Both the position numbers and the translations under genes were made by a program. From Pseudomonadota bacterium (lineage in GTDB: Bacteria > Desulfobacterota > Binatia > Bin18), in the NCBI GenBank assembly GCA_005804965.1, contig SYOC01000111.1, positions 1 through 59,509 on the forward strand: a stretch of DNA of 59,509 nucleotides, given 5' to 3'. Position 1 is the stretch's first letter. Every line of letters starts with the position of its first letter. Below the pieces are notes generated by a model. It was not told where the DNA came from and did not search any database. It was given only the letters and a program-made list of their open reading frames with translations. This document shows positions 1 through 59,509 of this stretch, in pieces.

Positions 1-11
1 ATCTGGAAGGA

Positions 12-386
12 GTGGACTTCCCACTCGTCCTGGTGAACCAAGTCTTCACAAACGAAGACCGTAGCCTCGGCCTTCGTTATCTGGTCTCCAGTGATACCAC
101 CGTGTCGTTCGCGGAGCTGACCACGACCTACCATGAACGGTGGCAAGTGGAATGTTATCATAAGTCGCTCAAACAGAACGTCTCGTTGGCCAAGTCGCCG
201 ACCCAAACCGTCACCACCCAACCCAATCATTTCTTCGCCGCACAGGGCGGCTTTATCAAATTGGAGCGCTTGAAAATGGGAACCAAGCTCAATCATTTTG
301 CACTGAAGTCCAAGCTCTATCTCAACGCCCTCCACTCCGCGTTCTCTACTTTGCGTCACCTCACCTCCTTACCGCACCCCGCGTAA
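12..386 (+). mobile_element. 3' part of a DDE transposase (IS4/IS701-like), cut by window edge
   Basis: Protein ...YHERWQVECYHKSLKQNVSLAKSPTQTVTTQPNHFFAA... typical of DDE transposase C-terminus (E of the DDE triad in the YHERWQVE context); ORF enters from the left edge. Confidence 0.75.
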
Positions 387-464
387 GGTGAGTTACGAGA
401 AGAAAGTGGCGGGTATCGCTTGGTCACTCGCCTATAAGGGCGTAAAAGTGGGATCTTTGCAATG

Positions 465-917
465 TCACAGCCCCACCTTCTCTAGTGTCACCTCTGCCGA
501 CCCGAGCAGCTCTTTCACCGTGTACAGTTTGTATTCCTTCTCGTAGAAGATGTGCTTGATGCCGGTGTTGATCAGCACTTTCATGCAGTGGATGCAGGGG
601 GTGTGGGTGACATAAATCGCAGCGTCGCGAATGCTCACCCCGTTCTTAGCGGCTTGGGCAATAGCGTTAATTTCCGCGTGGATTGTGCGGTAGCAGTTTT
701 CTTCGGTCTCGCCGCTGGGGGTCTTGGATTGATAAATCAGACATCCGACCTCGGTGCAGTGTGGCAAGCCCGCCGGGGAACCATTATACCCCGTGGCCAA
801 GATGTTTTTCTCCCGCACGATCACGGCCCCGACTTTCGCGCGATTGCAGGTGGACCGTTCCGCGACTTGTCGCGTGATGGTCAGAAAATATTGGTCCCAG
901 GATAACCGCTGACTCAT
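465..917 (-). CDS. deoxycytidylate (dCMP) deaminase family protein
   Basis: Zn motifs HAEINAIAQ and PCIHCMK; NRAKVGAVIV...ATGYNGSPAG; 4-nt overlap with upstream M50 gene. Confidence 0.9.
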   Translation of the reverse strand: MSQRLSWDQYFLTITRQVAERSTCNRAKVGAVIVREKNILATGYNGSPAGLPHCTEVGCLIYQSKTPSGETEENCYRTIHAEINAIAQAAKNGVSIRDAAIYVTHTPCIHCMKVLINTGIKHIFYEKEYKLYTVKELLGSAEVTLEKVGL

Positions 918-1942
918 GGTCGATACACAATCGTAAAAGGGTGAAGAGGGGGCATTTGCGAATCGCGATACGCGACATCCGTCATTTCGCCTTCGGGAAC
1001 CTCAAAGTGATCGGTAATGCTGATCGGCACAGGTATGAAGGTCAGTACGAATAGCCCGATGGTACACCACGCATACACGCGGCGGCGGGTGTCGAGCGGC
1101 GACCACAGGTCTTGTGTCGGTGGATGGTCCAACCCCACCAACGCAAGGAAGACTACCCAGAAAAACCATCCGGTCCAGCCTTGGAACCCGAGGAAAAGAA
1201 TCCCCACCAGTGCTAGGCGCGAGATCCAACGATGTGATGGACCAAAAAGCGAATAGGTGACGTGCCCGCCATCAAGCTGCCCGACTGGCAAAAGATTCAA
1301 AAACGTCACGAACAATCCAAACCAGCCAGCAAGAGCAATCGGGTGCAGCACGACTGTGACATCGTCGGCAGATACCTGCAACACTAAATGTGTCAACGCC
1401 GAGAACAGAAACGAGTCGCCCAGCACCAAGCCACCGTCCTCGAAGGGATTGAGTGGCCGTACTTCTGACAAGGCAAGGCCGATCATGACCGCAGGGATAG
1501 CGAGCAGTGCACCTGCCCACGGCCCAGCGGCACCGACATCGAAAAGCGCTTGGCGATTGACCGGCGGAGATTGCATACGGATGAAGGCACCGAACGTCCC
1601 GACGAGCCAGGGCGGACCGGGAATGAAGTAAGGCAGGCTGGCAGGGACACCATGATGACGCGCCAGCAAATAGTGCCCCATCTCATGAAACAAGAGAATC
1701 GACATCAGCGTGATGGCAAAAGGCAAGCCTTGCACGATTGTCTGTGGGTCAGAGAAAGGGTTCGCACCTTGTTGAAATGCACCAGCCAGGGAGGTGGTGA
1801 TGAGCGTCGCAATAAAAAGGACAAGGTGGAGCACTGGAAGCTGTCGCGGTGCCACAGAGTCTTGGACCACGGCCGGTGGCTGATAACCAATAATGGAAGA
1901 ATCCTGCGAGTCGAAAGGGTCTGGGGGCATGGGGAGCGACAT
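914..1942 (-). CDS. site-2-protease family (M50) membrane metalloprotease
   Basis: HEMGHYLLARHHG metalloprotease motif and NLLPVGQLDGGH motif, multiple TM segments. Confidence 0.9.
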   Translation of the reverse strand: MSLPMPPDPFDSQDSSIIGYQPPAVVQDSVAPRQLPVLHLVLFIATLITTSLAGAFQQGANPFSDPQTIVQGLPFAITLMSILLFHEMGHYLLARHHGVPASLPYFIPGPPWLVGTFGAFIRMQSPPVNRQALFDVGAAGPWAGALLAIPAVMIGLALSEVRPLNPFEDGGLVLGDSFLFSALTHLVLQVSADDVTVVLHPIALAGWFGLFVTFLNLLPVGQLDGGHVTYSLFGPSHRWISRLALVGILFLGFQGWTGWFFWVVFLALVGLDHPPTQDLWSPLDTRRRVYAWCTIGLFVLTFIPVPISITDHFEVPEGEMTDVAYRDSQMPPLHPFTIVYRP

Positions 1943-1949
1943 AGGTGTC

Positions 1950-2756
1950 CTAGTGTGTAGTCAGAAAAATTGGCTGTCCTAATTGAAGCCCGAAACACTG
2001 TGCGGCTGAGCCGTTGCGTACTGCGATTTCTACGAGGCCCCAACTATTCACAATTAGGGCAGGAGCGCCAATTGCGACGCTGGCATAGGAAGCAACAACC
2101 CCGCAGATGCGCACGGTGCCAATGCTAGCCAAAAGGGCTGCGCGTGGAAAGGGGCGGAGGTCGGCCTCGGCAATGTTGGTGATGGCATTGCCGAAATGGT
2201 CGATGTGAATGATGCAGCCAGCAAGGCCGTGCATCTGCTGGCGAACCGGTGGTAAAGAGAGCCGCTCCATCGTCGGAACTTCAACGCCTAGCTGCTCGAT
2301 TGCAACCCCTCGGGCGAGGTGCGCAGCGACTGGAGCAAATACATCGCGGCCGTGAAACGTCTGGCTGCGCTGTGGAAGGAAATACTGTTCATTGGTGAGA
2401 TGGATGACGCGGACGACGTCAGACTCAGGGACAGCAAGGCTTAACACGCCATTATCCGGACCAACGAAGTACGCCTGACGGGTCTCTACGACCAGGGCGC
2501 GACGGCTGCTCCCTACACCGGGATCAATCACCACCACATGGATCGTTCCTGAAGGAAAATAGGGCACGGCACTACGCAGCAGTAGCGCCCCGGAGAGAAT
2601 ATGCTGCGGAGGCACCTCGTGGGAGAGATCGACAAGCGAGGCGGTCGGACATATCTCGAGGATGACACCTTTCATGATACCAACGAAAGCGTCACGGGTG
2701 CCGAAGTCGGTGAGAAAAGTAATGATGCGAGGATTCAGGAGGTGCTCCACGGTCAA
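1950..2756 (-). CDS. SAM hydroxide adenosyltransferase (DUF62 family)
   Basis: ITFLTDFGTRDAFVGIMKGV, VVIDPGVGSSRRALVV, GPDNGVLS, HFGNAITNI motifs. Confidence 0.92.
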   Translation of the reverse strand: MTVEHLLNPRIITFLTDFGTRDAFVGIMKGVILEICPTASLVDLSHEVPPQHILSGALLLRSAVPYFPSGTIHVVVIDPGVGSSRRALVVETRQAYFVGPDNGVLSLAVPESDVVRVIHLTNEQYFLPQRSQTFHGRDVFAPVAAHLARGVAIEQLGVEVPTMERLSLPPVRQQMHGLAGCIIHIDHFGNAITNIAEADLRPFPRAALLASIGTVRICGVVASYASVAIGAPALIVNSWGLVEIAVRNGSAAQCFGLQLGQPIFLTTH

Positions 2757-2761
2757 CGCAG

Positions 2762-3061
2762 CTATGTCGAAGGTGACACTGGTGTCAATTCAATGTGCAA
2801 AGTACACCCCAAGGCCGTCGCCGCTTTGCTCAAGGTCGATAACGTGACGGACGGATTATCGGGATCGAGGAGCCGATCTAAAGACGCTCGACTGGTTTTC
2901 ATCCGTTTGGCTAGGGTGTCCTTCGGCAGACGCCTCTGCCGAAGGAGGGCCAGGAGCTTATAGGCGATGACTTTCTTGATGGCCAAGGCTTGGACTTCTT
3001 CAAAGAGTCCTTCTTCTTTCAGAAAGTCTTCAAAATCACTGCCAAGATGGACAGGATTCAA
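2762..3061 (-). CDS. XRE/HigA-like antitoxin (TTG start proposed)
   Basis: HTH: LPKDTLAKRMKTSRASLDRLLDPDNPSVTLSTLSKAATALG; proposed TTG at 3061-3059 overlaps toxin TGA (TTGA), AGGAG 6 nt upstream; 99 aa. Confidence 0.8.
   Translation of the reverse strand: MNPVHLGSDFEDFLKEEGLFEEVQALAIKKVIAYKLLALLRQRRLPKDTLAKRMKTSRASLDRLLDPDNPSVTLSTLSKAATALGCTLHIELTPVSPST
2920..2945. repeat. 11-bp perfect inverted repeat, 4-nt loop, inside the antitoxin ORF
   Basis: CCTTCGGCAGA-cgcc-TCTGCCGAAGG. Confidence 0.8.
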
Positions 3062-3411
3062 CCCATGCTCCTCTTCAGCTCGCGTAGCCGTCGTCTGGCG
3101 AGGTTGAGATCGGCCAGGGGTGTCTTTTGCGATTGTTTGATGAACCCGTGCAACGGCACGAGCCGTGTGCCGGACACTGTGAACAGGACTCGTGCTATCC
3201 GATTGCCGAGCGTTGAGCGGACTTCCCATACATCTTCCTCCAATTTACGGACAAGCGGCATCCCGATAGGCCAGAGATACTGAACTGCGAGCAGGTCGGA
3301 GCCAATGACATGTTGTTCTTCGTGAGGAAGAGACTTAATCCACTCCCGCACGGGCTCCCTGCCCGTTTCCGTCGCGAAAAACACCACACGCAACCGCAGC
3401 CCGTCGCTCAT
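3058..3411 (-). CDS. HigB/Gp49-like RelE-superfamily toxin
   Basis: REPVREWIKSLPHEEQHVIGSDLLAVQYLWPIGMPLVRKLEEDVWEVRSTLGNRIARVLFTVSGTRLVPLHGFIKQSQKTP typical of phage-derived Gp49-like/HigB toxins. Confidence 0.88.
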   Translation of the reverse strand: MSDGLRLRVVFFATETGREPVREWIKSLPHEEQHVIGSDLLAVQYLWPIGMPLVRKLEEDVWEVRSTLGNRIARVLFTVSGTRLVPLHGFIKQSQKTPLADLNLARRRLRELKRSMG

Positions 3412-3626
3412 GATGAAAGTGTACCTTTTCTGATGCAACACTGCCAAGAGGGGCGGGGACAGAGGAGAGGGGAAATCCTTAACTGCTACACAACTGCCTC
3501 TTATTGGGAAAATTGATGGGGCTCTCCATTAAAATTTTCTCATCTCCTTCTCATCGGCTTCTCACAATGATGCGCTATGTTCATTCGTATAAAGAACAGT
3601 AGACCTGAACAGATAGGAGGAGAAAG

Positions 3627-5105
3627 ATGATGAGCACAACGAAAAAAGCACTGACGGGAGCCGCAGCCGCAGCTCTCGCGATTGGCGGGTTCACGTTCGG
3701 CCGCGTGACGCACGTGGATCAAGTACAAGCTAATCCTGATGAAGCCAAAACGGCAGTGGTTGCGACCCCGTCGGGGCGAGCCTTGCCGTCGTTTGCCAGC
3801 TTGGCTGCGCAAGCCTCCCCGTCAGTCGTATTTATCAAGGCCGCAGTCGTCGAGAAGGCCGGGCAGCCCGGCCCGGGGTTTGGGTTTCCTCCGAGTCCTT
3901 TTGGCGACGAGTCGCCGTTTCCGTTCCGCCCGCCGACACCTCCGGGAGGCGGACGCCGCCAAGGCTCGGGGTCGGGCTTCATTATTCGTCAGGACGGCGT
4001 GATTCTGACTAACAATCACGTGGTCGAAGATGCGAAAGAGATTACCGTCACGTTGACCGATAAACAGGAATACCCGGCGAAAGTGCTGGGCCGCGATCCC
4101 AAAACAGATTTGGCGGTGCTGAAAATCGAGCCGAAAGGCACGTTGCCGGTTGCAAAACTCGGTGATTCCGAAAATCTTCAAGTGGGCGACTGGGTTATGG
4201 CCATCGGGAATCCTTTTGGACTCAGCAACACTGTGACGGCTGGGATTGTGAGTGCGAAAGGGCGCGTCATCGGCGCTGGCCCGTATGACGATTTCATCCA
4301 AACCGATGCGTCCATTAACCCCGGCAACTCTGGCGGCCCGCTGTTCAACGAGCGTGGCGAGGTCGTTGGCATCAACAGCGCGATCTTCAGCCGTGGCGGT
4401 GGGAACATCGGTATCGGCTTCGCCATTCCCGTTAATCTCGCCAAGCAATTGCTACCGGAACTGGAAACCAGCGGAACCGTTACCCGTGGTTGGTTAGGCG
4501 TTGCCATTCAGAAGATGACGCCTGAGCTGGCCAAATCCCTCGGAACGGAAGAGGCCCGTGGTGCGCTTGTGGCAGAAGTGACGGAAGACAGCCCGGCGGC
4601 AAAAGGTGGCATCGAACGTGGTGATGTGATCGTACGGTTCAATGGTAAGGACGTGCAAGATTCGACCTCGTTACCGAGTATTGTCGCTGCGACTCCAGTT
4701 GATAAAACTGTGCCGGTGGACGTCTTGCGTAACGGCACAGCGAAAACGATTAGTGTCACCATCGCCAAACTCAAGGATGACGAGGTTGCCAAAGCGGAAG
4801 AGGAGACAGGCGAGCAAAAAGGGAAATGGGGTCTCGCGCTGCGCGATCTCAAACCTGAAGAGCGTGAACAGATGGGTCTCAAAACTAGCGAAGGTGTGAT
4901 GGTTGGCAACGTCCAGCCCGAAAGCCCGGCAGCCGAAGCTGGCGTGCAACCCGGTGACGTGGTCTTAGAGGTCAACAAGAAGGCGGTGGCGACCGTTACC
5001 GACCTCAAAAAAGAACTCGGGAAAGCCGCGACCGATGCCCCGCTCTTGCTTTTACTGCGCCGTGCCGATGGCGGTAACCGGTTCGCCACGTTGGCTGCAA
5101 AGTAA
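3627..5105 (+). CDS. Do/HtrA-family periplasmic serine protease with two PDZ domains
   Basis: Signal peptide; catalytic triad contexts [20 protein letters not shown]; two PDZ-like regions; RBS aggaggagaaag. Confidence 0.95.
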
Positions 5106-5144
5106 TCCTGTTCCGTGCTCGTTAAGCGAGGACCGTGCCGCTGA

Positions 5145-6365
5145 TCAAGGTGCTGCGGTTTCCTCGCTTCCCCCGAAGAGCCGCGTCACCTGAACGGCGA
5201 AGATCGCTTGGTCCAAGGAATAACGACCCGGAAAAGCAGGGTTCTGACTTTGCTTGACGTGGCGATCCTCCACGTGACTTTGGCCAGCCGCCACGTGTAC
5301 TTCCCATGGCCCATGCTCGATAGTGAGGCCAGCCGGAAACAAATACGACTCGGTAAAGTCTGGTAGCGTTGGTGCCAGCGACGAGGACTTAATCGCCCAG
5401 CGCTCCCAGGAAAAACCTGTTTGGAACGTCACCCCAGGAAATAAGACAAACTGCACTCCCGCGCCTAAACGAAAGCGATCCTTCGCATCTTCAACCGCTC
5501 CTCGGTTGAGGAATTTGCGATGATCGAATTTCAGCGACGTGTCCTCGAAGGCCGAGAACTCCGCCCAGCGAGCTTGAGCAACGACGGTCAAGCGTTTCGT
5601 GACACGATAGGCGGCACCGAACTCCAAGGTCTGCGGAAATTGAAAATCCACTTTCACGTTATCGCCACGCCCGGCGACGCGGGCATTCCCGAACATAAAA
5701 ATGGTGCCTGGAGTCTTATATCCCAAACCTAGGCTCAACTTCGGAGTTGGCGTGTAGAGAATGCCCAGCGTGCCAAAAATTCCTGGGCCACGCACATCTA
5801 CGTCCAGCCGACCAACGGGTGTCGGGCTCTTGAGGCGCAAGCGGCCATACGACGGGTTAATCCCCACCCCGACATGCAACTCCGGCGTGAGCGAATAGGC
5901 CACGGATGGAGCCAACGAGAGGACAGCAAGGTCGGTGTAGAGGTTATTGAGGATGCCTCGCGCCGGGTCGGCGGGAAGATTATAGGCAAAGCCCAGCGAG
6001 CCGTAGGCACCGATGCCAACATGAAATGGTGCCCAACGGTCGGTGACATAGGCAAAGCTGGGAGCCACCGGCATTTCACGGCTGGTCTCATCGTACCCCT
6101 GAGTGTTGGCGTAGCCAGGATGGTAGCGAATTGCCAAGATACTCGTCGTGGCAGAGTTGGGGAGCAACGTTAATTGGGCAGGATTGTGAAAGAGAGCGCT
6201 GACCCCATTGAGAGGAAGCGCAACGACATTTCCAGCCAGCGAGATTTCTTGGGCGCTGGCGGCTGGCGGAACCAGTTCGCTGCCATGTGCCGGAAAAGAG
6301 ACGCTCGCTACCCCGAGTAAGAATCCCACAAGGGCCGCGCTGGCCGTCCTGCTCCACCTGCGCAT
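5145..6365 (-). CDS. OmpP1/FadL/TodX-family outer membrane transport protein
   Basis: Signal peptide, ALFHNPAQLTLL motif (FadL-like), beta-barrel pattern. Confidence 0.85.
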   Translation of the reverse strand: MRRWSRTASAALVGFLLGVASVSFPAHGSELVPPAASAQEISLAGNVVALPLNGVSALFHNPAQLTLLPNSATTSILAIRYHPGYANTQGYDETSREMPVAPSFAYVTDRWAPFHVGIGAYGSLGFAYNLPADPARGILNNLYTDLAVLSLAPSVAYSLTPELHVGVGINPSYGRLRLKSPTPVGRLDVDVRGPGIFGTLGILYTPTPKLSLGLGYKTPGTIFMFGNARVAGRGDNVKVDFQFPQTLEFGAAYRVTKRLTVVAQARWAEFSAFEDTSLKFDHRKFLNRGAVEDAKDRFRLGAGVQFVLFPGVTFQTGFSWERWAIKSSSLAPTLPDFTESYLFPAGLTIEHGPWEVHVAAGQSHVEDRHVKQSQNPAFPGRYSLDQAIFAVQVTRLFGGSEETAAP

Positions 6366-6555
6366 CCTACACCGTCCTTTCCCATACTACCGTAGCCCAC
6401 ATTCGCGCGGCCTTGTTTTCTGCAGCGTCTTCCGCCGAGAAACCCGCGCACCATACCGGGGACCCTTCCAGCGATCAAGGCCGCCAGCCGTTCTCGCCTG
6501 TGCTGCTTGTGTGGTAGAGTGCGCGTCACAATTTCTGTGAAGGAGGGCTCAATTC

Positions 6556-7062
6556 ATGGCGATACAAACTGGATGGGAAGGACGCTTTTACGAAGATTTT
6601 GTTGTCGGTGATATCTACCGTTGCCGTCTCGGGCGTACAGTGACCGAGAACGATAATATCTGGTTTACCTTGCTGACCTGCAACACCAACCAAATCCATT
6701 TCAACACCGTGTATGGCAAGCAGACAGAGTTCGGCCAGTGTCTCATCAATAGTGGTCTGACGCTCGCTATTGTCGCCGGGCTGGGCGTTGCCGACGTGAG
6801 CGAGAACGGTTTTAACTTGGGCTGGGATAACGTGACGTTGCCCAATCCGGTGTATGCCGGCGATACGCTCTACTCCGAGTCCGAGGTTCTCGAAAAACGT
6901 GAGTCCAAGTCGAAACCGCAATGGGGTATCATCAAGGTGCATACCCGTGGCTACAAGCAAGACGGCACGCTGGTGGTGCAATACACTCGGAATGTGATGG
7001 TGTGGAAGCGTGCCCATGCGCCTCAACGCGACCTCTTTCCCGAGGTGAAGTCAGCGACGTAG
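6556..7062 (+). CDS. MaoC-like dehydratase domain protein
   Basis: GRFYEDFVVGDIYRCRLGRTVTENDNIWFTLLTCNTNQIHFN...GDTLYSESEVLEKRESKS hot-dog fold motifs. Confidence 0.9.
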   Translation: MAIQTGWEGRFYEDFVVGDIYRCRLGRTVTENDNIWFTLLTCNTNQIHFNTVYGKQTEFGQCLINSGLTLAIVAGLGVADVSENGFNLGWDNVTLPNPVYAGDTLYSESEVLEKRESKSKPQWGIIKVHTRGYKQDGTLVVQYTRNVMVWKRAHAPQRDLFPEVKSAT

Positions 7063-7079
7063 GCATCGCAGTACGCCCA

Positions 7080-7105
7080 CGGAGACGGGTCAGAGACCGT
7101 CTCCG
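7080..7105. terminator. candidate bidirectional terminator hairpin
   Basis: CGGAGACGG-N8-CCGTCTCCG perfect 9-bp stem between convergent genes. Confidence 0.65.
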
Positions 7106-7110
7106 CATAG

Positions 7111-7776
7111 TCACTCACTCGTACCGGGCTTGGGAAACGGCGTGCCGTACTGGTTGAACCAAGTCACCTGCTCGACTGGTGTCCGTGTCACTGGACCGAA
7201 CTTGCCCACAGGGTAACCGATCGGCAGCAGCGCATAGGTGGAGAGGAAGTCGGGAAGACTAAGAATCGTCCGTATTTCTGCTTCATATTGGCAGGTCACG
7301 CTCGTCAAAGTCGCACCAAGCCCGAGGGCGCGGCAGGCGAGGAGCATATTCTGCACGGCAGGATAAATGCTGCCACCCATAATGCGGGCGAAGTTCACGG
7401 CATTGGGCCCGGCGAGCCGTTGTTGATGAATCTTGCGCGCACGCAAGCAGGCAAACATGTGCACCGGGGCTTCGTGTAAATGTTCGGCTAAATACGCGGC
7501 CGCACGCATGTTGCCGTCAAGTTCAGCTCCTGCTTCGAGATACTGCCGCTCGGCGATGCGCCAGCCACGCCGATAGACTTCGGCGATCTGCATTTTAATC
7601 TCTGGATCGGTGACGACCACAAACCGCCACGCTTGCACGCCGCCGCCGCTGGGAGCGTGAATTCCCGCATCAAGGATTTGATAGATCAACTCTTCAGGGA
7701 CGGGATCGGGTTTGAGCCGTCGCATGCTACGGCAGGTAGACATAATATGGAAAACATCGGTGTTGGCATCCGTCAT
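7111..7776 (-). CDS. nitroreductase family protein
   Basis: STCRSMRRLKPDPVPEELIYQILDAGIHAPSGGGVQAWRFVVV; start chosen at MTDANTD with GGAGGAG upstream. Confidence 0.9.
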   Translation of the reverse strand: MTDANTDVFHIMSTCRSMRRLKPDPVPEELIYQILDAGIHAPSGGGVQAWRFVVVTDPEIKMQIAEVYRRGWRIAERQYLEAGAELDGNMRAAAYLAEHLHEAPVHMFACLRARKIHQQRLAGPNAVNFARIMGGSIYPAVQNMLLACRALGLGATLTSVTCQYEAEIRTILSLPDFLSTYALLPIGYPVGKFGPVTRTPVEQVTWFNQYGTPFPKPGTSE

Positions 7777-7888
7777 GGCGTTGCGCTCTCCTCCCTTGTC
7801 AAAGTCGGATGGACCATAGCCGGTCCTCTCTTGCAGCACCAGAACCGTGCTCTCGGCTTCTTTGGGAGAAACCAGCCCAGCACCCAGC

Positions 7889-8608
7889 CTACTTCTGTAG
7901 GTTGGACCACACCAACTCGGTCAGGCTTTTAATCGGCGTGCCTTCGCCTTCATGACTGATGGCGCGCACAAGCCCGACACCTTCGGCGTACCATTCTGTG
8001 TGATGCATCCGGTAGCCTTTGGCGTTGTTTCTGTCATCGACATATTGGTTGGCCGAGACGGTTTCCACGCGCAGACAGTTGTGAAAGACGCCCGCCGGCA
8101 CGCGGACTTCTACTGGATCAATCCAGGCATGAGCCGAAGCGGTCATGGTTTGCCCGCCATTTGCTGGCCACGCATTCGTTTGCAAGCCGACCTGCCACGT
8201 CGCCGCGCCGCGATACGGGCTCGGAAGAATCTGCTCGGCCCCTTCGCCAAGCTTTGTGTCCCAGACCTTCGTTCCGTCGGAATCGAGCCAGGGATAGCGG
8301 TGCAAGAATCCATCTTTACGAAAATAAGCGACCGTGCTCTGCGCGTCTGGGGAGGCGGCGGTCAGCGGCTCGTATTGTTCCACGACGACATAGGAAGTGC
8401 TGTCAAGCAGTGGCAGGTCGTCCTGAATGACGGTCTCGGTCATGTAATAGATGTAATCCCCCGAGAACGTCACGAGGTGGGTCCACGAGTTGTGGAGCGC
8501 GAGTGGGAAGAATTCGGTCGCTTTGGGCGTGGGCCGTGGGGTAAACAACGTGATGAGTCCCCAGACTGTCAGGACTGCGGAGGCGATAGCTATAAAGACT
8601 CTTCCCAT
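7889..8608 (-). CDS. hypothetical protein with N-terminal TM/signal segment
   Basis: Open frame MGRVFIAIASAVLTVWGLITLFTPR...; no family recognised. Confidence 0.6.
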   Translation of the reverse strand: MGRVFIAIASAVLTVWGLITLFTPRPTPKATEFFPLALHNSWTHLVTFSGDYIYYMTETVIQDDLPLLDSTSYVVVEQYEPLTAASPDAQSTVAYFRKDGFLHRYPWLDSDGTKVWDTKLGEGAEQILPSPYRGAATWQVGLQTNAWPANGGQTMTASAHAWIDPVEVRVPAGVFHNCLRVETVSANQYVDDRNNAKGYRMHHTEWYAEGVGLVRAISHEGEGTPIKSLTELVWSNLQK

Positions 8609-8793
8609 GATCGGGGAGTATACTGCCCGAGTCCGAAGGGCGCAATGTGAAAAATGATAGTAGCGACGCGGCAGGTATGTCATTCCGAGCCGAAGCCTCG
8701 CGCAGGCGAAGAATCTCAAACACCATCGTAATGATAAGCGAGTTGCCCCCCCTCCTTTTCACATAACGCTCGGTCTGGTGTCTTTCTTCTACA

Positions 8794-9363
8794 GTGACGG
8801 CAATACACGTGGCTCAACAACAAGAAGAACGGCAAGTGTTCGCAGACATCGTGACGTTGCATCAGCATGTCGTCTATCGCTACCTGCTACGCTTCACCGG
8901 CAACGTCCACGATGCGCAAGACCTTTTTCAAGATACGTTCTTACGTGCGCATCGTGCCTATGCCGCCTTGCCAGCGGATGCCGACGTGTGCGCCTGGCTC
9001 ATGCGTATCGCCATTAACCTTACGAAGAATTACATCCGTGATCGCCAACGCCGCAGGCGCGTTATGCTCGAACCTGTAGGAAAGAGGGCAGATGATGAAA
9101 TCCCAGAACCAAAAGACAATGCCGATACGGAGGGACTTATGATCTCGCGAGACATTGCACGTACCTTGCAAACTGCCATCGCCGCACTGCCTTTTCATCA
9201 GCGTGTGGCCTTCACCCAGCGACAGTTTGAAGGTCTCGAATATGCTACCATCGCTACCCATCTCGGATGTTCACAGGAGAGTGCCCGTGCTCACGTCTAT
9301 CAGGCGCTACGCAAGTTGCGCCTCGTCTTGGATGGCACCGATGCTCGGGAACAAAGAGGATAA
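8794..9363 (+). CDS. ECF-type RNA polymerase sigma factor
   Basis: Region 2: DAQDLFQDTFLRAHRAYAALPADADVCAWLMRIAINLTKNYIRDRQRR; region 4: IAALPFHQRVAFTQRQFEGLEYATIATHLGCSQESARAHVYQALRKLR; GTG start. Confidence 0.93.
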   Translation: MTAIHVAQQQEERQVFADIVTLHQHVVYRYLLRFTGNVHDAQDLFQDTFLRAHRAYAALPADADVCAWLMRIAINLTKNYIRDRQRRRRVMLEPVGKRADDEIPEPKDNADTEGLMISRDIARTLQTAIAALPFHQRVAFTQRQFEGLEYATIATHLGCSQESARAHVYQALRKLRLVLDGTDAREQRG

Positions 9364-9367
9364 CATC

Positions 9368-10339
9368 ATGCCCACTATACATGCCCATTCCCTTCCCTGC
9401 GGGTTTACCGAAGATCTCTTGATCGCGGAGACTTTGGCAGAAACGACCCCTGCACTGAGCCAGCAAGTGGCTGCGCACCTTGCTAGTTGTGCTTCGTGTC
9501 GGACGTTGGTTGAACGCTATCGCGGCCTGCAAACGCATCTGCATACCTTGGCGGCAACCGACAATGCTCAGCGCGGCCTTCCACAAGCACGCCAACGGTT
9601 GGATGCCCAGTTAGCCCTGCATACGCGCCCACGACTGCAAGTGGAAATCTGGCATTCGCCGGTAGGCGATTTGCGGATCGGACGAACAGCGAAAGGTGTT
9701 GCCCTCGTCGAGTTCGTGCGACCCGACGAGCAGACCGTCGTCCCCACACAGCGGTGGAACGAGTTCACGCTTGAAAACGGCGGATTAGAGGTGCAAACCT
9801 TGATCGGACAACTCGAAGGCTATTTCGATGGCCAGACGCAGGACCTCGCCTGGCACGTCGATGACGTGTTTATGCGCAGCGACTTTCAGCGGACAGTGCT
9901 GCATGCCACGGCGGAAGTGCCCTACGGTACGGTGGTGACGTACCAAGCCATTGCCGACACTATCGGCCAGTCGAAAGCTGTCCGCGCTGTTGCTCAAGCA
10001 TTGCGTCATAATCCCGTGCCCATCCACATTCCCTGTCACCGCGTCATCGGCAGCGACGGCGCGCTGACCGGCTATGCCGGTAATCTGGTCGACATCAAGA
10101 AAAAAATTCTGGAACTGGAAGGGATCCCTGTCGTTGCCACCGACAAAGGACTCGCCATTGCCCGAGGGCAGATGTACATCGGCTGGCGGCGCGACCGGTA
10201 TTTTTGTCTGCCGCGCTGCACCACGTTGAAAGAACAGTCGGCTGGAGATCGTGCTTTCATTGCTTCACGTACACGTGCCGAAGCGATGGGCTATCGGCCA
10301 TGCGACGTGTGTCATCCGGATCTTCAACTTTTTTCGTAA
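9368..10339 (+). CDS. fusion: N-terminal ZAS-like anti-sigma motif + O6-alkylguanine-DNA alkyltransferase (Ogt) + C-terminal Ada-type Zn domain
   Basis: HLASCASC (HxxxCxxC) near N-terminus; Ogt core VPYGTVVTYQAIADTIG...AVRAVAQALRHNPVPIHIPCHRVIG; C-terminus YFCLPRC...GYRPCDVCHPD; ATG 9368, AGAGGA RBS; starts 4 nt after sigma stop. Confidence 0.9.
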   Translation: MPTIHAHSLPCGFTEDLLIAETLAETTPALSQQVAAHLASCASCRTLVERYRGLQTHLHTLAATDNAQRGLPQARQRLDAQLALHTRPRLQVEIWHSPVGDLRIGRTAKGVALVEFVRPDEQTVVPTQRWNEFTLENGGLEVQTLIGQLEGYFDGQTQDLAWHVDDVFMRSDFQRTVLHATAEVPYGTVVTYQAIADTIGQSKAVRAVAQALRHNPVPIHIPCHRVIGSDGALTGYAGNLVDIKKKILELEGIPVVATDKGLAIARGQMYIGWRRDRYFCLPRCTTLKEQSAGDRAFIASRTRAEAMGYRPCDVCHPDLQLFS

Positions 10340-10365
10340 ATCTCTCATTTCTATAGGAGGACGTT

Positions 10366-10758
10366 ATGGCAGGACGTATTGACCACACCATTATCGCCGT
10401 CAACCGCTACGAACAGGCGTGTCAGTTTTATGCGTGGCTGATGCCGAAGATTGGCTATCCGCAGATGCATGACTATGGCGTAACACGGGGGTGGGCGGCG
10501 GACTCGGGCAGTTTCTGGATCAAGCAAGCCGGGGCGCAATTCGCCAGTGACACTTTTCACAAAGATCGCGTCGGGCTGTGCGAAATCGCTTTTCGTGCAG
10601 ATAATCGCGCACAGATCGACGAACTCGCCCAAGGCATCGTCGCCAACGGCGGCACGATTCTCGACCCACCGCGCGAGTACGACTACGTCCCCGGCTACTA
10701 CGCGGTCTTCTTTGCCGACCCGGACGGTATCAAGCTCGAGTTTGTTCATATGCCTTGA
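10366..10758 (+). CDS. VOC (glyoxalase/bleomycin resistance) family protein
   Basis: IDHTIIAVNRYEQACQFYAWLMPKIGYPQMHDYG...YYAVFFADPDGIKLEFVH; RBS ataggaggacgtt. Confidence 0.9.
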   Translation: MAGRIDHTIIAVNRYEQACQFYAWLMPKIGYPQMHDYGVTRGWAADSGSFWIKQAGAQFASDTFHKDRVGLCEIAFRADNRAQIDELAQGIVANGGTILDPPREYDYVPGYYAVFFADPDGIKLEFVHMP

Positions 10759-10823
10759 AGCCAAGCGCGTTTGTAACAAGAGTCCCCGGGGCGCGGTGCG
10801 CCGTGCCCCTCGTCCCAGGGGAT

Positions 10824-10958
10824 GCATAACAAAATCCTGGATTCCGGGTCGCGGCCTGCGGCCTTGCCCGGAATGACGAATGCGGCAGGGCCGTCATTCC
10901 GGCGCAAGCCGGAATCCAGGGAGAGTTTGAGAAGGCTTTTGCCAAGAAATCGTTATGC
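10824..10958. repeat. copy A of ~130 bp MITE-like palindromic repeat
   Basis: Bounded by GCATAAC...GTTATGC; internal CCTGGATTCCGGG...GTCATTCCGGCGCAAGCCGGAATCCAGG; flank GAAGGCTTTTGCCAAGAAATCGTTATGC shared with copies B, C, D. Confidence 0.8.
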
Positions 10959-11017
10959 GCCTCGTCCCAGGGAGACGTTTGCCGCCGAGGAAAGTTCGTG
11001 CTTTGATATCAACCACC

Positions 11018-11893
11018 ATGAAGCACAACATCACCTTGGTCCCAGTAACAGCGGCCCTCCTCCTCGGGTGTGTTTTTCTGGTCAGTTGCCAGCGCTCTCA
11101 GCCGACTGCACGAGTCGCCTCCTCATCTGAGCAGCCAGACGTAACCATTCCTGACGATCTCCAAGAAACGGTCAACACGCTCATCCCCGCAGTAGAGACC
11201 CTCGATATCCCCAGCATCTTGAGTGCCTATGCCAAGGATTTCGTCAGTGGCACGAGACGTGACCGGGACAATGTGCGCGACGTGTTTGCGCGACTCAAAG
11301 AGAATCACGTCACACTCCAAGTGGAGCAGACCACGTTCGAGAAAGTCACCGCGACCGAGGCGCAGCTCCGTACCCAACTGCGTCTCCGCTACAACGACCG
11401 GTTCCGCGATTTGGGAGAAGGCGAAGTGGTGGTAACCGACGTGCTGCGCCACTTCTTGCGCAAAGAAGAACAGGGCTGGAAAATTTATACCGACGAACGC
11501 CTCTCCACCTATCGCGAAGGTCGTTTCGGTCAGCAACCGCCCAATGCCAAGCTTGAGGTTCCGGAGCATTTGCCCACCAATCTTGCGTATCCTGTCACCG
11601 TGACCGTCCCGCGCGAGCGCAATGTGGATTATCAAGTGATGGTGGGGAACTACGCCGAAGACCCAGCCATTCTTCCGCCTCCCGACATCGTCACTTCCCT
11701 GCCGGAAGATGGGGTACTGCACGCGAACTTGCTACCCAACCCACAAGGGCGCAGTGAGATGGTGCGCATCACCATCATTGCTGCAACACCGGACGGCCAA
11801 TGGGTTGGGGCGACTACGATCTCGAAGTTTGTTCCTCGCGCCACGTCGGCAACAAAGCCGGGAGAGGCTGAGGAAGAACACGAACTCATTTGA
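11018..11893 (+). CDS. hypothetical lipoprotein
   Basis: MKHNITLVPVTAALLLGCVFLVSCQRS lipobox; no domain recognised with confidence. Confidence 0.7.
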   Translation: MKHNITLVPVTAALLLGCVFLVSCQRSQPTARVASSSEQPDVTIPDDLQETVNTLIPAVETLDIPSILSAYAKDFVSGTRRDRDNVRDVFARLKENHVTLQVEQTTFEKVTATEAQLRTQLRLRYNDRFRDLGEGEVVVTDVLRHFLRKEEQGWKIYTDERLSTYREGRFGQQPPNAKLEVPEHLPTNLAYPVTVTVPRERNVDYQVMVGNYAEDPAILPPPDIVTSLPEDGVLHANLLPNPQGRSEMVRITIIAATPDGQWVGATTISKFVPRATSATKPGEAEEEHELI

Positions 11894-11921
11894 CCATGCA
11901 AGCGACGGAAAGGGGACTGTT

Positions 11922-12332
11922 ATGATGACCGCCAATAAAATGCTCGTGCGCCGGTATTTCGAGGAAGTCTTGAGCGCTGGCAATCTGGCCCTCATCGATA
12001 CACTGATCTCTCCCTCGTATGTCAGCCATTATCCCGCCGGGTACGAACTCGGCGGTGGCCCGGAAGATGTGCGGCAGATTGTCACCAGCGTGCGCCGTGC
12101 GTTTCCCAACGTGCATTTCACCGTCGAGGACGTGATTGCAGAGGACGATACAGTCGTGTGCCGCTGGACGTTCCGTGGTGAACAAGAAGGCGACTTCATG
12201 GGCATTCCCGCCTCGGGCAAGAAAGCTACGGTGATGGGCATCGCAGTCTACCGGGTGGCAAACGGTCAGATTGTCGAAGCGTGGTTTACCTGGGATGCAC
12301 TTGGGCTGATGCGTCAGCTCGACGAAGAATAA
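11922..12332 (+). CDS. SnoaL-like polyketide cyclase / ester cyclase family protein
   Basis: MLVRRYFEEVLSAGNLALIDTLISPSYVSH...FMGIPASGKKATVMGIAVYRVANGQIVEAWFTWDALGLMRQL. Confidence 0.88.
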   Translation: MMTANKMLVRRYFEEVLSAGNLALIDTLISPSYVSHYPAGYELGGGPEDVRQIVTSVRRAFPNVHFTVEDVIAEDDTVVCRWTFRGEQEGDFMGIPASGKKATVMGIAVYRVANGQIVEAWFTWDALGLMRQLDEE

Positions 12333-12347
12333 TCTCCACCTCTTTGT

Positions 12348-12764
12348 ATGGCTCGCCACACACTCGTTTCGCCGCGTGGCCTCCGAGCGAAAGCCACTGC
12401 GGCGGCGCAACAGCCGCGTTTCTTTGCTTATGTCTATCGACTGGTCGCGCAAGTACCGAAAGGCACAGTCGTGACTTATGGACAGGTGGCCGCATTACTC
12501 GGCGCACCCCGCGCCGCGCGTGCCGTCGGCACGGCGTTACGTCATTTGCCGCCGCAGTTAGTGGGCACAATTCCCTGGCAGCGGGTCATCAACGCCTCCG
12601 GCGGCATCAGCTTTCGTGGCGATGTTATCCGCGTCGAGGAGCAGCGCTGGCTCTTGGAGAACGAAGGCATTGAGTTTAATCGTCACGGCAAAGTCGATCT
12701 GAAAACCCAACGCTGGGCTGGTCCGAAAAAGTGGCGCGTGCCACAGTGGAAGGGGAAGGTGTAG
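12348..12764 (+). CDS. alkyltransferase-like (ATL) protein, MGMT family without catalytic Cys
   Basis: VPKGTVVTYGQVAALLG...RAVGTALRHLPPQLVGTIPWQRVINASGGIS; PWQR where Ogt has PCHR. Confidence 0.9.
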   Translation: MARHTLVSPRGLRAKATAAAQQPRFFAYVYRLVAQVPKGTVVTYGQVAALLGAPRAARAVGTALRHLPPQLVGTIPWQRVINASGGISFRGDVIRVEEQRWLLENEGIEFNRHGKVDLKTQRWAGPKKWRVPQWKGKV

Positions 12765-12773
12765 GTTCTACCC

Positions 12774-12794
12774 GGGCGGCTCGGCGAGCCGCCC
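12774..12794. terminator. candidate terminator hairpin
   Basis: GGGCGGCTC-ggc-GAGCCGCCC perfect 9-bp stem, 3-nt loop, between convergent genes. Confidence 0.65.
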
Positions 12795-12816
12795 TACCTT
12801 TGGAAGAACGACAGGA

Positions 12817-13785
12817 TTACGGAATCAATACCAATTTCCCCACCGATCCGCGCGATTCCATATGGCGATGCGCTTCTGGTGCCTCGGCCATCGGGTAGCT
12901 CTTGCCGATCAGCATTTTCAGTTTGCCTTCTTTCATCAGTTGAAACGCCTTATCAACGCCAGCCTGATGTTTGTCTGGCATCGACGACACGGTGTAGAGC
13001 ACGAAGCCGCTGACTTTGGTCGATTTCTGGAACAGCGACATCAAGTTCACCGGATCAGGAATCCCGCCAGCGCGACCGTACAGAATCAAATGGCCGAACG
13101 GTGCCAAGCACTTCAAGCCTTTTTCTAAGGTCGGTTTGCCGACCGCGTCAAGAATCAAGTCCGCACCTTTGTTGTCAGTGAGTTTCATGACCTCATCGGC
13201 AAAGTCCGTGCTGGCGTAATTCACGACTTCGTCAGCACCATACTGCTTCACCAAATCGAACTTACTGTTGCTTGAGACCGTGCCAATCACCCGTGCCCCA
13301 GCCGCCTTGGCAATCTGCACGGCGACAATCCCGACGCCACCCGCAGCGGAATGCACCACCACCGTTTGCCCTGGCGTGGTGGTGTGCGAGGTATGCAGCA
13401 TGTGGTAGGCCGTGAGCGTCTGAATGGGAAACGCGACGCCATCTTCGTAGCCCACGTGGTCCGGCAGCGGAATGACTTGCGCCGCCGACACTGTGCAATA
13501 CTCGGCGTAGGTTTTGGTGCCGATGGCCGTGACGCGCATCCCTGGCTTGAGATGGGTGACGCCTTCGCCAACGGCATCTACCACTCCAGCGGCTTCCAGC
13601 CCGGGGATGTCCGGCAGATTCGGCTTCATCAGGTATTGGCCTTGACGGAAGAGGGTGTCAGCGAAGTTGATGCCCGACGCATGCACTTTGATGCGCACCC
13701 AACCTTTACGCGGTTCCGGCACGGGCGCTTCGCCGACCTTGAGGACTTCGGGTCCTCCGAGTTCGTGAAACATGACGGCTTTCAT
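12817..13785 (-). CDS. quinone oxidoreductase-like zinc-type alcohol dehydrogenase (MDR superfamily)
   Basis: MKAVMFHELGGPEVLKVGEAPVPEP...GVGIVAVQIAKAAGARVIGTVSS. Confidence 0.93.
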   Translation of the reverse strand: MKAVMFHELGGPEVLKVGEAPVPEPRKGWVRIKVHASGINFADTLFRQGQYLMKPNLPDIPGLEAAGVVDAVGEGVTHLKPGMRVTAIGTKTYAEYCTVSAAQVIPLPDHVGYEDGVAFPIQTLTAYHMLHTSHTTTPGQTVVVHSAAGGVGIVAVQIAKAAGARVIGTVSSNSKFDLVKQYGADEVVNYASTDFADEVMKLTDNKGADLILDAVGKPTLEKGLKCLAPFGHLILYGRAGGIPDPVNLMSLFQKSTKVSGFVLYTVSSMPDKHQAGVDKAFQLMKEGKLKMLIGKSYPMAEAPEAHRHMESRGSVGKLVLIP

Positions 13786-13864
13786 GGGTTCCTCCTTGCG
13801 ATTGATTGTGCTGCCCCTGTCCTAGCCGAAGGAAGAAAGTGACGGAAGGGCGGCGGAGAGTCGC

Positions 13865-14746
13865 TCAACGCCGTAACGCACCGTCACGGGCAATGGCTTC
13901 AATGACTTCACGCATGGTCCAGTCTTGCTCGCCGCGCTCAGGATGGCGCTCAGCCAGCCGCAGCTTCCCCACGGCAGCCAGCGTATCGCGTGCCCCGCTC
14001 GCCATGACGGACGAGAACCCGTAATGCTCCAACATGTCGGCCAGCTCGGCCATTTCATCTGCACGCCGCGCGGCATGTAGCGGATAGGTTGGCACCAGCC
14101 ATTCCAGCGCCTGCATGATTCCTGGCAGCAGCGCGGTATAGGTCTGGAGCAAACCATCAAGAAACCCGAACTCCTTCCCTGCTGCTGTCAGTTCGAAAAG
14201 CAACGCCGCCAGCCCTTTATTCAAGCCGGAAAAAGCAATCTTGAACGCTGAGGCTTGTCCGATGCGGTCTCCTAGTTGGTGGGTTTTGATCGACGTGCCA
14301 ATGCACTCCTCGAAGCGTTGAGCATCAGGTCCGCTCACGTGAAAAGTGCAGCGTCCTCGGACATCGCGTGCCGGGCCGATAATGCACGCATCCAAATAAG
14401 GAATCCCGGCTTGCGTGATGATGGCCCCGACTTCTTGCGTCGTCATCGGCGAGATCGCGTTGGCATCGACGTACAGCGGCGGATGAGCGAGATGTGCGGC
14501 CGCCGCAGCAAAGTCGGTAGCCACGGCAATGGCTGCTGCGGGAGGAATGATCGAAATGACAAGGTCGGCGCGTTCACACACGTGCCGCAGTGAGTCGAGC
14601 ACCTCAATCGTCGTGCTGGCGGCGAGTCGTCGGGTACGTTCGCTGCGGCCAGCCAGCGTGGTCACCACTGAGAAGCCGTCTTCGAGCAAAACCCGCGCAA
14701 CATTGTGACCCATGTCGCCGGGATACAGAATGCCGATGGTGGGCAT
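13865..14746 (-). CDS. NAD(P)-binding 6-phosphogluconate dehydrogenase/3-hydroxyisobutyrate dehydrogenase-like protein
   Basis: MPTIGILYPGDMGHNVARVLLEDG Rossmann start; DUF1932-like C-terminal region. Confidence 0.8.
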   Translation of the reverse strand: MPTIGILYPGDMGHNVARVLLEDGFSVVTTLAGRSERTRRLAASTTIEVLDSLRHVCERADLVISIIPPAAAIAVATDFAAAAAHLAHPPLYVDANAISPMTTQEVGAIITQAGIPYLDACIIGPARDVRGRCTFHVSGPDAQRFEECIGTSIKTHQLGDRIGQASAFKIAFSGLNKGLAALLFELTAAGKEFGFLDGLLQTYTALLPGIMQALEWLVPTYPLHAARRADEMAELADMLEHYGFSSVMASGARDTLAAVGKLRLAERHPERGEQDWTMREVIEAIARDGALRR

Positions 14747-14879
14747 GCAGTTCCTCCTTTATCGAGCGTGGTGGCTTGGCAGTATAACCGATGCCCCTGC
14801 CAGCGCGAGAACCACCCTGTGGCGTTGCTTTTCTTCAGGTACTGTGGCACGGGCTAAGACAAAAGAAGGAGGACCCTCT

Positions 14880-15935
14880 GTGGATAAAGCCAAACGCGAA
14901 AAATTTCTCAAACAACTGATGGGTCATGTTAGCGGTGCCGCGCTGTCGGGCATGATCTATGTCGGCGACCAAGTCGGACTATTCAAAGCCATGGCAGGTG
15001 CCGGCGGCCTCACGAGTGCAGAGGTTGCCACCAAAGCCGGCTTGCAGGAACGCTATGTCCGTGAGTGGCTGTCGGCGATGGCTGCTGCCGGCATCGTCGA
15101 GTATGACGCTGGCAGCGAGCGCTTTACGTTTCCCGAAGAGCACGCCGCGCTGCTGGCCGATGACAATAGCCCCAGTTTTCTCGGTGGATTGGTGCAGAGC
15201 ACCATCGTCATGCTGCGGGCCGCGCCACGTGTCGCCGAATCTTTCGTGCATGGCGGCGGTGTGCCGTTTGTAGAATACGGCAAAGAGCATGTCGCGGCGA
15301 TTGATCGCGGCAACCGACCGCAATACCAGTTCCATCTGGTGAAACGTTGGCTGCCTGCCATGCCTGATGTCGTGGAGCGTTTGGAAGCCGGGGCGGAAGC
15401 CGCAGATATCGGTTGTGGCAGCGGCTACCCGAGTATCCTGATGGCGCAAGCCTTTCCCAACTCGCGCTTCTACGGGTTTGATGTCAGCGAAGAATCGCTT
15501 GACCGTGCCCGCACTGATGCCCACAGCAAAGGCGTGGCCGACCGCGTCGAGTTCCAGCGGGTCTCGGCGACCGAGCTGCCGGAAACGCGCAAGTTTGCCT
15601 TCATTTCATCGTTTGATGCGATTCACGACATGGTGGACCCACGTGGTGCCTTGCGTGGCATTCGTCGAGCGCTGGCCGACGACGGCGTGTACATGATGGT
15701 CGAGCCGCGCTCCGGCGACACGCTGAGCGAGAACCTCAACGGGCAAGGTGCGCTGATGTATTCGATGAGCACGCTCCACTGCATGACCGTGTCGCTCGCT
15801 CATGGTGGTGAAGGCATCGGCACGGCCATCGGGCAGAACAAAGTGCAGGAATTAGCCGACCAAGCTGGGTTCTCCCGCGTACGCCGTCTACCCATTGAGC
15901 ACTTGGCACAAGCGTTCTACGAACTGCGTCCGTAG
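14880..15935 (+). CDS. class I SAM-dependent methyltransferase with N-terminal winged-helix/dimerisation region
   Basis: GTG start after aaagaaggagg; GLTSAEVATKAGLQERYVREWLSAMAAAGIVEYD; AADIGCGSGYPSILMAQAFPNSRFYGFDVS. Confidence 0.9.
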   Translation: MDKAKREKFLKQLMGHVSGAALSGMIYVGDQVGLFKAMAGAGGLTSAEVATKAGLQERYVREWLSAMAAAGIVEYDAGSERFTFPEEHAALLADDNSPSFLGGLVQSTIVMLRAAPRVAESFVHGGGVPFVEYGKEHVAAIDRGNRPQYQFHLVKRWLPAMPDVVERLEAGAEAADIGCGSGYPSILMAQAFPNSRFYGFDVSEESLDRARTDAHSKGVADRVEFQRVSATELPETRKFAFISSFDAIHDMVDPRGALRGIRRALADDGVYMMVEPRSGDTLSENLNGQGALMYSMSTLHCMTVSLAHGGEGIGTAIGQNKVQELADQAGFSRVRRLPIEHLAQAFYELRP

Positions 15936-15982
15936 AGTAAATCGCGGGTTGGGCGGGAATGACGACGGAACGCGCGAAATTT

Positions 15983-16138
15983 GGTCATTCCCGCGCACGC
16001 GGGAATCCAGGGTTTTGCTCCTGGATTCCGGGTCTCGCAGTGCTCGCCCGGAATGACGAATGCGACAGGGCCGTCGTTCCGGCGCACGCGGGAATCCAGA
16101 GAGAGGTTAAGAAGGCTTTTGCCAAGAAATTGTTATGC
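15983..16138. repeat. copy B of MITE-like repeat (extra inverted core at left)
   Basis: GTCATTCCCGCGCACGCGGGAATCCAGG...AAGAAGGCTTTTGCCAAGAAATTGTTATGC. Confidence 0.75.
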
Positions 16139-16148
16139 ACCCGCGCCC

Positions 16149-16886
16149 TCATCCCTCCTTCCCGAACACGACGATGCGCTGCTGTTCAAGAAACTCCAGC
16201 ACTTCGAGCACCGTCCAGCCCAACGGCTCAATCTCCGTACGGAGCTGCGCCAGCGTGGTTTTGTGGTCCGGCTTAATCGGCACGTTGGGGTCTTCGCCGC
16301 GATACTCGACCAAGACGAGCCGCCCTTGTGGCTTCAAGGCGCGGCGCACCTGCGCCAACGTTTCTTCCGGGTATTCCAACTCGTGATAGACATCGACCAT
16401 CAGCGCGAGGTCGAGACTATTCTCCGGCAGTTTGGCGTCGGTGGGCGTACACAACACGAGTTCGATATTGCTCAGGCCAGCGGCACGCATGTTGTCTTTG
16501 AGGATGGCGAGCATTTGTGGCTGGATGTCGGTGGCGAGGACGCGGCCTTGCGGACCAACGCGCTTGGCTAAGCGCAGGCTGAAATAGCCGGTGCCCGCGC
16601 CAATGTCCGCAACCGTGTTGCCGGATTGAATGTGCAAAGCATCCAGCACTTTCTCCGGTTGTTGCACGGCATCACGGTCGGCCCGGTCGAGCCACCCCGC
16701 ACCACGATAACTCATGGGCGGGGCAATCACCCGACCTTGATAGGTTTTGGGGGCCGCGTCAGATGGGAGAAGAGACTCGCTACCACTTTCGGTTCCTAGC
16801 GCTAGCACCAACAACGCCGTAAGTGCGGTGGAACGCATCCACGGCAAGGTGAAGCGCTGAGAGCTTTGTTTACGACTCAAGTACAT
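16149..16886 (-). CDS. class I SAM-dependent methyltransferase with N-terminal signal-like segment
   Basis: RSTALTALLVLALGTESGS...NTVADIGAGTGYFSLRLAKRVGPQGRVLATDI. Confidence 0.85.
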   Translation of the reverse strand: MYLSRKQSSQRFTLPWMRSTALTALLVLALGTESGSESLLPSDAAPKTYQGRVIAPPMSYRGAGWLDRADRDAVQQPEKVLDALHIQSGNTVADIGAGTGYFSLRLAKRVGPQGRVLATDIQPQMLAILKDNMRAAGLSNIELVLCTPTDAKLPENSLDLALMVDVYHELEYPEETLAQVRRALKPQGRLVLVEYRGEDPNVPIKPDHKTTLAQLRTEIEPLGWTVLEVLEFLEQQRIVVFGKEG

Positions 16887-16890
16887 TGGG

Positions 16891-17500
16891 TCAATCAAAA
16901 GTCGGTGTCTCGTTTGCGGCGAGCCACTGTTCGAGGTCCGTTACACTACGGAAGTCGAGCAATGCCTCACCGAGTAGTTCGAGCTGAGGGACCGACAATC
17001 GTTCCACATGCGCTCTCAAGGCGGGTGTTAAAACACCGCAACGGCGTTGCACGAGGCGCAAAATCAATGTCACGCCCTCTTGGCGGCGGCCTTCCAAGTG
17101 ACCTTCTTGGCGGCCCTCTTGGCGGCCTTCCGCGAACACGTCTTGATAAAACTGCGTCTGTTTCAGCTCAAGGTCAGTCAGTCCTAACATGGTCTGGATC
17201 TCCTGCCGTGTCAGCCGCGGAAGCTTGTACACCAAGATGGTCTCTACCAGCTCTACTATGGCTGCCCCCTGTCCCTTGTCAACCGATGCTTGCCGCACCC
17301 GCGCCACTACGGCCTGCGCGACAGGCACGGCTTCCTGCGGTGCTGCTAACACTACTGCCATCAAGGCGAAAGGTGGTTTCTTTGAGTTCGACGGAGGTGA
17401 AACGGTAGGCGGTGGCCTGTGCCGGGACTTGGTCGATCAACTCGAAGAGCAAGTCGGGCAGGGTCTGGAACAAGCGATAGAAGAGACTGTCGGTTTTCAT
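16891..17500 (-). pseudogene. Rpn/DUF2887-like gene with disrupted, core-less reading frame
   Basis: N-terminal MKTDSLFYRLFQTLPDLLFELIDQVPAQATAYRFTSVELKETTFRLDG in one frame, C-terminal MAVVLAAPQEAVP...ILVYKLPRLTRQEIQTMLGLTDLELKQTQFYQDVFAEGRQEGRQEG... in another; the region expected between them is absent. Confidence 0.75.
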
Positions 17501-17757
17501 AGGGGGAAGGCCTGTGCCACTTCGCGCTTGTTTGTAGCATGGGTGAGGCGGCATTGCAGGCGGGCCGCGCGGTAAGTCACTCCTACCGATATTCTTGCCC
17601 TCGAAACGACAGCCGATGGCGCGAGTCGTGAGGACGCTGGTGTCAGCGTAGTGTCCCCACGAGGGGTGTGCCAAACCGCTGGAAGATGATATGGGCGTGA
17701 AGGCCAAGACGGGCGCGAGGTCTCGTGTCTCGCCAACAACAAAAGGAGGCAGTCAGC

Positions 17758-19416
17758 ATGGGTACGATTCGTGGCGATCAAGTCATTGCACAGTGTTTCA
17801 AGAATGAAGGGGTCGATACCTTCTTCTTTATGATGGGTGGACCAACCAGCGGCACGGCGGGTGCGTGTCTCGACCTGGGTATGCAGGGGATTTACGTCCG
17901 GCACGAGCAAGCCGCCGCCATGATGGCGCATGCCTACGCGCGGGTGACCGGCAAGCCGGGGATTTGCATCACGCCTTCTGGCCCTGGCACAGCCAATGCC
18001 GTCACTGGCCTCGCCAACGCTTGGGCCGATGCCTCGCCGATTATCGCGATTGGTGGCTCTGCGCCGATGCGCGCCTCGACTTTGGACTCGTTTCAGGAGA
18101 TGGACCAAGTGGCAATGATGAAGCCAGTCGTCAAAGCCGCCTATCGCGTGGATATTGCTTCGCGCATTCCTGAGTTCGTGAGTCTGGCGTTCCGCGAAGC
18201 TATGGACGGCAAGAAGGGTCCGGTCTATCTGGATCTTCCCGGCGATATCCTCGCTGCCAAACTGGATGATGAGAAACTCTACTGGCCGACGCAGTATCGT
18301 GTGGACTCCCGCCCTGCTGGCGATCCGGCCCTCGTCCGACGTGCGGTCGAACTCTTGGCTGGAGCGAAACGCCCACTGCTAGTGACCGGCAGTGGCGTGT
18401 TGTGGGCGGATGCTTCGTCAGACCTGCAACAATTCGTGAACGCTACCGGCATTCCGTTCTTCACTACTCCACAAGGGCGCGGGGTGATTCCTGAAGATCA
18501 TCCACGGGCGTTTCCTGCCGCCCGCTCCATGGCCTTCCGCGAAGCCGACGTTGTCCTCGTCATCGGCGCACGGGCGAACGCCATGCTTTCGTTCCTCCGC
18601 GCCCCGCGCTTCTCGCCGGATGCAAAGTTCATCAACGTCAACCTTGATGGCAAAGAGATCGGCCATAATCGGGGTGTCGAAGTCGGCATCGTCGGCGACG
18701 CCAAATTAGTGCTCCAACAGATGATCGCCGAAGCCGCTGGAAAAATGGACGGACGACAAGAGACCGCCTGGGTGGCGCAGCTTGCCGCCAAGCAGCGCTC
18801 GAACGAAGAGCGTTCGGCGGAAGTGTTGCACTCCAGCAAAGTGCCGATTCATCCGCTGCGGCTGTGTCGTGAAGTGCGGGAAGTCATCTCGCGCGACACG
18901 ATTCTCGTGGTCGATGGCCATGAGATCCTCAACTTCGCCCGGCAATCCATCCCTGTGTTCGAGGCTGGAACCAGCCTCAATGCTGGGCCGCACGGTTGCA
19001 TGGGCATCGGCGTGCCGTTTGGCATCGGTGCCAAAGCCGCGCGTCCAGACAAGCCGGTCGTAGTGTTGAGCGGCGATGGAGCCTTCGGCTGGAACGGCAT
19101 GGAGATGGATACCGCCATTCGCCACAAGCTAGCCATCGTAGTGGTCGTATCCAACAATGGCGGGTTCACCTCGCGCCAGACCGGACGGATGTCGGCAGGC
19201 AACATCGGCCCGGCCAACATCGGTCGCGACCTGGGCCATCAACGCTACGACAAAATGGTGGAAGCCCTGGGCGGATACGGCGAGTTCGTCGAGAACCCCA
19301 ACGATATTCGCGCTGCTATCGAACGCGCCTTTGCCAGCGGCAAGCCGGCGCTGGTGAATGTGTGTACCGACCCCGAGGCGCAAGCCGCTACCGACATGGG
19401 ATTTGGTGGATATTGA
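17758..19416 (+). CDS. thiamine-pyrophosphate-dependent enzyme (acetolactate synthase/oxalyl-CoA decarboxylase-like)
   Basis: RHEQAAAMMAHAYARVTGKPGICITPSGPGTANAVTGLANAWADASPIIAI; GDGAFGWNGMEMDTAIRHKLAIVVVVSNN TPP motif. Confidence 0.92.
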   Translation: MGTIRGDQVIAQCFKNEGVDTFFFMMGGPTSGTAGACLDLGMQGIYVRHEQAAAMMAHAYARVTGKPGICITPSGPGTANAVTGLANAWADASPIIAIGGSAPMRASTLDSFQEMDQVAMMKPVVKAAYRVDIASRIPEFVSLAFREAMDGKKGPVYLDLPGDILAAKLDDEKLYWPTQYRVDSRPAGDPALVRRAVELLAGAKRPLLVTGSGVLWADASSDLQQFVNATGIPFFTTPQGRGVIPEDHPRAFPAARSMAFREADVVLVIGARANAMLSFLRAPRFSPDAKFINVNLDGKEIGHNRGVEVGIVGDAKLVLQQMIAEAAGKMDGRQETAWVAQLAAKQRSNEERSAEVLHSSKVPIHPLRLCREVREVISRDTILVVDGHEILNFARQSIPVFEAGTSLNAGPHGCMGIGVPFGIGAKAARPDKPVVVLSGDGAFGWNGMEMDTAIRHKLAIVVVVSNNGGFTSRQTGRMSAGNIGPANIGRDLGHQRYDKMVEALGGYGEFVENPNDIRAAIERAFASGKPALVNVCTDPEAQAATDMGFGGY

Positions 19417-19417
19417 T

Positions 19418-20293
19418 ATGGACAAGATCATTATCAAAGCCTGCTTGAACGGCGGACGTGGACGCGAGCAGAGCCAGCACGTGCCCTGGACGCCACAGGA
19501 AATTGCCGACGAGGCGCAACGCTGCGCCGAAGCTGGCGCGTCGATTGTCCACATCCATGCACGCACGGCCACCGGCGGCACCAGCTACGACCCGGCGTGG
19601 TACACCGAAGCCGATCGCCTCATTCGTGCGCGGACAAACCTCATCGTCAATCACACCACCGCACGCCTGCCCGACGCTTCTATCGAGCAAGTGCTGCGCT
19701 ATCTGCGCGAGACGCCCGAGCCGGTGGACATGGTTTCCTTGAACACCGGCAACATCGTCATTAACTCGCCATTGAAAAACGGCACACGCAACACCTTAGC
19801 GATTCCCAATTCCTACGAGGACATTCGCCAGACCATTCTGGCCTGTCGCGAGCGCGGCATCGTGCCAGAGCCTGCGGTCCTCGACACGGGGTTTCTCACC
19901 AACGTGGCCACCCTGGTGGAAGACGGCACCCTGCCGACACCGCGCTACTTGCTGGTGGAATTTTCTGGACGCTTCGGCGACGGGTTACAGCTCATGCCGG
20001 GCACCCCGCGCAGCTACTTTTACATGACCGACTGCGTGAAAGAGCTGTTCCCAGGTGCCATCTGGGCGGCGCATGGGACTGAAGACAGCGTCTTTACCAT
20101 TGGGGGCTTGGCCATCGCCACCGGCGCACATCTGCGCGTCGGCTTCGAGGATCGTGCCACGCTGATTGACGGCTCTCCGGCAAGAAGCAGCGCGGACTTC
20201 GTGACCTGGGCGGTCGAAGTCGCCCGCGCCCATGGACGCACTCCAGCCACGCCGCAGGAAGCACGTGCGATGATTGGGTTGCCGGTACGATAA
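19418..20293 (+). CDS. 3-keto-5-aminohexanoate cleavage enzyme family (BKACE/DUF849)
   Basis: IIIKACLNGGRGREQSQHVPWTPQEIADEAQRCAEAGASIVHIHAR. Confidence 0.93.
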   Translation: MDKIIIKACLNGGRGREQSQHVPWTPQEIADEAQRCAEAGASIVHIHARTATGGTSYDPAWYTEADRLIRARTNLIVNHTTARLPDASIEQVLRYLRETPEPVDMVSLNTGNIVINSPLKNGTRNTLAIPNSYEDIRQTILACRERGIVPEPAVLDTGFLTNVATLVEDGTLPTPRYLLVEFSGRFGDGLQLMPGTPRSYFYMTDCVKELFPGAIWAAHGTEDSVFTIGGLAIATGAHLRVGFEDRATLIDGSPARSSADFVTWAVEVARAHGRTPATPQEARAMIGLPVR

Positions 20294-20294
20294 A

Positions 20295-20332
20295 AATTGC
20301 CCTTCTTGGACTCTGAGTCCAGAAGGGCAATT
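20295..20332 (+). terminator. intrinsic-terminator-like hairpin after BKACE gene
   Basis: AATTGCCCTTCTTGGACTC-t-GAGTCCAGAAGGGCAATT near-perfect 18-19 bp inverted repeat immediately after the stop. Confidence 0.8.
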
Positions 20333-20353
20333 CATGCATCACTTCTCCAGTAT

Positions 20354-20665
20354 CTAAGAAGCTATGCGCTCGACTCTGGCAAGTTTTTCGAGGCGCCACC
20401 ACCAATGGGAAGGAGGGACGGTGGCTTGTTTGCGTATTGCTTCGAGATCCGCCACACAAACAACGCTCGCATACAGCCGAGCTGCCGCTTCGAGAAAGAG
20501 TGAATCTGCTTCTTCCAAAACCTGTTTCTCCTCCTCACTCAGGGTATCTTCTTGTCGCGCAAGCACACTGCGCAGGTCGAGAAGCTCTAGAATCTCAAAA
20601 CCGCTGACCTCGGGATAGCAAACTCCGCGATGGAAATCGGCTACAAGTTGCTTTGTGGTTTTCAC
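20354..20665 (-). CDS. hypothetical small protein, second gene of a two-gene module
   Basis: GTG start overlaps upstream TGA (GTGA), GAGAGG 7 nt upstream; VKTTKQLVADFHRGVCYPEVSGFEILELLDLRSVLARQEDTLSEEE... Confidence 0.7.
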   Translation of the reverse strand: MKTTKQLVADFHRGVCYPEVSGFEILELLDLRSVLARQEDTLSEEEKQVLEEADSLFLEAAARLYASVVCVADLEAIRKQATVPPSHWWWRLEKLARVERIAS

Positions 20666-20982
20666 GCCAACACCTCTCGTGCGGTGCCAATAAAGAGGAA
20701 TCCTCGCTTCTTCAAGTAGTCGTCTATGTCGTCGGGAGGGAACGCCGTTTCGAGGATTCCCTTTCTGCTTGTAATTACCAGCCATTCCGCATTTTGGACA
20801 TTACCTCGCACAGCATAATACCGTTCCTCTCCGAAACGATAGAGATAGACTGGATTTTCATCGTCGAGGATGAGACTCTTTATTAGCCGTTCGTAATCTT
20901 TCAGCGATGAATCCGCAGGAAGATGGCCGAGCGTTTTCCTTTTTCCCAGATGAGTCAGCGCTTTTCCTGGTTTCCAGCGCAC
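20662..20982 (-). CDS. hypothetical small protein, first gene of a two-gene module
   Basis: SLKDYERLIKSLILDDENPVYLYRFGEERYYAVRGNVQNAEWLVITSRKGILETAFPPDDIDDYLKKRGFLFIGTAREVLA. Confidence 0.7.
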   Translation of the reverse strand: MRWKPGKALTHLGKRKTLGHLPADSSLKDYERLIKSLILDDENPVYLYRFGEERYYAVRGNVQNAEWLVITSRKGILETAFPPDDIDDYLKKRGFLFIGTAREVLA

Positions 20983-21115
20983 CCGGCGTCATAAAAGCCG
21001 TATGGCCGTAGCTGCTTCTCGCGCGATCTTGGCTTCTTCCATACTCTATCCTTGATGCAGCTTTGACTCCGCCTTCATTCCCCGCTACTCATAGCGCAAA
21101 AGGAGGAGGTATCCG

Positions 21116-22279
21116 ATGCCACTGCCGTTAGAACAGATTCGCGTGATCGACTTAACTCGCGCACGCTCTGGCCCGACTTGCGTGCGCCAGCTTGCCGACA
21201 TGGGTGCGCAGGTCGTCAAGGTCGAACAACCCGACGATGAAGAGGGTGTCAGCCGTCACAACTCCGACTTTCAGAACCTGCATCGCAATAAGCGCAGCCT
21301 CGTGCTGAACCTCAAAGACCCGCGCGGCCTCGCGATCTTGAAACGGCTGGCGGCCACGTCCGACGTGTTGGTGGAGAATTACCGCCCTGATGTAAAGAAA
21401 CGGCTGGGGATCGACTATACCGACCTGCGGCCGCTTAACCCGCGCCTGATTTACGCCAGTATTTCCGGCTTTGGCCAGACTGGACCGTACCAAGGTCGCC
21501 CGGGATACGACCAGATCGCCCAGGGTCTGGGTGGACTTATGAGCATTACTGGACCTCCGGGCGGCGGACCGTGGCGTGTTGGTATTCCCATTGCCGATCT
21601 CAGCGCTGGTCTTCTGGCCGCACAAGGCGTTTTAGTCGCTCTTTTCGAGCGCGAACGTTCAGGCGAAGGACAGTGGATTCACACTTCATTACTTGAAGCC
21701 ATGGTTTCCATGTTGGACTTTCAAGCGACCCGCTGGCTCATGGACAAAGAAGTGCCGCCACAAGCTGGCAACGATCACCCTACCGGCATTCCCACTGGCG
21801 CGTTTCAGACTCAAGACGGCTACATGAACATCGCCGCCAGCGGTCAACATATGTGGCGACGCTTATGTGAAGCGATCAATGCAGTGGAACTGTTCGATGA
21901 TCCGCGCTTCTCCTCGCCGGGGCGGCGCTCGCGAAATCGCCACGAACTCAATCCCCTGCTAGAGCAAAAACTTCAGAGCAGACCAACCGCAGAATGGGTG
22001 GATATCCTCAACGCTGCTGGGGTGCCGAGCGGCCCGATCCTTGCGATTGACCAAGTCTTCGCCAACGAACAAGTGCAGCATCTCGGATTAGCGCGACCGA
22101 TTCAGCATCCGCAGCTCGGCCAGATCAACATCCTCGGGCATCCGGTCACGCTCAGCCGCACGCCGGGAGGAGTGCGCACGCCGACCCCGGAGAAGGGTGA
22201 GCATACCGAGGACATTCTCCGCGAATTGGGCGTGCATGAGGAAGAGATTGCGCAGTTACGACAGGAGAAGGTGATTTGA
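21116..22279 (+). CDS. CaiB/BaiF family CoA-transferase
   Basis: PLPLEQIRVIDLTRARSGPTCVRQLADMGAQVVKVEQP...LNLKDPRGLAILKRLAATSDVLVENYRPDVKKRLGIDY; RBS aaaggaggaggt. Confidence 0.95.
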   Translation: MPLPLEQIRVIDLTRARSGPTCVRQLADMGAQVVKVEQPDDEEGVSRHNSDFQNLHRNKRSLVLNLKDPRGLAILKRLAATSDVLVENYRPDVKKRLGIDYTDLRPLNPRLIYASISGFGQTGPYQGRPGYDQIAQGLGGLMSITGPPGGGPWRVGIPIADLSAGLLAAQGVLVALFERERSGEGQWIHTSLLEAMVSMLDFQATRWLMDKEVPPQAGNDHPTGIPTGAFQTQDGYMNIAASGQHMWRRLCEAINAVELFDDPRFSSPGRRSRNRHELNPLLEQKLQSRPTAEWVDILNAAGVPSGPILAIDQVFANEQVQHLGLARPIQHPQLGQINILGHPVTLSRTPGGVRTPTPEKGEHTEDILRELGVHEEEIAQLRQEKVI

Positions 22280-22291
22280 GGGGTTCTCTCC

Positions 22292-22321
22292 TTGACTCTT
22301 GCTCAGGGTCCGCGAAATAAT
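22292..22321 (+). promoter_or_regulatory. candidate sigma70-type promoter upstream of glcE-like gene
   Basis: TTGACT-N18-AATAAT. Confidence 0.4.
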
Positions 22322-22368
22322 GCCGCTCCAATCGGAACGACCCTAGTCTTCTGAAGAAAGCTTACTGA

Positions 22369-23649
22369 GTGAACTCCTTGGATACACACGAACTCCCACC
22401 ACACCAACGCTTTACTATCGACGGACGCGAGCCGCAGGAAGTGAGCATGCCCGAGTCGGTCGAACAACTGGCCGCCACGTTACGCCACGCTGACGAGCAA
22501 CGCCGCGCCGTGGTGCCGACTGGTCTTGGTGCGTTCCTTCATCTCGGTGCGTTGCCTCGTAAGTATGATGTGGCGCTCTCGCTGCAACATCTTAATCGCG
22601 TCGTCGATTATCAACCGACGGATATGACGGTGACAGTCGAAGCCGGGATGCCGTTGACCCAACTGCAACAGGTGCTGGGTGAGCATGGCCAATGGCTGCC
22701 GATTGACCCACCGCTGCCGGAACGCGCCACTATTGGCGGCATTCTCGCCGCCAATCTCAGCGGCCCTTCCCGGCTCATGCACGGGACGATCCGCGATGCC
22801 CTACTGGGTCTGAAAGCCGTACGCGCCGATGGCACGGTGATGAAGGGCGGTGGCAAGGTCGTCAAAAACGTCGCTGGCTACGATATTCCCAAACTGTTCT
22901 GTGGATCGTTCGGCACCTTGGGGGTGATCGTTGAAGCTACCTTCAAGGTGCTCCCGCGCTCCGAGGCGCAGGCGGTCTTGGCCTTTGCTTGCCTCACGCC
23001 CGACGCGGCGATGAACGTAGTCCTAGGCGTCACCGGGTCTGAACTGCAACCCGCTTTTCTGGAAGTCGCTAACTTCGCGCCGCTCGCGTCGTTCAACAGC
23101 CCCCAGCCTTATCGCCTCTTTGTCGGCTTCGCTGGCATTGCAGAAGAGGTGCAGTACCAATGCCGGCGTTTGCGGACCCTCGTCGGCGCACCTGGTGTAG
23201 TTGAGTTGGAGAGTGGAGAGGAACAAGCGCAAGCCCTCGTGCCGACCTTGCGCGACTTTCCTGTAGCCGGGAGCGCACTCTTACGCTGCAAGGCGAGCCT
23301 CTTGCCTACGAAGGTCGCCTTGTTCTGTCGAGAGGCGGAAGCCGAAGCCCAATCACGCGGCCTTGCCACTCAACTGCTCGCGCATGCTGGGAACGGCATT
23401 GTCTACAGCCGCTTCACGACGCTGGATGAGCTGCCTCAAGAGAAGCTGATCTCATTTATTGACTGGCTGCGCATCCTCAGCAAAAAACTCGAGGGCTACC
23501 TCGTGGTCGAAGACCTCGCACCGGCTCTGAAAGAGCGGGTCGATGTCTGGGGCCATGTGGGCGGAGCCTTTCCTCTGATGAAACGACTGAAAGACACCCT
23601 CGATCCCAACGGGACACTGAATCCCGGGCGGTTTGTAGGGGGAATCTGA
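22369..23649 (+). CDS. glcE: glycolate oxidase FAD-binding subunit (GlcE-like)
   Basis: GTG start; PESVEQLAATLRHADEQRRAVVPTGLGAFLHLG...ERATIGGILAANLSGPSRLMHGTIRDALLGLKAVRADG. Confidence 0.88.
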   Translation: MNSLDTHELPPHQRFTIDGREPQEVSMPESVEQLAATLRHADEQRRAVVPTGLGAFLHLGALPRKYDVALSLQHLNRVVDYQPTDMTVTVEAGMPLTQLQQVLGEHGQWLPIDPPLPERATIGGILAANLSGPSRLMHGTIRDALLGLKAVRADGTVMKGGGKVVKNVAGYDIPKLFCGSFGTLGVIVEATFKVLPRSEAQAVLAFACLTPDAAMNVVLGVTGSELQPAFLEVANFAPLASFNSPQPYRLFVGFAGIAEEVQYQCRRLRTLVGAPGVVELESGEEQAQALVPTLRDFPVAGSALLRCKASLLPTKVALFCREAEAEAQSRGLATQLLAHAGNGIVYSRFTTLDELPQEKLISFIDWLRILSKKLEGYLVVEDLAPALKERVDVWGHVGGAFPLMKRLKDTLDPNGTLNPGRFVGGI

Positions 23650-23663
23650 ATCGTGAGTCGCGT

Positions 23664-23729
23664 TCGTGGCTCGTGGCTCGCAAACACGAAACATGAGCTA
23701 CGAGCACAAGCATAAGCCACGAGCCACGA
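23664..23729. repeat. heptad repeats in inverted arms (hairpin-like intergenic element)
   Basis: TCGTGGCTCGTGGCT (23664-23678) is the exact reverse complement of AGCCACGAGCCACGA (23715-23729). Confidence 0.8.
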
Positions 23730-23750
23730 GCTACGAAAGATCATTTGCCT

Positions 23751-25022
23751 ATGACTGCTACTCCTGTAAATTTCGTCGATCACGAAAAATTCTTCGATTG
23801 TGTCCATTGCGGACTCTGTCTCTCTTTTTGCCCGACTTATGTGGAGCTGGGCACGGAGATGGACTCACCGCGCGGTCGCGTTGCTACCATGCGGGCCTTG
23901 CAAGAAGGGCGGCTCCCGCTTGATGCGGAAGTCGTGCGCCACCTCGACCTCTGTCTCGGGTGCCGCGCCTGTGAGACGGCATGCCCCTCGGGTGTTCACT
24001 ATGGCGAGCTGATTGAAGGCGTTCGTCCCTATATCGAAGAGCACTATCAACGCCCGCCGCTGGAGCGTTTCAAGCGGCAAGCGATCAACACCATTTTTCC
24101 CAATCCGCTGGGGACGCGGGCGTTTGCCTTTCTGCTCAAAACCGGCGCGGCCTTGGGTCTTGGTCGCCTCGCGCGGTGGGAGAAACTTCCCGAGCAACTG
24201 CGCTATTGGTTTGGTTTGCTGCCCGAACCCGGTGGTGTCACTGCTGCGACCTTGCTCGAACGCTATCCTGCCATTGGCGAGAAACGCTACACCGTGGCTC
24301 TGTTGGCTGGATGCGTCATGCCAGCGGTGTTTGGTGCGACCAACGAGGCCACAGTCAAAGTCCTGCGCCATAACGGCTGCGACGTACTGGTCCCGCGTGA
24401 GCAGGGCTGTTGCGGCGCATTGTTGCTACACGGTGGCGACAAGAAAACCGCGCTTGATCTCGCGCGTAAAAACATCAACGTTTTCAGCCGCCTCGATGTG
24501 GATGCCTTGATTATCAACGCGGCAGGCTGTGGCGCGATGATGAAAGAATACGGCGAGCTGTTCAAAGATGACCCTGTCTATCACGAGCGGGCCGAGCGCC
24601 TTGCTGCCAAAATGAAAGATGTCGCAGAGTTTCTCGGTAGCATTCCTTTGCAGAATCCCACGCGTGAAGTCCGTGCCACAGTCACCTATCACGACGCTTG
24701 CCATCTCGCGCACGGTCAGGGTGTACGCCAACAACCGCGCACTTTACTCCAAGCTATTCCTGGTCTGCGCATCGTCGATCTCAACGAGTCGGATTGGTGC
24801 TGCGGCAGCGCTGGCACCTATAATTTAACGGAAACTGAGATGGCGCATCGTCTCCTCAATCGCAAGATGGACAATATCCAAGCTACCGACGCGGATCTCG
24901 TTGTTGCCGGTAACCCCGGCTGTCTTATGCAGATTCGTGCTGGCCTGCAACAACGTGGTCTTGCCACGAAGGCGATTCACATGGTGGATCTCTTGGCTGA
25001 GGCCTACGAAGACAACGCCTAA
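23751..25022 (+). CDS. glcF: glycolate oxidase iron-sulfur subunit (GlcF-like)
   Basis: Two 4Fe-4S motifs (CVHCGLCLSFCPTY, CLGCRACETACPSGVHYG) and CCG domains (GCCGALLLHGG, WCCGSAGTYNL). Confidence 0.92.
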   Translation: MTATPVNFVDHEKFFDCVHCGLCLSFCPTYVELGTEMDSPRGRVATMRALQEGRLPLDAEVVRHLDLCLGCRACETACPSGVHYGELIEGVRPYIEEHYQRPPLERFKRQAINTIFPNPLGTRAFAFLLKTGAALGLGRLARWEKLPEQLRYWFGLLPEPGGVTAATLLERYPAIGEKRYTVALLAGCVMPAVFGATNEATVKVLRHNGCDVLVPREQGCCGALLLHGGDKKTALDLARKNINVFSRLDVDALIINAAGCGAMMKEYGELFKDDPVYHERAERLAAKMKDVAEFLGSIPLQNPTREVRATVTYHDACHLAHGQGVRQQPRTLLQAIPGLRIVDLNESDWCCGSAGTYNLTETEMAHRLLNRKMDNIQATDADLVVAGNPGCLMQIRAGLQQRGLATKAIHMVDLLAEAYEDNA

Positions 25023-25066
25023 CCCAACACGAGTCCGTTTCGCCCAGCAGGGCAGGAGGGAGTGCT

Positions 25067-26104
25067 ATGCGTTTGCTCAGATTTATCGGCGGTCTTGTTG
25101 TCGTTGCTGCTTTAGCCAGCACATCTCCCGCCTACGCTGAAACCGCTACTCCAGCCAAGCCGCACATTTTCTTCGGCATCCAAACCGCGCATCAAGTGCC
25201 GTCGCTTGACGACTTGATCCAGCTTTGGCAGGACGCAGAAGGTTGGGGCTACGACACCCTGTGGCTGAACGATCACATGATGCAGTTCGGCAAAGAAGAC
25301 GGTCCCGCCTACGATGCCTGGGCCTTGTTGCCGGCCTTGGCGCAAAAGACCTCGCGCGTCCGACTCGGAGTCCTCGTTACCGACAATCTGTTTCGTCATC
25401 CTGCCGTCTTGGCCAAGATGGCGACCACCGTTGACATCTTGAGCAAAGGGCGACTGGAAATGGGTATGGGCGGCGGCTGGTTCCAGCGCGAGCATGAGGC
25501 CTATGGCATCGATTTTCCCTCGAACCGAGAACGCATGGCGCGGCTCGACGAAGCCTTACAGGTGCTCAAGGCTCTGTGGACACAGCCGGAGGCGAATTTC
25601 GCCGGCAGATATTATCGACTTGCCAAAGTGCCGTTCATGCCCAAATCTCCTCAGAAACCCTACCCGCCCATCACCATCGGCGGGCAAGGCGAGCGCCGTA
25701 CGCTGCCGCTGGTGGCGCGTCACGCCGACAAATGGAGCCTTCCGGCGGGGTTCACTCCTGAGAGAGTCGCGGAGAAAGCCAAAGCCTTGACGGCTGCGTG
25801 CGCCGAGATCCAGCGCGACTGCTCACGCATGGACAAGTCGTATCAAACTTTTCTCGTCTTTTCGTCGGAGCAAGCGAAAATCGATCAGGCCGTGCAGCAA
25901 CTGACCCGTTACTATAAAGGCATGACCCCAGAGGACGCCAAACGCACGATTATTGCCGGGACAACGGCGGAAGAGATCAAGGCACAAATTCGTGAGTTCG
26001 TCGCCGCTGGGATTACGCACTTCATTTTTACTGCACGCTCGCAACCGTATGACCGCGAGGGCTTCCGGCGCTTCGCCCAGGAAGTCATGCCGGCGTTCCG
26101 TTAA
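25067..26104 (+). CDS. LLM-class flavin-dependent oxidoreductase with N-terminal signal peptide
   Basis: MRLLRFIGGLVVVAALASTSPAYAETAT; HIFFGIQTAHQVPSLDDLIQLWQDAEGWGYDTLWLNDHM; RLEMGMGGGWFQREHEAYGIDFP. Confidence 0.88.
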   Translation: MRLLRFIGGLVVVAALASTSPAYAETATPAKPHIFFGIQTAHQVPSLDDLIQLWQDAEGWGYDTLWLNDHMMQFGKEDGPAYDAWALLPALAQKTSRVRLGVLVTDNLFRHPAVLAKMATTVDILSKGRLEMGMGGGWFQREHEAYGIDFPSNRERMARLDEALQVLKALWTQPEANFAGRYYRLAKVPFMPKSPQKPYPPITIGGQGERRTLPLVARHADKWSLPAGFTPERVAEKAKALTAACAEIQRDCSRMDKSYQTFLVFSSEQAKIDQAVQQLTRYYKGMTPEDAKRTIIAGTTAEEIKAQIREFVAAGITHFIFTARSQPYDREGFRRFAQEVMPAFR

Positions 26105-26119
26105 GAGGCTATCTGCCAG

Positions 26120-26758
26120 CTACTCGTCCCGGACTTGTCGCACGAACTCGGCCATCGCTCGAGCTGCGTCGTGCTTTTCGGCGAGTAAACCGTCAATCAC
26201 GCCATCACGATCCGGTGCCGGGCGATTCTGGCTAACCTTCCATTTGCCAATCAGCCGCGCGAGCTGAATTTCTACCCCGATAATTGCGCCGAGCTGTTTG
26301 TCGATAAACTCTGCCGGGGCATCGGTGACACGCCACGGCTTGCTCCTCCCAGCTTCATAACGGTTGGTCAACTGAGTCACGAACGTGCGTAGCCATTCCG
26401 GGTCGTCAACCAAGCGCAAAGTGCCATGCGCATGGACCACCGCATAATTCCAGGTTGGTACCACTTTCCCGGTCTCCTGCTTGCTCGGATACCACGACGG
26501 TGAAATATAGGTCCCAGAGTTTTGGAAAACGACGAGTGCTTCGGTGCCCGGTGACGAGTCTCGCCACAGCGGATTCGCACGCGCGATATGGCCACGCAGC
26601 GTCCCCAAAGGACTGGGCTGTGGATCAATCTCGAAGGGAAGGTGGTTCGCATCAAGGCCGTGCGGCGTCAGCGTCACCAGCGTTCCGAGTGGCTGTTCTC
26701 GGATGAACTGGCGCAGCACCTCGATGCGGGTTTCCTCGAAATGCTTGGGGACATACAT
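26120..26758 (-). CDS. PaiB-like FMN-binding negative transcriptional regulator family
   Basis: MYVPKHFEETRIEVLRQFIREQPLGTLVTLTPHGLDANHLPFEID...SPSWYPSKQETGKVVPTWNYAVVHAHG. Confidence 0.92.
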   Translation of the reverse strand: MYVPKHFEETRIEVLRQFIREQPLGTLVTLTPHGLDANHLPFEIDPQPSPLGTLRGHIARANPLWRDSSPGTEALVVFQNSGTYISPSWYPSKQETGKVVPTWNYAVVHAHGTLRLVDDPEWLRTFVTQLTNRYEAGRSKPWRVTDAPAEFIDKQLGAIIGVEIQLARLIGKWKVSQNRPAPDRDGVIDGLLAEKHDAARAMAEFVRQVRDE

Positions 26759-26794
26759 AACTGCTGCTCGTTCGACTGCTGGTACCGATGTCGC

Positions 26795-28132
26795 CTATGC
26801 TGCCAAGCGATCAAGCACGACTGGCATGCCTTCGGACGGTGCGAACGTGACCCCGCGTCTGACAACACGCACAGTCCGCCCGGGAGCGGCATGTAAGGTG
26901 ACGCGGGAGAGGACGCGCGCTAGCACGATCTTCATCTCGTAGAGGGCAAACGCCGCGCCCAAGCAGTAGCGGTTGCCGCCACCAAACGGAAAGAACTCAT
27001 ACGGACTCGGTCGCTTCACAAGAAAACGGTCAGGATCGAAGCGTTCTGGTTGCGGCCAGACTGCGGGGTGATGATGCGTGAGATAAATACACGCCGTGGC
27101 GACGACACCAGCAGGTAACTCGCGCCCGCCGATGCGTACGGGTTCGCGGACATAGCGGCCAACGACCGGCACGATGGGAGTCAAGCGTTGCGCTTCTTTA
27201 ATAACGGCGTCGAGATAGTCGAGCTTCTGCAAGTGTTGCGGCTGCACCGGGTCAGCACCGACAACTTGGTGGAGTTCGGCTTTGAGCTTGTCCACGATTT
27301 CTGGCCGTTGGAGCAGATGATGAAACGTCCACGAAAGCGAGGTGGCCGTTGTTTCGTGACCAGCCACCAGCATAGTCACCAGTTCGTCCCGCAGCTCAAT
27401 GTCCGTGAGCGGCTGGCCTTGCTCGTCCCGTGCCTCAATCAACATCGAGAGAATATCCGTGCGCCCGGCAGCACCGGCGGCTCGACGTTGGCTGATTGCC
27501 TCATAGAGTGCTTGGTCTACTTCTCCGATGAGTTGCATGAGCCGTTGCCGATTGGTGAAGGGACCGAGCAGCCGAGGAAACCAGGGAATCAGGTTGAGGG
27601 GATTAGTACCGAGCGACAGAAGTTCGATAAGCAACGCTCGCAGGTGCGAGAACTGCGCGCCTTCTTCAATGCCGAAGACCGTGCGTAGAATGACATTCAG
27701 GGTGATTTCTTGCATCTCCGCTTGCATTGGGAACGCACGTCCCACCGGCCAGCGGTTGATCGTCTGGTCAGTGATATCAGCCATAATCGTGCTGTACGCC
27801 TGCATCCGCTCGCCATGAAACGGCGGCATCAAGAGCTTGCGTTCTTGGGCGTGGCGTGCACCGTCGAGTACAAGAACGGAGTGCTGTCCGACCAGCGGTT
27901 GAACGATAGCACGAGTCTGCCCGGCTGGCATTTTCTCGGGATCACTGGTGAAGATATCTTTGACCGCCTCGGGGCTGCTAAAGAACACCAGCGGTGGATT
28001 GGCAGGAAGACGCACGGTGAAGCAGTCGCCGTAATGCCGTGCCGCCTGTTGCATGAATGGAATGGGGCGGAACAGCCAGTGGAGCAGTTGGATACTCGAA
28101 GGCAGCTTTGGGCCGGATGGTGTAGATATCAT
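26795..28132 (-). CDS. cytochrome P450
   Basis: Heme motif FPFGGGNRYCLGAAFA; AGHETTATSLSW I-helix; EAQRLTPIVP ExxR motif. Confidence 0.95.
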   Translation of the reverse strand: MISTPSGPKLPSSIQLLHWLFRPIPFMQQAARHYGDCFTVRLPANPPLVFFSSPEAVKDIFTSDPEKMPAGQTRAIVQPLVGQHSVLVLDGARHAQERKLLMPPFHGERMQAYSTIMADITDQTINRWPVGRAFPMQAEMQEITLNVILRTVFGIEEGAQFSHLRALLIELLSLGTNPLNLIPWFPRLLGPFTNRQRLMQLIGEVDQALYEAISQRRAAGAAGRTDILSMLIEARDEQGQPLTDIELRDELVTMLVAGHETTATSLSWTFHHLLQRPEIVDKLKAELHQVVGADPVQPQHLQKLDYLDAVIKEAQRLTPIVPVVGRYVREPVRIGGRELPAGVVATACIYLTHHHPAVWPQPERFDPDRFLVKRPSPYEFFPFGGGNRYCLGAAFALYEMKIVLARVLSRVTLHAAPGRTVRVVRRGVTFAPSEGMPVVLDRLAA

Positions 28133-28335
28133 GCCAAACAGCCTAGAAAACTGTCGCTGGGCGGGCAAGCCCAGATGGGGATGGGCAAAAAATAAAGAGA
28201 ACAGATCGTCAAGCAAGCGCTACGCTTCTCGGCAGGATCAAGGCAGGGATCTGGGGCATTCATTCCTCAGCGACCTTAGCGTACAGGTAAACGAGCCCGT
28301 CATTTCGCGAACAGACACAAAAGGAGGAGATAAAC

Positions 28336-29049
28336 ATGGCTCATGATCGTGTAGCAGTCGTAGCTGGTGTCGGTCCAGGCATCGGCGCACGGTTCGTAGA
28401 AACATTCGCGCAAGAAGGGTATCGCGTTGTCGCGCTCGCCCGCAGTGCCGATAATCTTGCTGTCATCCGTGCTGGGCTGGGAGCGCTGGCAGATCGCTGC
28501 GTCTTCTGGCCGACCGATATTACCGATCAAGCGCAGGTGACGCAGATGTTCGCTCGCGTGCGCAGCGAGTTGGGACCCGTCAATCTACTCATTTGCAATT
28601 CCGGCGGCGGCGCGAAACGCGGCTCGTTTCTCACCGTCACCCCGGACGATTTCATGAAGAACCTGCGCGGCGGCGTTTTTGGTCCATTCCTATGCGCCAA
28701 GGAAGCGATTCCCGATATGCTTGCTCACGGTGGTGGCACGGTCGTCTACATCGGCGCGACCAGTTCCGTGAAGGGCTACGCGAAGTCCTCAGCTTTCGCG
28801 ACAGGAAAATTTGCTCTTCGTGCCTTGGCTCAGTGTAATGCCCGTGAGTTCGGGGCGCAGGGTATCCACGTGTTTCACGTCATTATCGACGGTGGCATCG
28901 ACGATATTCCATTGGGAGAAGACCGTGCGGTGCAGCCCGGCATGCTCGACTCGCGCTCAATCGCTCGCGTCGTCGCGCAAGGCGTTGCCCAACCCCGTGA
29001 CACCTGGATGCATGAGATTGACATTCGTCCATCGGTGGAAAATTTCTGA
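28336..29049 (+). CDS. short-chain dehydrogenase/reductase family protein
   Basis: VAVVAGVGPGIGARFVETFAQEGYRVVALARS N-terminal Rossmann motif; lacks a clear YxxxK. Confidence 0.85.
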   Translation: MAHDRVAVVAGVGPGIGARFVETFAQEGYRVVALARSADNLAVIRAGLGALADRCVFWPTDITDQAQVTQMFARVRSELGPVNLLICNSGGGAKRGSFLTVTPDDFMKNLRGGVFGPFLCAKEAIPDMLAHGGGTVVYIGATSSVKGYAKSSAFATGKFALRALAQCNAREFGAQGIHVFHVIIDGGIDDIPLGEDRAVQPGMLDSRSIARVVAQGVAQPRDTWMHEIDIRPSVENF

Positions 29050-29089
29050 ACAGTCGCCCTGATTACCATACTCACCTAGGAGGTTTCCC

Positions 29090-29899
29090 ATGTCAGAAAC
29101 ACACGCGCACTTTACCGGGTCAATTCCAGAAATCTACGATCGCCATCTCGGTCCAGTCATTTTCTCTCCGTATGCCATAGATCTTGCTCGTCGCCTCGCT
29201 CCTCTCGCAAACGGCCCGGTGCTAGAAACCGCTTGCGGCACCGGCATCCTCACCCAGCAGTTATGTACACAACTCCCTGCCACCGCACCTCTGACGGCCA
29301 CGGACCTCAACCCACCGATGATCGACTATGCTCGTGCGAAGTTGAGTGACGCTGGGCGAGTGACTTGGCAACAAGCGGACGCAGCCGCATTACCATTCGC
29401 GGCAGCAACGTTCGCTGCTGTCGCTTGTCAATTCGGCGTGATGTTCGTACCCGACAAGCCAGCATTCTTTCGTGAGGCACGCCGGGTACTGCAAGAAGGT
29501 GGAGTATTCGCCTTTAACGTCTGGGATAGCTTGGCGCAAAACCCGTTCGCCCGCCTTGCCCACGAGACGATCAGCGGATTCTTTCCCGTCAACCCACCTC
29601 CCTTTTTCCAGATTCCTTTTGGCTTCCACGATGCCGACGTTCTTCGCAATTTCTTGACCGCAAACGGCTTTGACCATGTGGAGATTGAGCGCGTCAGCCG
29701 CGAGACGGTGAGTCCATCGGCAGAGTCGTTCGCTACTGGGCTGGTGCGAGGAACGCCTGTCAGCAACGCGATTCAGGAACGTGGGGCGTCTTTCGAGGAT
29801 ATCGTCGCGGCGGTGGCGGCGGCACTCACGCGTGAAGGCGGAGCCCAGCCGTTTCGCTCCACCATGCGAGCCGTTGTAGTCACGGCACGCGCAAAATAA
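29090..29899 (+). CDS. class I SAM-dependent methyltransferase
   Basis: VLETACGTGILTQQL...TATDLNPPMIDYARAKL...CQFGVMFVPDKPAFFREARRVLQEGGVFAFNVWD; RBS ctaggaggtttccc. Confidence 0.92.
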   Translation: MSETHAHFTGSIPEIYDRHLGPVIFSPYAIDLARRLAPLANGPVLETACGTGILTQQLCTQLPATAPLTATDLNPPMIDYARAKLSDAGRVTWQQADAAALPFAAATFAAVACQFGVMFVPDKPAFFREARRVLQEGGVFAFNVWDSLAQNPFARLAHETISGFFPVNPPPFFQIPFGFHDADVLRNFLTANGFDHVEIERVSRETVSPSAESFATGLVRGTPVSNAIQERGASFEDIVAAVAAALTREGGAQPFRSTMRAVVVTARAK

Positions 29900-29974
29900 A
29901 GCGAAAGAGGGCAGCAGCTTCCCCCTGTTTACGGCAGGCGTCTTGAGCGGACGCCTCGCCTGCACCCACTTGTG

Positions 29975-30613
29975 TCACAGAAAAGTTTCTCCGCGTCGAA
30001 TATGCTCGATCCACACACGCTTCGCGCCTAAGGCCAACAGGCGTGCGTTTTCTGGATCATCCAGCGCCAGGACTGGTTTTCCCCAGGACACGACTTCGTC
30101 ACACAGCTGCTCAAGCCGGCCTCGTGGTGTGGCATGAGCAATCAGGAGTGCATCCGCCAGCGCAGCAACGAAGCGATTGCGCTCCAGCGCGTGCTGCGTC
30201 GTGGTTTCTTGCTGTGCAGAGGAAAACGGGGAGAGCAACAATAAATGCTCTCGCGCCAATGCCGCTTTCCATGCGCTGCTGAGACGCAGACGGTCCAGGC
30301 TTCGTGCAGGACACAAGATGACTGATGCGCCGTGCTGGAGAAGCGTCGTCAGACACTCTTTCTCCATAGGCGAGTGAAACCCGCTCAGCACAGTTACCCC
30401 AGCCTCACTCAATGCCCGGGCGAGATCATACGTGCGTAAAATAATGGCTTCAGAACATTGCACGGAACAAAACAGTGCCACGACAGGCTTACGACGTAGC
30501 AGTGCCAGCGACCCGCGCGCCGTGAGTATCGCTGGAATCTGGTCCGCAAGATGCAGAAAAAGAGAAGGCGGGTAGGCGGGGTCCGTGCTAGGGATACGCA
30601 TCAACTCATCCAT
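29975..30613 (-). CDS. DprA/Smf-like Rossmann-fold protein (short, stand-alone)
   Basis: YPPSLFLHLADQIPAILTARGSLALLRRKPVVALFCSVQCSE...ALSEAGVTVLSGFHSPMEKECLTTLLQHGASVILCPARSL...RNRFVAALADALLIAHATPRGRLEQLCDEVVSWGKPVLAL. Confidence 0.75.
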   Translation of the reverse strand: MDELMRIPSTDPAYPPSLFLHLADQIPAILTARGSLALLRRKPVVALFCSVQCSEAIILRTYDLARALSEAGVTVLSGFHSPMEKECLTTLLQHGASVILCPARSLDRLRLSSAWKAALAREHLLLLSPFSSAQQETTTQHALERNRFVAALADALLIAHATPRGRLEQLCDEVVSWGKPVLALDDPENARLLALGAKRVWIEHIRRGETFL

Positions 30614-30700
30614 AGCAACAGGATGAGCATAGGAGGCTGTCTCTTGTCAAGGAGAAGAGGAAAGCGAATGACTAGAACCTCTCCCTAAGCCTCCTAATGC

Positions 30701-30769
30701 TGTCATTCTGAGCCGTGTCAGCGGCGAAGAGTCTCGCTTTGAGATCCTTCGCTGCGCTCAGGATGACAT
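30701..30769. repeat. dispersed palindromic repeat, family 2
   Basis: TGTCATTCTGAGCC...GAGATCCTTCGCTGCGCTCAGGATGACA; similar sequences at 8678-8720 and 34563-34635. Confidence 0.65.
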
Positions 30770-30944
30770 GGCCGTGGAGTTTAGGGATGACTTCTAGGGT
30801 GGAGATCACCCCCGCCCATCTGGTGACTGAAGCCGGCGATGGCGGTGAACATGATGGCGGCCAGCTGGTGCGTTTTGGCTTGCGCCACTTCGGCTATAGC
30901 AAAGATCCCTTCAGGCGTCCCCTCTCCTCCGGGAGCGTTGTCCG

Positions 30945-33125
30945 TTAAAACTCGTAGGCCATCGCCAACCCACCGTAGGCGTTGAAGTCCGGTGCTGGCT
31001 CAAAGAATCTGTTTGCAGCGGCATTGAGTCGCACGAGACCGTTGTAACGTTCATTGGTCAAGTTATTAAGCCCGACAAACGGTGCGAGCCGGATGCTGCC
31101 AAGGTTCACCTCATAACCGAAGCGGAGATTCAGCACGGTGTAGGCGTCATTCTGAAAGGTGTTGGCGTCGTTGGCAAAGAAGTGATCCACAAAGAAGATG
31201 TTGAACGCGCCGTACAGCCCGGAGCGGTGCGAGTACAACAGCTCGGTGAACAGTTGATTGGGCGGAATGCCAGGCTCGTCGTTGTCACTGAAGTCGCTCG
31301 TTGAAGTTCGATAGCGGTCAAAGCTGGCCTCTAAATAGGTATACGCCAGCGACCAGACCAAGTTTTGCATGATGGGATAATCGAAGTGAAACTCTACGCC
31401 ACGCCGCGTCGAGCGCCCGGCATTGCGAAAGAAGGTGCGTCCCGATGACCCCTCGAATTGAATCAGTTCGTCATCCAACACGATCCAGAACAAGGCCACG
31501 TCATAGGAGAGGCGATCAAGTACGGTACCACGTGCGCCGACTTCGTAGTTAATGGCCTTTTGCGGCTCGATGTCTGGGTTGAAGCCGCCACCTTCATTGG
31601 GGTTGGCAAACTCAGTCGTCGTCGGCACTTGAAACGCTGTGGACACGTTGCCGTACAAAGTTAGGAACGACCACGGGCTATAAAGAATGCCGCCCATAGG
31701 ACTGAGCTGGGTCATGGTGCGGCTGCCAGACTCGTTGCCATCAGAAAGGAACTGATCCTCCACGCCAAATTCTATGCTGTCGTAACGCAGGCCAAAACTG
31801 AGTTGAAGATTGTCCTGTAAGTAGAATTCATCGCGTATGAACGGCCCAATGCTCGTCACATCCTCGTCTTGGTGGAAACGCTTCTTGCCGCGATTATCGT
31901 TCAGATTATTGAAGCGTCGCCGATTATCGAGCTGGTATTGCGTATCGAGACCGATGATCAAGCGATTGCGAAACCCGCCAATCGGCGTGTCGATACTGTA
32001 TTTCACGCCGCCACCAACGCCGAAGCGATCAAACACCACGATACCGCCACCTGCACTGGGAAAGATGGGCAATTTGCCTGTGAATTGGCGAAACATCGAG
32101 TACTGTGTGATAGTGAGTTCGTGCCCGGGCAAGATCTCATGACGATACACGAACCCCAATTTGCCCTGACGGAGCCGCTCTCCTGCATCTTGGATCACGT
32201 TGACATCCCGCGCTTGGCGGCGATTGGCCGCGACTTGCAGTACCGTCAACCCACCAGCGTCTTCCGCCAGCGGCGCATCGGTAAAGGTCAGCAGCGTGGT
32301 CAGATCCGCCTGCTCAGAAATCGTGTAGCGGAGTTTGCCATTGGCAATAACATTCTGCGCACGGCTCTGATCGCGAAAGCCATTGATGGTGAAATAAGAG
32401 GTATTGAAAAAATAATTGAGCTTGCCGATCTGTCCGCCAGCTTTGGTCTGATATTTCTGCATGCCGAAATAGCCGCCCGTCAAGCGGGTTTCGAGAAACG
32501 GACGCGCAGGACCATCTTCGGTGATGATATTGATGACCCCGCCCGAAGCGTTACCATAGAGTGAGGACACCGGTCCCCGCAGGACTTCGATGCGTTGCAC
32601 CGCACCTAAGTCGAGAGTGTCGATTTCTGTCTGTCCATCGGGCGACGTTTCCGGCAGGCCATCGACGATCAATTTAATCTCGCGGATGCCGAAGGCAGCC
32701 CGTGTGCCGAACCCGCGAATCGACAAGCGCTGATCTTGTGCGAAGTTGAAATTATTCTGAGGAAACACACCTGGCACGCGGCTCAACGATTCATCAAGGG
32801 TAATGGTCGGCTGTCCGAGTTGGATATCACTCTGCTCGACAACACTTACCGCCGCTGGCACCTCAGTAATCGGCGTATCGCTTCGCGTGGCCGAGACCAC
32901 CACCGGAGGCAGCGTCGTTGTCGTTGTCTTCTCTTCTGTAGATACGGTCGCGCTTGCTTGTGTCGCTGCACCTTGCTCCGCTGTGGTTGGAGGCGAGGCT
33001 GGCGGTGTTTGGTCTTGCGCCCAACTCTGCTCCCAGAGGAACACAGCAAGAAAGAGGATCGCAAGAGTCGGTTGACGCAATTGGCGATTCGCTTGGGGGT
33101 TCCGGTTGTATTGGTGGATAGACAT
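30945..33125 (-). CDS. TonB-dependent receptor
   Basis: Signal peptide; TTLPPVVVSATRSDTPITEVPAAVSVV TonB box/plug; RIEVLRGPVSSLYGNASGGVINIITEDG; ends YGGLAMAYEF. Confidence 0.95.
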   Translation of the reverse strand: MSIHQYNRNPQANRQLRQPTLAILFLAVFLWEQSWAQDQTPPASPPTTAEQGAATQASATVSTEEKTTTTTLPPVVVSATRSDTPITEVPAAVSVVEQSDIQLGQPTITLDESLSRVPGVFPQNNFNFAQDQRLSIRGFGTRAAFGIREIKLIVDGLPETSPDGQTEIDTLDLGAVQRIEVLRGPVSSLYGNASGGVINIITEDGPARPFLETRLTGGYFGMQKYQTKAGGQIGKLNYFFNTSYFTINGFRDQSRAQNVIANGKLRYTISEQADLTTLLTFTDAPLAEDAGGLTVLQVAANRRQARDVNVIQDAGERLRQGKLGFVYRHEILPGHELTITQYSMFRQFTGKLPIFPSAGGGIVVFDRFGVGGGVKYSIDTPIGGFRNRLIIGLDTQYQLDNRRRFNNLNDNRGKKRFHQDEDVTSIGPFIRDEFYLQDNLQLSFGLRYDSIEFGVEDQFLSDGNESGSRTMTQLSPMGGILYSPWSFLTLYGNVSTAFQVPTTTEFANPNEGGGFNPDIEPQKAINYEVGARGTVLDRLSYDVALFWIVLDDELIQFEGSSGRTFFRNAGRSTRRGVEFHFDYPIMQNLVWSLAYTYLEASFDRYRTSTSDFSDNDEPGIPPNQLFTELLYSHRSGLYGAFNIFFVDHFFANDANTFQNDAYTVLNLRFGYEVNLGSIRLAPFVGLNNLTNERYNGLVRLNAAANRFFEPAPDFNAYGGLAMAYEF

Positions 33126-33188
33126 GGACTTTTCTTTATGACCTTCTCGCGTAGAGGGCAACAGCCTCGACCGCAGAGACTCGCTTGC

Positions 33189-33217
33189 TTGACTCTTGCC
33201 ACAGGTCCGGCCATAGT
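33189..33217 (+). promoter_or_regulatory. candidate sigma70-type promoter
   Basis: TTGACT-N17-CATAGT, 20 nt before the ATG at 33238. Confidence 0.4.
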
Positions 33218-33237
33218 TGCGGCGCGGAGTAGGAACG

Positions 33238-33582
33238 ATGAATATCCAGATTTTTGGCGTTAACAAATGCGCTGAGACTCGCAAAGCACAGCGGTTCTTT
33301 AAGGAGCGCGGCATTCGCTTTCAGTTCGTCGATTTAGCTGAGAAAGGGCTTTCGAAAGGCGAGCTGCGGTCGGTGGCAGCAAAAACGCAATTGGAACCAT
33401 TGCTCGACCGCGCCAGTCCGCGCTTTGCGGCAAAAGGGTTGACCCACGCTTGGCTCGACGCACCCAAGATCGAAGGTCTGCTCCTCGATGATCCACTGCT
33501 CTTCCGCACCCCTATCGTTCGTAACGGCAAAGACGCGACGGTAGGGTATTGCCCGGAGGTGTGGAAAACTTGGCAGTCTTGA
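33238..33582 (+). CDS. ArsC/Spx-family thioredoxin-fold protein
   Basis: MNIQIFGVNKCAETRKAQRFFKERGIRFQFVDLAEKGLSKGEL...LLLDDPLLFRTPIVRNGKDATVGYCPEVWKTW. Confidence 0.92.
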   Translation: MNIQIFGVNKCAETRKAQRFFKERGIRFQFVDLAEKGLSKGELRSVAAKTQLEPLLDRASPRFAAKGLTHAWLDAPKIEGLLLDDPLLFRTPIVRNGKDATVGYCPEVWKTWQS

Positions 33583-33658
33583 GCGAGGGGGGGTGCATGT
33601 GTCAGCCATTGCCACCTTTTCTGATGCGGCATATATCTCTCGCGGGAGAGGAAGAGTT

Positions 33659-34534
33659 ATGCCAGAACGGCACGAACGTATTCTCGATGAAACTGAAGCG
33701 GCGAGCTGGGTACACGACGGGATGACCATTGCCGTGGGGTCGCCGGCTCCGATGATGCTCCTCCGCCACATCATCCGACGTGGCGTCAAAAATCTCACCG
33801 TGGTCGATAGCGGACTGAGTCTCGATCTCCTTATTGCTGCCGGCTGTGTGCGGAAAGTGGTGAGCTATTACGCTGGCGGTGGCTTCGGTGTGCCGGTGGC
33901 ACCATCGTTTCGCCGTGCGGTGGAACGTGGCGAAATCGAAGTGTGGGAGTGTGAAGAAGGTATTCTCACCACCGGCCTGCAAGCTGCGGCTCAAGCCTTA
34001 CCTTTTTTACCTTGGCGTGGTGGTGTTGGCACCTCACTCCCCGAGATCAACCCTGATCTGAAACTGATGCAGGACCCGATTCGCGGCGAAACCTTAATCG
34101 CCGTGCCGCCGATTAAGCCAGATCTCGCGCTGCTCCATGCCGCGACGGCTGATGCGTATGGCAACGTCCAGCATTGTGGTGGTCCAGGGTGGTTAGACCT
34201 GTTCCTCCACCGTGCGGCGGATCGTACTCTCGTGCAAGTCGAGCGCATCATTCCGAATGAAGAAGTGCGTGCGAATCCTTGGGCGACGACCATTGCTGGG
34301 GCCGATGCGATCGTGCGTGCTCCCTACGGCGCACATCCGTTCTACAGCCGTGGGTGCTACGTGCAAGACAATGCCTTCTTGCGGACCTACGTGGAAGCCG
34401 CGACTGCGGCGCAAACAGGAAAACCGGAGTCCCTTCACCAGTATCTGACCTACTATTGTCGCGAACCAGCCACGCATGGCGATTACCTCGAACGGGTTGG
34501 AATAAAGCACTTGCTCGGGCTGTATGAATACTAG
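33659..34534 (+). CDS. CoA-transferase alpha subunit (glutaconate CoA-transferase/IpdA-like)
   Basis: MTIAVGSPAPMMLLRHIIRRGVKNLTVVDSG...ALLHAATADAYGNVQHCGGPGWLDLFLHRAADRTLVQVERI. Confidence 0.88.
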   Translation: MPERHERILDETEAASWVHDGMTIAVGSPAPMMLLRHIIRRGVKNLTVVDSGLSLDLLIAAGCVRKVVSYYAGGGFGVPVAPSFRRAVERGEIEVWECEEGILTTGLQAAAQALPFLPWRGGVGTSLPEINPDLKLMQDPIRGETLIAVPPIKPDLALLHAATADAYGNVQHCGGPGWLDLFLHRAADRTLVQVERIIPNEEVRANPWATTIAGADAIVRAPYGAHPFYSRGCYVQDNAFLRTYVEAATAAQTGKPESLHQYLTYYCREPATHGDYLERVGIKHLLGLYEY

Positions 34535-34656
34535 GAGCCTCTCCGGGGAACAGCGGATGGCATGTCATGTCGAGTGGAGCGAGACATCTTCCTTGAACGG
34601 GTCAGGCAAGATTCTTCGCTACGCTCAGAATGACAATGACAAGGATGAAGAACGTT

Positions 34657-35451
34657 ATGCCCAGTGAATACTCGCCCCAAGAATTGATGGCGATCTTTCT
34701 CGCACGCGACCTTCAGGACGGCGATGTCTTGCGGGTGGGCGTCGCGATGCCGGTCGTGGAAGCTGCGGTGCGCCTCGCCCATATCATGCACGGCCCCAAC
34801 ATGGAGCTGATTTTTTTAGGCGCACGTATGAACGTGGCGCATCTCGATAGCCTTCCCATGCCAGCGTTTGGCTGGGATCGTCGCGTGGTGCGCTGGGCCG
34901 AATCTTACAGCGATAGCGGACATCGCTTTGATCGTATCAAAGACTGGGGGCGACACGTATTTTTCATCGGCGGCGTGCAAGTGGACCCGCATGGTAATAC
35001 CAACCTCATCGGCATTGGTCCGGATTACCATCACCTACGCTTTCGCGGGCCTGGGTCGGTAGGTACGCCGACACTGAGCACTCACGTCGGGCGCTATTAC
35101 ATCGTCCTGAATTCCCACTCGCCACGTATCTTTGTTGAACGCTGCGACTACATTAGCGCGTATGGTTGGGGCACTGGCGGGGCAGATGCGCGGCAGAAGC
35201 TGGGGCTGCCCGGTGGCGGGCCAAAATACTGTGTGACGCCGCTGTGCGTGATGGATTTTACCGAAGACACGAAACACTTGCGTCTTCACTCGACCCATCC
35301 CGGTGTCTTGGCTGCTGAAGTACAGGCCCAGACTGGGTTCTCTTTGGCCACCACGGCAACCCCGGCTCTAACGTCACCCCCGAGCGAGGAAGAGTTGCGG
35401 GTGTTACGCACGCGTGTGGATCTCTCTGGAATGTTACGCCGTTCCGCATAG
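34657..35451 (+). CDS. CoA-transferase beta subunit (IpdB-like)
   Basis: YSPQELMAIFLARDLQDGDVLRVGVAMPVVEAAVRLAHIMHGPNMEL...FFIGGVQVDPHGNTNLIGIG; start uncertain. Confidence 0.85.
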   Translation: MPSEYSPQELMAIFLARDLQDGDVLRVGVAMPVVEAAVRLAHIMHGPNMELIFLGARMNVAHLDSLPMPAFGWDRRVVRWAESYSDSGHRFDRIKDWGRHVFFIGGVQVDPHGNTNLIGIGPDYHHLRFRGPGSVGTPTLSTHVGRYYIVLNSHSPRIFVERCDYISAYGWGTGGADARQKLGLPGGGPKYCVTPLCVMDFTEDTKHLRLHSTHPGVLAAEVQAQTGFSLATTATPALTSPPSEEELRVLRTRVDLSGMLRRSA

Positions 35452-35468
35452 GAGAAAAGGAGCAAACA

Positions 35469-35741
35469 ATGGCGCGACTCAAGATCCTGGACATGGAAAA
35501 AAGGAAGGACCGTCCACGACGCTACACCGGATATCTCTGTACGCTCGGCGGCGGCAAGCAGGTGCATGCCTGGGTCTCGACTGACGAGCTCGACCTCGAA
35601 TTCCACGGTATCGACCTCAAAGCCGTCTGCAAGCTCGCGGTCGAACGCGCTTCTGAAGCCGACCTCGCCAAAGGCGAAGTACTGGTTCCGCGTGCCTTGC
35701 TCATCGAAGTAGAAAAGCAAGAACACGCAGGCGGACGGTGA
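35469..35741 (+). CDS. hypothetical 90-aa protein
   Basis: Start follows ggagaaaaggagcaaaca RBS; no family recognised. Confidence 0.6.
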   Translation: MARLKILDMEKRKDRPRRYTGYLCTLGGGKQVHAWVSTDELDLEFHGIDLKAVCKLAVERASEADLAKGEVLVPRALLIEVEKQEHAGGR

Positions 35742-35758
35742 GCAAGAAGAAGTTTATA

Positions 35759-35843
35759 GGGTTTGTGGGGTTCGAGATCTCGTAAGGTCAGAGCAAAATC
35801 CAACGAACTCAATTAACTCAACAAACCCAACCAACTCAATTAC
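35759..35843. repeat. nonamer-period repeats in inverted arms between convergent genes
   Basis: Minus strand reads TAATTGAGT-TGGTTGGGT-TTGTTGAGT-TAATTGAGT-TCGTTGGAT; left arm GGGTTTGTGGGGTTCGAG on plus strand. Confidence 0.7.
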
Positions 35844-38227
35844 GATGCTAACGTCGGTTTTCCTTGCTGTGACGCGGGAACACCTTCCGGTGCGCCAGTG
35901 ATCGCGAAGCGTGGTTTGAAGAGCGAGACCATCGACGGGATAAACACCAGCGCACCGATGACGTGGAGGAAGAGAATGAGCGCGAGCAACAGCGCCATCT
36001 CGGCCTGGAATCGCATCGGAAACCAGAGCCAGAAAATCACGCTGGCGGTGAGTGTGGTGCCGGTGAACAGGATCGCCCGCCCGGTCGTCATGAGGGCTTC
36101 TTCAATCGCCTGATCCACATCAGGGAACCGCCCATACTCCTCGGTAATGCGAGAAAGCACGTAGTAGCCGTAATCAATGCCGATCCCGATGCCGATGGCG
36201 GCAATCGGCAGCGAGTTGATGTTCATGTCGATGCCGATGCCATACATGATCGCTTCGGTCAGAGGCTGGGCGACGATAGACGGGATCATCACGATCAACG
36301 CTCCGGCCAGCGACCAATAGGTGAGGAAGCTGAGAATGAACACGATGACCAACACGAGATAGAGATTCACGCGATACGACCACTCGACTTCCTCGTTGAC
36401 TGCCGCCAAGATGCCAAACAGGCCCCCAGCCAGGCGAAAATCAAACTTGTCCGACGGATTGGCGGCAATATAGTCTTTGGCACGTTGCAGTGCGCTCATG
36501 ATGGTGTCGTGGTTGTAGTCGCGGAAAAAGATGGTGACGGTAGCGTTTTGTAGCTCCTTATCGACAAATCGCTCCAGTGCCGGAGCGCCAGCAGACATGA
36601 GGAAATACGAGAACATATTGCCCACGTCTTTTGTCCCTGACGGCATGATAGCCCACTTGGGGATGCCTTCTTCAAACATCTGGTACATCTGGCGGATGAT
36701 ATCGACACCGCTGACACTCCCGCCGGCCATAGCGTTGCTCCGCTCCATATGTCGCTGAAATTGTTCGAGCTCATTGAGGTATTTCACCTCACGAAAGACA
36801 CCAGGCTCTTTGCCTTCAGCGATAATTGTCAGCGAAGAGATGCCCACAAAGCCTTTTTGGATGATCCGGTCGTAGGCCACGTTGTACGGGTGATCGGCAT
36901 AGAACAGCGCCTTGCCGATCGACACATCGCCAATCTTGAGTTGCTTGGCGTAATAAATGCCCCCGACCAAAGCAACGATGAATGCGCCAATCATGGCATG
37001 ACGGGCATTGCCACGACTAATGCTGACAAGCCCACGGTTGATGGTGTTGTAGATTTTATCGGAAAATCGCCGGCCAGCTTTGGGGTCGTGCCGTGGCGGA
37101 TTGAGGAAGCTCAGGATGATGGGGTGCAACGTCACCACGCTTACCGAGATCGTGAAAATCCAAAAACTGGAGACGACTGCTAGCTTCTGCACCAAGGGAA
37201 TCCGTGCGACCGCGAGGCTTAAAATCGCGAAACCATCGGCAGCGATGGAGACGAGCGCTGGCGAGAATAATCCGAGATACGACTGCATGATCGCGGCATT
37301 TTTGTCCCCAAGGCGGGCATATTCCTCGTGGTAGCGTTCCATAGATTGAACGGAATGCGACAGTGCCCGGGCGGTAATAAGAAGAAAGACGACGATCATC
37401 AAGAGATCAATCGTGAAGCCGAGCGCTCCAGCGAAGCCGAGCGCCCAAAACGTACTGAGGGTGCCGGAGAATAAGGGAATGAGGACGCCTTGCACGGTGC
37501 GGAAGTAAAACCACAGCAACAACACGATGGAAAGAACGGTTAACCCGGCGATATAGAGGATCCAATCTTGATAGCTGAAGATCCAACAGAACAGCATCGG
37601 AAAGCCGGTCATGTGGATAGTGTGGTTGGCATCTGTCTCCTGCGCCTGAAGTTTGAACAGGCGCTCGCGCATCTTGCCAAAATCCAAACCCGATTCCCAA
37701 AACCCAGCAGTAATGAGTGCCATCTTGTTGTCGCGCGATACATAGAAGTCGAGAATCCCATCGTTGGTGTACACCGCCTTTTTAATTTTGGCGGCGGTCT
37801 GTGCATCTTTGGGCGGGCCGGGGAAGAACAATGGCAAGACTTTGACCCCGGTGCTAGAAATAATAGTGTTGCGCACTGCTGGGTGGGAAATCGACCGTAC
37901 TTGCCAAGGATTTACGCCCGAGGTTTCCATGATGGCGATGGTCAGTCGATTAATCTTGTTCAGCGTCTCGACGTTATAGAGGTCGCCGTTTTGCACTTCG
38001 ACGCCGACCACCAACACGTTGGCAGAGCCGAACATGCGCGAGTGCTTTTTCGCCAGCTGGGTGTAGGGATGGCTCGGGGGATAGAAATCCAGAAAGTTCA
38101 TCTGGATCTTCGTATTTGAGAGTTCGTAGCCGAGAAAAATGGTGACAAGAAAAGAAAGCGCAAGTACCGGCCAGCGATAGCGAAGGAGGAAGCGTACATA
38201 CGCCTCCATCCATGAACGCGGGAGCAT
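35840..38227 (-). CDS. RND/MMPL superfamily exporter (HAE3-like)
   Basis: ~12 TM; AIGIGIGIDYGYYVLSRITEEYG, GRAILFTGTTLTASVIFW motifs. Confidence 0.92.
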   Translation of the reverse strand: MLPRSWMEAYVRFLLRYRWPVLALSFLVTIFLGYELSNTKIQMNFLDFYPPSHPYTQLAKKHSRMFGSANVLVVGVEVQNGDLYNVETLNKINRLTIAIMETSGVNPWQVRSISHPAVRNTIISSTGVKVLPLFFPGPPKDAQTAAKIKKAVYTNDGILDFYVSRDNKMALITAGFWESGLDFGKMRERLFKLQAQETDANHTIHMTGFPMLFCWIFSYQDWILYIAGLTVLSIVLLLWFYFRTVQGVLIPLFSGTLSTFWALGFAGALGFTIDLLMIVVFLLITARALSHSVQSMERYHEEYARLGDKNAAIMQSYLGLFSPALVSIAADGFAILSLAVARIPLVQKLAVVSSFWIFTISVSVVTLHPIILSFLNPPRHDPKAGRRFSDKIYNTINRGLVSISRGNARHAMIGAFIVALVGGIYYAKQLKIGDVSIGKALFYADHPYNVAYDRIIQKGFVGISSLTIIAEGKEPGVFREVKYLNELEQFQRHMERSNAMAGGSVSGVDIIRQMYQMFEEGIPKWAIMPSGTKDVGNMFSYFLMSAGAPALERFVDKELQNATVTIFFRDYNHDTIMSALQRAKDYIAANPSDKFDFRLAGGLFGILAAVNEEVEWSYRVNLYLVLVIVFILSFLTYWSLAGALIVMIPSIVAQPLTEAIMYGIGIDMNINSLPIAAIGIGIGIDYGYYVLSRITEEYGRFPDVDQAIEEALMTTGRAILFTGTTLTASVIFWLWFPMRFQAEMALLLALILFLHVIGALVFIPSMVSLFKPRFAITGAPEGVPASQQGKPTLAS

Positions 38228-38302
38228 AACGAGAACCTCCTGACCTCTCTCCACAGTTCTGGCAGCAGGAACAACTCTCAAGTGCCAGAAAGGGAGAGGG
38301 GC

Positions 38303-38331
38303 AGGCTATGCTTGCCCCTCTAGGGTGTCAA
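38303..38331 (-). promoter_or_regulatory. candidate promoter for the RND gene
   Basis: Minus strand TTGACA-N17-TAGCCT. Confidence 0.4.
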
Positions 38332-38352
38332 GGGTTTCGTGCCGAGCTGCGC

Positions 38353-38745
38353 CTATTCGGCGGGAACGAGGACCGCGCTGGTGCCGTTTTGATTGACCCA
38401 TGAAAATGAGCCACGAAAGGACTTTTTATTGGGGACTTCAAAGCGGCAGGATAGTGGCATGCCGGTATTGAGCGGAACAGAAGCAAGTACCACCGTGCTA
38501 CCCGCAGGCACGACCAGCGGCCCGCTTGGGGCAATTTCCCCCCCGGTAGCATCAATGGCGGCACCCGAGACGGTACCGTCTTTTGTTCCGACATTGGTGA
38601 CCATACAACGAACCGTGCTGACCGGTCCCGAGCCCACGGCAACCGAGGCGCTGGGAAACGGGGCGGTGGTGAGTGTCACGGCGTGGGCGGTACCGCTGGC
38701 ACCGCAGAGTAAGGCAATTGCCATCAGAAACTGACGGGGTCGCAT
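38353..38745 (-). CDS. hypothetical secreted protein
   Basis: Signal peptide MRPRQFLMAIALLCGASGTAHA; beta-rich, no family recognised. Confidence 0.6.
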   Translation of the reverse strand: MRPRQFLMAIALLCGASGTAHAVTLTTAPFPSASVAVGSGPVSTVRCMVTNVGTKDGTVSGAAIDATGGEIAPSGPLVVPAGSTVVLASVPLNTGMPLSCRFEVPNKKSFRGSFSWVNQNGTSAVLVPAE

Positions 38746-38930
38746 AGACGTTGATCCTCCTAGCGCCCTGTAACTCCCGGGCCGGTATCTTTGTTCCCGC
38801 GATTCTGCCACTTTACTCTTTCCTAAGAAGCGTCTATTTTCCGGCGATGCTGCGGCGTGCATGGTCCCGGGGACTGTAGCTCGACCGTGGTGAGTGTGTG
38901 GTTATCTGTCTAGAGGAGGACATCGAAGCG

Positions 38931-40985
38931 ATGGGTGTTATTGCATATCTCTCTCCCTATTTGGGGTTCATCGGCCTCGGCGTAGCGCTGATGATTTATC
39001 TTTCTGTCCAGAACCGTCCTGCTGGCGACGCCAAGATGCAAGAAATCGCCGGCTACATTTATGAAGGTTCGATGGCGTTCCTCAAACGCGAGTATCGCAT
39101 CTTAGCGATCTTTATGGTGGTGGTTTTCCTCTTACTGTCGTGGAAGATTGCTTGGCAAACTGGCCTTGCCTTTCTCAGCGGCGGGTTCTGTTCCGTGTTG
39201 GCTGGACTCTTTGGCATGCAGGCTGCCACCAAGGCGAACGTGCGGACGTCACAAGCGGCGAAGGAGCAAGGCGAAGGTGAAGCCTTACAAGTGGCCTTCG
39301 ACGGCGGTGCGGTCATGGGTCTCGCGGTGGCCAGCCTGGGCTTGATTGGCGTTGGCATTTTTCTCGGCCTGTATAACGACGTGGATACATCTCAATACAT
39401 CAGCGGCTTTGCCATGGGAGCCAGCTCCATTGCGCTGTTCGCCCGGGTGGGTGGCGGCATCTACACCAAAGCGGCGGACGTTGGCAGCGACCTCGTGGGC
39501 AAGGTCGAAGCTGGCATTCCTGAAGATGATCCGCGTAACCCTGGCGTTATTGCTGACAACGTCGGTGACAACGTGGGCGACGTGGCTGGGATGGGGGCCG
39601 ACCTTTTTGAATCCTACGTGGGTGCGATCATCGCCGCGCTGGCTATCGGTGCAACTCTGAGCGGCGATGCCTTCACGAACTTGGGCCAAAGCGATGTCAC
39701 CTCAAGCTATCTGCGCAATTCTCTCATGGCGCTGCCGCTGGATCTCGCTGCTATCGGCTTGCTGGCGTCTTTTCTCGGGATTGGCTCCATGCGAGTCCTG
39801 AAAAATGTCGGACCACAACTGGCATTGCGCTACGCGACCTATCTATCGGCAGCGTCCTTTCTCTTTCTCGCGCTCATTCTAGTGTGGGGGCTTGGCATTG
39901 CCCACTCTGTCTTTTGGGCCATCGCTTCTGGATGCGTCGTCGGTATTGGCATTGGCCGCATCACGGAATATTACACGTCGGCTGAGCCAGTGAATCGTGT
40001 CGCGAATGCCAGTAAAACTGGTGCCGCTACCAACATTATTCAGGGTATGGCGGTAGGGCTAGAAAGCTGCGCACTGCCGGTGCTCGCGATTTGTCTGTCG
40101 ATTTTCATCGCCAACTATGCAGCTGGTTTGTACGGGATCGGCATCGCCGGGATCGGCATGTTGGCCACGGTTGGCATCACTATGACTGTCGACGCTTATG
40201 GTCCGATTGCCGACAACGCTGGCGGTATCTCGGAAATGGCGGGCTTAGGGCCAGAAGTACGCAAGATTACCGACGGCTTGGACTCGCTCGGCAACACCAC
40301 TGCCGCGATTGGCAAAGGCTTCGCCATTGGCTCGGCAGCCTTAACCGCATTGGCCTTGTTTTCCGCTTTCACGCAGGCTGTCGATCAAGCGCGTCAGGCA
40401 GCCAAGCTCCCGCCGCTCTTGATTGTCGTGACTGATCCCTACGTTGTGATTGGGCTTTTCATCGGCGGCATTCTGCCCTTCTTCATCGCGGCGTTGACCA
40501 TGACCGCTGTGGGGCGTGCCGCGAGTAAGATGGTGGATGAGATTCGTCGCCAATTCCGCGAGATTCCCGGCCTCCTCGCTGGCGATCCGAACGCACGGCC
40601 AGATGCTGCTCGCTGCGTCGATATTTCTACTGCTGCCGCCTTAAAGGAAATGATTCTTCCAGGTGTGACCGCTGTCATCGCGCCGGTGATTGTCGGATGG
40701 ATTTTTGGTGCCGAGGCACTCGGTGGCATGCTCGCTGGAGCAACGGTCACTGGTGTATTGCTCGCGTTGTTCATGGCCAATTCTGGTGGGGTGTGGGACA
40801 ACGCCAAAAAAGCCATCGAGAAAGGCGAAGTGCCGGGCGAACACAAAGGCTCGGAGGCGCATCGCGCCGCAGTCGTAGGCGACACCGTTGGCGATCCCTT
40901 CAAAGATACCTCGGGTCCAGCCATGAACATCCTGATTAAGCTGATGTCCATCGTCGCGCTGGTGATTGCGCCGTTGCTGGCGTAG
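38931..40985 (+). CDS. hppA: membrane-bound ion-translocating pyrophosphatase
   Basis: [93 protein letters not shown]. Confidence 0.97.
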
Positions 40986-40992
40986 CGCTCGG

Positions 40993-41220
40993 TTACGATT
41001 CGAACTCACCTCGGGGCACTCCGGATTGACGGATGATGGATTGGAGTGTCCCGATTCGCAATTCCGTGTGATCAGGAACCGGCACCGTAATTGTCGTACT
41101 GGAAAGCTGTTTCTGCATGACAATGTGACTACTGTGCCGACGTACCTCCACGAACCCGTGACGGGTAAGAATAGTGCAAACTTCTTTTCCGGAGAGGATG
41201 CGAAGCTTACCCAACCGCAA
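40993..41220 (-). CDS. hicA: HicA-family toxin
   Basis: [31 protein letters not shown]...[25 protein letters not shown]. Confidence 0.92.
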
Positions 41221-41428
41221 TCTCCAATCGGGTCACATAGACTTCATCATGAAGCCGCTGCTGAATCTCCTCAGGAGAAGCGGCTGCAAAAAATAGCTCA
41301 AGCGCCTCTCGGAGATTTTCTCGGGCTTCCTCGATCGTGTCGCCTTGGCTGGCAATGTCGAGTTCTGGGCAAAGCGACACGTAACCGCCTTCCTCTCGCT
41401 CAATAATTGCCGTGAGCTGCTTTTTCAT
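41207..41428 (-). CDS. hicB: HicB-family antitoxin
   Basis: TAIIEREEGGYVSLCPELDIASQGDTIEEARENLREALELFFA; overlaps hicA. Confidence 0.92.
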   Translation of the reverse strand: MKKQLTAIIEREEGGYVSLCPELDIASQGDTIEEARENLREALELFFAAASPEEIQQRLHDEVYVTRLEIAVG

Positions 41429-41583
41429 GTTTTGACTCCATTTCGTTGATCATTCCGCCAGTCTGCTACGTTTGAGATGTACACATGCTCGCTCTAACCA
41501 CTCCCAGGCGCAAGGTGGCGACACTTCTCCATCCACAAGTACAACCCTGCTGAAGCAGCCTCGTCAAAAGTTCACGCCGCGAC

Positions 41584-42960
41584 TTACAGAAATCGCAGCA
41601 GGAGCGTCAAAATCCCCAGGAACGAGAGAAATCCGCAGATGTCCGTGCAGGCCGTGACAAAGACATTTGAGGCCACGGCTGGATCAACCCCCAACCGACG
41701 CATGGTAAACGGAATCATGCTACCGACAAAGGCCGCGATCAACAGATTGACGACCAGGGCCAGCGCGAGGACCATGCCAAGTAAAGCCTCGCCTTTCCAC
41801 AGATAGGCGACAAGACCTGCGGCACAGCCCAACGCGACGCCGTTTCCTAACGCGACGAGCAGCTCTTTGAGTAAGATGCGCTTGGTGTGGGCAAGGCTCA
41901 CTTCGCCCAGTGCGAGACCGCGCACAATGACGGTCAAGGTCTGAATGCCGGCGTTGCCACCTTGAGCGGCGACGATGGTCATGAAGGCGGCTGCGATGGC
42001 CACCGTGTGAATCGTCCCTTCAAAAAGAGCGATCACCGTGGCGCTCACCGTGGTCGTGAACAGGTTAAGCGCCAGCCAAGGCAGCCGTCGCCGGATGGAT
42101 CGCCCTGGAGAATCCAAGACGTCACCTTCTCCACCGAGACCTGCCAGTTTATAGATGTCCTCTGTTGCTTCTTCTTCCAATACATCGACCACATCGTCGA
42201 TAGTAATACGTCCTAAGAGCACCCCCTGAGGATCAATGACCGGGAGCGACACCAAGTCATATTTCTTGAAAAGCTGGGCGACTTGCTCTTGGTCGGTATC
42301 GACACGCGCCGCGATCACTTGTCGGTCCATGACATTTTCCACGTATTCGTCCGGGCGCGCGAGAATCAACTTGCGCAGCGGCAACACTCCAGTCAGGCGT
42401 CGTGCGTGGTCAACGATAAAGACGTTGTGAATGTCGGGCACCTCGTCGATATGGGTACGAATGATCTCGATGGCTTCGTTGACACGACACCCCTGCAATA
42501 CCTCGACATGCTCGGTCTGCATGATGCCGCCGGCAGTATCTGCCGGGTAGCGGAGCAATTGCTCCATCTCAGCGGACAGCTCGTCCGGCACTTGATCGAG
42601 CACAGCCCGCGCTTGTTCTTCCGACAGAGACCCCAGCAAATCCACCGCGTCATCCGAGTCGAGCCGCTCGACGAGATCACTCAGTACTGCATTCGAGAGA
42701 TCCTGCGTGAGCCACTCTTGAGTGAGCGGCGCGACGAGGCTCAGCACTTCAGAAGCAAGATCCGGGGCAAGAAAAGAGAAAATCTGCTGTTTGACTTCGG
42801 GTTCTTCGAGCGCATTGAGCAATTCGGCAATGTCGGCGGGATGCAAATCGACCAGACCAGCACGAACCTGCTCTTCTTGGCCTAGTTCGGCCAGCATGAG
42901 CAACGTTTCTAGTTGGATTTCCCGATTGGGCGTAAACGTGGCAGAGACTTCAGCATTCAT
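41584..42960 (-). CDS. mgtE: magnesium transporter MgtE
   Basis: MgtE N domain, CBS pair (GVLLGRITIDDVVDVLEEEATEDIYKLAGL), C-terminal TM domain with AAQGGNAGIQTLTVIVRGLALGEV. Confidence 0.95.
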   Translation of the reverse strand: MNAEVSATFTPNREIQLETLLMLAELGQEEQVRAGLVDLHPADIAELLNALEEPEVKQQIFSFLAPDLASEVLSLVAPLTQEWLTQDLSNAVLSDLVERLDSDDAVDLLGSLSEEQARAVLDQVPDELSAEMEQLLRYPADTAGGIMQTEHVEVLQGCRVNEAIEIIRTHIDEVPDIHNVFIVDHARRLTGVLPLRKLILARPDEYVENVMDRQVIAARVDTDQEQVAQLFKKYDLVSLPVIDPQGVLLGRITIDDVVDVLEEEATEDIYKLAGLGGEGDVLDSPGRSIRRRLPWLALNLFTTTVSATVIALFEGTIHTVAIAAAFMTIVAAQGGNAGIQTLTVIVRGLALGEVSLAHTKRILLKELLVALGNGVALGCAAGLVAYLWKGEALLGMVLALALVVNLLIAAFVGSMIPFTMRRLGVDPAVASNVFVTACTDICGFLSFLGILTLLLRFL

Positions 42961-44729
42961 GGTGCGTCATCCTCCGCTTGACCGTCGGTATTCTCATTTT
43001 CCTGTGCTGCGATCTCGGGAATGTGGACACCTGCCGCCGCCGCGACGAGCACCAAGCGACGTTTTCCTTTTGGTCCAGTGCCTTCGCTGGTGTCCACCGC
43101 CTGCAAGTTGGCCACGTTTTGCGCGGCAATTTTCTGCCACACATCTTCCCACACGAGTAAAAAGAACGGTTGTTCTGGCGAGACTAGCGCTGCATCGTAA
43201 TGCGGAATGCGCCGCTGGGCATAGTACAATGCGCCGTTATCGAAAGCGTGGTGAAAAAAGAGCGGTGCATTCCCGACTGTTTGGGAGACGCGCAACATAA
43301 ACGGCTTGAACGTGCGTGCTTCTGCCACCAGTGGTTGAAACACGTTGTTGACGAGCAGAAACGTGCTGAAAGTGAACGCGATTAAGGCAGCAAAAAGCTG
43401 CCCCCAGGCTTGGTGCCGAAGGCTGGAGAGCAGCAGAATGGCAGCCGGGCCTACCACCCCAAACCACAGGACAAAGGCGAGGGGGTGTCGGGCGACGACA
43501 TCAGCGAAAAACGGCAAGTTGCTTTGATCCTTCGGATGTAGCAACGGACGAATAAGTGCCAGCACGTCGTAGTGCATAACCTGCCCAAGCACGACGAGCG
43601 CCGCTGCGGCGATGGTGAGAAAACCGAGAGCACCGCCGCCTCGCAACAACCAGAGTAAGGCTGGCGGCAGTTGCACAGCGCCGCGCCGCAGTTCCTGCCA
43701 CCATACACCTAAAAGTAGAGCCAGTGCCGGATACATCGGCAAAATATAGACCGTACGTTTGCCGCTGGCTGCGGAATAGAACAGAAACACCGTGGCCGCC
43801 CAGATGACAGGATAAGCAAGCTGTTGCTCGCGCCATGCGGCACGACGCTGATACAGGAAGACTGCTGCCGCTGGAAAAAAGAAACTCCATGGTGCCATGC
43901 CCAGCATCAGATTGGGGAGGAAATAGTAGAAAGCATGCTCGTGTCCGGCCCCGGCAGCATTGCTGGAGACGAAGCGCATGACGTTTTCTTTCATGATCTG
44001 TGTAGCGAAAAAATCAGACCCGCCTTGCCACAACGCGAGACCGTACCAGGCACCAGCCACCACGACGAACAGCGCAGCGCTGGACAGCAACGCGAAGCGC
44101 TTCAGAAAAGCCAAGTCCCTTTGCAGCACCAGAAAGACCACGATAGTGAGCCCGGGCAAGACGGCACCGACCGGACCTTTGGCTAACGTGGCGAAACCCA
44201 AAAGCAGGGCAAGCAGCCAGGATGCTCCACGGCTGGCCGTGCCTCGGCGGTATAGGGAATAAAAGAACAGAAAGGCCAGAACCATACAGACCGTGAGCGT
44301 CATATCGACCCGTGCCGTAGTGGCGGCCCGTATCCATTCAAAGCTGGTGGCCAATATCAGCGCGGCAATAAGGCCGGCTTCCACGCCCCACAAGGCACGT
44401 CCTGCCCCATAGGTCAGCAACACTCCGAGCACAGCTAACGCGGCAGAGGGGAAACGAATGGTGAACTCGCTCATCCCGCCATAGCCGAAGGAGACGAGCG
44501 TGCCGAGCCAATGGAACAACGGTGGCTTCGAGGGAATGATTTGGCCGTTACGGAGTGGAAGAATCCACTCTCCTGCAGTGTAGATTTCCCACACCACTGT
44601 GCCTTCGCGCGGTTCTCCCTTCGTGTAGAAGGGCAGTGTCCCCAGGCCCCACACATAGAGCACCACACAGAAGACAAAAATGAAGCCGCCGATTAGCCGA
44701 GGATGGGAGCGCCAAGAGTGCAAACGCAT
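42957..44729 (-). CDS. ArnT-like glycosyltransferase family 39 protein
   Basis: TLPFYTKGEPREGTVVWEIYTAGEWILPLRNGQIIPSKPPLFHWLGT; multi-TM. Confidence 0.9.
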   Translation of the reverse strand: MRLHSWRSHPRLIGGFIFVFCVVLYVWGLGTLPFYTKGEPREGTVVWEIYTAGEWILPLRNGQIIPSKPPLFHWLGTLVSFGYGGMSEFTIRFPSAALAVLGVLLTYGAGRALWGVEAGLIAALILATSFEWIRAATTARVDMTLTVCMVLAFLFFYSLYRRGTASRGASWLLALLLGFATLAKGPVGAVLPGLTIVVFLVLQRDLAFLKRFALLSSAALFVVVAGAWYGLALWQGGSDFFATQIMKENVMRFVSSNAAGAGHEHAFYYFLPNLMLGMAPWSFFFPAAAVFLYQRRAAWREQQLAYPVIWAATVFLFYSAASGKRTVYILPMYPALALLLGVWWQELRRGAVQLPPALLWLLRGGGALGFLTIAAAALVVLGQVMHYDVLALIRPLLHPKDQSNLPFFADVVARHPLAFVLWFGVVGPAAILLLSSLRHQAWGQLFAALIAFTFSTFLLVNNVFQPLVAEARTFKPFMLRVSQTVGNAPLFFHHAFDNGALYYAQRRIPHYDAALVSPEQPFFLLVWEDVWQKIAAQNVANLQAVDTSEGTGPKGKRRLVLVAAAAGVHIPEIAAQENENTDGQAEDDAP

Positions 44730-44771
44730 GGGTGTGTCATCAGACGACCGAGTAGGGTGCCTGTTCCCTGT

Positions 44772-46640
44772 TCATTGTACAGCAGCCGGCTGGTTGGCCG
44801 ACGGCGTAGCCTCCGCTTGCGGAGCAATGCTCGCTGGGGCTTCGGCAGGCGGCGGTGTTGCGGTCGCGGGTGGTGGGGCCTCCCCCGTTGAAGGCGGAGC
44901 AGTGGGGGCAGCTTCGGGTTGCGGCTGCCGTCCCGGCATCATCGCGGCCAGCACGAGACGATGCTTTTTGTCCGGGCCACGGCCTTCGCTGGTGACGAGA
45001 TGCTCAAGCCGACGATCCGTCGCAGAGACGACTCGCCAGTCTTCCTCCCGCATCAGGAGATACTGTGGCGTACCAGCTTGCCCATCCACAGCAAACTTCG
45101 CCAGATCACCATCGTACGAGGGGATATGGCGATTCGCGTAGAATGTCGCGCCGTAGTCATAGGCATTTTTGTAGAAAAACAGTGGTGCGTTTTTTACTGT
45201 TGAACGGATGCCCAACATAAAGAGTTTATAGGTTCGCTCCTCAGCCAGCAGGGGATGAAACAGCGCATTGGCGAAATAGAGCGACGACGATGTTACCACC
45301 ACCAGCGCGGCGAAGACCGACATCCACTGATTCTTGCGCAGGCCCCAGAGATACCAGCCTGTAGCAAAGGCGAGCATTGACAGCCACACGATCACCACCG
45401 GGAATTGGTTCTGCAAACTGTAGGCGACAATCGGCAAATTTGCTCGGTCGCGCGGGTGCAGCAACGGCGAGATGATATGATCCAAATCAAACCCAGCGCT
45501 GTGTGCAACTAAGAACAGAACAATGAGCGTGAAGATGGCGCAGGGAACAATAGCGTTGATGCGTGCCAGGCGCTTAGCAAAGACCGAAGAGACCGACTCT
45601 CCCTCGACCAGGGCATCCCACCACACGGCAAACAGCAACGCGAGCGGTGGATACAGTGGCAGCAGATAATTCGTGCGTTTGCCCGAGGCCAGGGTGAAGA
45701 AGATCAGGCCGGCCACGAACCACACGAGCAGATAGCGTAATTTAGGAGCCGCCAGCGCCTCCCGAGAGCGATAAAAGAAGTGGATGAGTGCTGGGAAGAA
45801 CAAACTCCAAGGAAACATGCTGACGAACAGCGCCGGGGCGTAGTAATACCATGCATGATCCCGGCTCGGCCCGCCTTGCTCGTTCTCGAAGAAGCGATAG
45901 AGGTTTTCGTTGAGAATTTGGTGGCGAAAAAATTCCCAGCCGGCTTGTTCGAGTGCCAGCGCGTACCACGACACCGCCACCACCAGGACGATGACCGTTC
46001 CTTCGAGCAACCGCATGTGGCGCACGAACCCAAGATCGCGAGAGATGACCAGAAACGTGAAGCTCACCAACCCCGGCAAGACGATGCCGAGTGGTCCCTT
46101 GGCTAACGTGGCAAGTCCAACGAAGAGATACAGCAAGTAGAGCGTCCGTCGCTGTGCGCCACGTTCCTCCCAAGCGCGAAAGAACATGAACCCGGCGGCC
46201 GTGAGGAAAAAGACCATGGCCATATCGCTGCGCGCGTACGTGGCCCAGCGCACCCATTCCGGCGACGTGGCCGTGACAAGTGCTGCCAGCAGACCTACAC
46301 GCCAATTCCAGAAGCGACGGCCAAAGAAAAAGATCATGAAGACACTCGCCGTCGAGAAGAACGCCGAGGGCGAGCGCACGGCGAACTCATTGGCTTTGCC
46401 GCTAATCAAAGCAATGAGTGCCCCGCACCAATGGAACAGAAGTGGTTTGAGTGGAATTTCCTCGCCGTTGCGCAGGGGGAGAATCCAGCCGCCACCGTTC
46501 ACCATCTCCCATACGATGAGGGCCTCTTTGGATTCCTCGTAGTTATAGAAAGGAATCTGGCCCAGCTCCCAGAAATAGAGCAGGAAACAAAGGAAGAAGA
46601 GGCCAGCAACCGTTTGCTGAGTCCGCTGCGGTTCATTCAT
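44772..46640 (-). CDS. ArnT-like glycosyltransferase family 39 protein (tandem paralog)
   Basis: QIPFYNYEESKEALIVWEMVNGGGWILPLRNGEEIPLKPLLFHWCGA; Pro/Ala-rich C-terminal tail. Confidence 0.9.
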   Translation of the reverse strand: MNEPQRTQQTVAGLFFLCFLLYFWELGQIPFYNYEESKEALIVWEMVNGGGWILPLRNGEEIPLKPLLFHWCGALIALISGKANEFAVRSPSAFFSTASVFMIFFFGRRFWNWRVGLLAALVTATSPEWVRWATYARSDMAMVFFLTAAGFMFFRAWEERGAQRRTLYLLYLFVGLATLAKGPLGIVLPGLVSFTFLVISRDLGFVRHMRLLEGTVIVLVVAVSWYALALEQAGWEFFRHQILNENLYRFFENEQGGPSRDHAWYYYAPALFVSMFPWSLFFPALIHFFYRSREALAAPKLRYLLVWFVAGLIFFTLASGKRTNYLLPLYPPLALLFAVWWDALVEGESVSSVFAKRLARINAIVPCAIFTLIVLFLVAHSAGFDLDHIISPLLHPRDRANLPIVAYSLQNQFPVVIVWLSMLAFATGWYLWGLRKNQWMSVFAALVVVTSSSLYFANALFHPLLAEERTYKLFMLGIRSTVKNAPLFFYKNAYDYGATFYANRHIPSYDGDLAKFAVDGQAGTPQYLLMREEDWRVVSATDRRLEHLVTSEGRGPDKKHRLVLAAMMPGRQPQPEAAPTAPPSTGEAPPPATATPPPAEAPASIAPQAEATPSANQPAAVQ

Positions 46641-46744
46641 GCTGCACCCCAGATCGTCGCACAGGCACTATCTGCTCGCCTGCTACCTGTCAAACCCCTG
46701 GGGTGAGTGAGGGTACGTGCCGTCTCATGCTAGAGTAAGCGCCT

Positions 46745-47053
46745 ATGGGAATCCGAGGCATCCTGCTCTGGGCAATGGTGACGGGGGTTGTGGGCGGAGG
46801 GATTGGCTCTCTGCTCGCCAATCGCGCTGCTACCGACGAGTCAGCGCAGGCGAGGCAAGAACGCGATGCCTGTGGCATACGTGAGCGTGAATTGCGTGGA
46901 CAGTTGGAAGAATCCCTCGCCGCGCAGGCGGCGCTGACGCAAGAGAAGCGCCAGCTCGAAGCAATATTCACTGCGCGGATCAAACGATTGGAAGAGATTG
47001 CGAACCAGCTAGTCTCAGAACAACACTTGCGTCGTGAGGGCAGAGGCGAATAG
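46745..47053 (+). CDS. small protein with N-terminal TM and coiled coil
   Basis: MGIRGILLWAMVTGVVGGGIGSLLANRA...; heptad-like helix after TM. Confidence 0.6.
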   Translation: MGIRGILLWAMVTGVVGGGIGSLLANRAATDESAQARQERDACGIRERELRGQLEESLAAQAALTQEKRQLEAIFTARIKRLEEIANQLVSEQHLRREGRGE

Positions 47054-47094
47054 CCAAGCTGCATGCAGGCCAATGCCCACCGGACAGTGCGGGT

Positions 47095-47160
47095 GCATGA
47101 CGATTTCTTGGCAAAAGCCTTCTCAAACTCTCCCTGGATTCCCGCCTGCGCGGGACTGAC
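47095..47160. repeat. copy C of MITE-like repeat (partial)
   Basis: GCATGACGATTTCTTGGCAAAAGCCTTCTCAAACTCTCCCTGGATTCCCGCC. Confidence 0.7.
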
Positions 47161-47171
47161 GACTCTGCCGC

Positions 47172-47438
47172 TTAGCGGGATTCTTCCCGACGCAAGATGC
47201 GATACTCCGACAGCAAGCGGCTCACGCGCTCTTGTTCCGAAGGATAACGCCGCGAGTGTAGGAAGAGGCGCACGAGTTCGTCTTCACCGGCTTCCTCTGC
47301 TGGTTGGAGCACCTTCATCAGCTCATCCACGAGGCTGGGAAACTTCTCGCTCGGGATGTAGTAGTGCGCCCAGCCAAATTCGCAATGGCGGTGTAGGATC
47401 TTCGCGATGGTTTTTTCGAGACTGTCTCGTCCCGCCAT
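47172..47438 (-). CDS. hypothetical protein
   Basis: ATG at 47438 preceded by AAAAGGAGG; MAGRDSLEKTIAKILHRHCEFGWAHYYIPSEKFPSLVDELMKVL. Confidence 0.65.
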   Translation of the reverse strand: MAGRDSLEKTIAKILHRHCEFGWAHYYIPSEKFPSLVDELMKVLQPAEEAGEDELVRLFLHSRRYPSEQERVSRLLSEYRILRREESR

Positions 47439-47472
47439 GGACGTGCTTCCTCCTTTTGCGTGAACCGTCGCC

Positions 47473-47501
47473 ACCTTAGTAACTTAGGGAGAGGGAGTCA
47501 A
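47473..47501 (-). promoter_or_regulatory. candidate promoter for the 47172-47438 gene
   Basis: Minus strand TTGACT-N17-TAAGGT. Confidence 0.45.
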
Positions 47502-47522
47502 GGCAAACGCCGTACGAGGCTT

Positions 47523-47653
47523 GTATGACGATTTCTTGGCAAAGGCCTTCGCAAACTCTTACTGGATTCCGGGTCTCGCAGTGCTCACCCGGAATGACGA
47601 GTGTCGCAGGGTCGTCATTCCCGCGCACGCGGGCATCCAGGATTTCGTTATGC
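47523..47653. repeat. copy D of MITE-like repeat, opposite orientation to copy A
   Basis: GTATGACGATTTCTTGGCAAAGGCCTTCGCAAACTCTTACTGGATTCCGGG...GGGCATCCAGGATTTCGTTATGC. Confidence 0.8.
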
Positions 47654-47698
47654 ACCCAAGCCAGTCGGCAGCGTAGCCGGATGCCTCTACGCATCTTT

Positions 47699-48085
47699 TC
47701 ATCGCAGCCAGCCAGGGTTGCTGACGAGGAGCTTTTCTTTGACGGACGCGCGGACGTGGTCGAGCACTTGGGTGCGATACGCTCCGGCATCGGCACCGCC
47801 GCGACGAATACGTTCGCAGAGATCTTCCGTCCGTTGCCGCAACGCCTGCTTCAGGGCAGCACGCGACGGCGGTTGTTGTTCTACGTGCAGGAGGGCATTC
47901 AAACGCTCCCACTCGGCGGCAAGCTGCTCCTCTTCTTGATCGAGTTCGCGCATGACCGTGCGCAAGGCATTGGCGGCGACGCGACAATAAAACTGGCGCG
48001 AGCCGTCGAGGTGCGGCACAACCTCTTCATCAAGAAAGCGAGTCACGGCTTGCAGCAATTCTTCTCTACTGGGGCGGTCTTGCAT
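47699..48085 (-). CDS. DUF6285-like protein coupled to phosphotransferase
   Basis: MQDRPSREELLQAVTRFLDEEVVPHLDGSRQFYCRVAANALRTVMREL; start overlaps upstream stop (TAATG). Confidence 0.75.
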   Translation of the reverse strand: MQDRPSREELLQAVTRFLDEEVVPHLDGSRQFYCRVAANALRTVMRELDQEEEQLAAEWERLNALLHVEQQPPSRAALKQALRQRTEDLCERIRRGGADAGAYRTQVLDHVRASVKEKLLVSNPGWLR

Positions 48086-49149
48086 TAGTCCTCCATCAGG
48101 TGCAGCAGTTCCCATTCGGTCTCAGAGGTGCGGCGGCCAATCGCAGCCAATTCGACACTCGTGCTCAGACCATCGAGAAACGGCTGCGTCATGTTGAGGC
48201 AAATGACGCCCCAGCGCAGGTTGCCGAAAATCTCCCAAAAATGCACGCTCGCGCGTTCCACGGGATAACCACCAGCTTCTTCGTAGGCTTGCCAGAAGGG
48301 TTCACGTGTACCTACGCCACCCACGGGCAAGGTATCGTTGCCGAAGCGCCAGGAGCGAACGCACATCCAACCGAGATCTTCTAACGGGTCGCCAATATGC
48401 GCCAATTCCCAATCGAGGATGGAGCGCAGTCCTTCGGGGCCGAACATCAAGTTGCCCATGCGATAATCACCGTGGACCAGCGTTCGTTCTTGATGCGCGG
48501 GGAGGTGCTGGCGCAGCCAACGAAACGCCAGCTCGAAGGCCGGGTGCGGTTCGCGTGCCATTGTTTGGTACATCTCTTCGTAACGGAGGATTTCTTCTTC
48601 CGCTGGAGAACGCCCGTGTTGTGGTCTAGGTAGGTCTTCCAGCTGATGTTTCTGAATCGACACGCTATGAATACGCGCGAGTCTGGTGCCCATCTGTTGG
48701 GTCATGACCTCACGCGCCTCCGCGTACGCAGGGTCGCGAAAAAGCCTGCGCGGGATCGTCTCTCCTTCGATGCGTTCCATGATGAAGAAGGGCACGCCGA
48801 GCCGATCATCGCCGAGAAAGTAAGGCTTGGGAACGAGTACTTTTTCTTGATGCGCGGCAGCAATGACGCGGAACTCCAAGCTGCGCTCCATGACCGCCTG
48901 CGGACCACCAGGAGGATCGCAGCGGAGAATCAACGGCAGTGTCTCGACTTGCCCGTCGGTCTTCTCCAGCACAGCATCAAACGACCACGTCTGCCGTGAC
49001 GCGCCTCCGGTCAGGAGGTGAAGAGCAATGACGCTGACCTTGCGCACCTGGTCCTGCGGCGAGTTGCGAACAGCCTGAGTTAGAAAATCCGCCAGCAGCG
49101 GGGCTAAAGAATCCGCAGAAAAGGGAGTCGGGGTAGTGGTGGTACTCAT
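48085..49149 (-). CDS. phosphotransferase (APH/ACAD10-like kinase fold) family protein
   Basis: LVHGDYRMGNLMFGPEGLRSILDWELAHIGDPLEDLGWMC Brenner motif and DxE. Confidence 0.93.
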   Translation of the reverse strand: MSTTTTPTPFSADSLAPLLADFLTQAVRNSPQDQVRKVSVIALHLLTGGASRQTWSFDAVLEKTDGQVETLPLILRCDPPGGPQAVMERSLEFRVIAAAHQEKVLVPKPYFLGDDRLGVPFFIMERIEGETIPRRLFRDPAYAEAREVMTQQMGTRLARIHSVSIQKHQLEDLPRPQHGRSPAEEEILRYEEMYQTMAREPHPAFELAFRWLRQHLPAHQERTLVHGDYRMGNLMFGPEGLRSILDWELAHIGDPLEDLGWMCVRSWRFGNDTLPVGGVGTREPFWQAYEEAGGYPVERASVHFWEIFGNLRWGVICLNMTQPFLDGLSTSVELAAIGRRTSETEWELLHLMED

Positions 49150-49212
49150 CAGGGCATCACACTCGGGAGGGGCACGGCTCCTGAGCTTGTCGAAAGGCGT
49201 GCCCCGGAGAAC

Positions 49213-50361
49213 TTAATTCTGCATAGGGAAGCCGTACAGCTTGGCGGCGTTTTCGTAGACGATTTTCCGCCGCGTGGCTGCCGGCAAATGCGCGACTTGC
49301 TTGGAGAGAAATTCTTGCGAGTCTGGCCACACACCGTCTGGATGCGGGAAATCTGACCCCCACATCACGTTGTTCACACCGACGCGTTCAATCTGATCGA
49401 TGCCAGACTGGTCCTGCTGATAGGTGGCGTACATCTGGCGATACCAGTAGTCGCTGGGCTTCATCTTCAGTTCGAGATCTTTGAACTGATCTTCCCACTC
49501 GTAGTCGAGGCGTTCGAGCACGTAGGGAATCCAGCCGATGCCGGCTTCACCAATGACGATTTTGAGATTAGGCAAGCGTTCGAGTGCGCCGCTGTAAATA
49601 ATCGCGGCCATCGCTTCTACCATCGACATCTGGAACCCGGCAAGCAGCGTGGCTAGCCACATGCGCCGCGAGCGGTGGTCGGATAGCCACGTCATGTCTT
49701 GCTTTGGTCCTAACGTGTGGAAATGCATGGGAATGCCACACTCGTGTGCCGCCTCCCACAACGGGTTCCAGTCGTTATGCCACAGCGGCATCATGCCGGG
49801 AGAGATGGGAATCTCCGCCCCGCGAATACCCATCTTGGCGCAGCGGCGTAGCTCGGCTCCAGCTTTGGCCGGAGAAAACGTCGGCAGGCAGGCAATCGTG
49901 GCCAGTCGCTCTGGGCAGGCTCTGCTGAAGTCGGCGGCGAAGTCGTTGTAGATATGGACCACGGTTTCGACAATTTCTGGATCTTGCAGGCGAAATGCCG
50001 CACCGAGAATACCGTAGAGGACTTCGGCGACCACGCCATCGCGGTCTTGATCGAGCAAGCGATATTTCGGGTCGGAGGTGCGGAAGATGCCACGCTTGTA
50101 ATCCTCGTACAGCCCTTCCGACGCCATGCGGTCCGAGCGGTAAATTTGTCCGGGGACGTACGGTCGCCCTGCTGAGCCCATGCCACCAGCGAGGCCGAGC
50201 GTGGCACCATTGTGCGCCACCCACATGCGTCCCTCGGGGGCGTCCACCACTTTCGGCATTTTATCTTTGAGCGCCGCCGGGGCATGCTCAGTAAACAGCG
50301 TCGGTGGCAACCAGGGGAGATCGATATGACCATCGGCTGAGATGACGGGATGATTGAACAT
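49213..50361 (-). CDS. amidohydrolase (amidohydrolase_2) family protein
   Basis: VISADGHIDLP; IPMHFHTLGPKQDMTWLSDHRSRRMWLATLLAGFQMSMVEAMAAIIYSGALERLPNLKIVIGEAGIGWIPYVLERLDYEW; MWGSDFPHPDGVWP. Confidence 0.93.
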   Translation of the reverse strand: MFNHPVISADGHIDLPWLPPTLFTEHAPAALKDKMPKVVDAPEGRMWVAHNGATLGLAGGMGSAGRPYVPGQIYRSDRMASEGLYEDYKRGIFRTSDPKYRLLDQDRDGVVAEVLYGILGAAFRLQDPEIVETVVHIYNDFAADFSRACPERLATIACLPTFSPAKAGAELRRCAKMGIRGAEIPISPGMMPLWHNDWNPLWEAAHECGIPMHFHTLGPKQDMTWLSDHRSRRMWLATLLAGFQMSMVEAMAAIIYSGALERLPNLKIVIGEAGIGWIPYVLERLDYEWEDQFKDLELKMKPSDYWYRQMYATYQQDQSGIDQIERVGVNNVMWGSDFPHPDGVWPDSQEFLSKQVAHLPAATRRKIVYENAAKLYGFPMQN

Positions 50362-50550
50362 AGACTTTCCCTCCGTTGTGTTCAGATGTCATGACACCGC
50401 TTCGTTCTTTAGCAGAAAGCCCCTATCTCGGGAAAGCGGCAAGGCAGACAATCCTACCGGTGTCACCTGTCGCCGTTGCCGCCGCTGATGAGACACGCCA
50501 TAATGCAGCCAACCTGTTCCCCCACCAGCAAAAAGGAAGGAGCAACGAGC

Positions 50551-51330
50551 GTGGCGCACACATGGAGCGAAGGCGTGACCGAAGTGGCCGGAGGGAAAAT
50601 CCATTTCCTGACCAGCGGTGCCGGTGCACCAGTGCTGGTGCTGCATCGTGACGTGGGTAATCCCGGCTGGCTGCCGTTCTACGAACAATTGGCACAACAC
50701 TACACCGTGTACGTCCCCTCTCATCCCGGCTTCGACAAATCGGACCGCCCGGAGTGGATGCGCAACGTACGTGATTTGGCAGTGCTGTATCAATGGCTGC
50801 TGAAAGACATGAAGCTGCGCCCACTTTCCATCGTAGGCTTGGGGTTTGGTGGGTGGATTGCGGCGGAAATGGCGACCATGGATCACCATCAGCTTCGCAA
50901 GCTGGTGCTGGTGAGCGCTATGGGTATGAAGCCAACCCGAGGTGAGATCCTCGATCAATTTCTCTTGTATACGACGGATTACATCCGCACGGGCTTTCAC
51001 GACCCCAGCCACATGGATGCGCTGTACGGCAAAGAGCCCGAGGTCGATCAGCTCGTCGCCTGGGAGATTAACCGCGAGATGACCACACGCATCGCCTGGA
51101 AGCCCTACATGTTCAACGCGGCATTTCCGACCTTGCTGAAAAGCGTGGACACGCCGACCTTGCTCGTCTGGGGCAAGGAAGACCGGATTACGCCAGTCAA
51201 TTGTGGCGAACGCTATATGCAAGCCTTGCCACACGCCGAGCTGGCCACGCTGAATGCTTGCGGGCATTTTGTCGAGGTGGAGAAAGCCAACGAGCTAACG
51301 CAGTTGGTGGTGGAGTTTCTGGGAAAGTAG
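50551..51330 (+). CDS. alpha/beta hydrolase
   Basis: VLVLHRDVGNPGWLPFYEQLAQHYTVYVPSHPGFDKSDRPEW...LSIVGLGFGGWIAAEMA; GTG start with aaaaaggaaggag. Confidence 0.88.
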   Translation: MAHTWSEGVTEVAGGKIHFLTSGAGAPVLVLHRDVGNPGWLPFYEQLAQHYTVYVPSHPGFDKSDRPEWMRNVRDLAVLYQWLLKDMKLRPLSIVGLGFGGWIAAEMATMDHHQLRKLVLVSAMGMKPTRGEILDQFLLYTTDYIRTGFHDPSHMDALYGKEPEVDQLVAWEINREMTTRIAWKPYMFNAAFPTLLKSVDTPTLLVWGKEDRITPVNCGERYMQALPHAELATLNACGHFVEVEKANELTQLVVEFLGK

Positions 51331-51345
51331 GGAGGAATGAGTTTT

Positions 51346-51434
51346 TAGTGAGTAGTGGGTGGTTGTTAGTAATGAGTAAATAATTGTTAGTGAACAAGTT
51401 GCTTGCCTACTGAAATCCGACAACTAATAACTCA
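51346..51434. repeat. heptad repeat element with inverted right arm
   Basis: TAGTGAG-TAGTGGG-TGGTTGT-TAGTAAT-GAGTAAA-TAATTGT-TAGTGAA; right side ACAACTAATAACTCA (minus strand TGAGTTATTAGTTGT). Confidence 0.7.
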
Positions 51435-51443
51435 GGAGCTGTT

Positions 51444-52679
51444 ATGCATTTGATGTATTTCACCGAACAGCCGATGTCTGCGTACCCGCAAGAGGAAGGA
51501 GAAAAGTTCGGCTACACGGCGCTGCTCTTTCCCAACACCTTTTTTGACCGGCAAGCTGCCAGCCGCCTCTACAACGAACGGCTGGAGGAGTACGTCTATG
51601 CCGAAGAGTGCGGCGTTGATGGCATCATGTTGAACGAGCATCATAACGCGCCCTTCTGCATGCAGGCTAAGGTCAATGTCTTCGCGTCGCTTCTAGCGGG
51701 GATGACCAAGCGCGTGAAAATCGTTTTGCTCGGCAATCCGCTGCCGATCTCCGACAATCCCGTGCGGCTTGCCGAAGAATTGGCCATGATCGACTTGATC
51801 TCCAAGGGCCGATTGGTGTCAGGATTCGTCCGTGGCGGTGGCGTGGAGTCGTTGGCTACCAATGCTAACCCGGCGTTCAATCGCGAGCGTTTCAACGAAG
51901 CCCATGACCTCATCATTAAGACGTGGACTCAACCTGGGCCGTTCCGTTGGGAAGGAGAGCATTATCAACTGCGGGTGGTGAACCCTTGGGTATTGCCATT
52001 GCAACAGCCGCATCCGCGCGTGTGGATTCCTGGTGTCGTCAGCCGCGAAACGATCATCTGGGCGGCAGAGCACGGCTATCCGTACATCATTCTCAACGCG
52101 CCGATTCAAGAATGCCAAAAGATCTGGCAGCTCTACGACGAGACTGCCGCCGGCGTGGGTTTTACTGCCGGTCCGGAACATCGCGGGTATTTGATCCGCT
52201 GTCATGTGGCCGAGACCGAGGAGAAGGCCGTCGAGAATGCCAAACAGTTTATGTGGATGCAGGGCGAGTTCACCGGGCTGACGCATCCACTGTGGGCATC
52301 GCCGGCTGGTTATCTCGGCGCATGGGCACGTAAACCACTGGCCGAGTTTCGCGTTGGTCGCCGCAAACAAAGTATGCCGCCGTTCGAGAAACAGCTCCAA
52401 TCCATGGCGCTTATTGCCGGTACCCCCAAGCAAGTGATCGAGAAGCTACGCGTCATCGTCGAAGAAACACGACCGTCGATTCTGGCGCTGTGGGGCAACG
52501 ACGGCAATGTCTCTCATCACGATTCGATGTCGTGCATTCGCTTGTTAGGTCAAGAAGTCATGCCGGCGATTCGTGAGATTGGCGATAAACTCGGCCTCAA
52601 CAGTCCTTTCGAGGCTAACTCGGCAGTGAGCCTCGCGCACATGCAAAAAGGTGAGTCCACGGCGGTAGCCGCGTTGTAG
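51444..52679 (+). CDS. LLM-class flavin-dependent oxidoreductase
   Basis: EYVYAEECGVDGIMLNEHHNAPFCMQAKVNVFASLLAGMTKRVKIVLLGNPLPISDNPVRLAEELAMIDLISKGRLVSGFVRGGGVE. Confidence 0.94.
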   Translation: MHLMYFTEQPMSAYPQEEGEKFGYTALLFPNTFFDRQAASRLYNERLEEYVYAEECGVDGIMLNEHHNAPFCMQAKVNVFASLLAGMTKRVKIVLLGNPLPISDNPVRLAEELAMIDLISKGRLVSGFVRGGGVESLATNANPAFNRERFNEAHDLIIKTWTQPGPFRWEGEHYQLRVVNPWVLPLQQPHPRVWIPGVVSRETIIWAAEHGYPYIILNAPIQECQKIWQLYDETAAGVGFTAGPEHRGYLIRCHVAETEEKAVENAKQFMWMQGEFTGLTHPLWASPAGYLGAWARKPLAEFRVGRRKQSMPPFEKQLQSMALIAGTPKQVIEKLRVIVEETRPSILALWGNDGNVSHHDSMSCIRLLGQEVMPAIREIGDKLGLNSPFEANSAVSLAHMQKGESTAVAAL

Positions 52680-52749
52680 TGATGATCGGAGTACACAAGC
52701 CGTACCCGGCTGGTTCTTTAGTAATCGTTTCTATAAGGAGGGTTTCATC

Positions 52750-53148
52750 ATGGGTGCTAGCGAGAATAAAAAACTCATTCAGGAGGCGTTTGCCGCTTGG
52801 GGTCGCGGCGACGGCGGTGCTTTCTTCGGCATCTTGGACGACAACGTACGCTGGACGGTGATTGGCACCTGTCCAGTCTCACGGACGTATAACAGCAAAC
52901 AGGAATTCTTCGAGGGCGCGACCAAACCCTTGAGTGCGAAGCTGGCCGGGCCGATTCAACCTACGGTTCGCAACATCATCGCTGAGGGCGACAACATCGT
53001 GTTGCAGTGGGAAGGCAAAGCCACGACCAAGTCGGGCAAACCCTACAACAACAGCTACTGCTGGGTCATGCGCATCGCCGACGGCAAGGTGAAAGAAGGC
53101 ACAGCCTATATCGACACCGAGTTGGTATCGGAGCTGTGGAAAGGGTGA
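52750..53148 (+). CDS. NTF2-like (SnoaL/ketosteroid-isomerase fold) protein
   Basis: NKKLIQEAFAAWGRGDGGAFFGILDDNVRWTVIGTCPVSRTYNSKQEFFEGA. Confidence 0.9.
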   Translation: MGASENKKLIQEAFAAWGRGDGGAFFGILDDNVRWTVIGTCPVSRTYNSKQEFFEGATKPLSAKLAGPIQPTVRNIIAEGDNIVLQWEGKATTKSGKPYNNSYCWVMRIADGKVKEGTAYIDTELVSELWKG

Positions 53149-53230
53149 ATCGTAGGGGCGCGGTCTTTGCGCCTCGCCCGGGAAGCCTATTTTCTTCCAA
53201 TTCTTTTTCCCGTGAGGGGAAGCAATCCTT

Positions 53231-54163
53231 ATGGCAGATATTTACGACATTGTTGTGATTGGTGGTGGTGCGGCAGGATTTACTGCTGGCATGTATGGGG
53301 CGCGGGATCGGCGACACACGCTGCTGATCGAGAAATTCGCAGCCGGCGGGCAGGTGCTCAACTGCGAGCACATCGAAAACTACCCCGGGTTTCCCGACGG
53401 CGTGGCCGGGTACTCGTTTGGTCCGATGCTGCAACAACAAGCCATGAACATGGGCTTGGAGATGAAAATGGCGGAAGTCCAGTCACTCCAACTGGATGGT
53501 ACGCTCAAGGTCCTTCAAACAGATGATGGCGAAGTGCGTGCGAAAACGCTGATTGTGGCGACCGGATCGAGTTTCACCACGCTGAACATCCCGGGCGAAG
53601 AGGAATTTCTCGGCAACGGCGTATCGCATTGCGCCTCGTGCGACGGCGCTTTTTTCATGGATCAGCCGGTGGCTGTCATTGGCGGGGGCGACGCCGCACT
53701 CGATGAAGGCTTGCATCTCACCCAATACGCCTCACACGTCACCATCCTTCATCGTCGCGAGGAGCTGCGTGCGTGTCAGCTTCTACAAGAACGCGCCCAC
53801 TCCACCGAAAAAATCTCCTTCCGCTGGAACACTGTTGTCCGCGCCATTGAAGGCGAAGGCACCGTGCAACATATCCAGATCGAAGATGTGAAAACCGGCG
53901 AACGGTCGCAACTCGAGGTTTCCGGAGTCTTCCCATTCCTTGGCCTCACGCCGAACACGCAATTTCTCAACGGCCTCGTGCCGCTCGACGAACGCGGGCA
54001 GATTCTCGTGGACCTGTGCATGCGCACGGCGACGCCGGGGATACTAGCGGCTGGAGATGCACGGCACGCCTCCGTGCGTCAGCTCGCCTCCTCCGCTGGT
54101 GACGGAGCCACAGCAGCACTCACCGCCATTCGGTATTTGCAGACGAATCAATGGGAGGGGTGA
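53231..54163 (+). CDS. thioredoxin-disulfide reductase-like flavoprotein
   Basis: YDIVVIGGGAAGFTAGMYGARD; HCASCDGAFF redox motif; GILAAGDARHASVRQLASSAGDGATAA. Confidence 0.92.
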   Translation: MADIYDIVVIGGGAAGFTAGMYGARDRRHTLLIEKFAAGGQVLNCEHIENYPGFPDGVAGYSFGPMLQQQAMNMGLEMKMAEVQSLQLDGTLKVLQTDDGEVRAKTLIVATGSSFTTLNIPGEEEFLGNGVSHCASCDGAFFMDQPVAVIGGGDAALDEGLHLTQYASHVTILHRREELRACQLLQERAHSTEKISFRWNTVVRAIEGEGTVQHIQIEDVKTGERSQLEVSGVFPFLGLTPNTQFLNGLVPLDERGQILVDLCMRTATPGILAAGDARHASVRQLASSAGDGATAALTAIRYLQTNQWEG

Positions 54164-54191
54164 GTGGATGATCGTCGGTAGCTGGTCGGGT

Positions 54192-54290
54192 TCAGTGTTT
54201 TCCTTCCTTTGGGTAACGAGTCGCGTCGATCGCGATCCAAAGAAATACTAAAGAGACAACGCCTAACAAAATAGCAACGAAAGTTTCCAT
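54192..54290 (-). CDS. 32-aa small membrane protein (not in supplied ORF track)
   Basis: METFVAILLGVVSLVFLWIAIDATRYPKEGKH*; GGGAG 8 nt upstream; starts 2 nt after stop of 54293-54520 gene. Confidence 0.6.
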   Translation of the reverse strand: METFVAILLGVVSLVFLWIAIDATRYPKEGKH

Positions 54291-54292
54291 AT

Positions 54293-54520
54293 CTATAACT
54301 CCCGTAAGCTTTGGATTTGCCGCTTAATGCGGCGATGCGTGAGGACAATCCCTACCGTGAACCATACGGCAGCAAAACCTCCCCCGAGCACCAGACGCGA
54401 ATCTGCACTTGCGACGTTGGAGAGCAGCCACGTGAACAGACTGATATTGGTAACGACCAAAATTCCAAGCCAAAACTTGAGGTAAGCGATCTGCTCCTTG
54501 GCTACATCAAGCTCTGACAT
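54293..54520 (-). CDS. small two-TM hypothetical protein
   Basis: MSELDVAKEQIAYLKFWLGILVVTNISLFTWLLSNVASADSRLVLGGGFAAVWFTVGIVLTHRRIKRQIQSLREL; ATG with GGAGG upstream. Confidence 0.7.
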   Translation of the reverse strand: MSELDVAKEQIAYLKFWLGILVVTNISLFTWLLSNVASADSRLVLGGGFAAVWFTVGIVLTHRRIKRQIQSLREL

Positions 54521-54771
54521 GAATCCTCCAGACGGGCTTTCTGCCAAGTGTACACCAGATGGAGGCAAAAAACTTCAAACCTTAGAGTTCCGCACCTTAG
54601 AGAAAGCTCAGGTCTAAGGCGTGGATAAAGACCGCCGACCGCTTCATGTGAGTTGTGGACCAGAGCGGAAGCAGGAAATTGTCGTCATGAAAACTGGCGC
54701 AGGAGGTCGTCTACTCCCGACGGTGGTCACGAGCGAAGCGTTTTTGGCTTGGCCACTGGGAGGATAAAGTC

Positions 54772-55701
54772 CTACGCCGTGGCTTGCAATGAGCGGTCTG
54801 GGTCGTTTGTCAGGAGACGAGACGGCTTTCCTTTGAGAAAGTCGATGAACTCTTGCGCTGCCGGCGTGAAGCGCCGTCCGCGCTTGGAAATGATGGCCAG
54901 TGGTCGCATCAAGACTTCGTCGGCAAACTGAATCGCTTTGAGCGTCTCGTTTTTGACTTCTTGCACGATGGAGGGTTCGGGTACGATGGAGATGCCAGAC
55001 CCAATCTCGACGACGCGCTTGATAGTTTCGATGTTGTCAACTTCCATCATATATTGGACTTTGATACCGTGCTGGCGAAAGGTGCGGTCCAACGCCCGCC
55101 GCGTCGCGACATCGCGCTCGAAGCCGACAAATTTTTCTCCTTGCAGTTTCTTGATAGGAATGCGTTGAAGTTGAGCAAAGGGATGTTGCGGAGAACAGAT
55201 CAAGACGAGGCGGTCTTCGCGAAACGGCGTCGCGAGAATTTGTGGACGCTTGCCGGGATAAGCGACAATGCCGAGGTCCACGTCGCTGCGGCTGACCTCT
55301 TCGTAAATTTTGTTGGCGCGTGTGTACTCTAAATGCACGGTGACATCAGGAAACGCTTGCAGGTAGCGCTTCAGTGGCGCGGACAATTCGTACAGCCCCA
55401 CGCTGTAGACGGTCGCGACCCGGACTGTCCCCGTCACCGAACGCGATAACGTCTGGAGTGAATCTTCGATTTCTTTGTAGCGCTGGACGATTTCTTTGCC
55501 AGCTTGGTACAGGACTTGTCCAGCCTGCGTGAGGCGGATGTGCCCCTTTGACCGTTCGACAAGTTCACGGCCATAGCGGTCCTCCAAGCTGCGGATTTGT
55601 TGGCTGACCGCCGATTGGGTGATGAAATTCTTTGACGCCGCGAGGGAAAAGCTCCCTGTTTCCGCGAGGTCACAAAAGACTTTAAGCGTCTCAATATGCA
55701 T
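54772..55701 (-). CDS. LysR-family transcriptional regulator
   Basis: MHIETLKVFCDLAETGSFSLAASKNFITQSAVSQQIRSLEDRYGRELVERSKGHIRLTQAG. Confidence 0.97.
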   Translation of the reverse strand: MHIETLKVFCDLAETGSFSLAASKNFITQSAVSQQIRSLEDRYGRELVERSKGHIRLTQAGQVLYQAGKEIVQRYKEIEDSLQTLSRSVTGTVRVATVYSVGLYELSAPLKRYLQAFPDVTVHLEYTRANKIYEEVSRSDVDLGIVAYPGKRPQILATPFREDRLVLICSPQHPFAQLQRIPIKKLQGEKFVGFERDVATRRALDRTFRQHGIKVQYMMEVDNIETIKRVVEIGSGISIVPEPSIVQEVKNETLKAIQFADEVLMRPLAIISKRGRRFTPAAQEFIDFLKGKPSRLLTNDPDRSLQATA

Positions 55702-55814
55702 ATTTACTAATAATATAATGAAGCATTTTTTTCTTTACTTGTAGCGGATCTTTCGCTATCCTGCCACCTCAATCCACAACACGCTAGTCCGAATGTCGTT
55801 AGAGGAGAGTTGCC

Positions 55815-56195
55815 ATGTTCGAGCCCGACACCCTCTTGCCCGAGCAGTTTTTTACCTTGATGGGAAGACGCCCGCTGCAAGGTGAAAAACGTTTGCTCTT
55901 GGCTATGCTAGAGGATGCCGTTCATTGTTTCCAGACCTACCTGCCAGCACGCAAGCCCCATGAACGCCGTCTCTTTCAGGAAGCCGAGGAATGGATCGAT
56001 TCCGCTGATGCCCATTGGTATTTCTCGTTCGAGAATATCTGCGACATTTTGGGCATCCACCCTGGACGTCTGCGCACGGCTCTGAAGCAATGGAAGGAAA
56101 AGCAGACGCTCTTGCTTCTTCATCAGGTGCAAAACGGTGGGCCGCTCGTGAACGTTGTGGCAGAGCGTAAAGATTTCTCCCGCGTTCAAGCGTGA
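55815..56195 (+). CDS. hypothetical protein, possible HTH region
   Basis: MFEPDTLLPEQFFTLMGRRPLQGEKRLLLAMLEDAVHCFQTYL...WYFSFENICDILGIHPGRLRTALKQWKEKQ. Confidence 0.7.
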   Translation: MFEPDTLLPEQFFTLMGRRPLQGEKRLLLAMLEDAVHCFQTYLPARKPHERRLFQEAEEWIDSADAHWYFSFENICDILGIHPGRLRTALKQWKEKQTLLLLHQVQNGGPLVNVVAERKDFSRVQA

Positions 56196-56425
56196 CCCCT
56201 TCGCTGACCGTTTCCCCTGTCGCTCAAGTCTAGCGGCGGGGACAGCCCTCTTGCTCTTGCGGGTTCCTCTCTTGCTTCCCTCCGCGCCTCTCGTCTGTCC
56301 ATTTTCTTCGCTGTTTTCGCTTGTTTTCGCCTAGAGGACTCGTGTAGATTGACCCTACGCGTAGCACTCGCTTTGGGAGCGACTGACGGACGGATAGCCA
56401 ACATCGACACTCATGAGGAGGGACT

Positions 56426-56959
56426 ATGCAGGTTGAAATCGAAGGGCGGAATACGCAAGTCCGGCCAAGCTGGCGTCTCCTGATCGAAGAGAAGATCGGG
56501 AACTTCGAGCATTTTCCTAACGAGATCACCCACGCGCGGGTGACCATTACCCATAATCCGCACCACCACCTCGGCGATAATCAGGTGCAAGTGGTCATGG
56601 CGGTGGCCGGGCAGACCCTCACGGTCAAGAAAAAAGGTGCAGAGATCGAGGCTGCGTTGCGTGCGGCCTTGACTGCCGCCGAGCGCGAAGTCGAAACCTA
56701 CCATCAGCATCGCTTCAATCGGAAACGCCCAGTGAAATCAGTGCCAACACATCTGATGGGAACGGTGGCGCGTGTCTTCCGCAGCAAAGGCTAGGGCTAC
56801 ATTGAGGCGGCGGATGGTGAGGTCTACTTCCACCGCGATGTATTGGAGGGCGTCACGCTCGACGAGATGCGTAAAGGTGTGGCCGTCGGCTTCGAACTCG
56901 CCGCAGGAAAGCATAGTGCGGAAGCAACGCGCGTGTTCGCGGTCGGGAATCACGGCTAA
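56426..56959 (+). pseudogene. HPF/S30EA-cold-shock-domain fusion interrupted by in-frame TAG (56792-56794)
   Basis: HPF-like N-terminal region, then GTVARVFRSKG-TAG-GYIEAADGEVYFHRDVLEGVTLDEMRKGVAVGFELAAGKHSAEATRVFAVGNHG*; frame stays open across the TAG to TAA at 56957-56959 (178 codons). Confidence 0.8.
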
Positions 56960-56961
56960 GA

Positions 56962-57708
56962 TCAACTGCCGCGTGAGAGCAAGGTAAAGAGGCAGAGCGC
57001 GGCAGTTTCGCTCACTTCCCCTACCGCACCCATCGTATCGCCAGTCACTCCGCCGAGTCTACGCGTGCAATAGCGAGTGAACCCCAGCGCTGCGCCGGTA
57101 ACCGCAGCGCAGAAGGCTAGGCTCGCTCCTCCGGCGAAACCACTGCTCACGAGAAGGGTGAATCCCCCGGCCAGTGCACATTCGCGCCAACGCACTCCAC
57201 GGATAAACATCGCACCTAACCCGTCCGCACGAGCTGGTGGTGCGGCAGCGGCCATCAGTACACACGACCAACGCCCAAGCATAGGGCTCAAGAGCAACGC
57301 TAAGGTGCGCACTTCACCAACAAGCAAATCGAGGGCGCGAAGTTTCACAAGCACTACGAGCAGCAGCGCCAACGCACCGAACGTACCGATGCGGCTATCT
57401 TTCATGATCGCCAAGCGTCGCTGCACGTCGGTACCACCACACAAACCATCCGCGCTGTCCGCGACACCATCCAAATGCAGTCCACGGCTCAACACCGCGA
57501 GTGCGACAACGACCAACACGTTCGTGAGCGTAGGGGCGGCGAGCAACGAGAACATCCAATCCACCGCGCAAACGACGCCTCCCAGCAGCAATCCGACCGC
57601 AGGGAAAAAAGCGCCAGCTCGACCCAGGGTAGTGTCGTCGAACGGCAACGTCCTGCGTATGCGCACAATCGAAAGAAATTGTAAGGCGACCAGAAACGAG
57701 GTGAGCAT
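56962..57708 (-). CDS. cobS: adenosylcobinamide-GDP ribazoletransferase
   Basis: FLVALQFLSIVRI...GRAGAFFPAVGLLLGG...SRGLHLDGVADSADGLCGGTDVQRRLAIMKDSRIGTFG. Confidence 0.95.
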   Translation of the reverse strand: MLTSFLVALQFLSIVRIRRTLPFDDTTLGRAGAFFPAVGLLLGGVVCAVDWMFSLLAAPTLTNVLVVVALAVLSRGLHLDGVADSADGLCGGTDVQRRLAIMKDSRIGTFGALALLLVVLVKLRALDLLVGEVRTLALLLSPMLGRWSCVLMAAAAPPARADGLGAMFIRGVRWRECALAGGFTLLVSSGFAGGASLAFCAAVTGAALGFTRYCTRRLGGVTGDTMGAVGEVSETAALCLFTLLSRGS

Positions 57709-57819
57709 GTAGGGAAGGGGTGTAGCGTACAATGGTGGCCGTGAGCAAGCTGCGCTCGTTTACTCCGCTAGCATGGGCTCGTATAGTGAAGCCACTTTTG
57801 TCTGTCCTGTGAGACCGTA

Positions 57820-58566
57820 GTGAAAGACGCCCGACTACACAAAACCCTTACGACGTTTACCCTTGAGGTGCGACGGCTCCTCGCTGATGACTTGGTGGCG
57901 GTGGTGCTCTACGGCAGCGCTGCCGGCGCGAACTTCGTTCCTGAGCTGTCGGATCTCAACCTCGCTGTCGTCGTCAAGACACTGCACTTCGATGTTCTCC
58001 AGCGACTGCAACCCCACGTCGCCGCCTGGAAGCGGCAAGGGTTTGCGCTTCCCTTGCTGCTCGACCAAGAATTTCTCCAACGCGCTCGTGATACCTTCCC
58101 CATGGAGTTCTACGACATCAAAGAGCAGCATGAGTTATTGTGGGGAGACGATGTGTTCCAGGGCCTGGAAATCGATACCCGCCATCTCCGCTTCCAGGCG
58201 GAACATGAGGCACGCTCAAAATTATTGCGTCTCCGTGCGCTGTATCTCGAATGTGCGGACGAAGCTGCCCGGCTCCGTACACTCCTGCTCGATTCAAGCA
58301 AAACCTTTGTCGTCATCATGCGTCATCTCCTCCGCTTGCATGGCCAGAGTGGCACGCTGACCTACGACGAGGTGCTGCGGCGCTTCGAGCGGCAGTTTCA
58401 GCTTGACCTTCCACGCATGCACGCACTCACCCTCATTCGGGCTGGACGCCAGCCCTGGTCTGCCGAACGGCTTGCCGACTTCTTTCGCGACTACTTGGCG
58501 GAAGTGCAGCAAATCGTCTCGGTGCTCGATCATTTACCCCTGACCACTTCTTCGGCCCATGACTAA
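57820..58566 (+). CDS. nucleotidyltransferase-fold protein
   Basis: VAVVLYGSAAGANFVPELSDLNLAVVVK (GS...DxN variant of the GS...DxD motif). Confidence 0.78.
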   Translation: MKDARLHKTLTTFTLEVRRLLADDLVAVVLYGSAAGANFVPELSDLNLAVVVKTLHFDVLQRLQPHVAAWKRQGFALPLLLDQEFLQRARDTFPMEFYDIKEQHELLWGDDVFQGLEIDTRHLRFQAEHEARSKLLRLRALYLECADEAARLRTLLLDSSKTFVVIMRHLLRLHGQSGTLTYDEVLRRFERQFQLDLPRMHALTLIRAGRQPWSAERLADFFRDYLAEVQQIVSVLDHLPLTTSSAHD

Positions 58567-59347
58567 TCTTGGTCAGCTTTTTCTGACTACCTTTCTTGCT
58601 TGCGCGTTGTTGCTGAGTCCTGTGCACGGAGAAGACCCGGCCATCCCACCGCCTCAGGGATTCGTTTCGGACTTTGCTGGTGTCATCGACCAGCCCACCC
58701 GCCAGCGGCTCACAAATCTCCTGCGCGAACTCCAAGAAAAAACCGGCGCTGAGATTGCTGTCGTAACGGTCCAAACTACTCAGCCGCTCAGTCCCTTTGA
58801 TTATGCAATGAAAGTCGCCGACGCCTGGAAGCCGGGAGCAAAGGGCAAAGATAATGGCGTCGTGTTCTTGGTGGCGACTCAGGACCGCAAGATGTACATC
58901 CTCACCGGCTACGGAGTGGAAGGTATCCTGCCCGATGGCAAGGTTGGCGCGATTCAGGACGAGTACATTGTTCCCGCCTTCAAACAGGGTGATTATGCGC
59001 ACGGCATTGCCGAGGGAACACGAGTCATGGCCAGCCTCATTGCTCAAGAATACGGGGTGACGCTGGCTGGCGTGCCAGTGGTCGCGGTCTCCGAGCGCCA
59101 AGGACACGGCAGGCAACTTGATCCCTCGTTGGCGATGCTGCTGGCTTTCATCTTAGCTGCCGTGCTGCTTTCCGCCTTCACTGGCACGCGGCGCTCACGC
59201 TATTCCCGTTTTGGTGGAGGTCGTACCTATGGTGGCGGGATGGGTGGTGGATTTGGCGGTGGCTTCGGTGGCGGCGGCAGTGGTGGTGGGTTTGGTGGAT
59301 TTGGTGGCGGTGGATTTGGTGGTGGTGGTGCAGGACGGGATTGGTGA
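58559..59347 (+). CDS. TPM-domain (YgcG/Psb32-like) protein with Gly-rich C-terminus
   Basis: GFVSDFAGVIDQPTRQRLTNLLRELQEKTGAEIAVVTVQTTQPLSPFDYAMKVADAWKPGAKGKDNGVVFLVATQDRKMYILTGYGVEGILPDGKVG; (GGGFGG)n tail. Confidence 0.93.
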   Translation: MTNLGQLFLTTFLACALLLSPVHGEDPAIPPPQGFVSDFAGVIDQPTRQRLTNLLRELQEKTGAEIAVVTVQTTQPLSPFDYAMKVADAWKPGAKGKDNGVVFLVATQDRKMYILTGYGVEGILPDGKVGAIQDEYIVPAFKQGDYAHGIAEGTRVMASLIAQEYGVTLAGVPVVAVSERQGHGRQLDPSLAMLLAFILAAVLLSAFTGTRRSRYSRFGGGRTYGGGMGGGFGGGFGGGGSGGGFGGFGGGGFGGGGAGRDW

Positions 59348-59460
59348 AGATAGGCTGACAGCTTTCAGCTGAACTGGTTGCAAGTTGTACGAACCGGACA
59401 AAGTGCTGTAAAGAGAAGAGGTTGAGTGATTATTCTCAGAAGCATCCTCGGAGACAATGC

Positions 59461-59509
59461 CATGCCACGTTCGCCATTTGCTACGGCAGCCCAGCCCGCT
59501 TCCACCGCC
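59461..59509 (+). CDS. start of a CDS truncated by window end
   Basis: ATG reading MPRSPFATAAQPASTA open to the edge; too short to classify. Confidence 0.3.

Follow-up and report, generated by a model that had tools for sequence, protein, structure and literature searches.

Does a sigma factor gene found beside a gene for a DNA-repair protein encode one half of a switch that answers DNA alkylation? The question is raised by two adjacent genes in a 59,509-nucleotide stretch of Binatota DNA, called the window here. An earlier note, made from the sequence alone, had read them as an ECF sigma factor and a protein joining a zinc-binding anti-sigma (ZAS) domain, an O6-alkylguanine transferase (Ogt) domain and an Ada-type zinc site. 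ZAS domains are dedicated binders that hold ECF sigma factors, Ogt and Ada_Zn domains accept methyl groups irreversibly, and E. coli Ada switches transcription through methylation of its C38.

An ECF sigma gene adjoins a gene for a predicted ZAS-Ogt-Ada_Zn protein

8794..9363, + strand: ECF sigma factor, 189 aa, regions 2 and 4 (Pfam)
9368..10339, + strand: ZAS-Ogt-Ada_Zn protein, 323 aa, candidate alkylation-sensing anti-sigma factor (Pfam, alignment A3, AlphaFold2)
9368..9619, + strand: N-terminal anti-sigma (ZAS) domain, aa 1-84, with C11/H37/C41/C44 (conservation, model, Foldseek)
9626..10135, + strand: Ogt domain, aa 87-256 (Pfam, Foldseek)
10034-10036, + strand: acceptor cysteine C223 of the Ogt domain, in PCHR
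10160..10321, + strand: C-terminal Ada-type zinc site, aa 265-318, with C280, C284, C312 and C315 (Pfam, Foldseek, conservation)

Re-reading the sequence gave the same two open reading frames as the earlier note, at 8794-9363 and 9368-10339. The sigma protein matches Sigma70_r2 (E = 1.8e-15) and Sigma70_r4_2 (E = 9.8e-13) in Pfam and, being short and containing only sigma-70 regions 2 and 4, meets the criterion for an ECF sigma factor. In the 323-aa protein the metal-binding and acceptor cysteines are all at the positions claimed for them, and the claim of a full Ogt domain is borne out by the PCHR acceptor motif and by a DNA_binding_1 fold found with both Pfam (DNA_binding_1/Ogt, E = 3.3e-31) and Foldseek. 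The C-terminal site had been likened to that of Ada. It has the form CxPxC-N27-CxxC, compared with N26 in E. coli Ada, and scores above the cut-off for Ada_Zn_binding (E = 4.1e-8, 33.5 bits against 23), the match spanning model positions 13-65 without the N-terminal edge of the model. We take C280 to be the counterpart of Ada C38. Pfam found no AraC helix-turn-helix (HTH) in the protein and the zinc site is C-terminal, so the canonical Ada order is not met. The protein had been described as lacking a transmembrane segment, and none was seen in the sequence or in the structure model. The domain search had been set beforehand as a possible refutation; it recovered Ogt and Ada_Zn, and placed zf-HC2 slightly under its cut-off (E = 8e-4, 19.9 bits against 22.2).

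Structure models and residue conservation

Modeled with AlphaFold2 (pLDDT 87.8), the 323-aa protein runs from four N-terminal helices to the Ogt domain and then to a small zinc-type domain. The helices, at residues 15-22, 28-40, 42-64 and 71-84, meet the class I zinc anti-sigma layout of a three-helix bundle and a flexible fourth helix. When residues 1-95 were modeled separately (pLDDT 74), the 19 best Foldseek matches in the PDB were all chains of ECF anti-sigma entries, with ChrR first and RslA, RsiW, DdvA and MucA also represented. Their probabilities reached 0.92 but every E-value was 1 or above, because the domain is small. The full model matched M. tuberculosis OGT (4wxc, E = 1e-12) and methylated N-Ada (1u8b, probability 1.0, rmsd 1.9 over 54 columns, E = 0.011).

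The Ogt and Ada_Zn cysteines are invariant in alignment A3, which holds 36 relatives from two phyla, and C280, C284, C312 and C315 are all invariant in alignment A6 as well; the spacing within the Ada-type site is N27 in most loci and 28 in a few. C11, H37, C41 and C44 do not vary in an alignment of 22 ZAS-type N-termini, again drawn from two phyla, with the spacing C-x25-H-x3-C-x2-C in nearly all loci. The ZAS domain proposed in the earlier note is upheld by its motif, ligand conservation and fold, but not by the zf-HC2 score. We kept the assignment because the ligands are conserved and the fold matches; with motif and fold both met, the shortfall is a matter of threshold.

The gene pair recurs in two phyla

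The earlier note had called for a search for linkage to ECF genes across genomes, and this linkage proved to be conserved. In f1, the Binatota family of the source genome (G000), ZAS-Ogt-Ada_Zn with a sigma gene directly upstream occurs in 15 of 16 genomes, and every f1 locus with sufficient sequence shows this order; in G011 and G007 the fusion gene is in two pieces on different contigs. The fusion is also present in G055, from another Binatia family, f12. In the phylum Rokubacteria, 48 of 95 genomes encode a full or contig-cut ZAS-Ogt-Ada_Zn protein. The sigma gene is immediately upstream in 46 of 47 Rokubacteria loci (34 genomes), the 47th being cut by a contig end, and the sigma stop and fusion start usually overlap. 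The sigma gene and ZAS-Ogt-Ada_Zn form a conserved module and not a one-off fusion.

A chance fusion or annotation artefact was ruled out, as linkage and architecture recur in two phyla. In 399 Pseudomonadota genomes, scanned with few candidates scored per genome, the best matches listed end at or near Ogt or extend further only across stop codons. One record titled as a Klebsiella pneumoniae MAG (CAMBFS010000032.1) carries a Binatota-type module at 60% identity and is probably mislabelled.

The module sigma factors are related to one another across these groups. Those of f1 are about 40-47% identical to those of Rokubacteria or of f9, a further Binatia family, and the six other ECF-like genes of G000 are 21-33% identical to its module sigma. 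In a tree, the G000 module sigma groups with the f9 and Rokubacteria module sigmas, apart from the paralogs of its own genome (93/95 support), with the caveat that the paralog branches are long. In f12 the only copy is that of G055, whose module sigma clusters with those of Rokubacteria, suggesting likely horizontal transfer; G055 has retained a canonical Ada as well.

Versions without the ZAS bundle

Family f9 has a sigma factor and Ogt-Ada_Zn without the three-helix bundle, and keeps a helix aligned with helix 4. Here too the sigma gene is directly upstream of the Ogt-Ada_Zn gene, in 13 of 13 loci. A third version, type C, again pairs a sigma factor with Ogt-Ada_Zn, but its sigma is closer to another ECF of G000; it was found in Binatia families besides these, and Rokubacteria carry it as a second copy; in the type C survey an ECF gene lay directly upstream on the same strand in 11 of 15 fetched Ogt-Ada_Zn loci. 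Among actinomycetes, a sigma gene followed by Ogt-Ada_Zn is present in Nonomuraea, on two Streptomyces plasmids and on one Rubrobacter plasmid (Streptomyces and Rubrobacter records NZ_CP107856.1, NZ_CP108675.1 and NZ_CP007516.1), and a stand-alone ogt comes next in the Streptomyces plasmid loci. Across the class Binatia, whole-length Ogt-Ada_Zn matches were obtained in roughly 60 of 147 genomes, among the matches listed, and ordinary Ogts formed a separate, lower-scoring group.

As far as sequence can tell, what the ZAS and non-ZAS versions share is an ECF sigma factor and Ogt-Ada_Zn, which is why we would place the sensing function in Ogt-Ada_Zn. This amends the earlier proposal of sensing by a ZAS-Ogt-Ada_Zn protein: the ZAS bundle is dispensable, other families doing without it.

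The same survey bears on whether the two proteins are merely operon partners, the sigma factor driving an operon that happens to include a repair enzyme without being regulated by it. The sigma factor apparently does drive ogt genes through its promoter (see below), as this explanation would have it. Against it stand the dedicated sigma-binding role of ZAS domains, the stop/start overlap with unbroken pairing across phyla, and the occurrence of several N-terminal versions nearly always adjoining an ECF gene, and we consider it very improbable.

A predicted promoter and putative regulon

8756..8783, + strand: predicted sigma promoter, TTTTCACA-N14-GTGTCT (conservation, window search)

Only 10 nt separate the end of the predicted promoter from the sigma start codon, which would leave a very short leader or none. 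The element TTTTCACA-N14-GTGTCT occurs in the window with no mismatches, where 0.25 occurrences are expected at up to two mismatches. TTTCAC(A/G)-N14-GTGTC precedes sigma genes in f1 and Rokubacteria with a constant spacer of 14, often only 5-25 nt 5' of the start codon, and f9 has the variant TTCAC(A/G)-N13-GGGGTTATA. Its position upstream of the sigma gene supports, computationally and without transcription data, a putative autoregulatory promoter.

Other upstream elements were noted by eye only. Four type C sigma genes (L210, L211, L213 and L216) have an element of their own, approximately TTCCACC...CGTATA. The actinomycete sigma genes (L258, L259, L260 and L219) have CGGTGTT or CCGTGTT just 5' of the start codon, resembling GGTGT of Binatota, and the Streptomyces and Nonomuraea loci have an AACC-like -35 as well.

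A search of family f1 for TTTTCACA-N14-GTGTCT without mismatch returned 17 occurrences in 16 genomes: 12 before sigma operons, three before a stand-alone ogt operon (G000:C229, G001:C49 and G005:C13), one before an SDR gene and one unassigned. In G000 this exact 14-base form was found only before the module operon and the stand-alone ogt operon. Because the search patterns were built from sigma sites, only the non-sigma sites count as independent evidence. Sites of the f9 variant stand before ogt (G023, G110) and before MFS genes (G068, G101). That stand-alone ogt is a target of the module sigma is supported at the computational level, again without transcription data, and is to be read as a prediction.

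At the G000 ogt site (L055:451-1264), the stand-alone ogt overlaps a 103-aa gene, both behind the exact promoter copy; the C-terminal part of the 103-aa product is a partial Ada_Zn-like match. SDR oxidoreductase genes lie directly behind promoter copies at G000:C438:7453 and 8267 (1 mismatch) and at G001:C33:37088 (no mismatch), and are possible further targets. The shorter pattern TTTCACA-N{10,20}-GTGTCT gave three hits in G000: the module operon, the ogt operon and a third (G000:C206) that was ruled out as a target, having a spacer of 15 and lying antisense within a 583-aa ORF.

A tighter pattern gave 32 hits in 17 Rokubacteria genomes, compared with 0 for a reversed control. These sites precede sigma operons as well as genes for small membrane proteins and for proteins of the DUF2652, DinB/mycothiol-transferase-like and Usp kinds. 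With the exception of the sigma operon, the Rokubacteria targets seen include no classic alkylation-repair genes, and neither alkA nor alkB was seen among the promoter hits. DUF2652-type proteins, a family of unknown function, stand directly behind the sigma promoter in six Rokubacteria loci (L136, L141, L142, L146, L160 and L161), suggesting a possible stress role.

The DinB/mycothiol-transferase-like genes among these targets would fit the main rival to an alkylation switch, a thiol-redox or electrophile switch of the RsrA type in which the C11/H37/C41/C44 zinc site senses and Ogt-Ada_Zn is fused repair cargo. It would also fit the retention of C-x25-H-x3-C-x2-C throughout the ZAS versions, the frequent use of soluble zinc anti-sigma domains as redox sensors (PMC7406223), and the C. 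glutamicum ZAS system SigH/RshA, through which an ogt-like gene and one for a glyoxalase are raised (PMC3489674). The f9, type C and actinomycete versions, however, lack the ZAS cysteines and retain the sigma factor with Ogt-Ada_Zn. We disfavor redox sensing as the common trigger because cargo leaves these versions unexplained, and hold it to be unlikely.

In the 37 promoters compared, the sequence 5' of the -35 element showed no conserved box of the Ada-box type. This null result counts against the protein being a co-activator and not a brake, that is, binding DNA or RNA polymerase once methylated and aiding its dedicated sigma factor as methylated Ada does, as do the absence of an AraC HTH after the zinc domain and the anti-sigma fold of the N-terminus. 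The Ada-type zinc site does act in this manner in E. coli Ada, and the ZAS-less versions have no obvious sigma-holding bundle. Co-activation is therefore less likely for the ZAS version and not excluded for the ZAS-less ones; taken as a whole, we think it improbable.

Neighboring genes and canonical Ada

10366..10758, + strand: glyoxalase-fold gene, 27 nt 3' of the fusion gene (PF00903, E = 2e-12)
12348..12764, + strand: alkyltransferase-like (ATL) protein, PWQR replacing PCHR (PF01035)

The glyoxalase-fold gene is possibly co-transcribed with the fusion gene, and is in the same place only in the loci of G001, G005, G009 and G011. An ATL gene lies about 1.4-2 kb 3' of the fusion gene in at least seven f1 relatives; that of the window has no promoter copy and was ruled out as a sigma target. 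No intact canonical Ada was found elsewhere in G000. Canonical Ada is present in 2 of 30 genomes with the f1, f9 or G055 module, compared with 30 of 69 others (Fisher p = 3e-4); this p-value overstates independence, as the genomes are related and mostly incomplete MAGs.

Proposed mechanism

We propose, as the probable reading, an autoregulated and alkylation-responsive ECF sigma/anti-sigma pair in which the anti-sigma factor is also a suicide alkyltransferase; the switch itself has not been shown experimentally. In class I anti-sigma factors, helix 4 grips sigma2 and helix 1 grips sigma4 (Wu et al. 2020, PMC7406223). At rest, the ZAS domain of the 323-aa protein would keep the co-encoded sigma factor off RNA polymerase, its helix 4 lying against sigma2 and its bundle close to sigma4, in the manner of other members of the class. 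Repair of alkylated DNA would irreversibly transfer methyl groups to C223 of the Ogt domain and/or C280 of the Ada-type zinc site, and the covalently modified protein would release the sigma factor. The freed sigma factor would then transcribe its own operon and alkylation-response genes such as the stand-alone ogt from TTTCAC(A/G)-N14-GTGTC. Transcription of its own operon would provide both positive feedback and fresh unmethylated inhibitor to reset the switch.

The pairing, the promoter, the autoregulatory site and the ogt target have computational support, while sigma binding and inhibition by the 323-aa protein, the methyl-transfer chemistry, and release upon methylation of C223 or C280 are inferred. 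The interpretation already offered in the earlier note, a sigma/anti-sigma switch, withstood two of the refuting conditions set there, as the domains were found and the ECF linkage is conserved; that methylation frees the sigma factor remains inference. The sigma/anti-sigma reading is supported further by the conserved promoter shared with stand-alone ogt operons, by the ATL gene nearby in many relatives and by the depletion of canonical Ada. Several points weigh against it. There is no experiment, zf-HC2 is below its cut-off and the N-terminal fold matches have E-values of 1 or more; the ZAS-less versions, with which only a short N-terminal helix is common, need other means of holding sigma; the Rokubacteria targets seen, the sigma operon aside, are not classic alkylation-repair genes; and the promoter hits included no alkA or alkB.

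Comparison with known systems

The module resembles E. coli Ada in its four-cysteine zinc site with an acceptor cysteine in FCxPxC and in its PCHR-containing Ogt domain; it too seems to be autoregulated and to have ogt among its targets. Unlike Ada, which is ordered Ada_Zn-AraC HTH-Ogt, it places Ogt before Ada_Zn, lacks the HTH and adds a ZAS domain, and its output runs through a dedicated ECF sigma factor with no conserved upstream box seen.

With RsrA/SigR, ChrR/SigE and RslA/SigL the module shares a soluble ZAS domain with HxxxCxxC, an ECF gene in the operon and autoregulation; the zinc ligand positions presumably equal C11/H37/C41/C44 of RsrA. Where ChrR carries a cupin, RsrA nothing, and others a membrane part, the C-terminal sensor is here a suicide DNA alkyltransferase, and the proposed trigger, unlike that of the RsrA, ChrR and RslA pairs, is covalent methylation derived from DNA. 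SigH/RshA of C. glutamicum is likewise an ECF/ZAS pair, but RshA is not known to have a repair domain. Genes for a methylated-DNA-protein-cysteine methyltransferase and a glyoxalase are raised in the rshA mutant (PMC3489674); the repair gene there is merely a target, unlike in the module.

The module also resembles the Streptomyces and Rubrobacter operons, in which an ECF sigma gene directly precedes an Ogt-Ada_Zn fusion, without the ZAS bundle and with a sigma factor only about 28-36% identical. The records annotate the sigma gene and the fusion as separate genes, the latter as a methyltransferase or 'Ada metal-binding domain protein', and mention no regulatory role. No description of an ECF sigma factor with an alkyltransferase anti-sigma was found in the literature searched, from which the main ECF classification paper and the bulk of subscription papers were absent. 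As far as checked, the kinds of component are known and their combination, which couples an Ada-type sensor to an ECF output, is undescribed. The module can be tested in cultivable Streptomyces carrying the ZAS-less version.

More broadly, we lean towards a class of bacterial switch for DNA damage whose anti-sigma factor doubles as a single-use repair enzyme, so that each repaired methyl lesion would consume one inhibitor and sigma output would count lesions. Such a switch would replace Ada in many Binatota and extend over at least three phyla including Streptomyces, with or without the zinc bundle. The known regulators of the adaptive response, Ada and AdaA, are DNA-binding activators, and ECF sigma factors are known to answer envelope, oxidative, metal and light signals. 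If the proposal is correct, an ECF sigma factor would answer DNA alkylation with the repair enzyme itself serving as an irreversible, covalent sensor, which would explain how many Binatota manage without canonical Ada.
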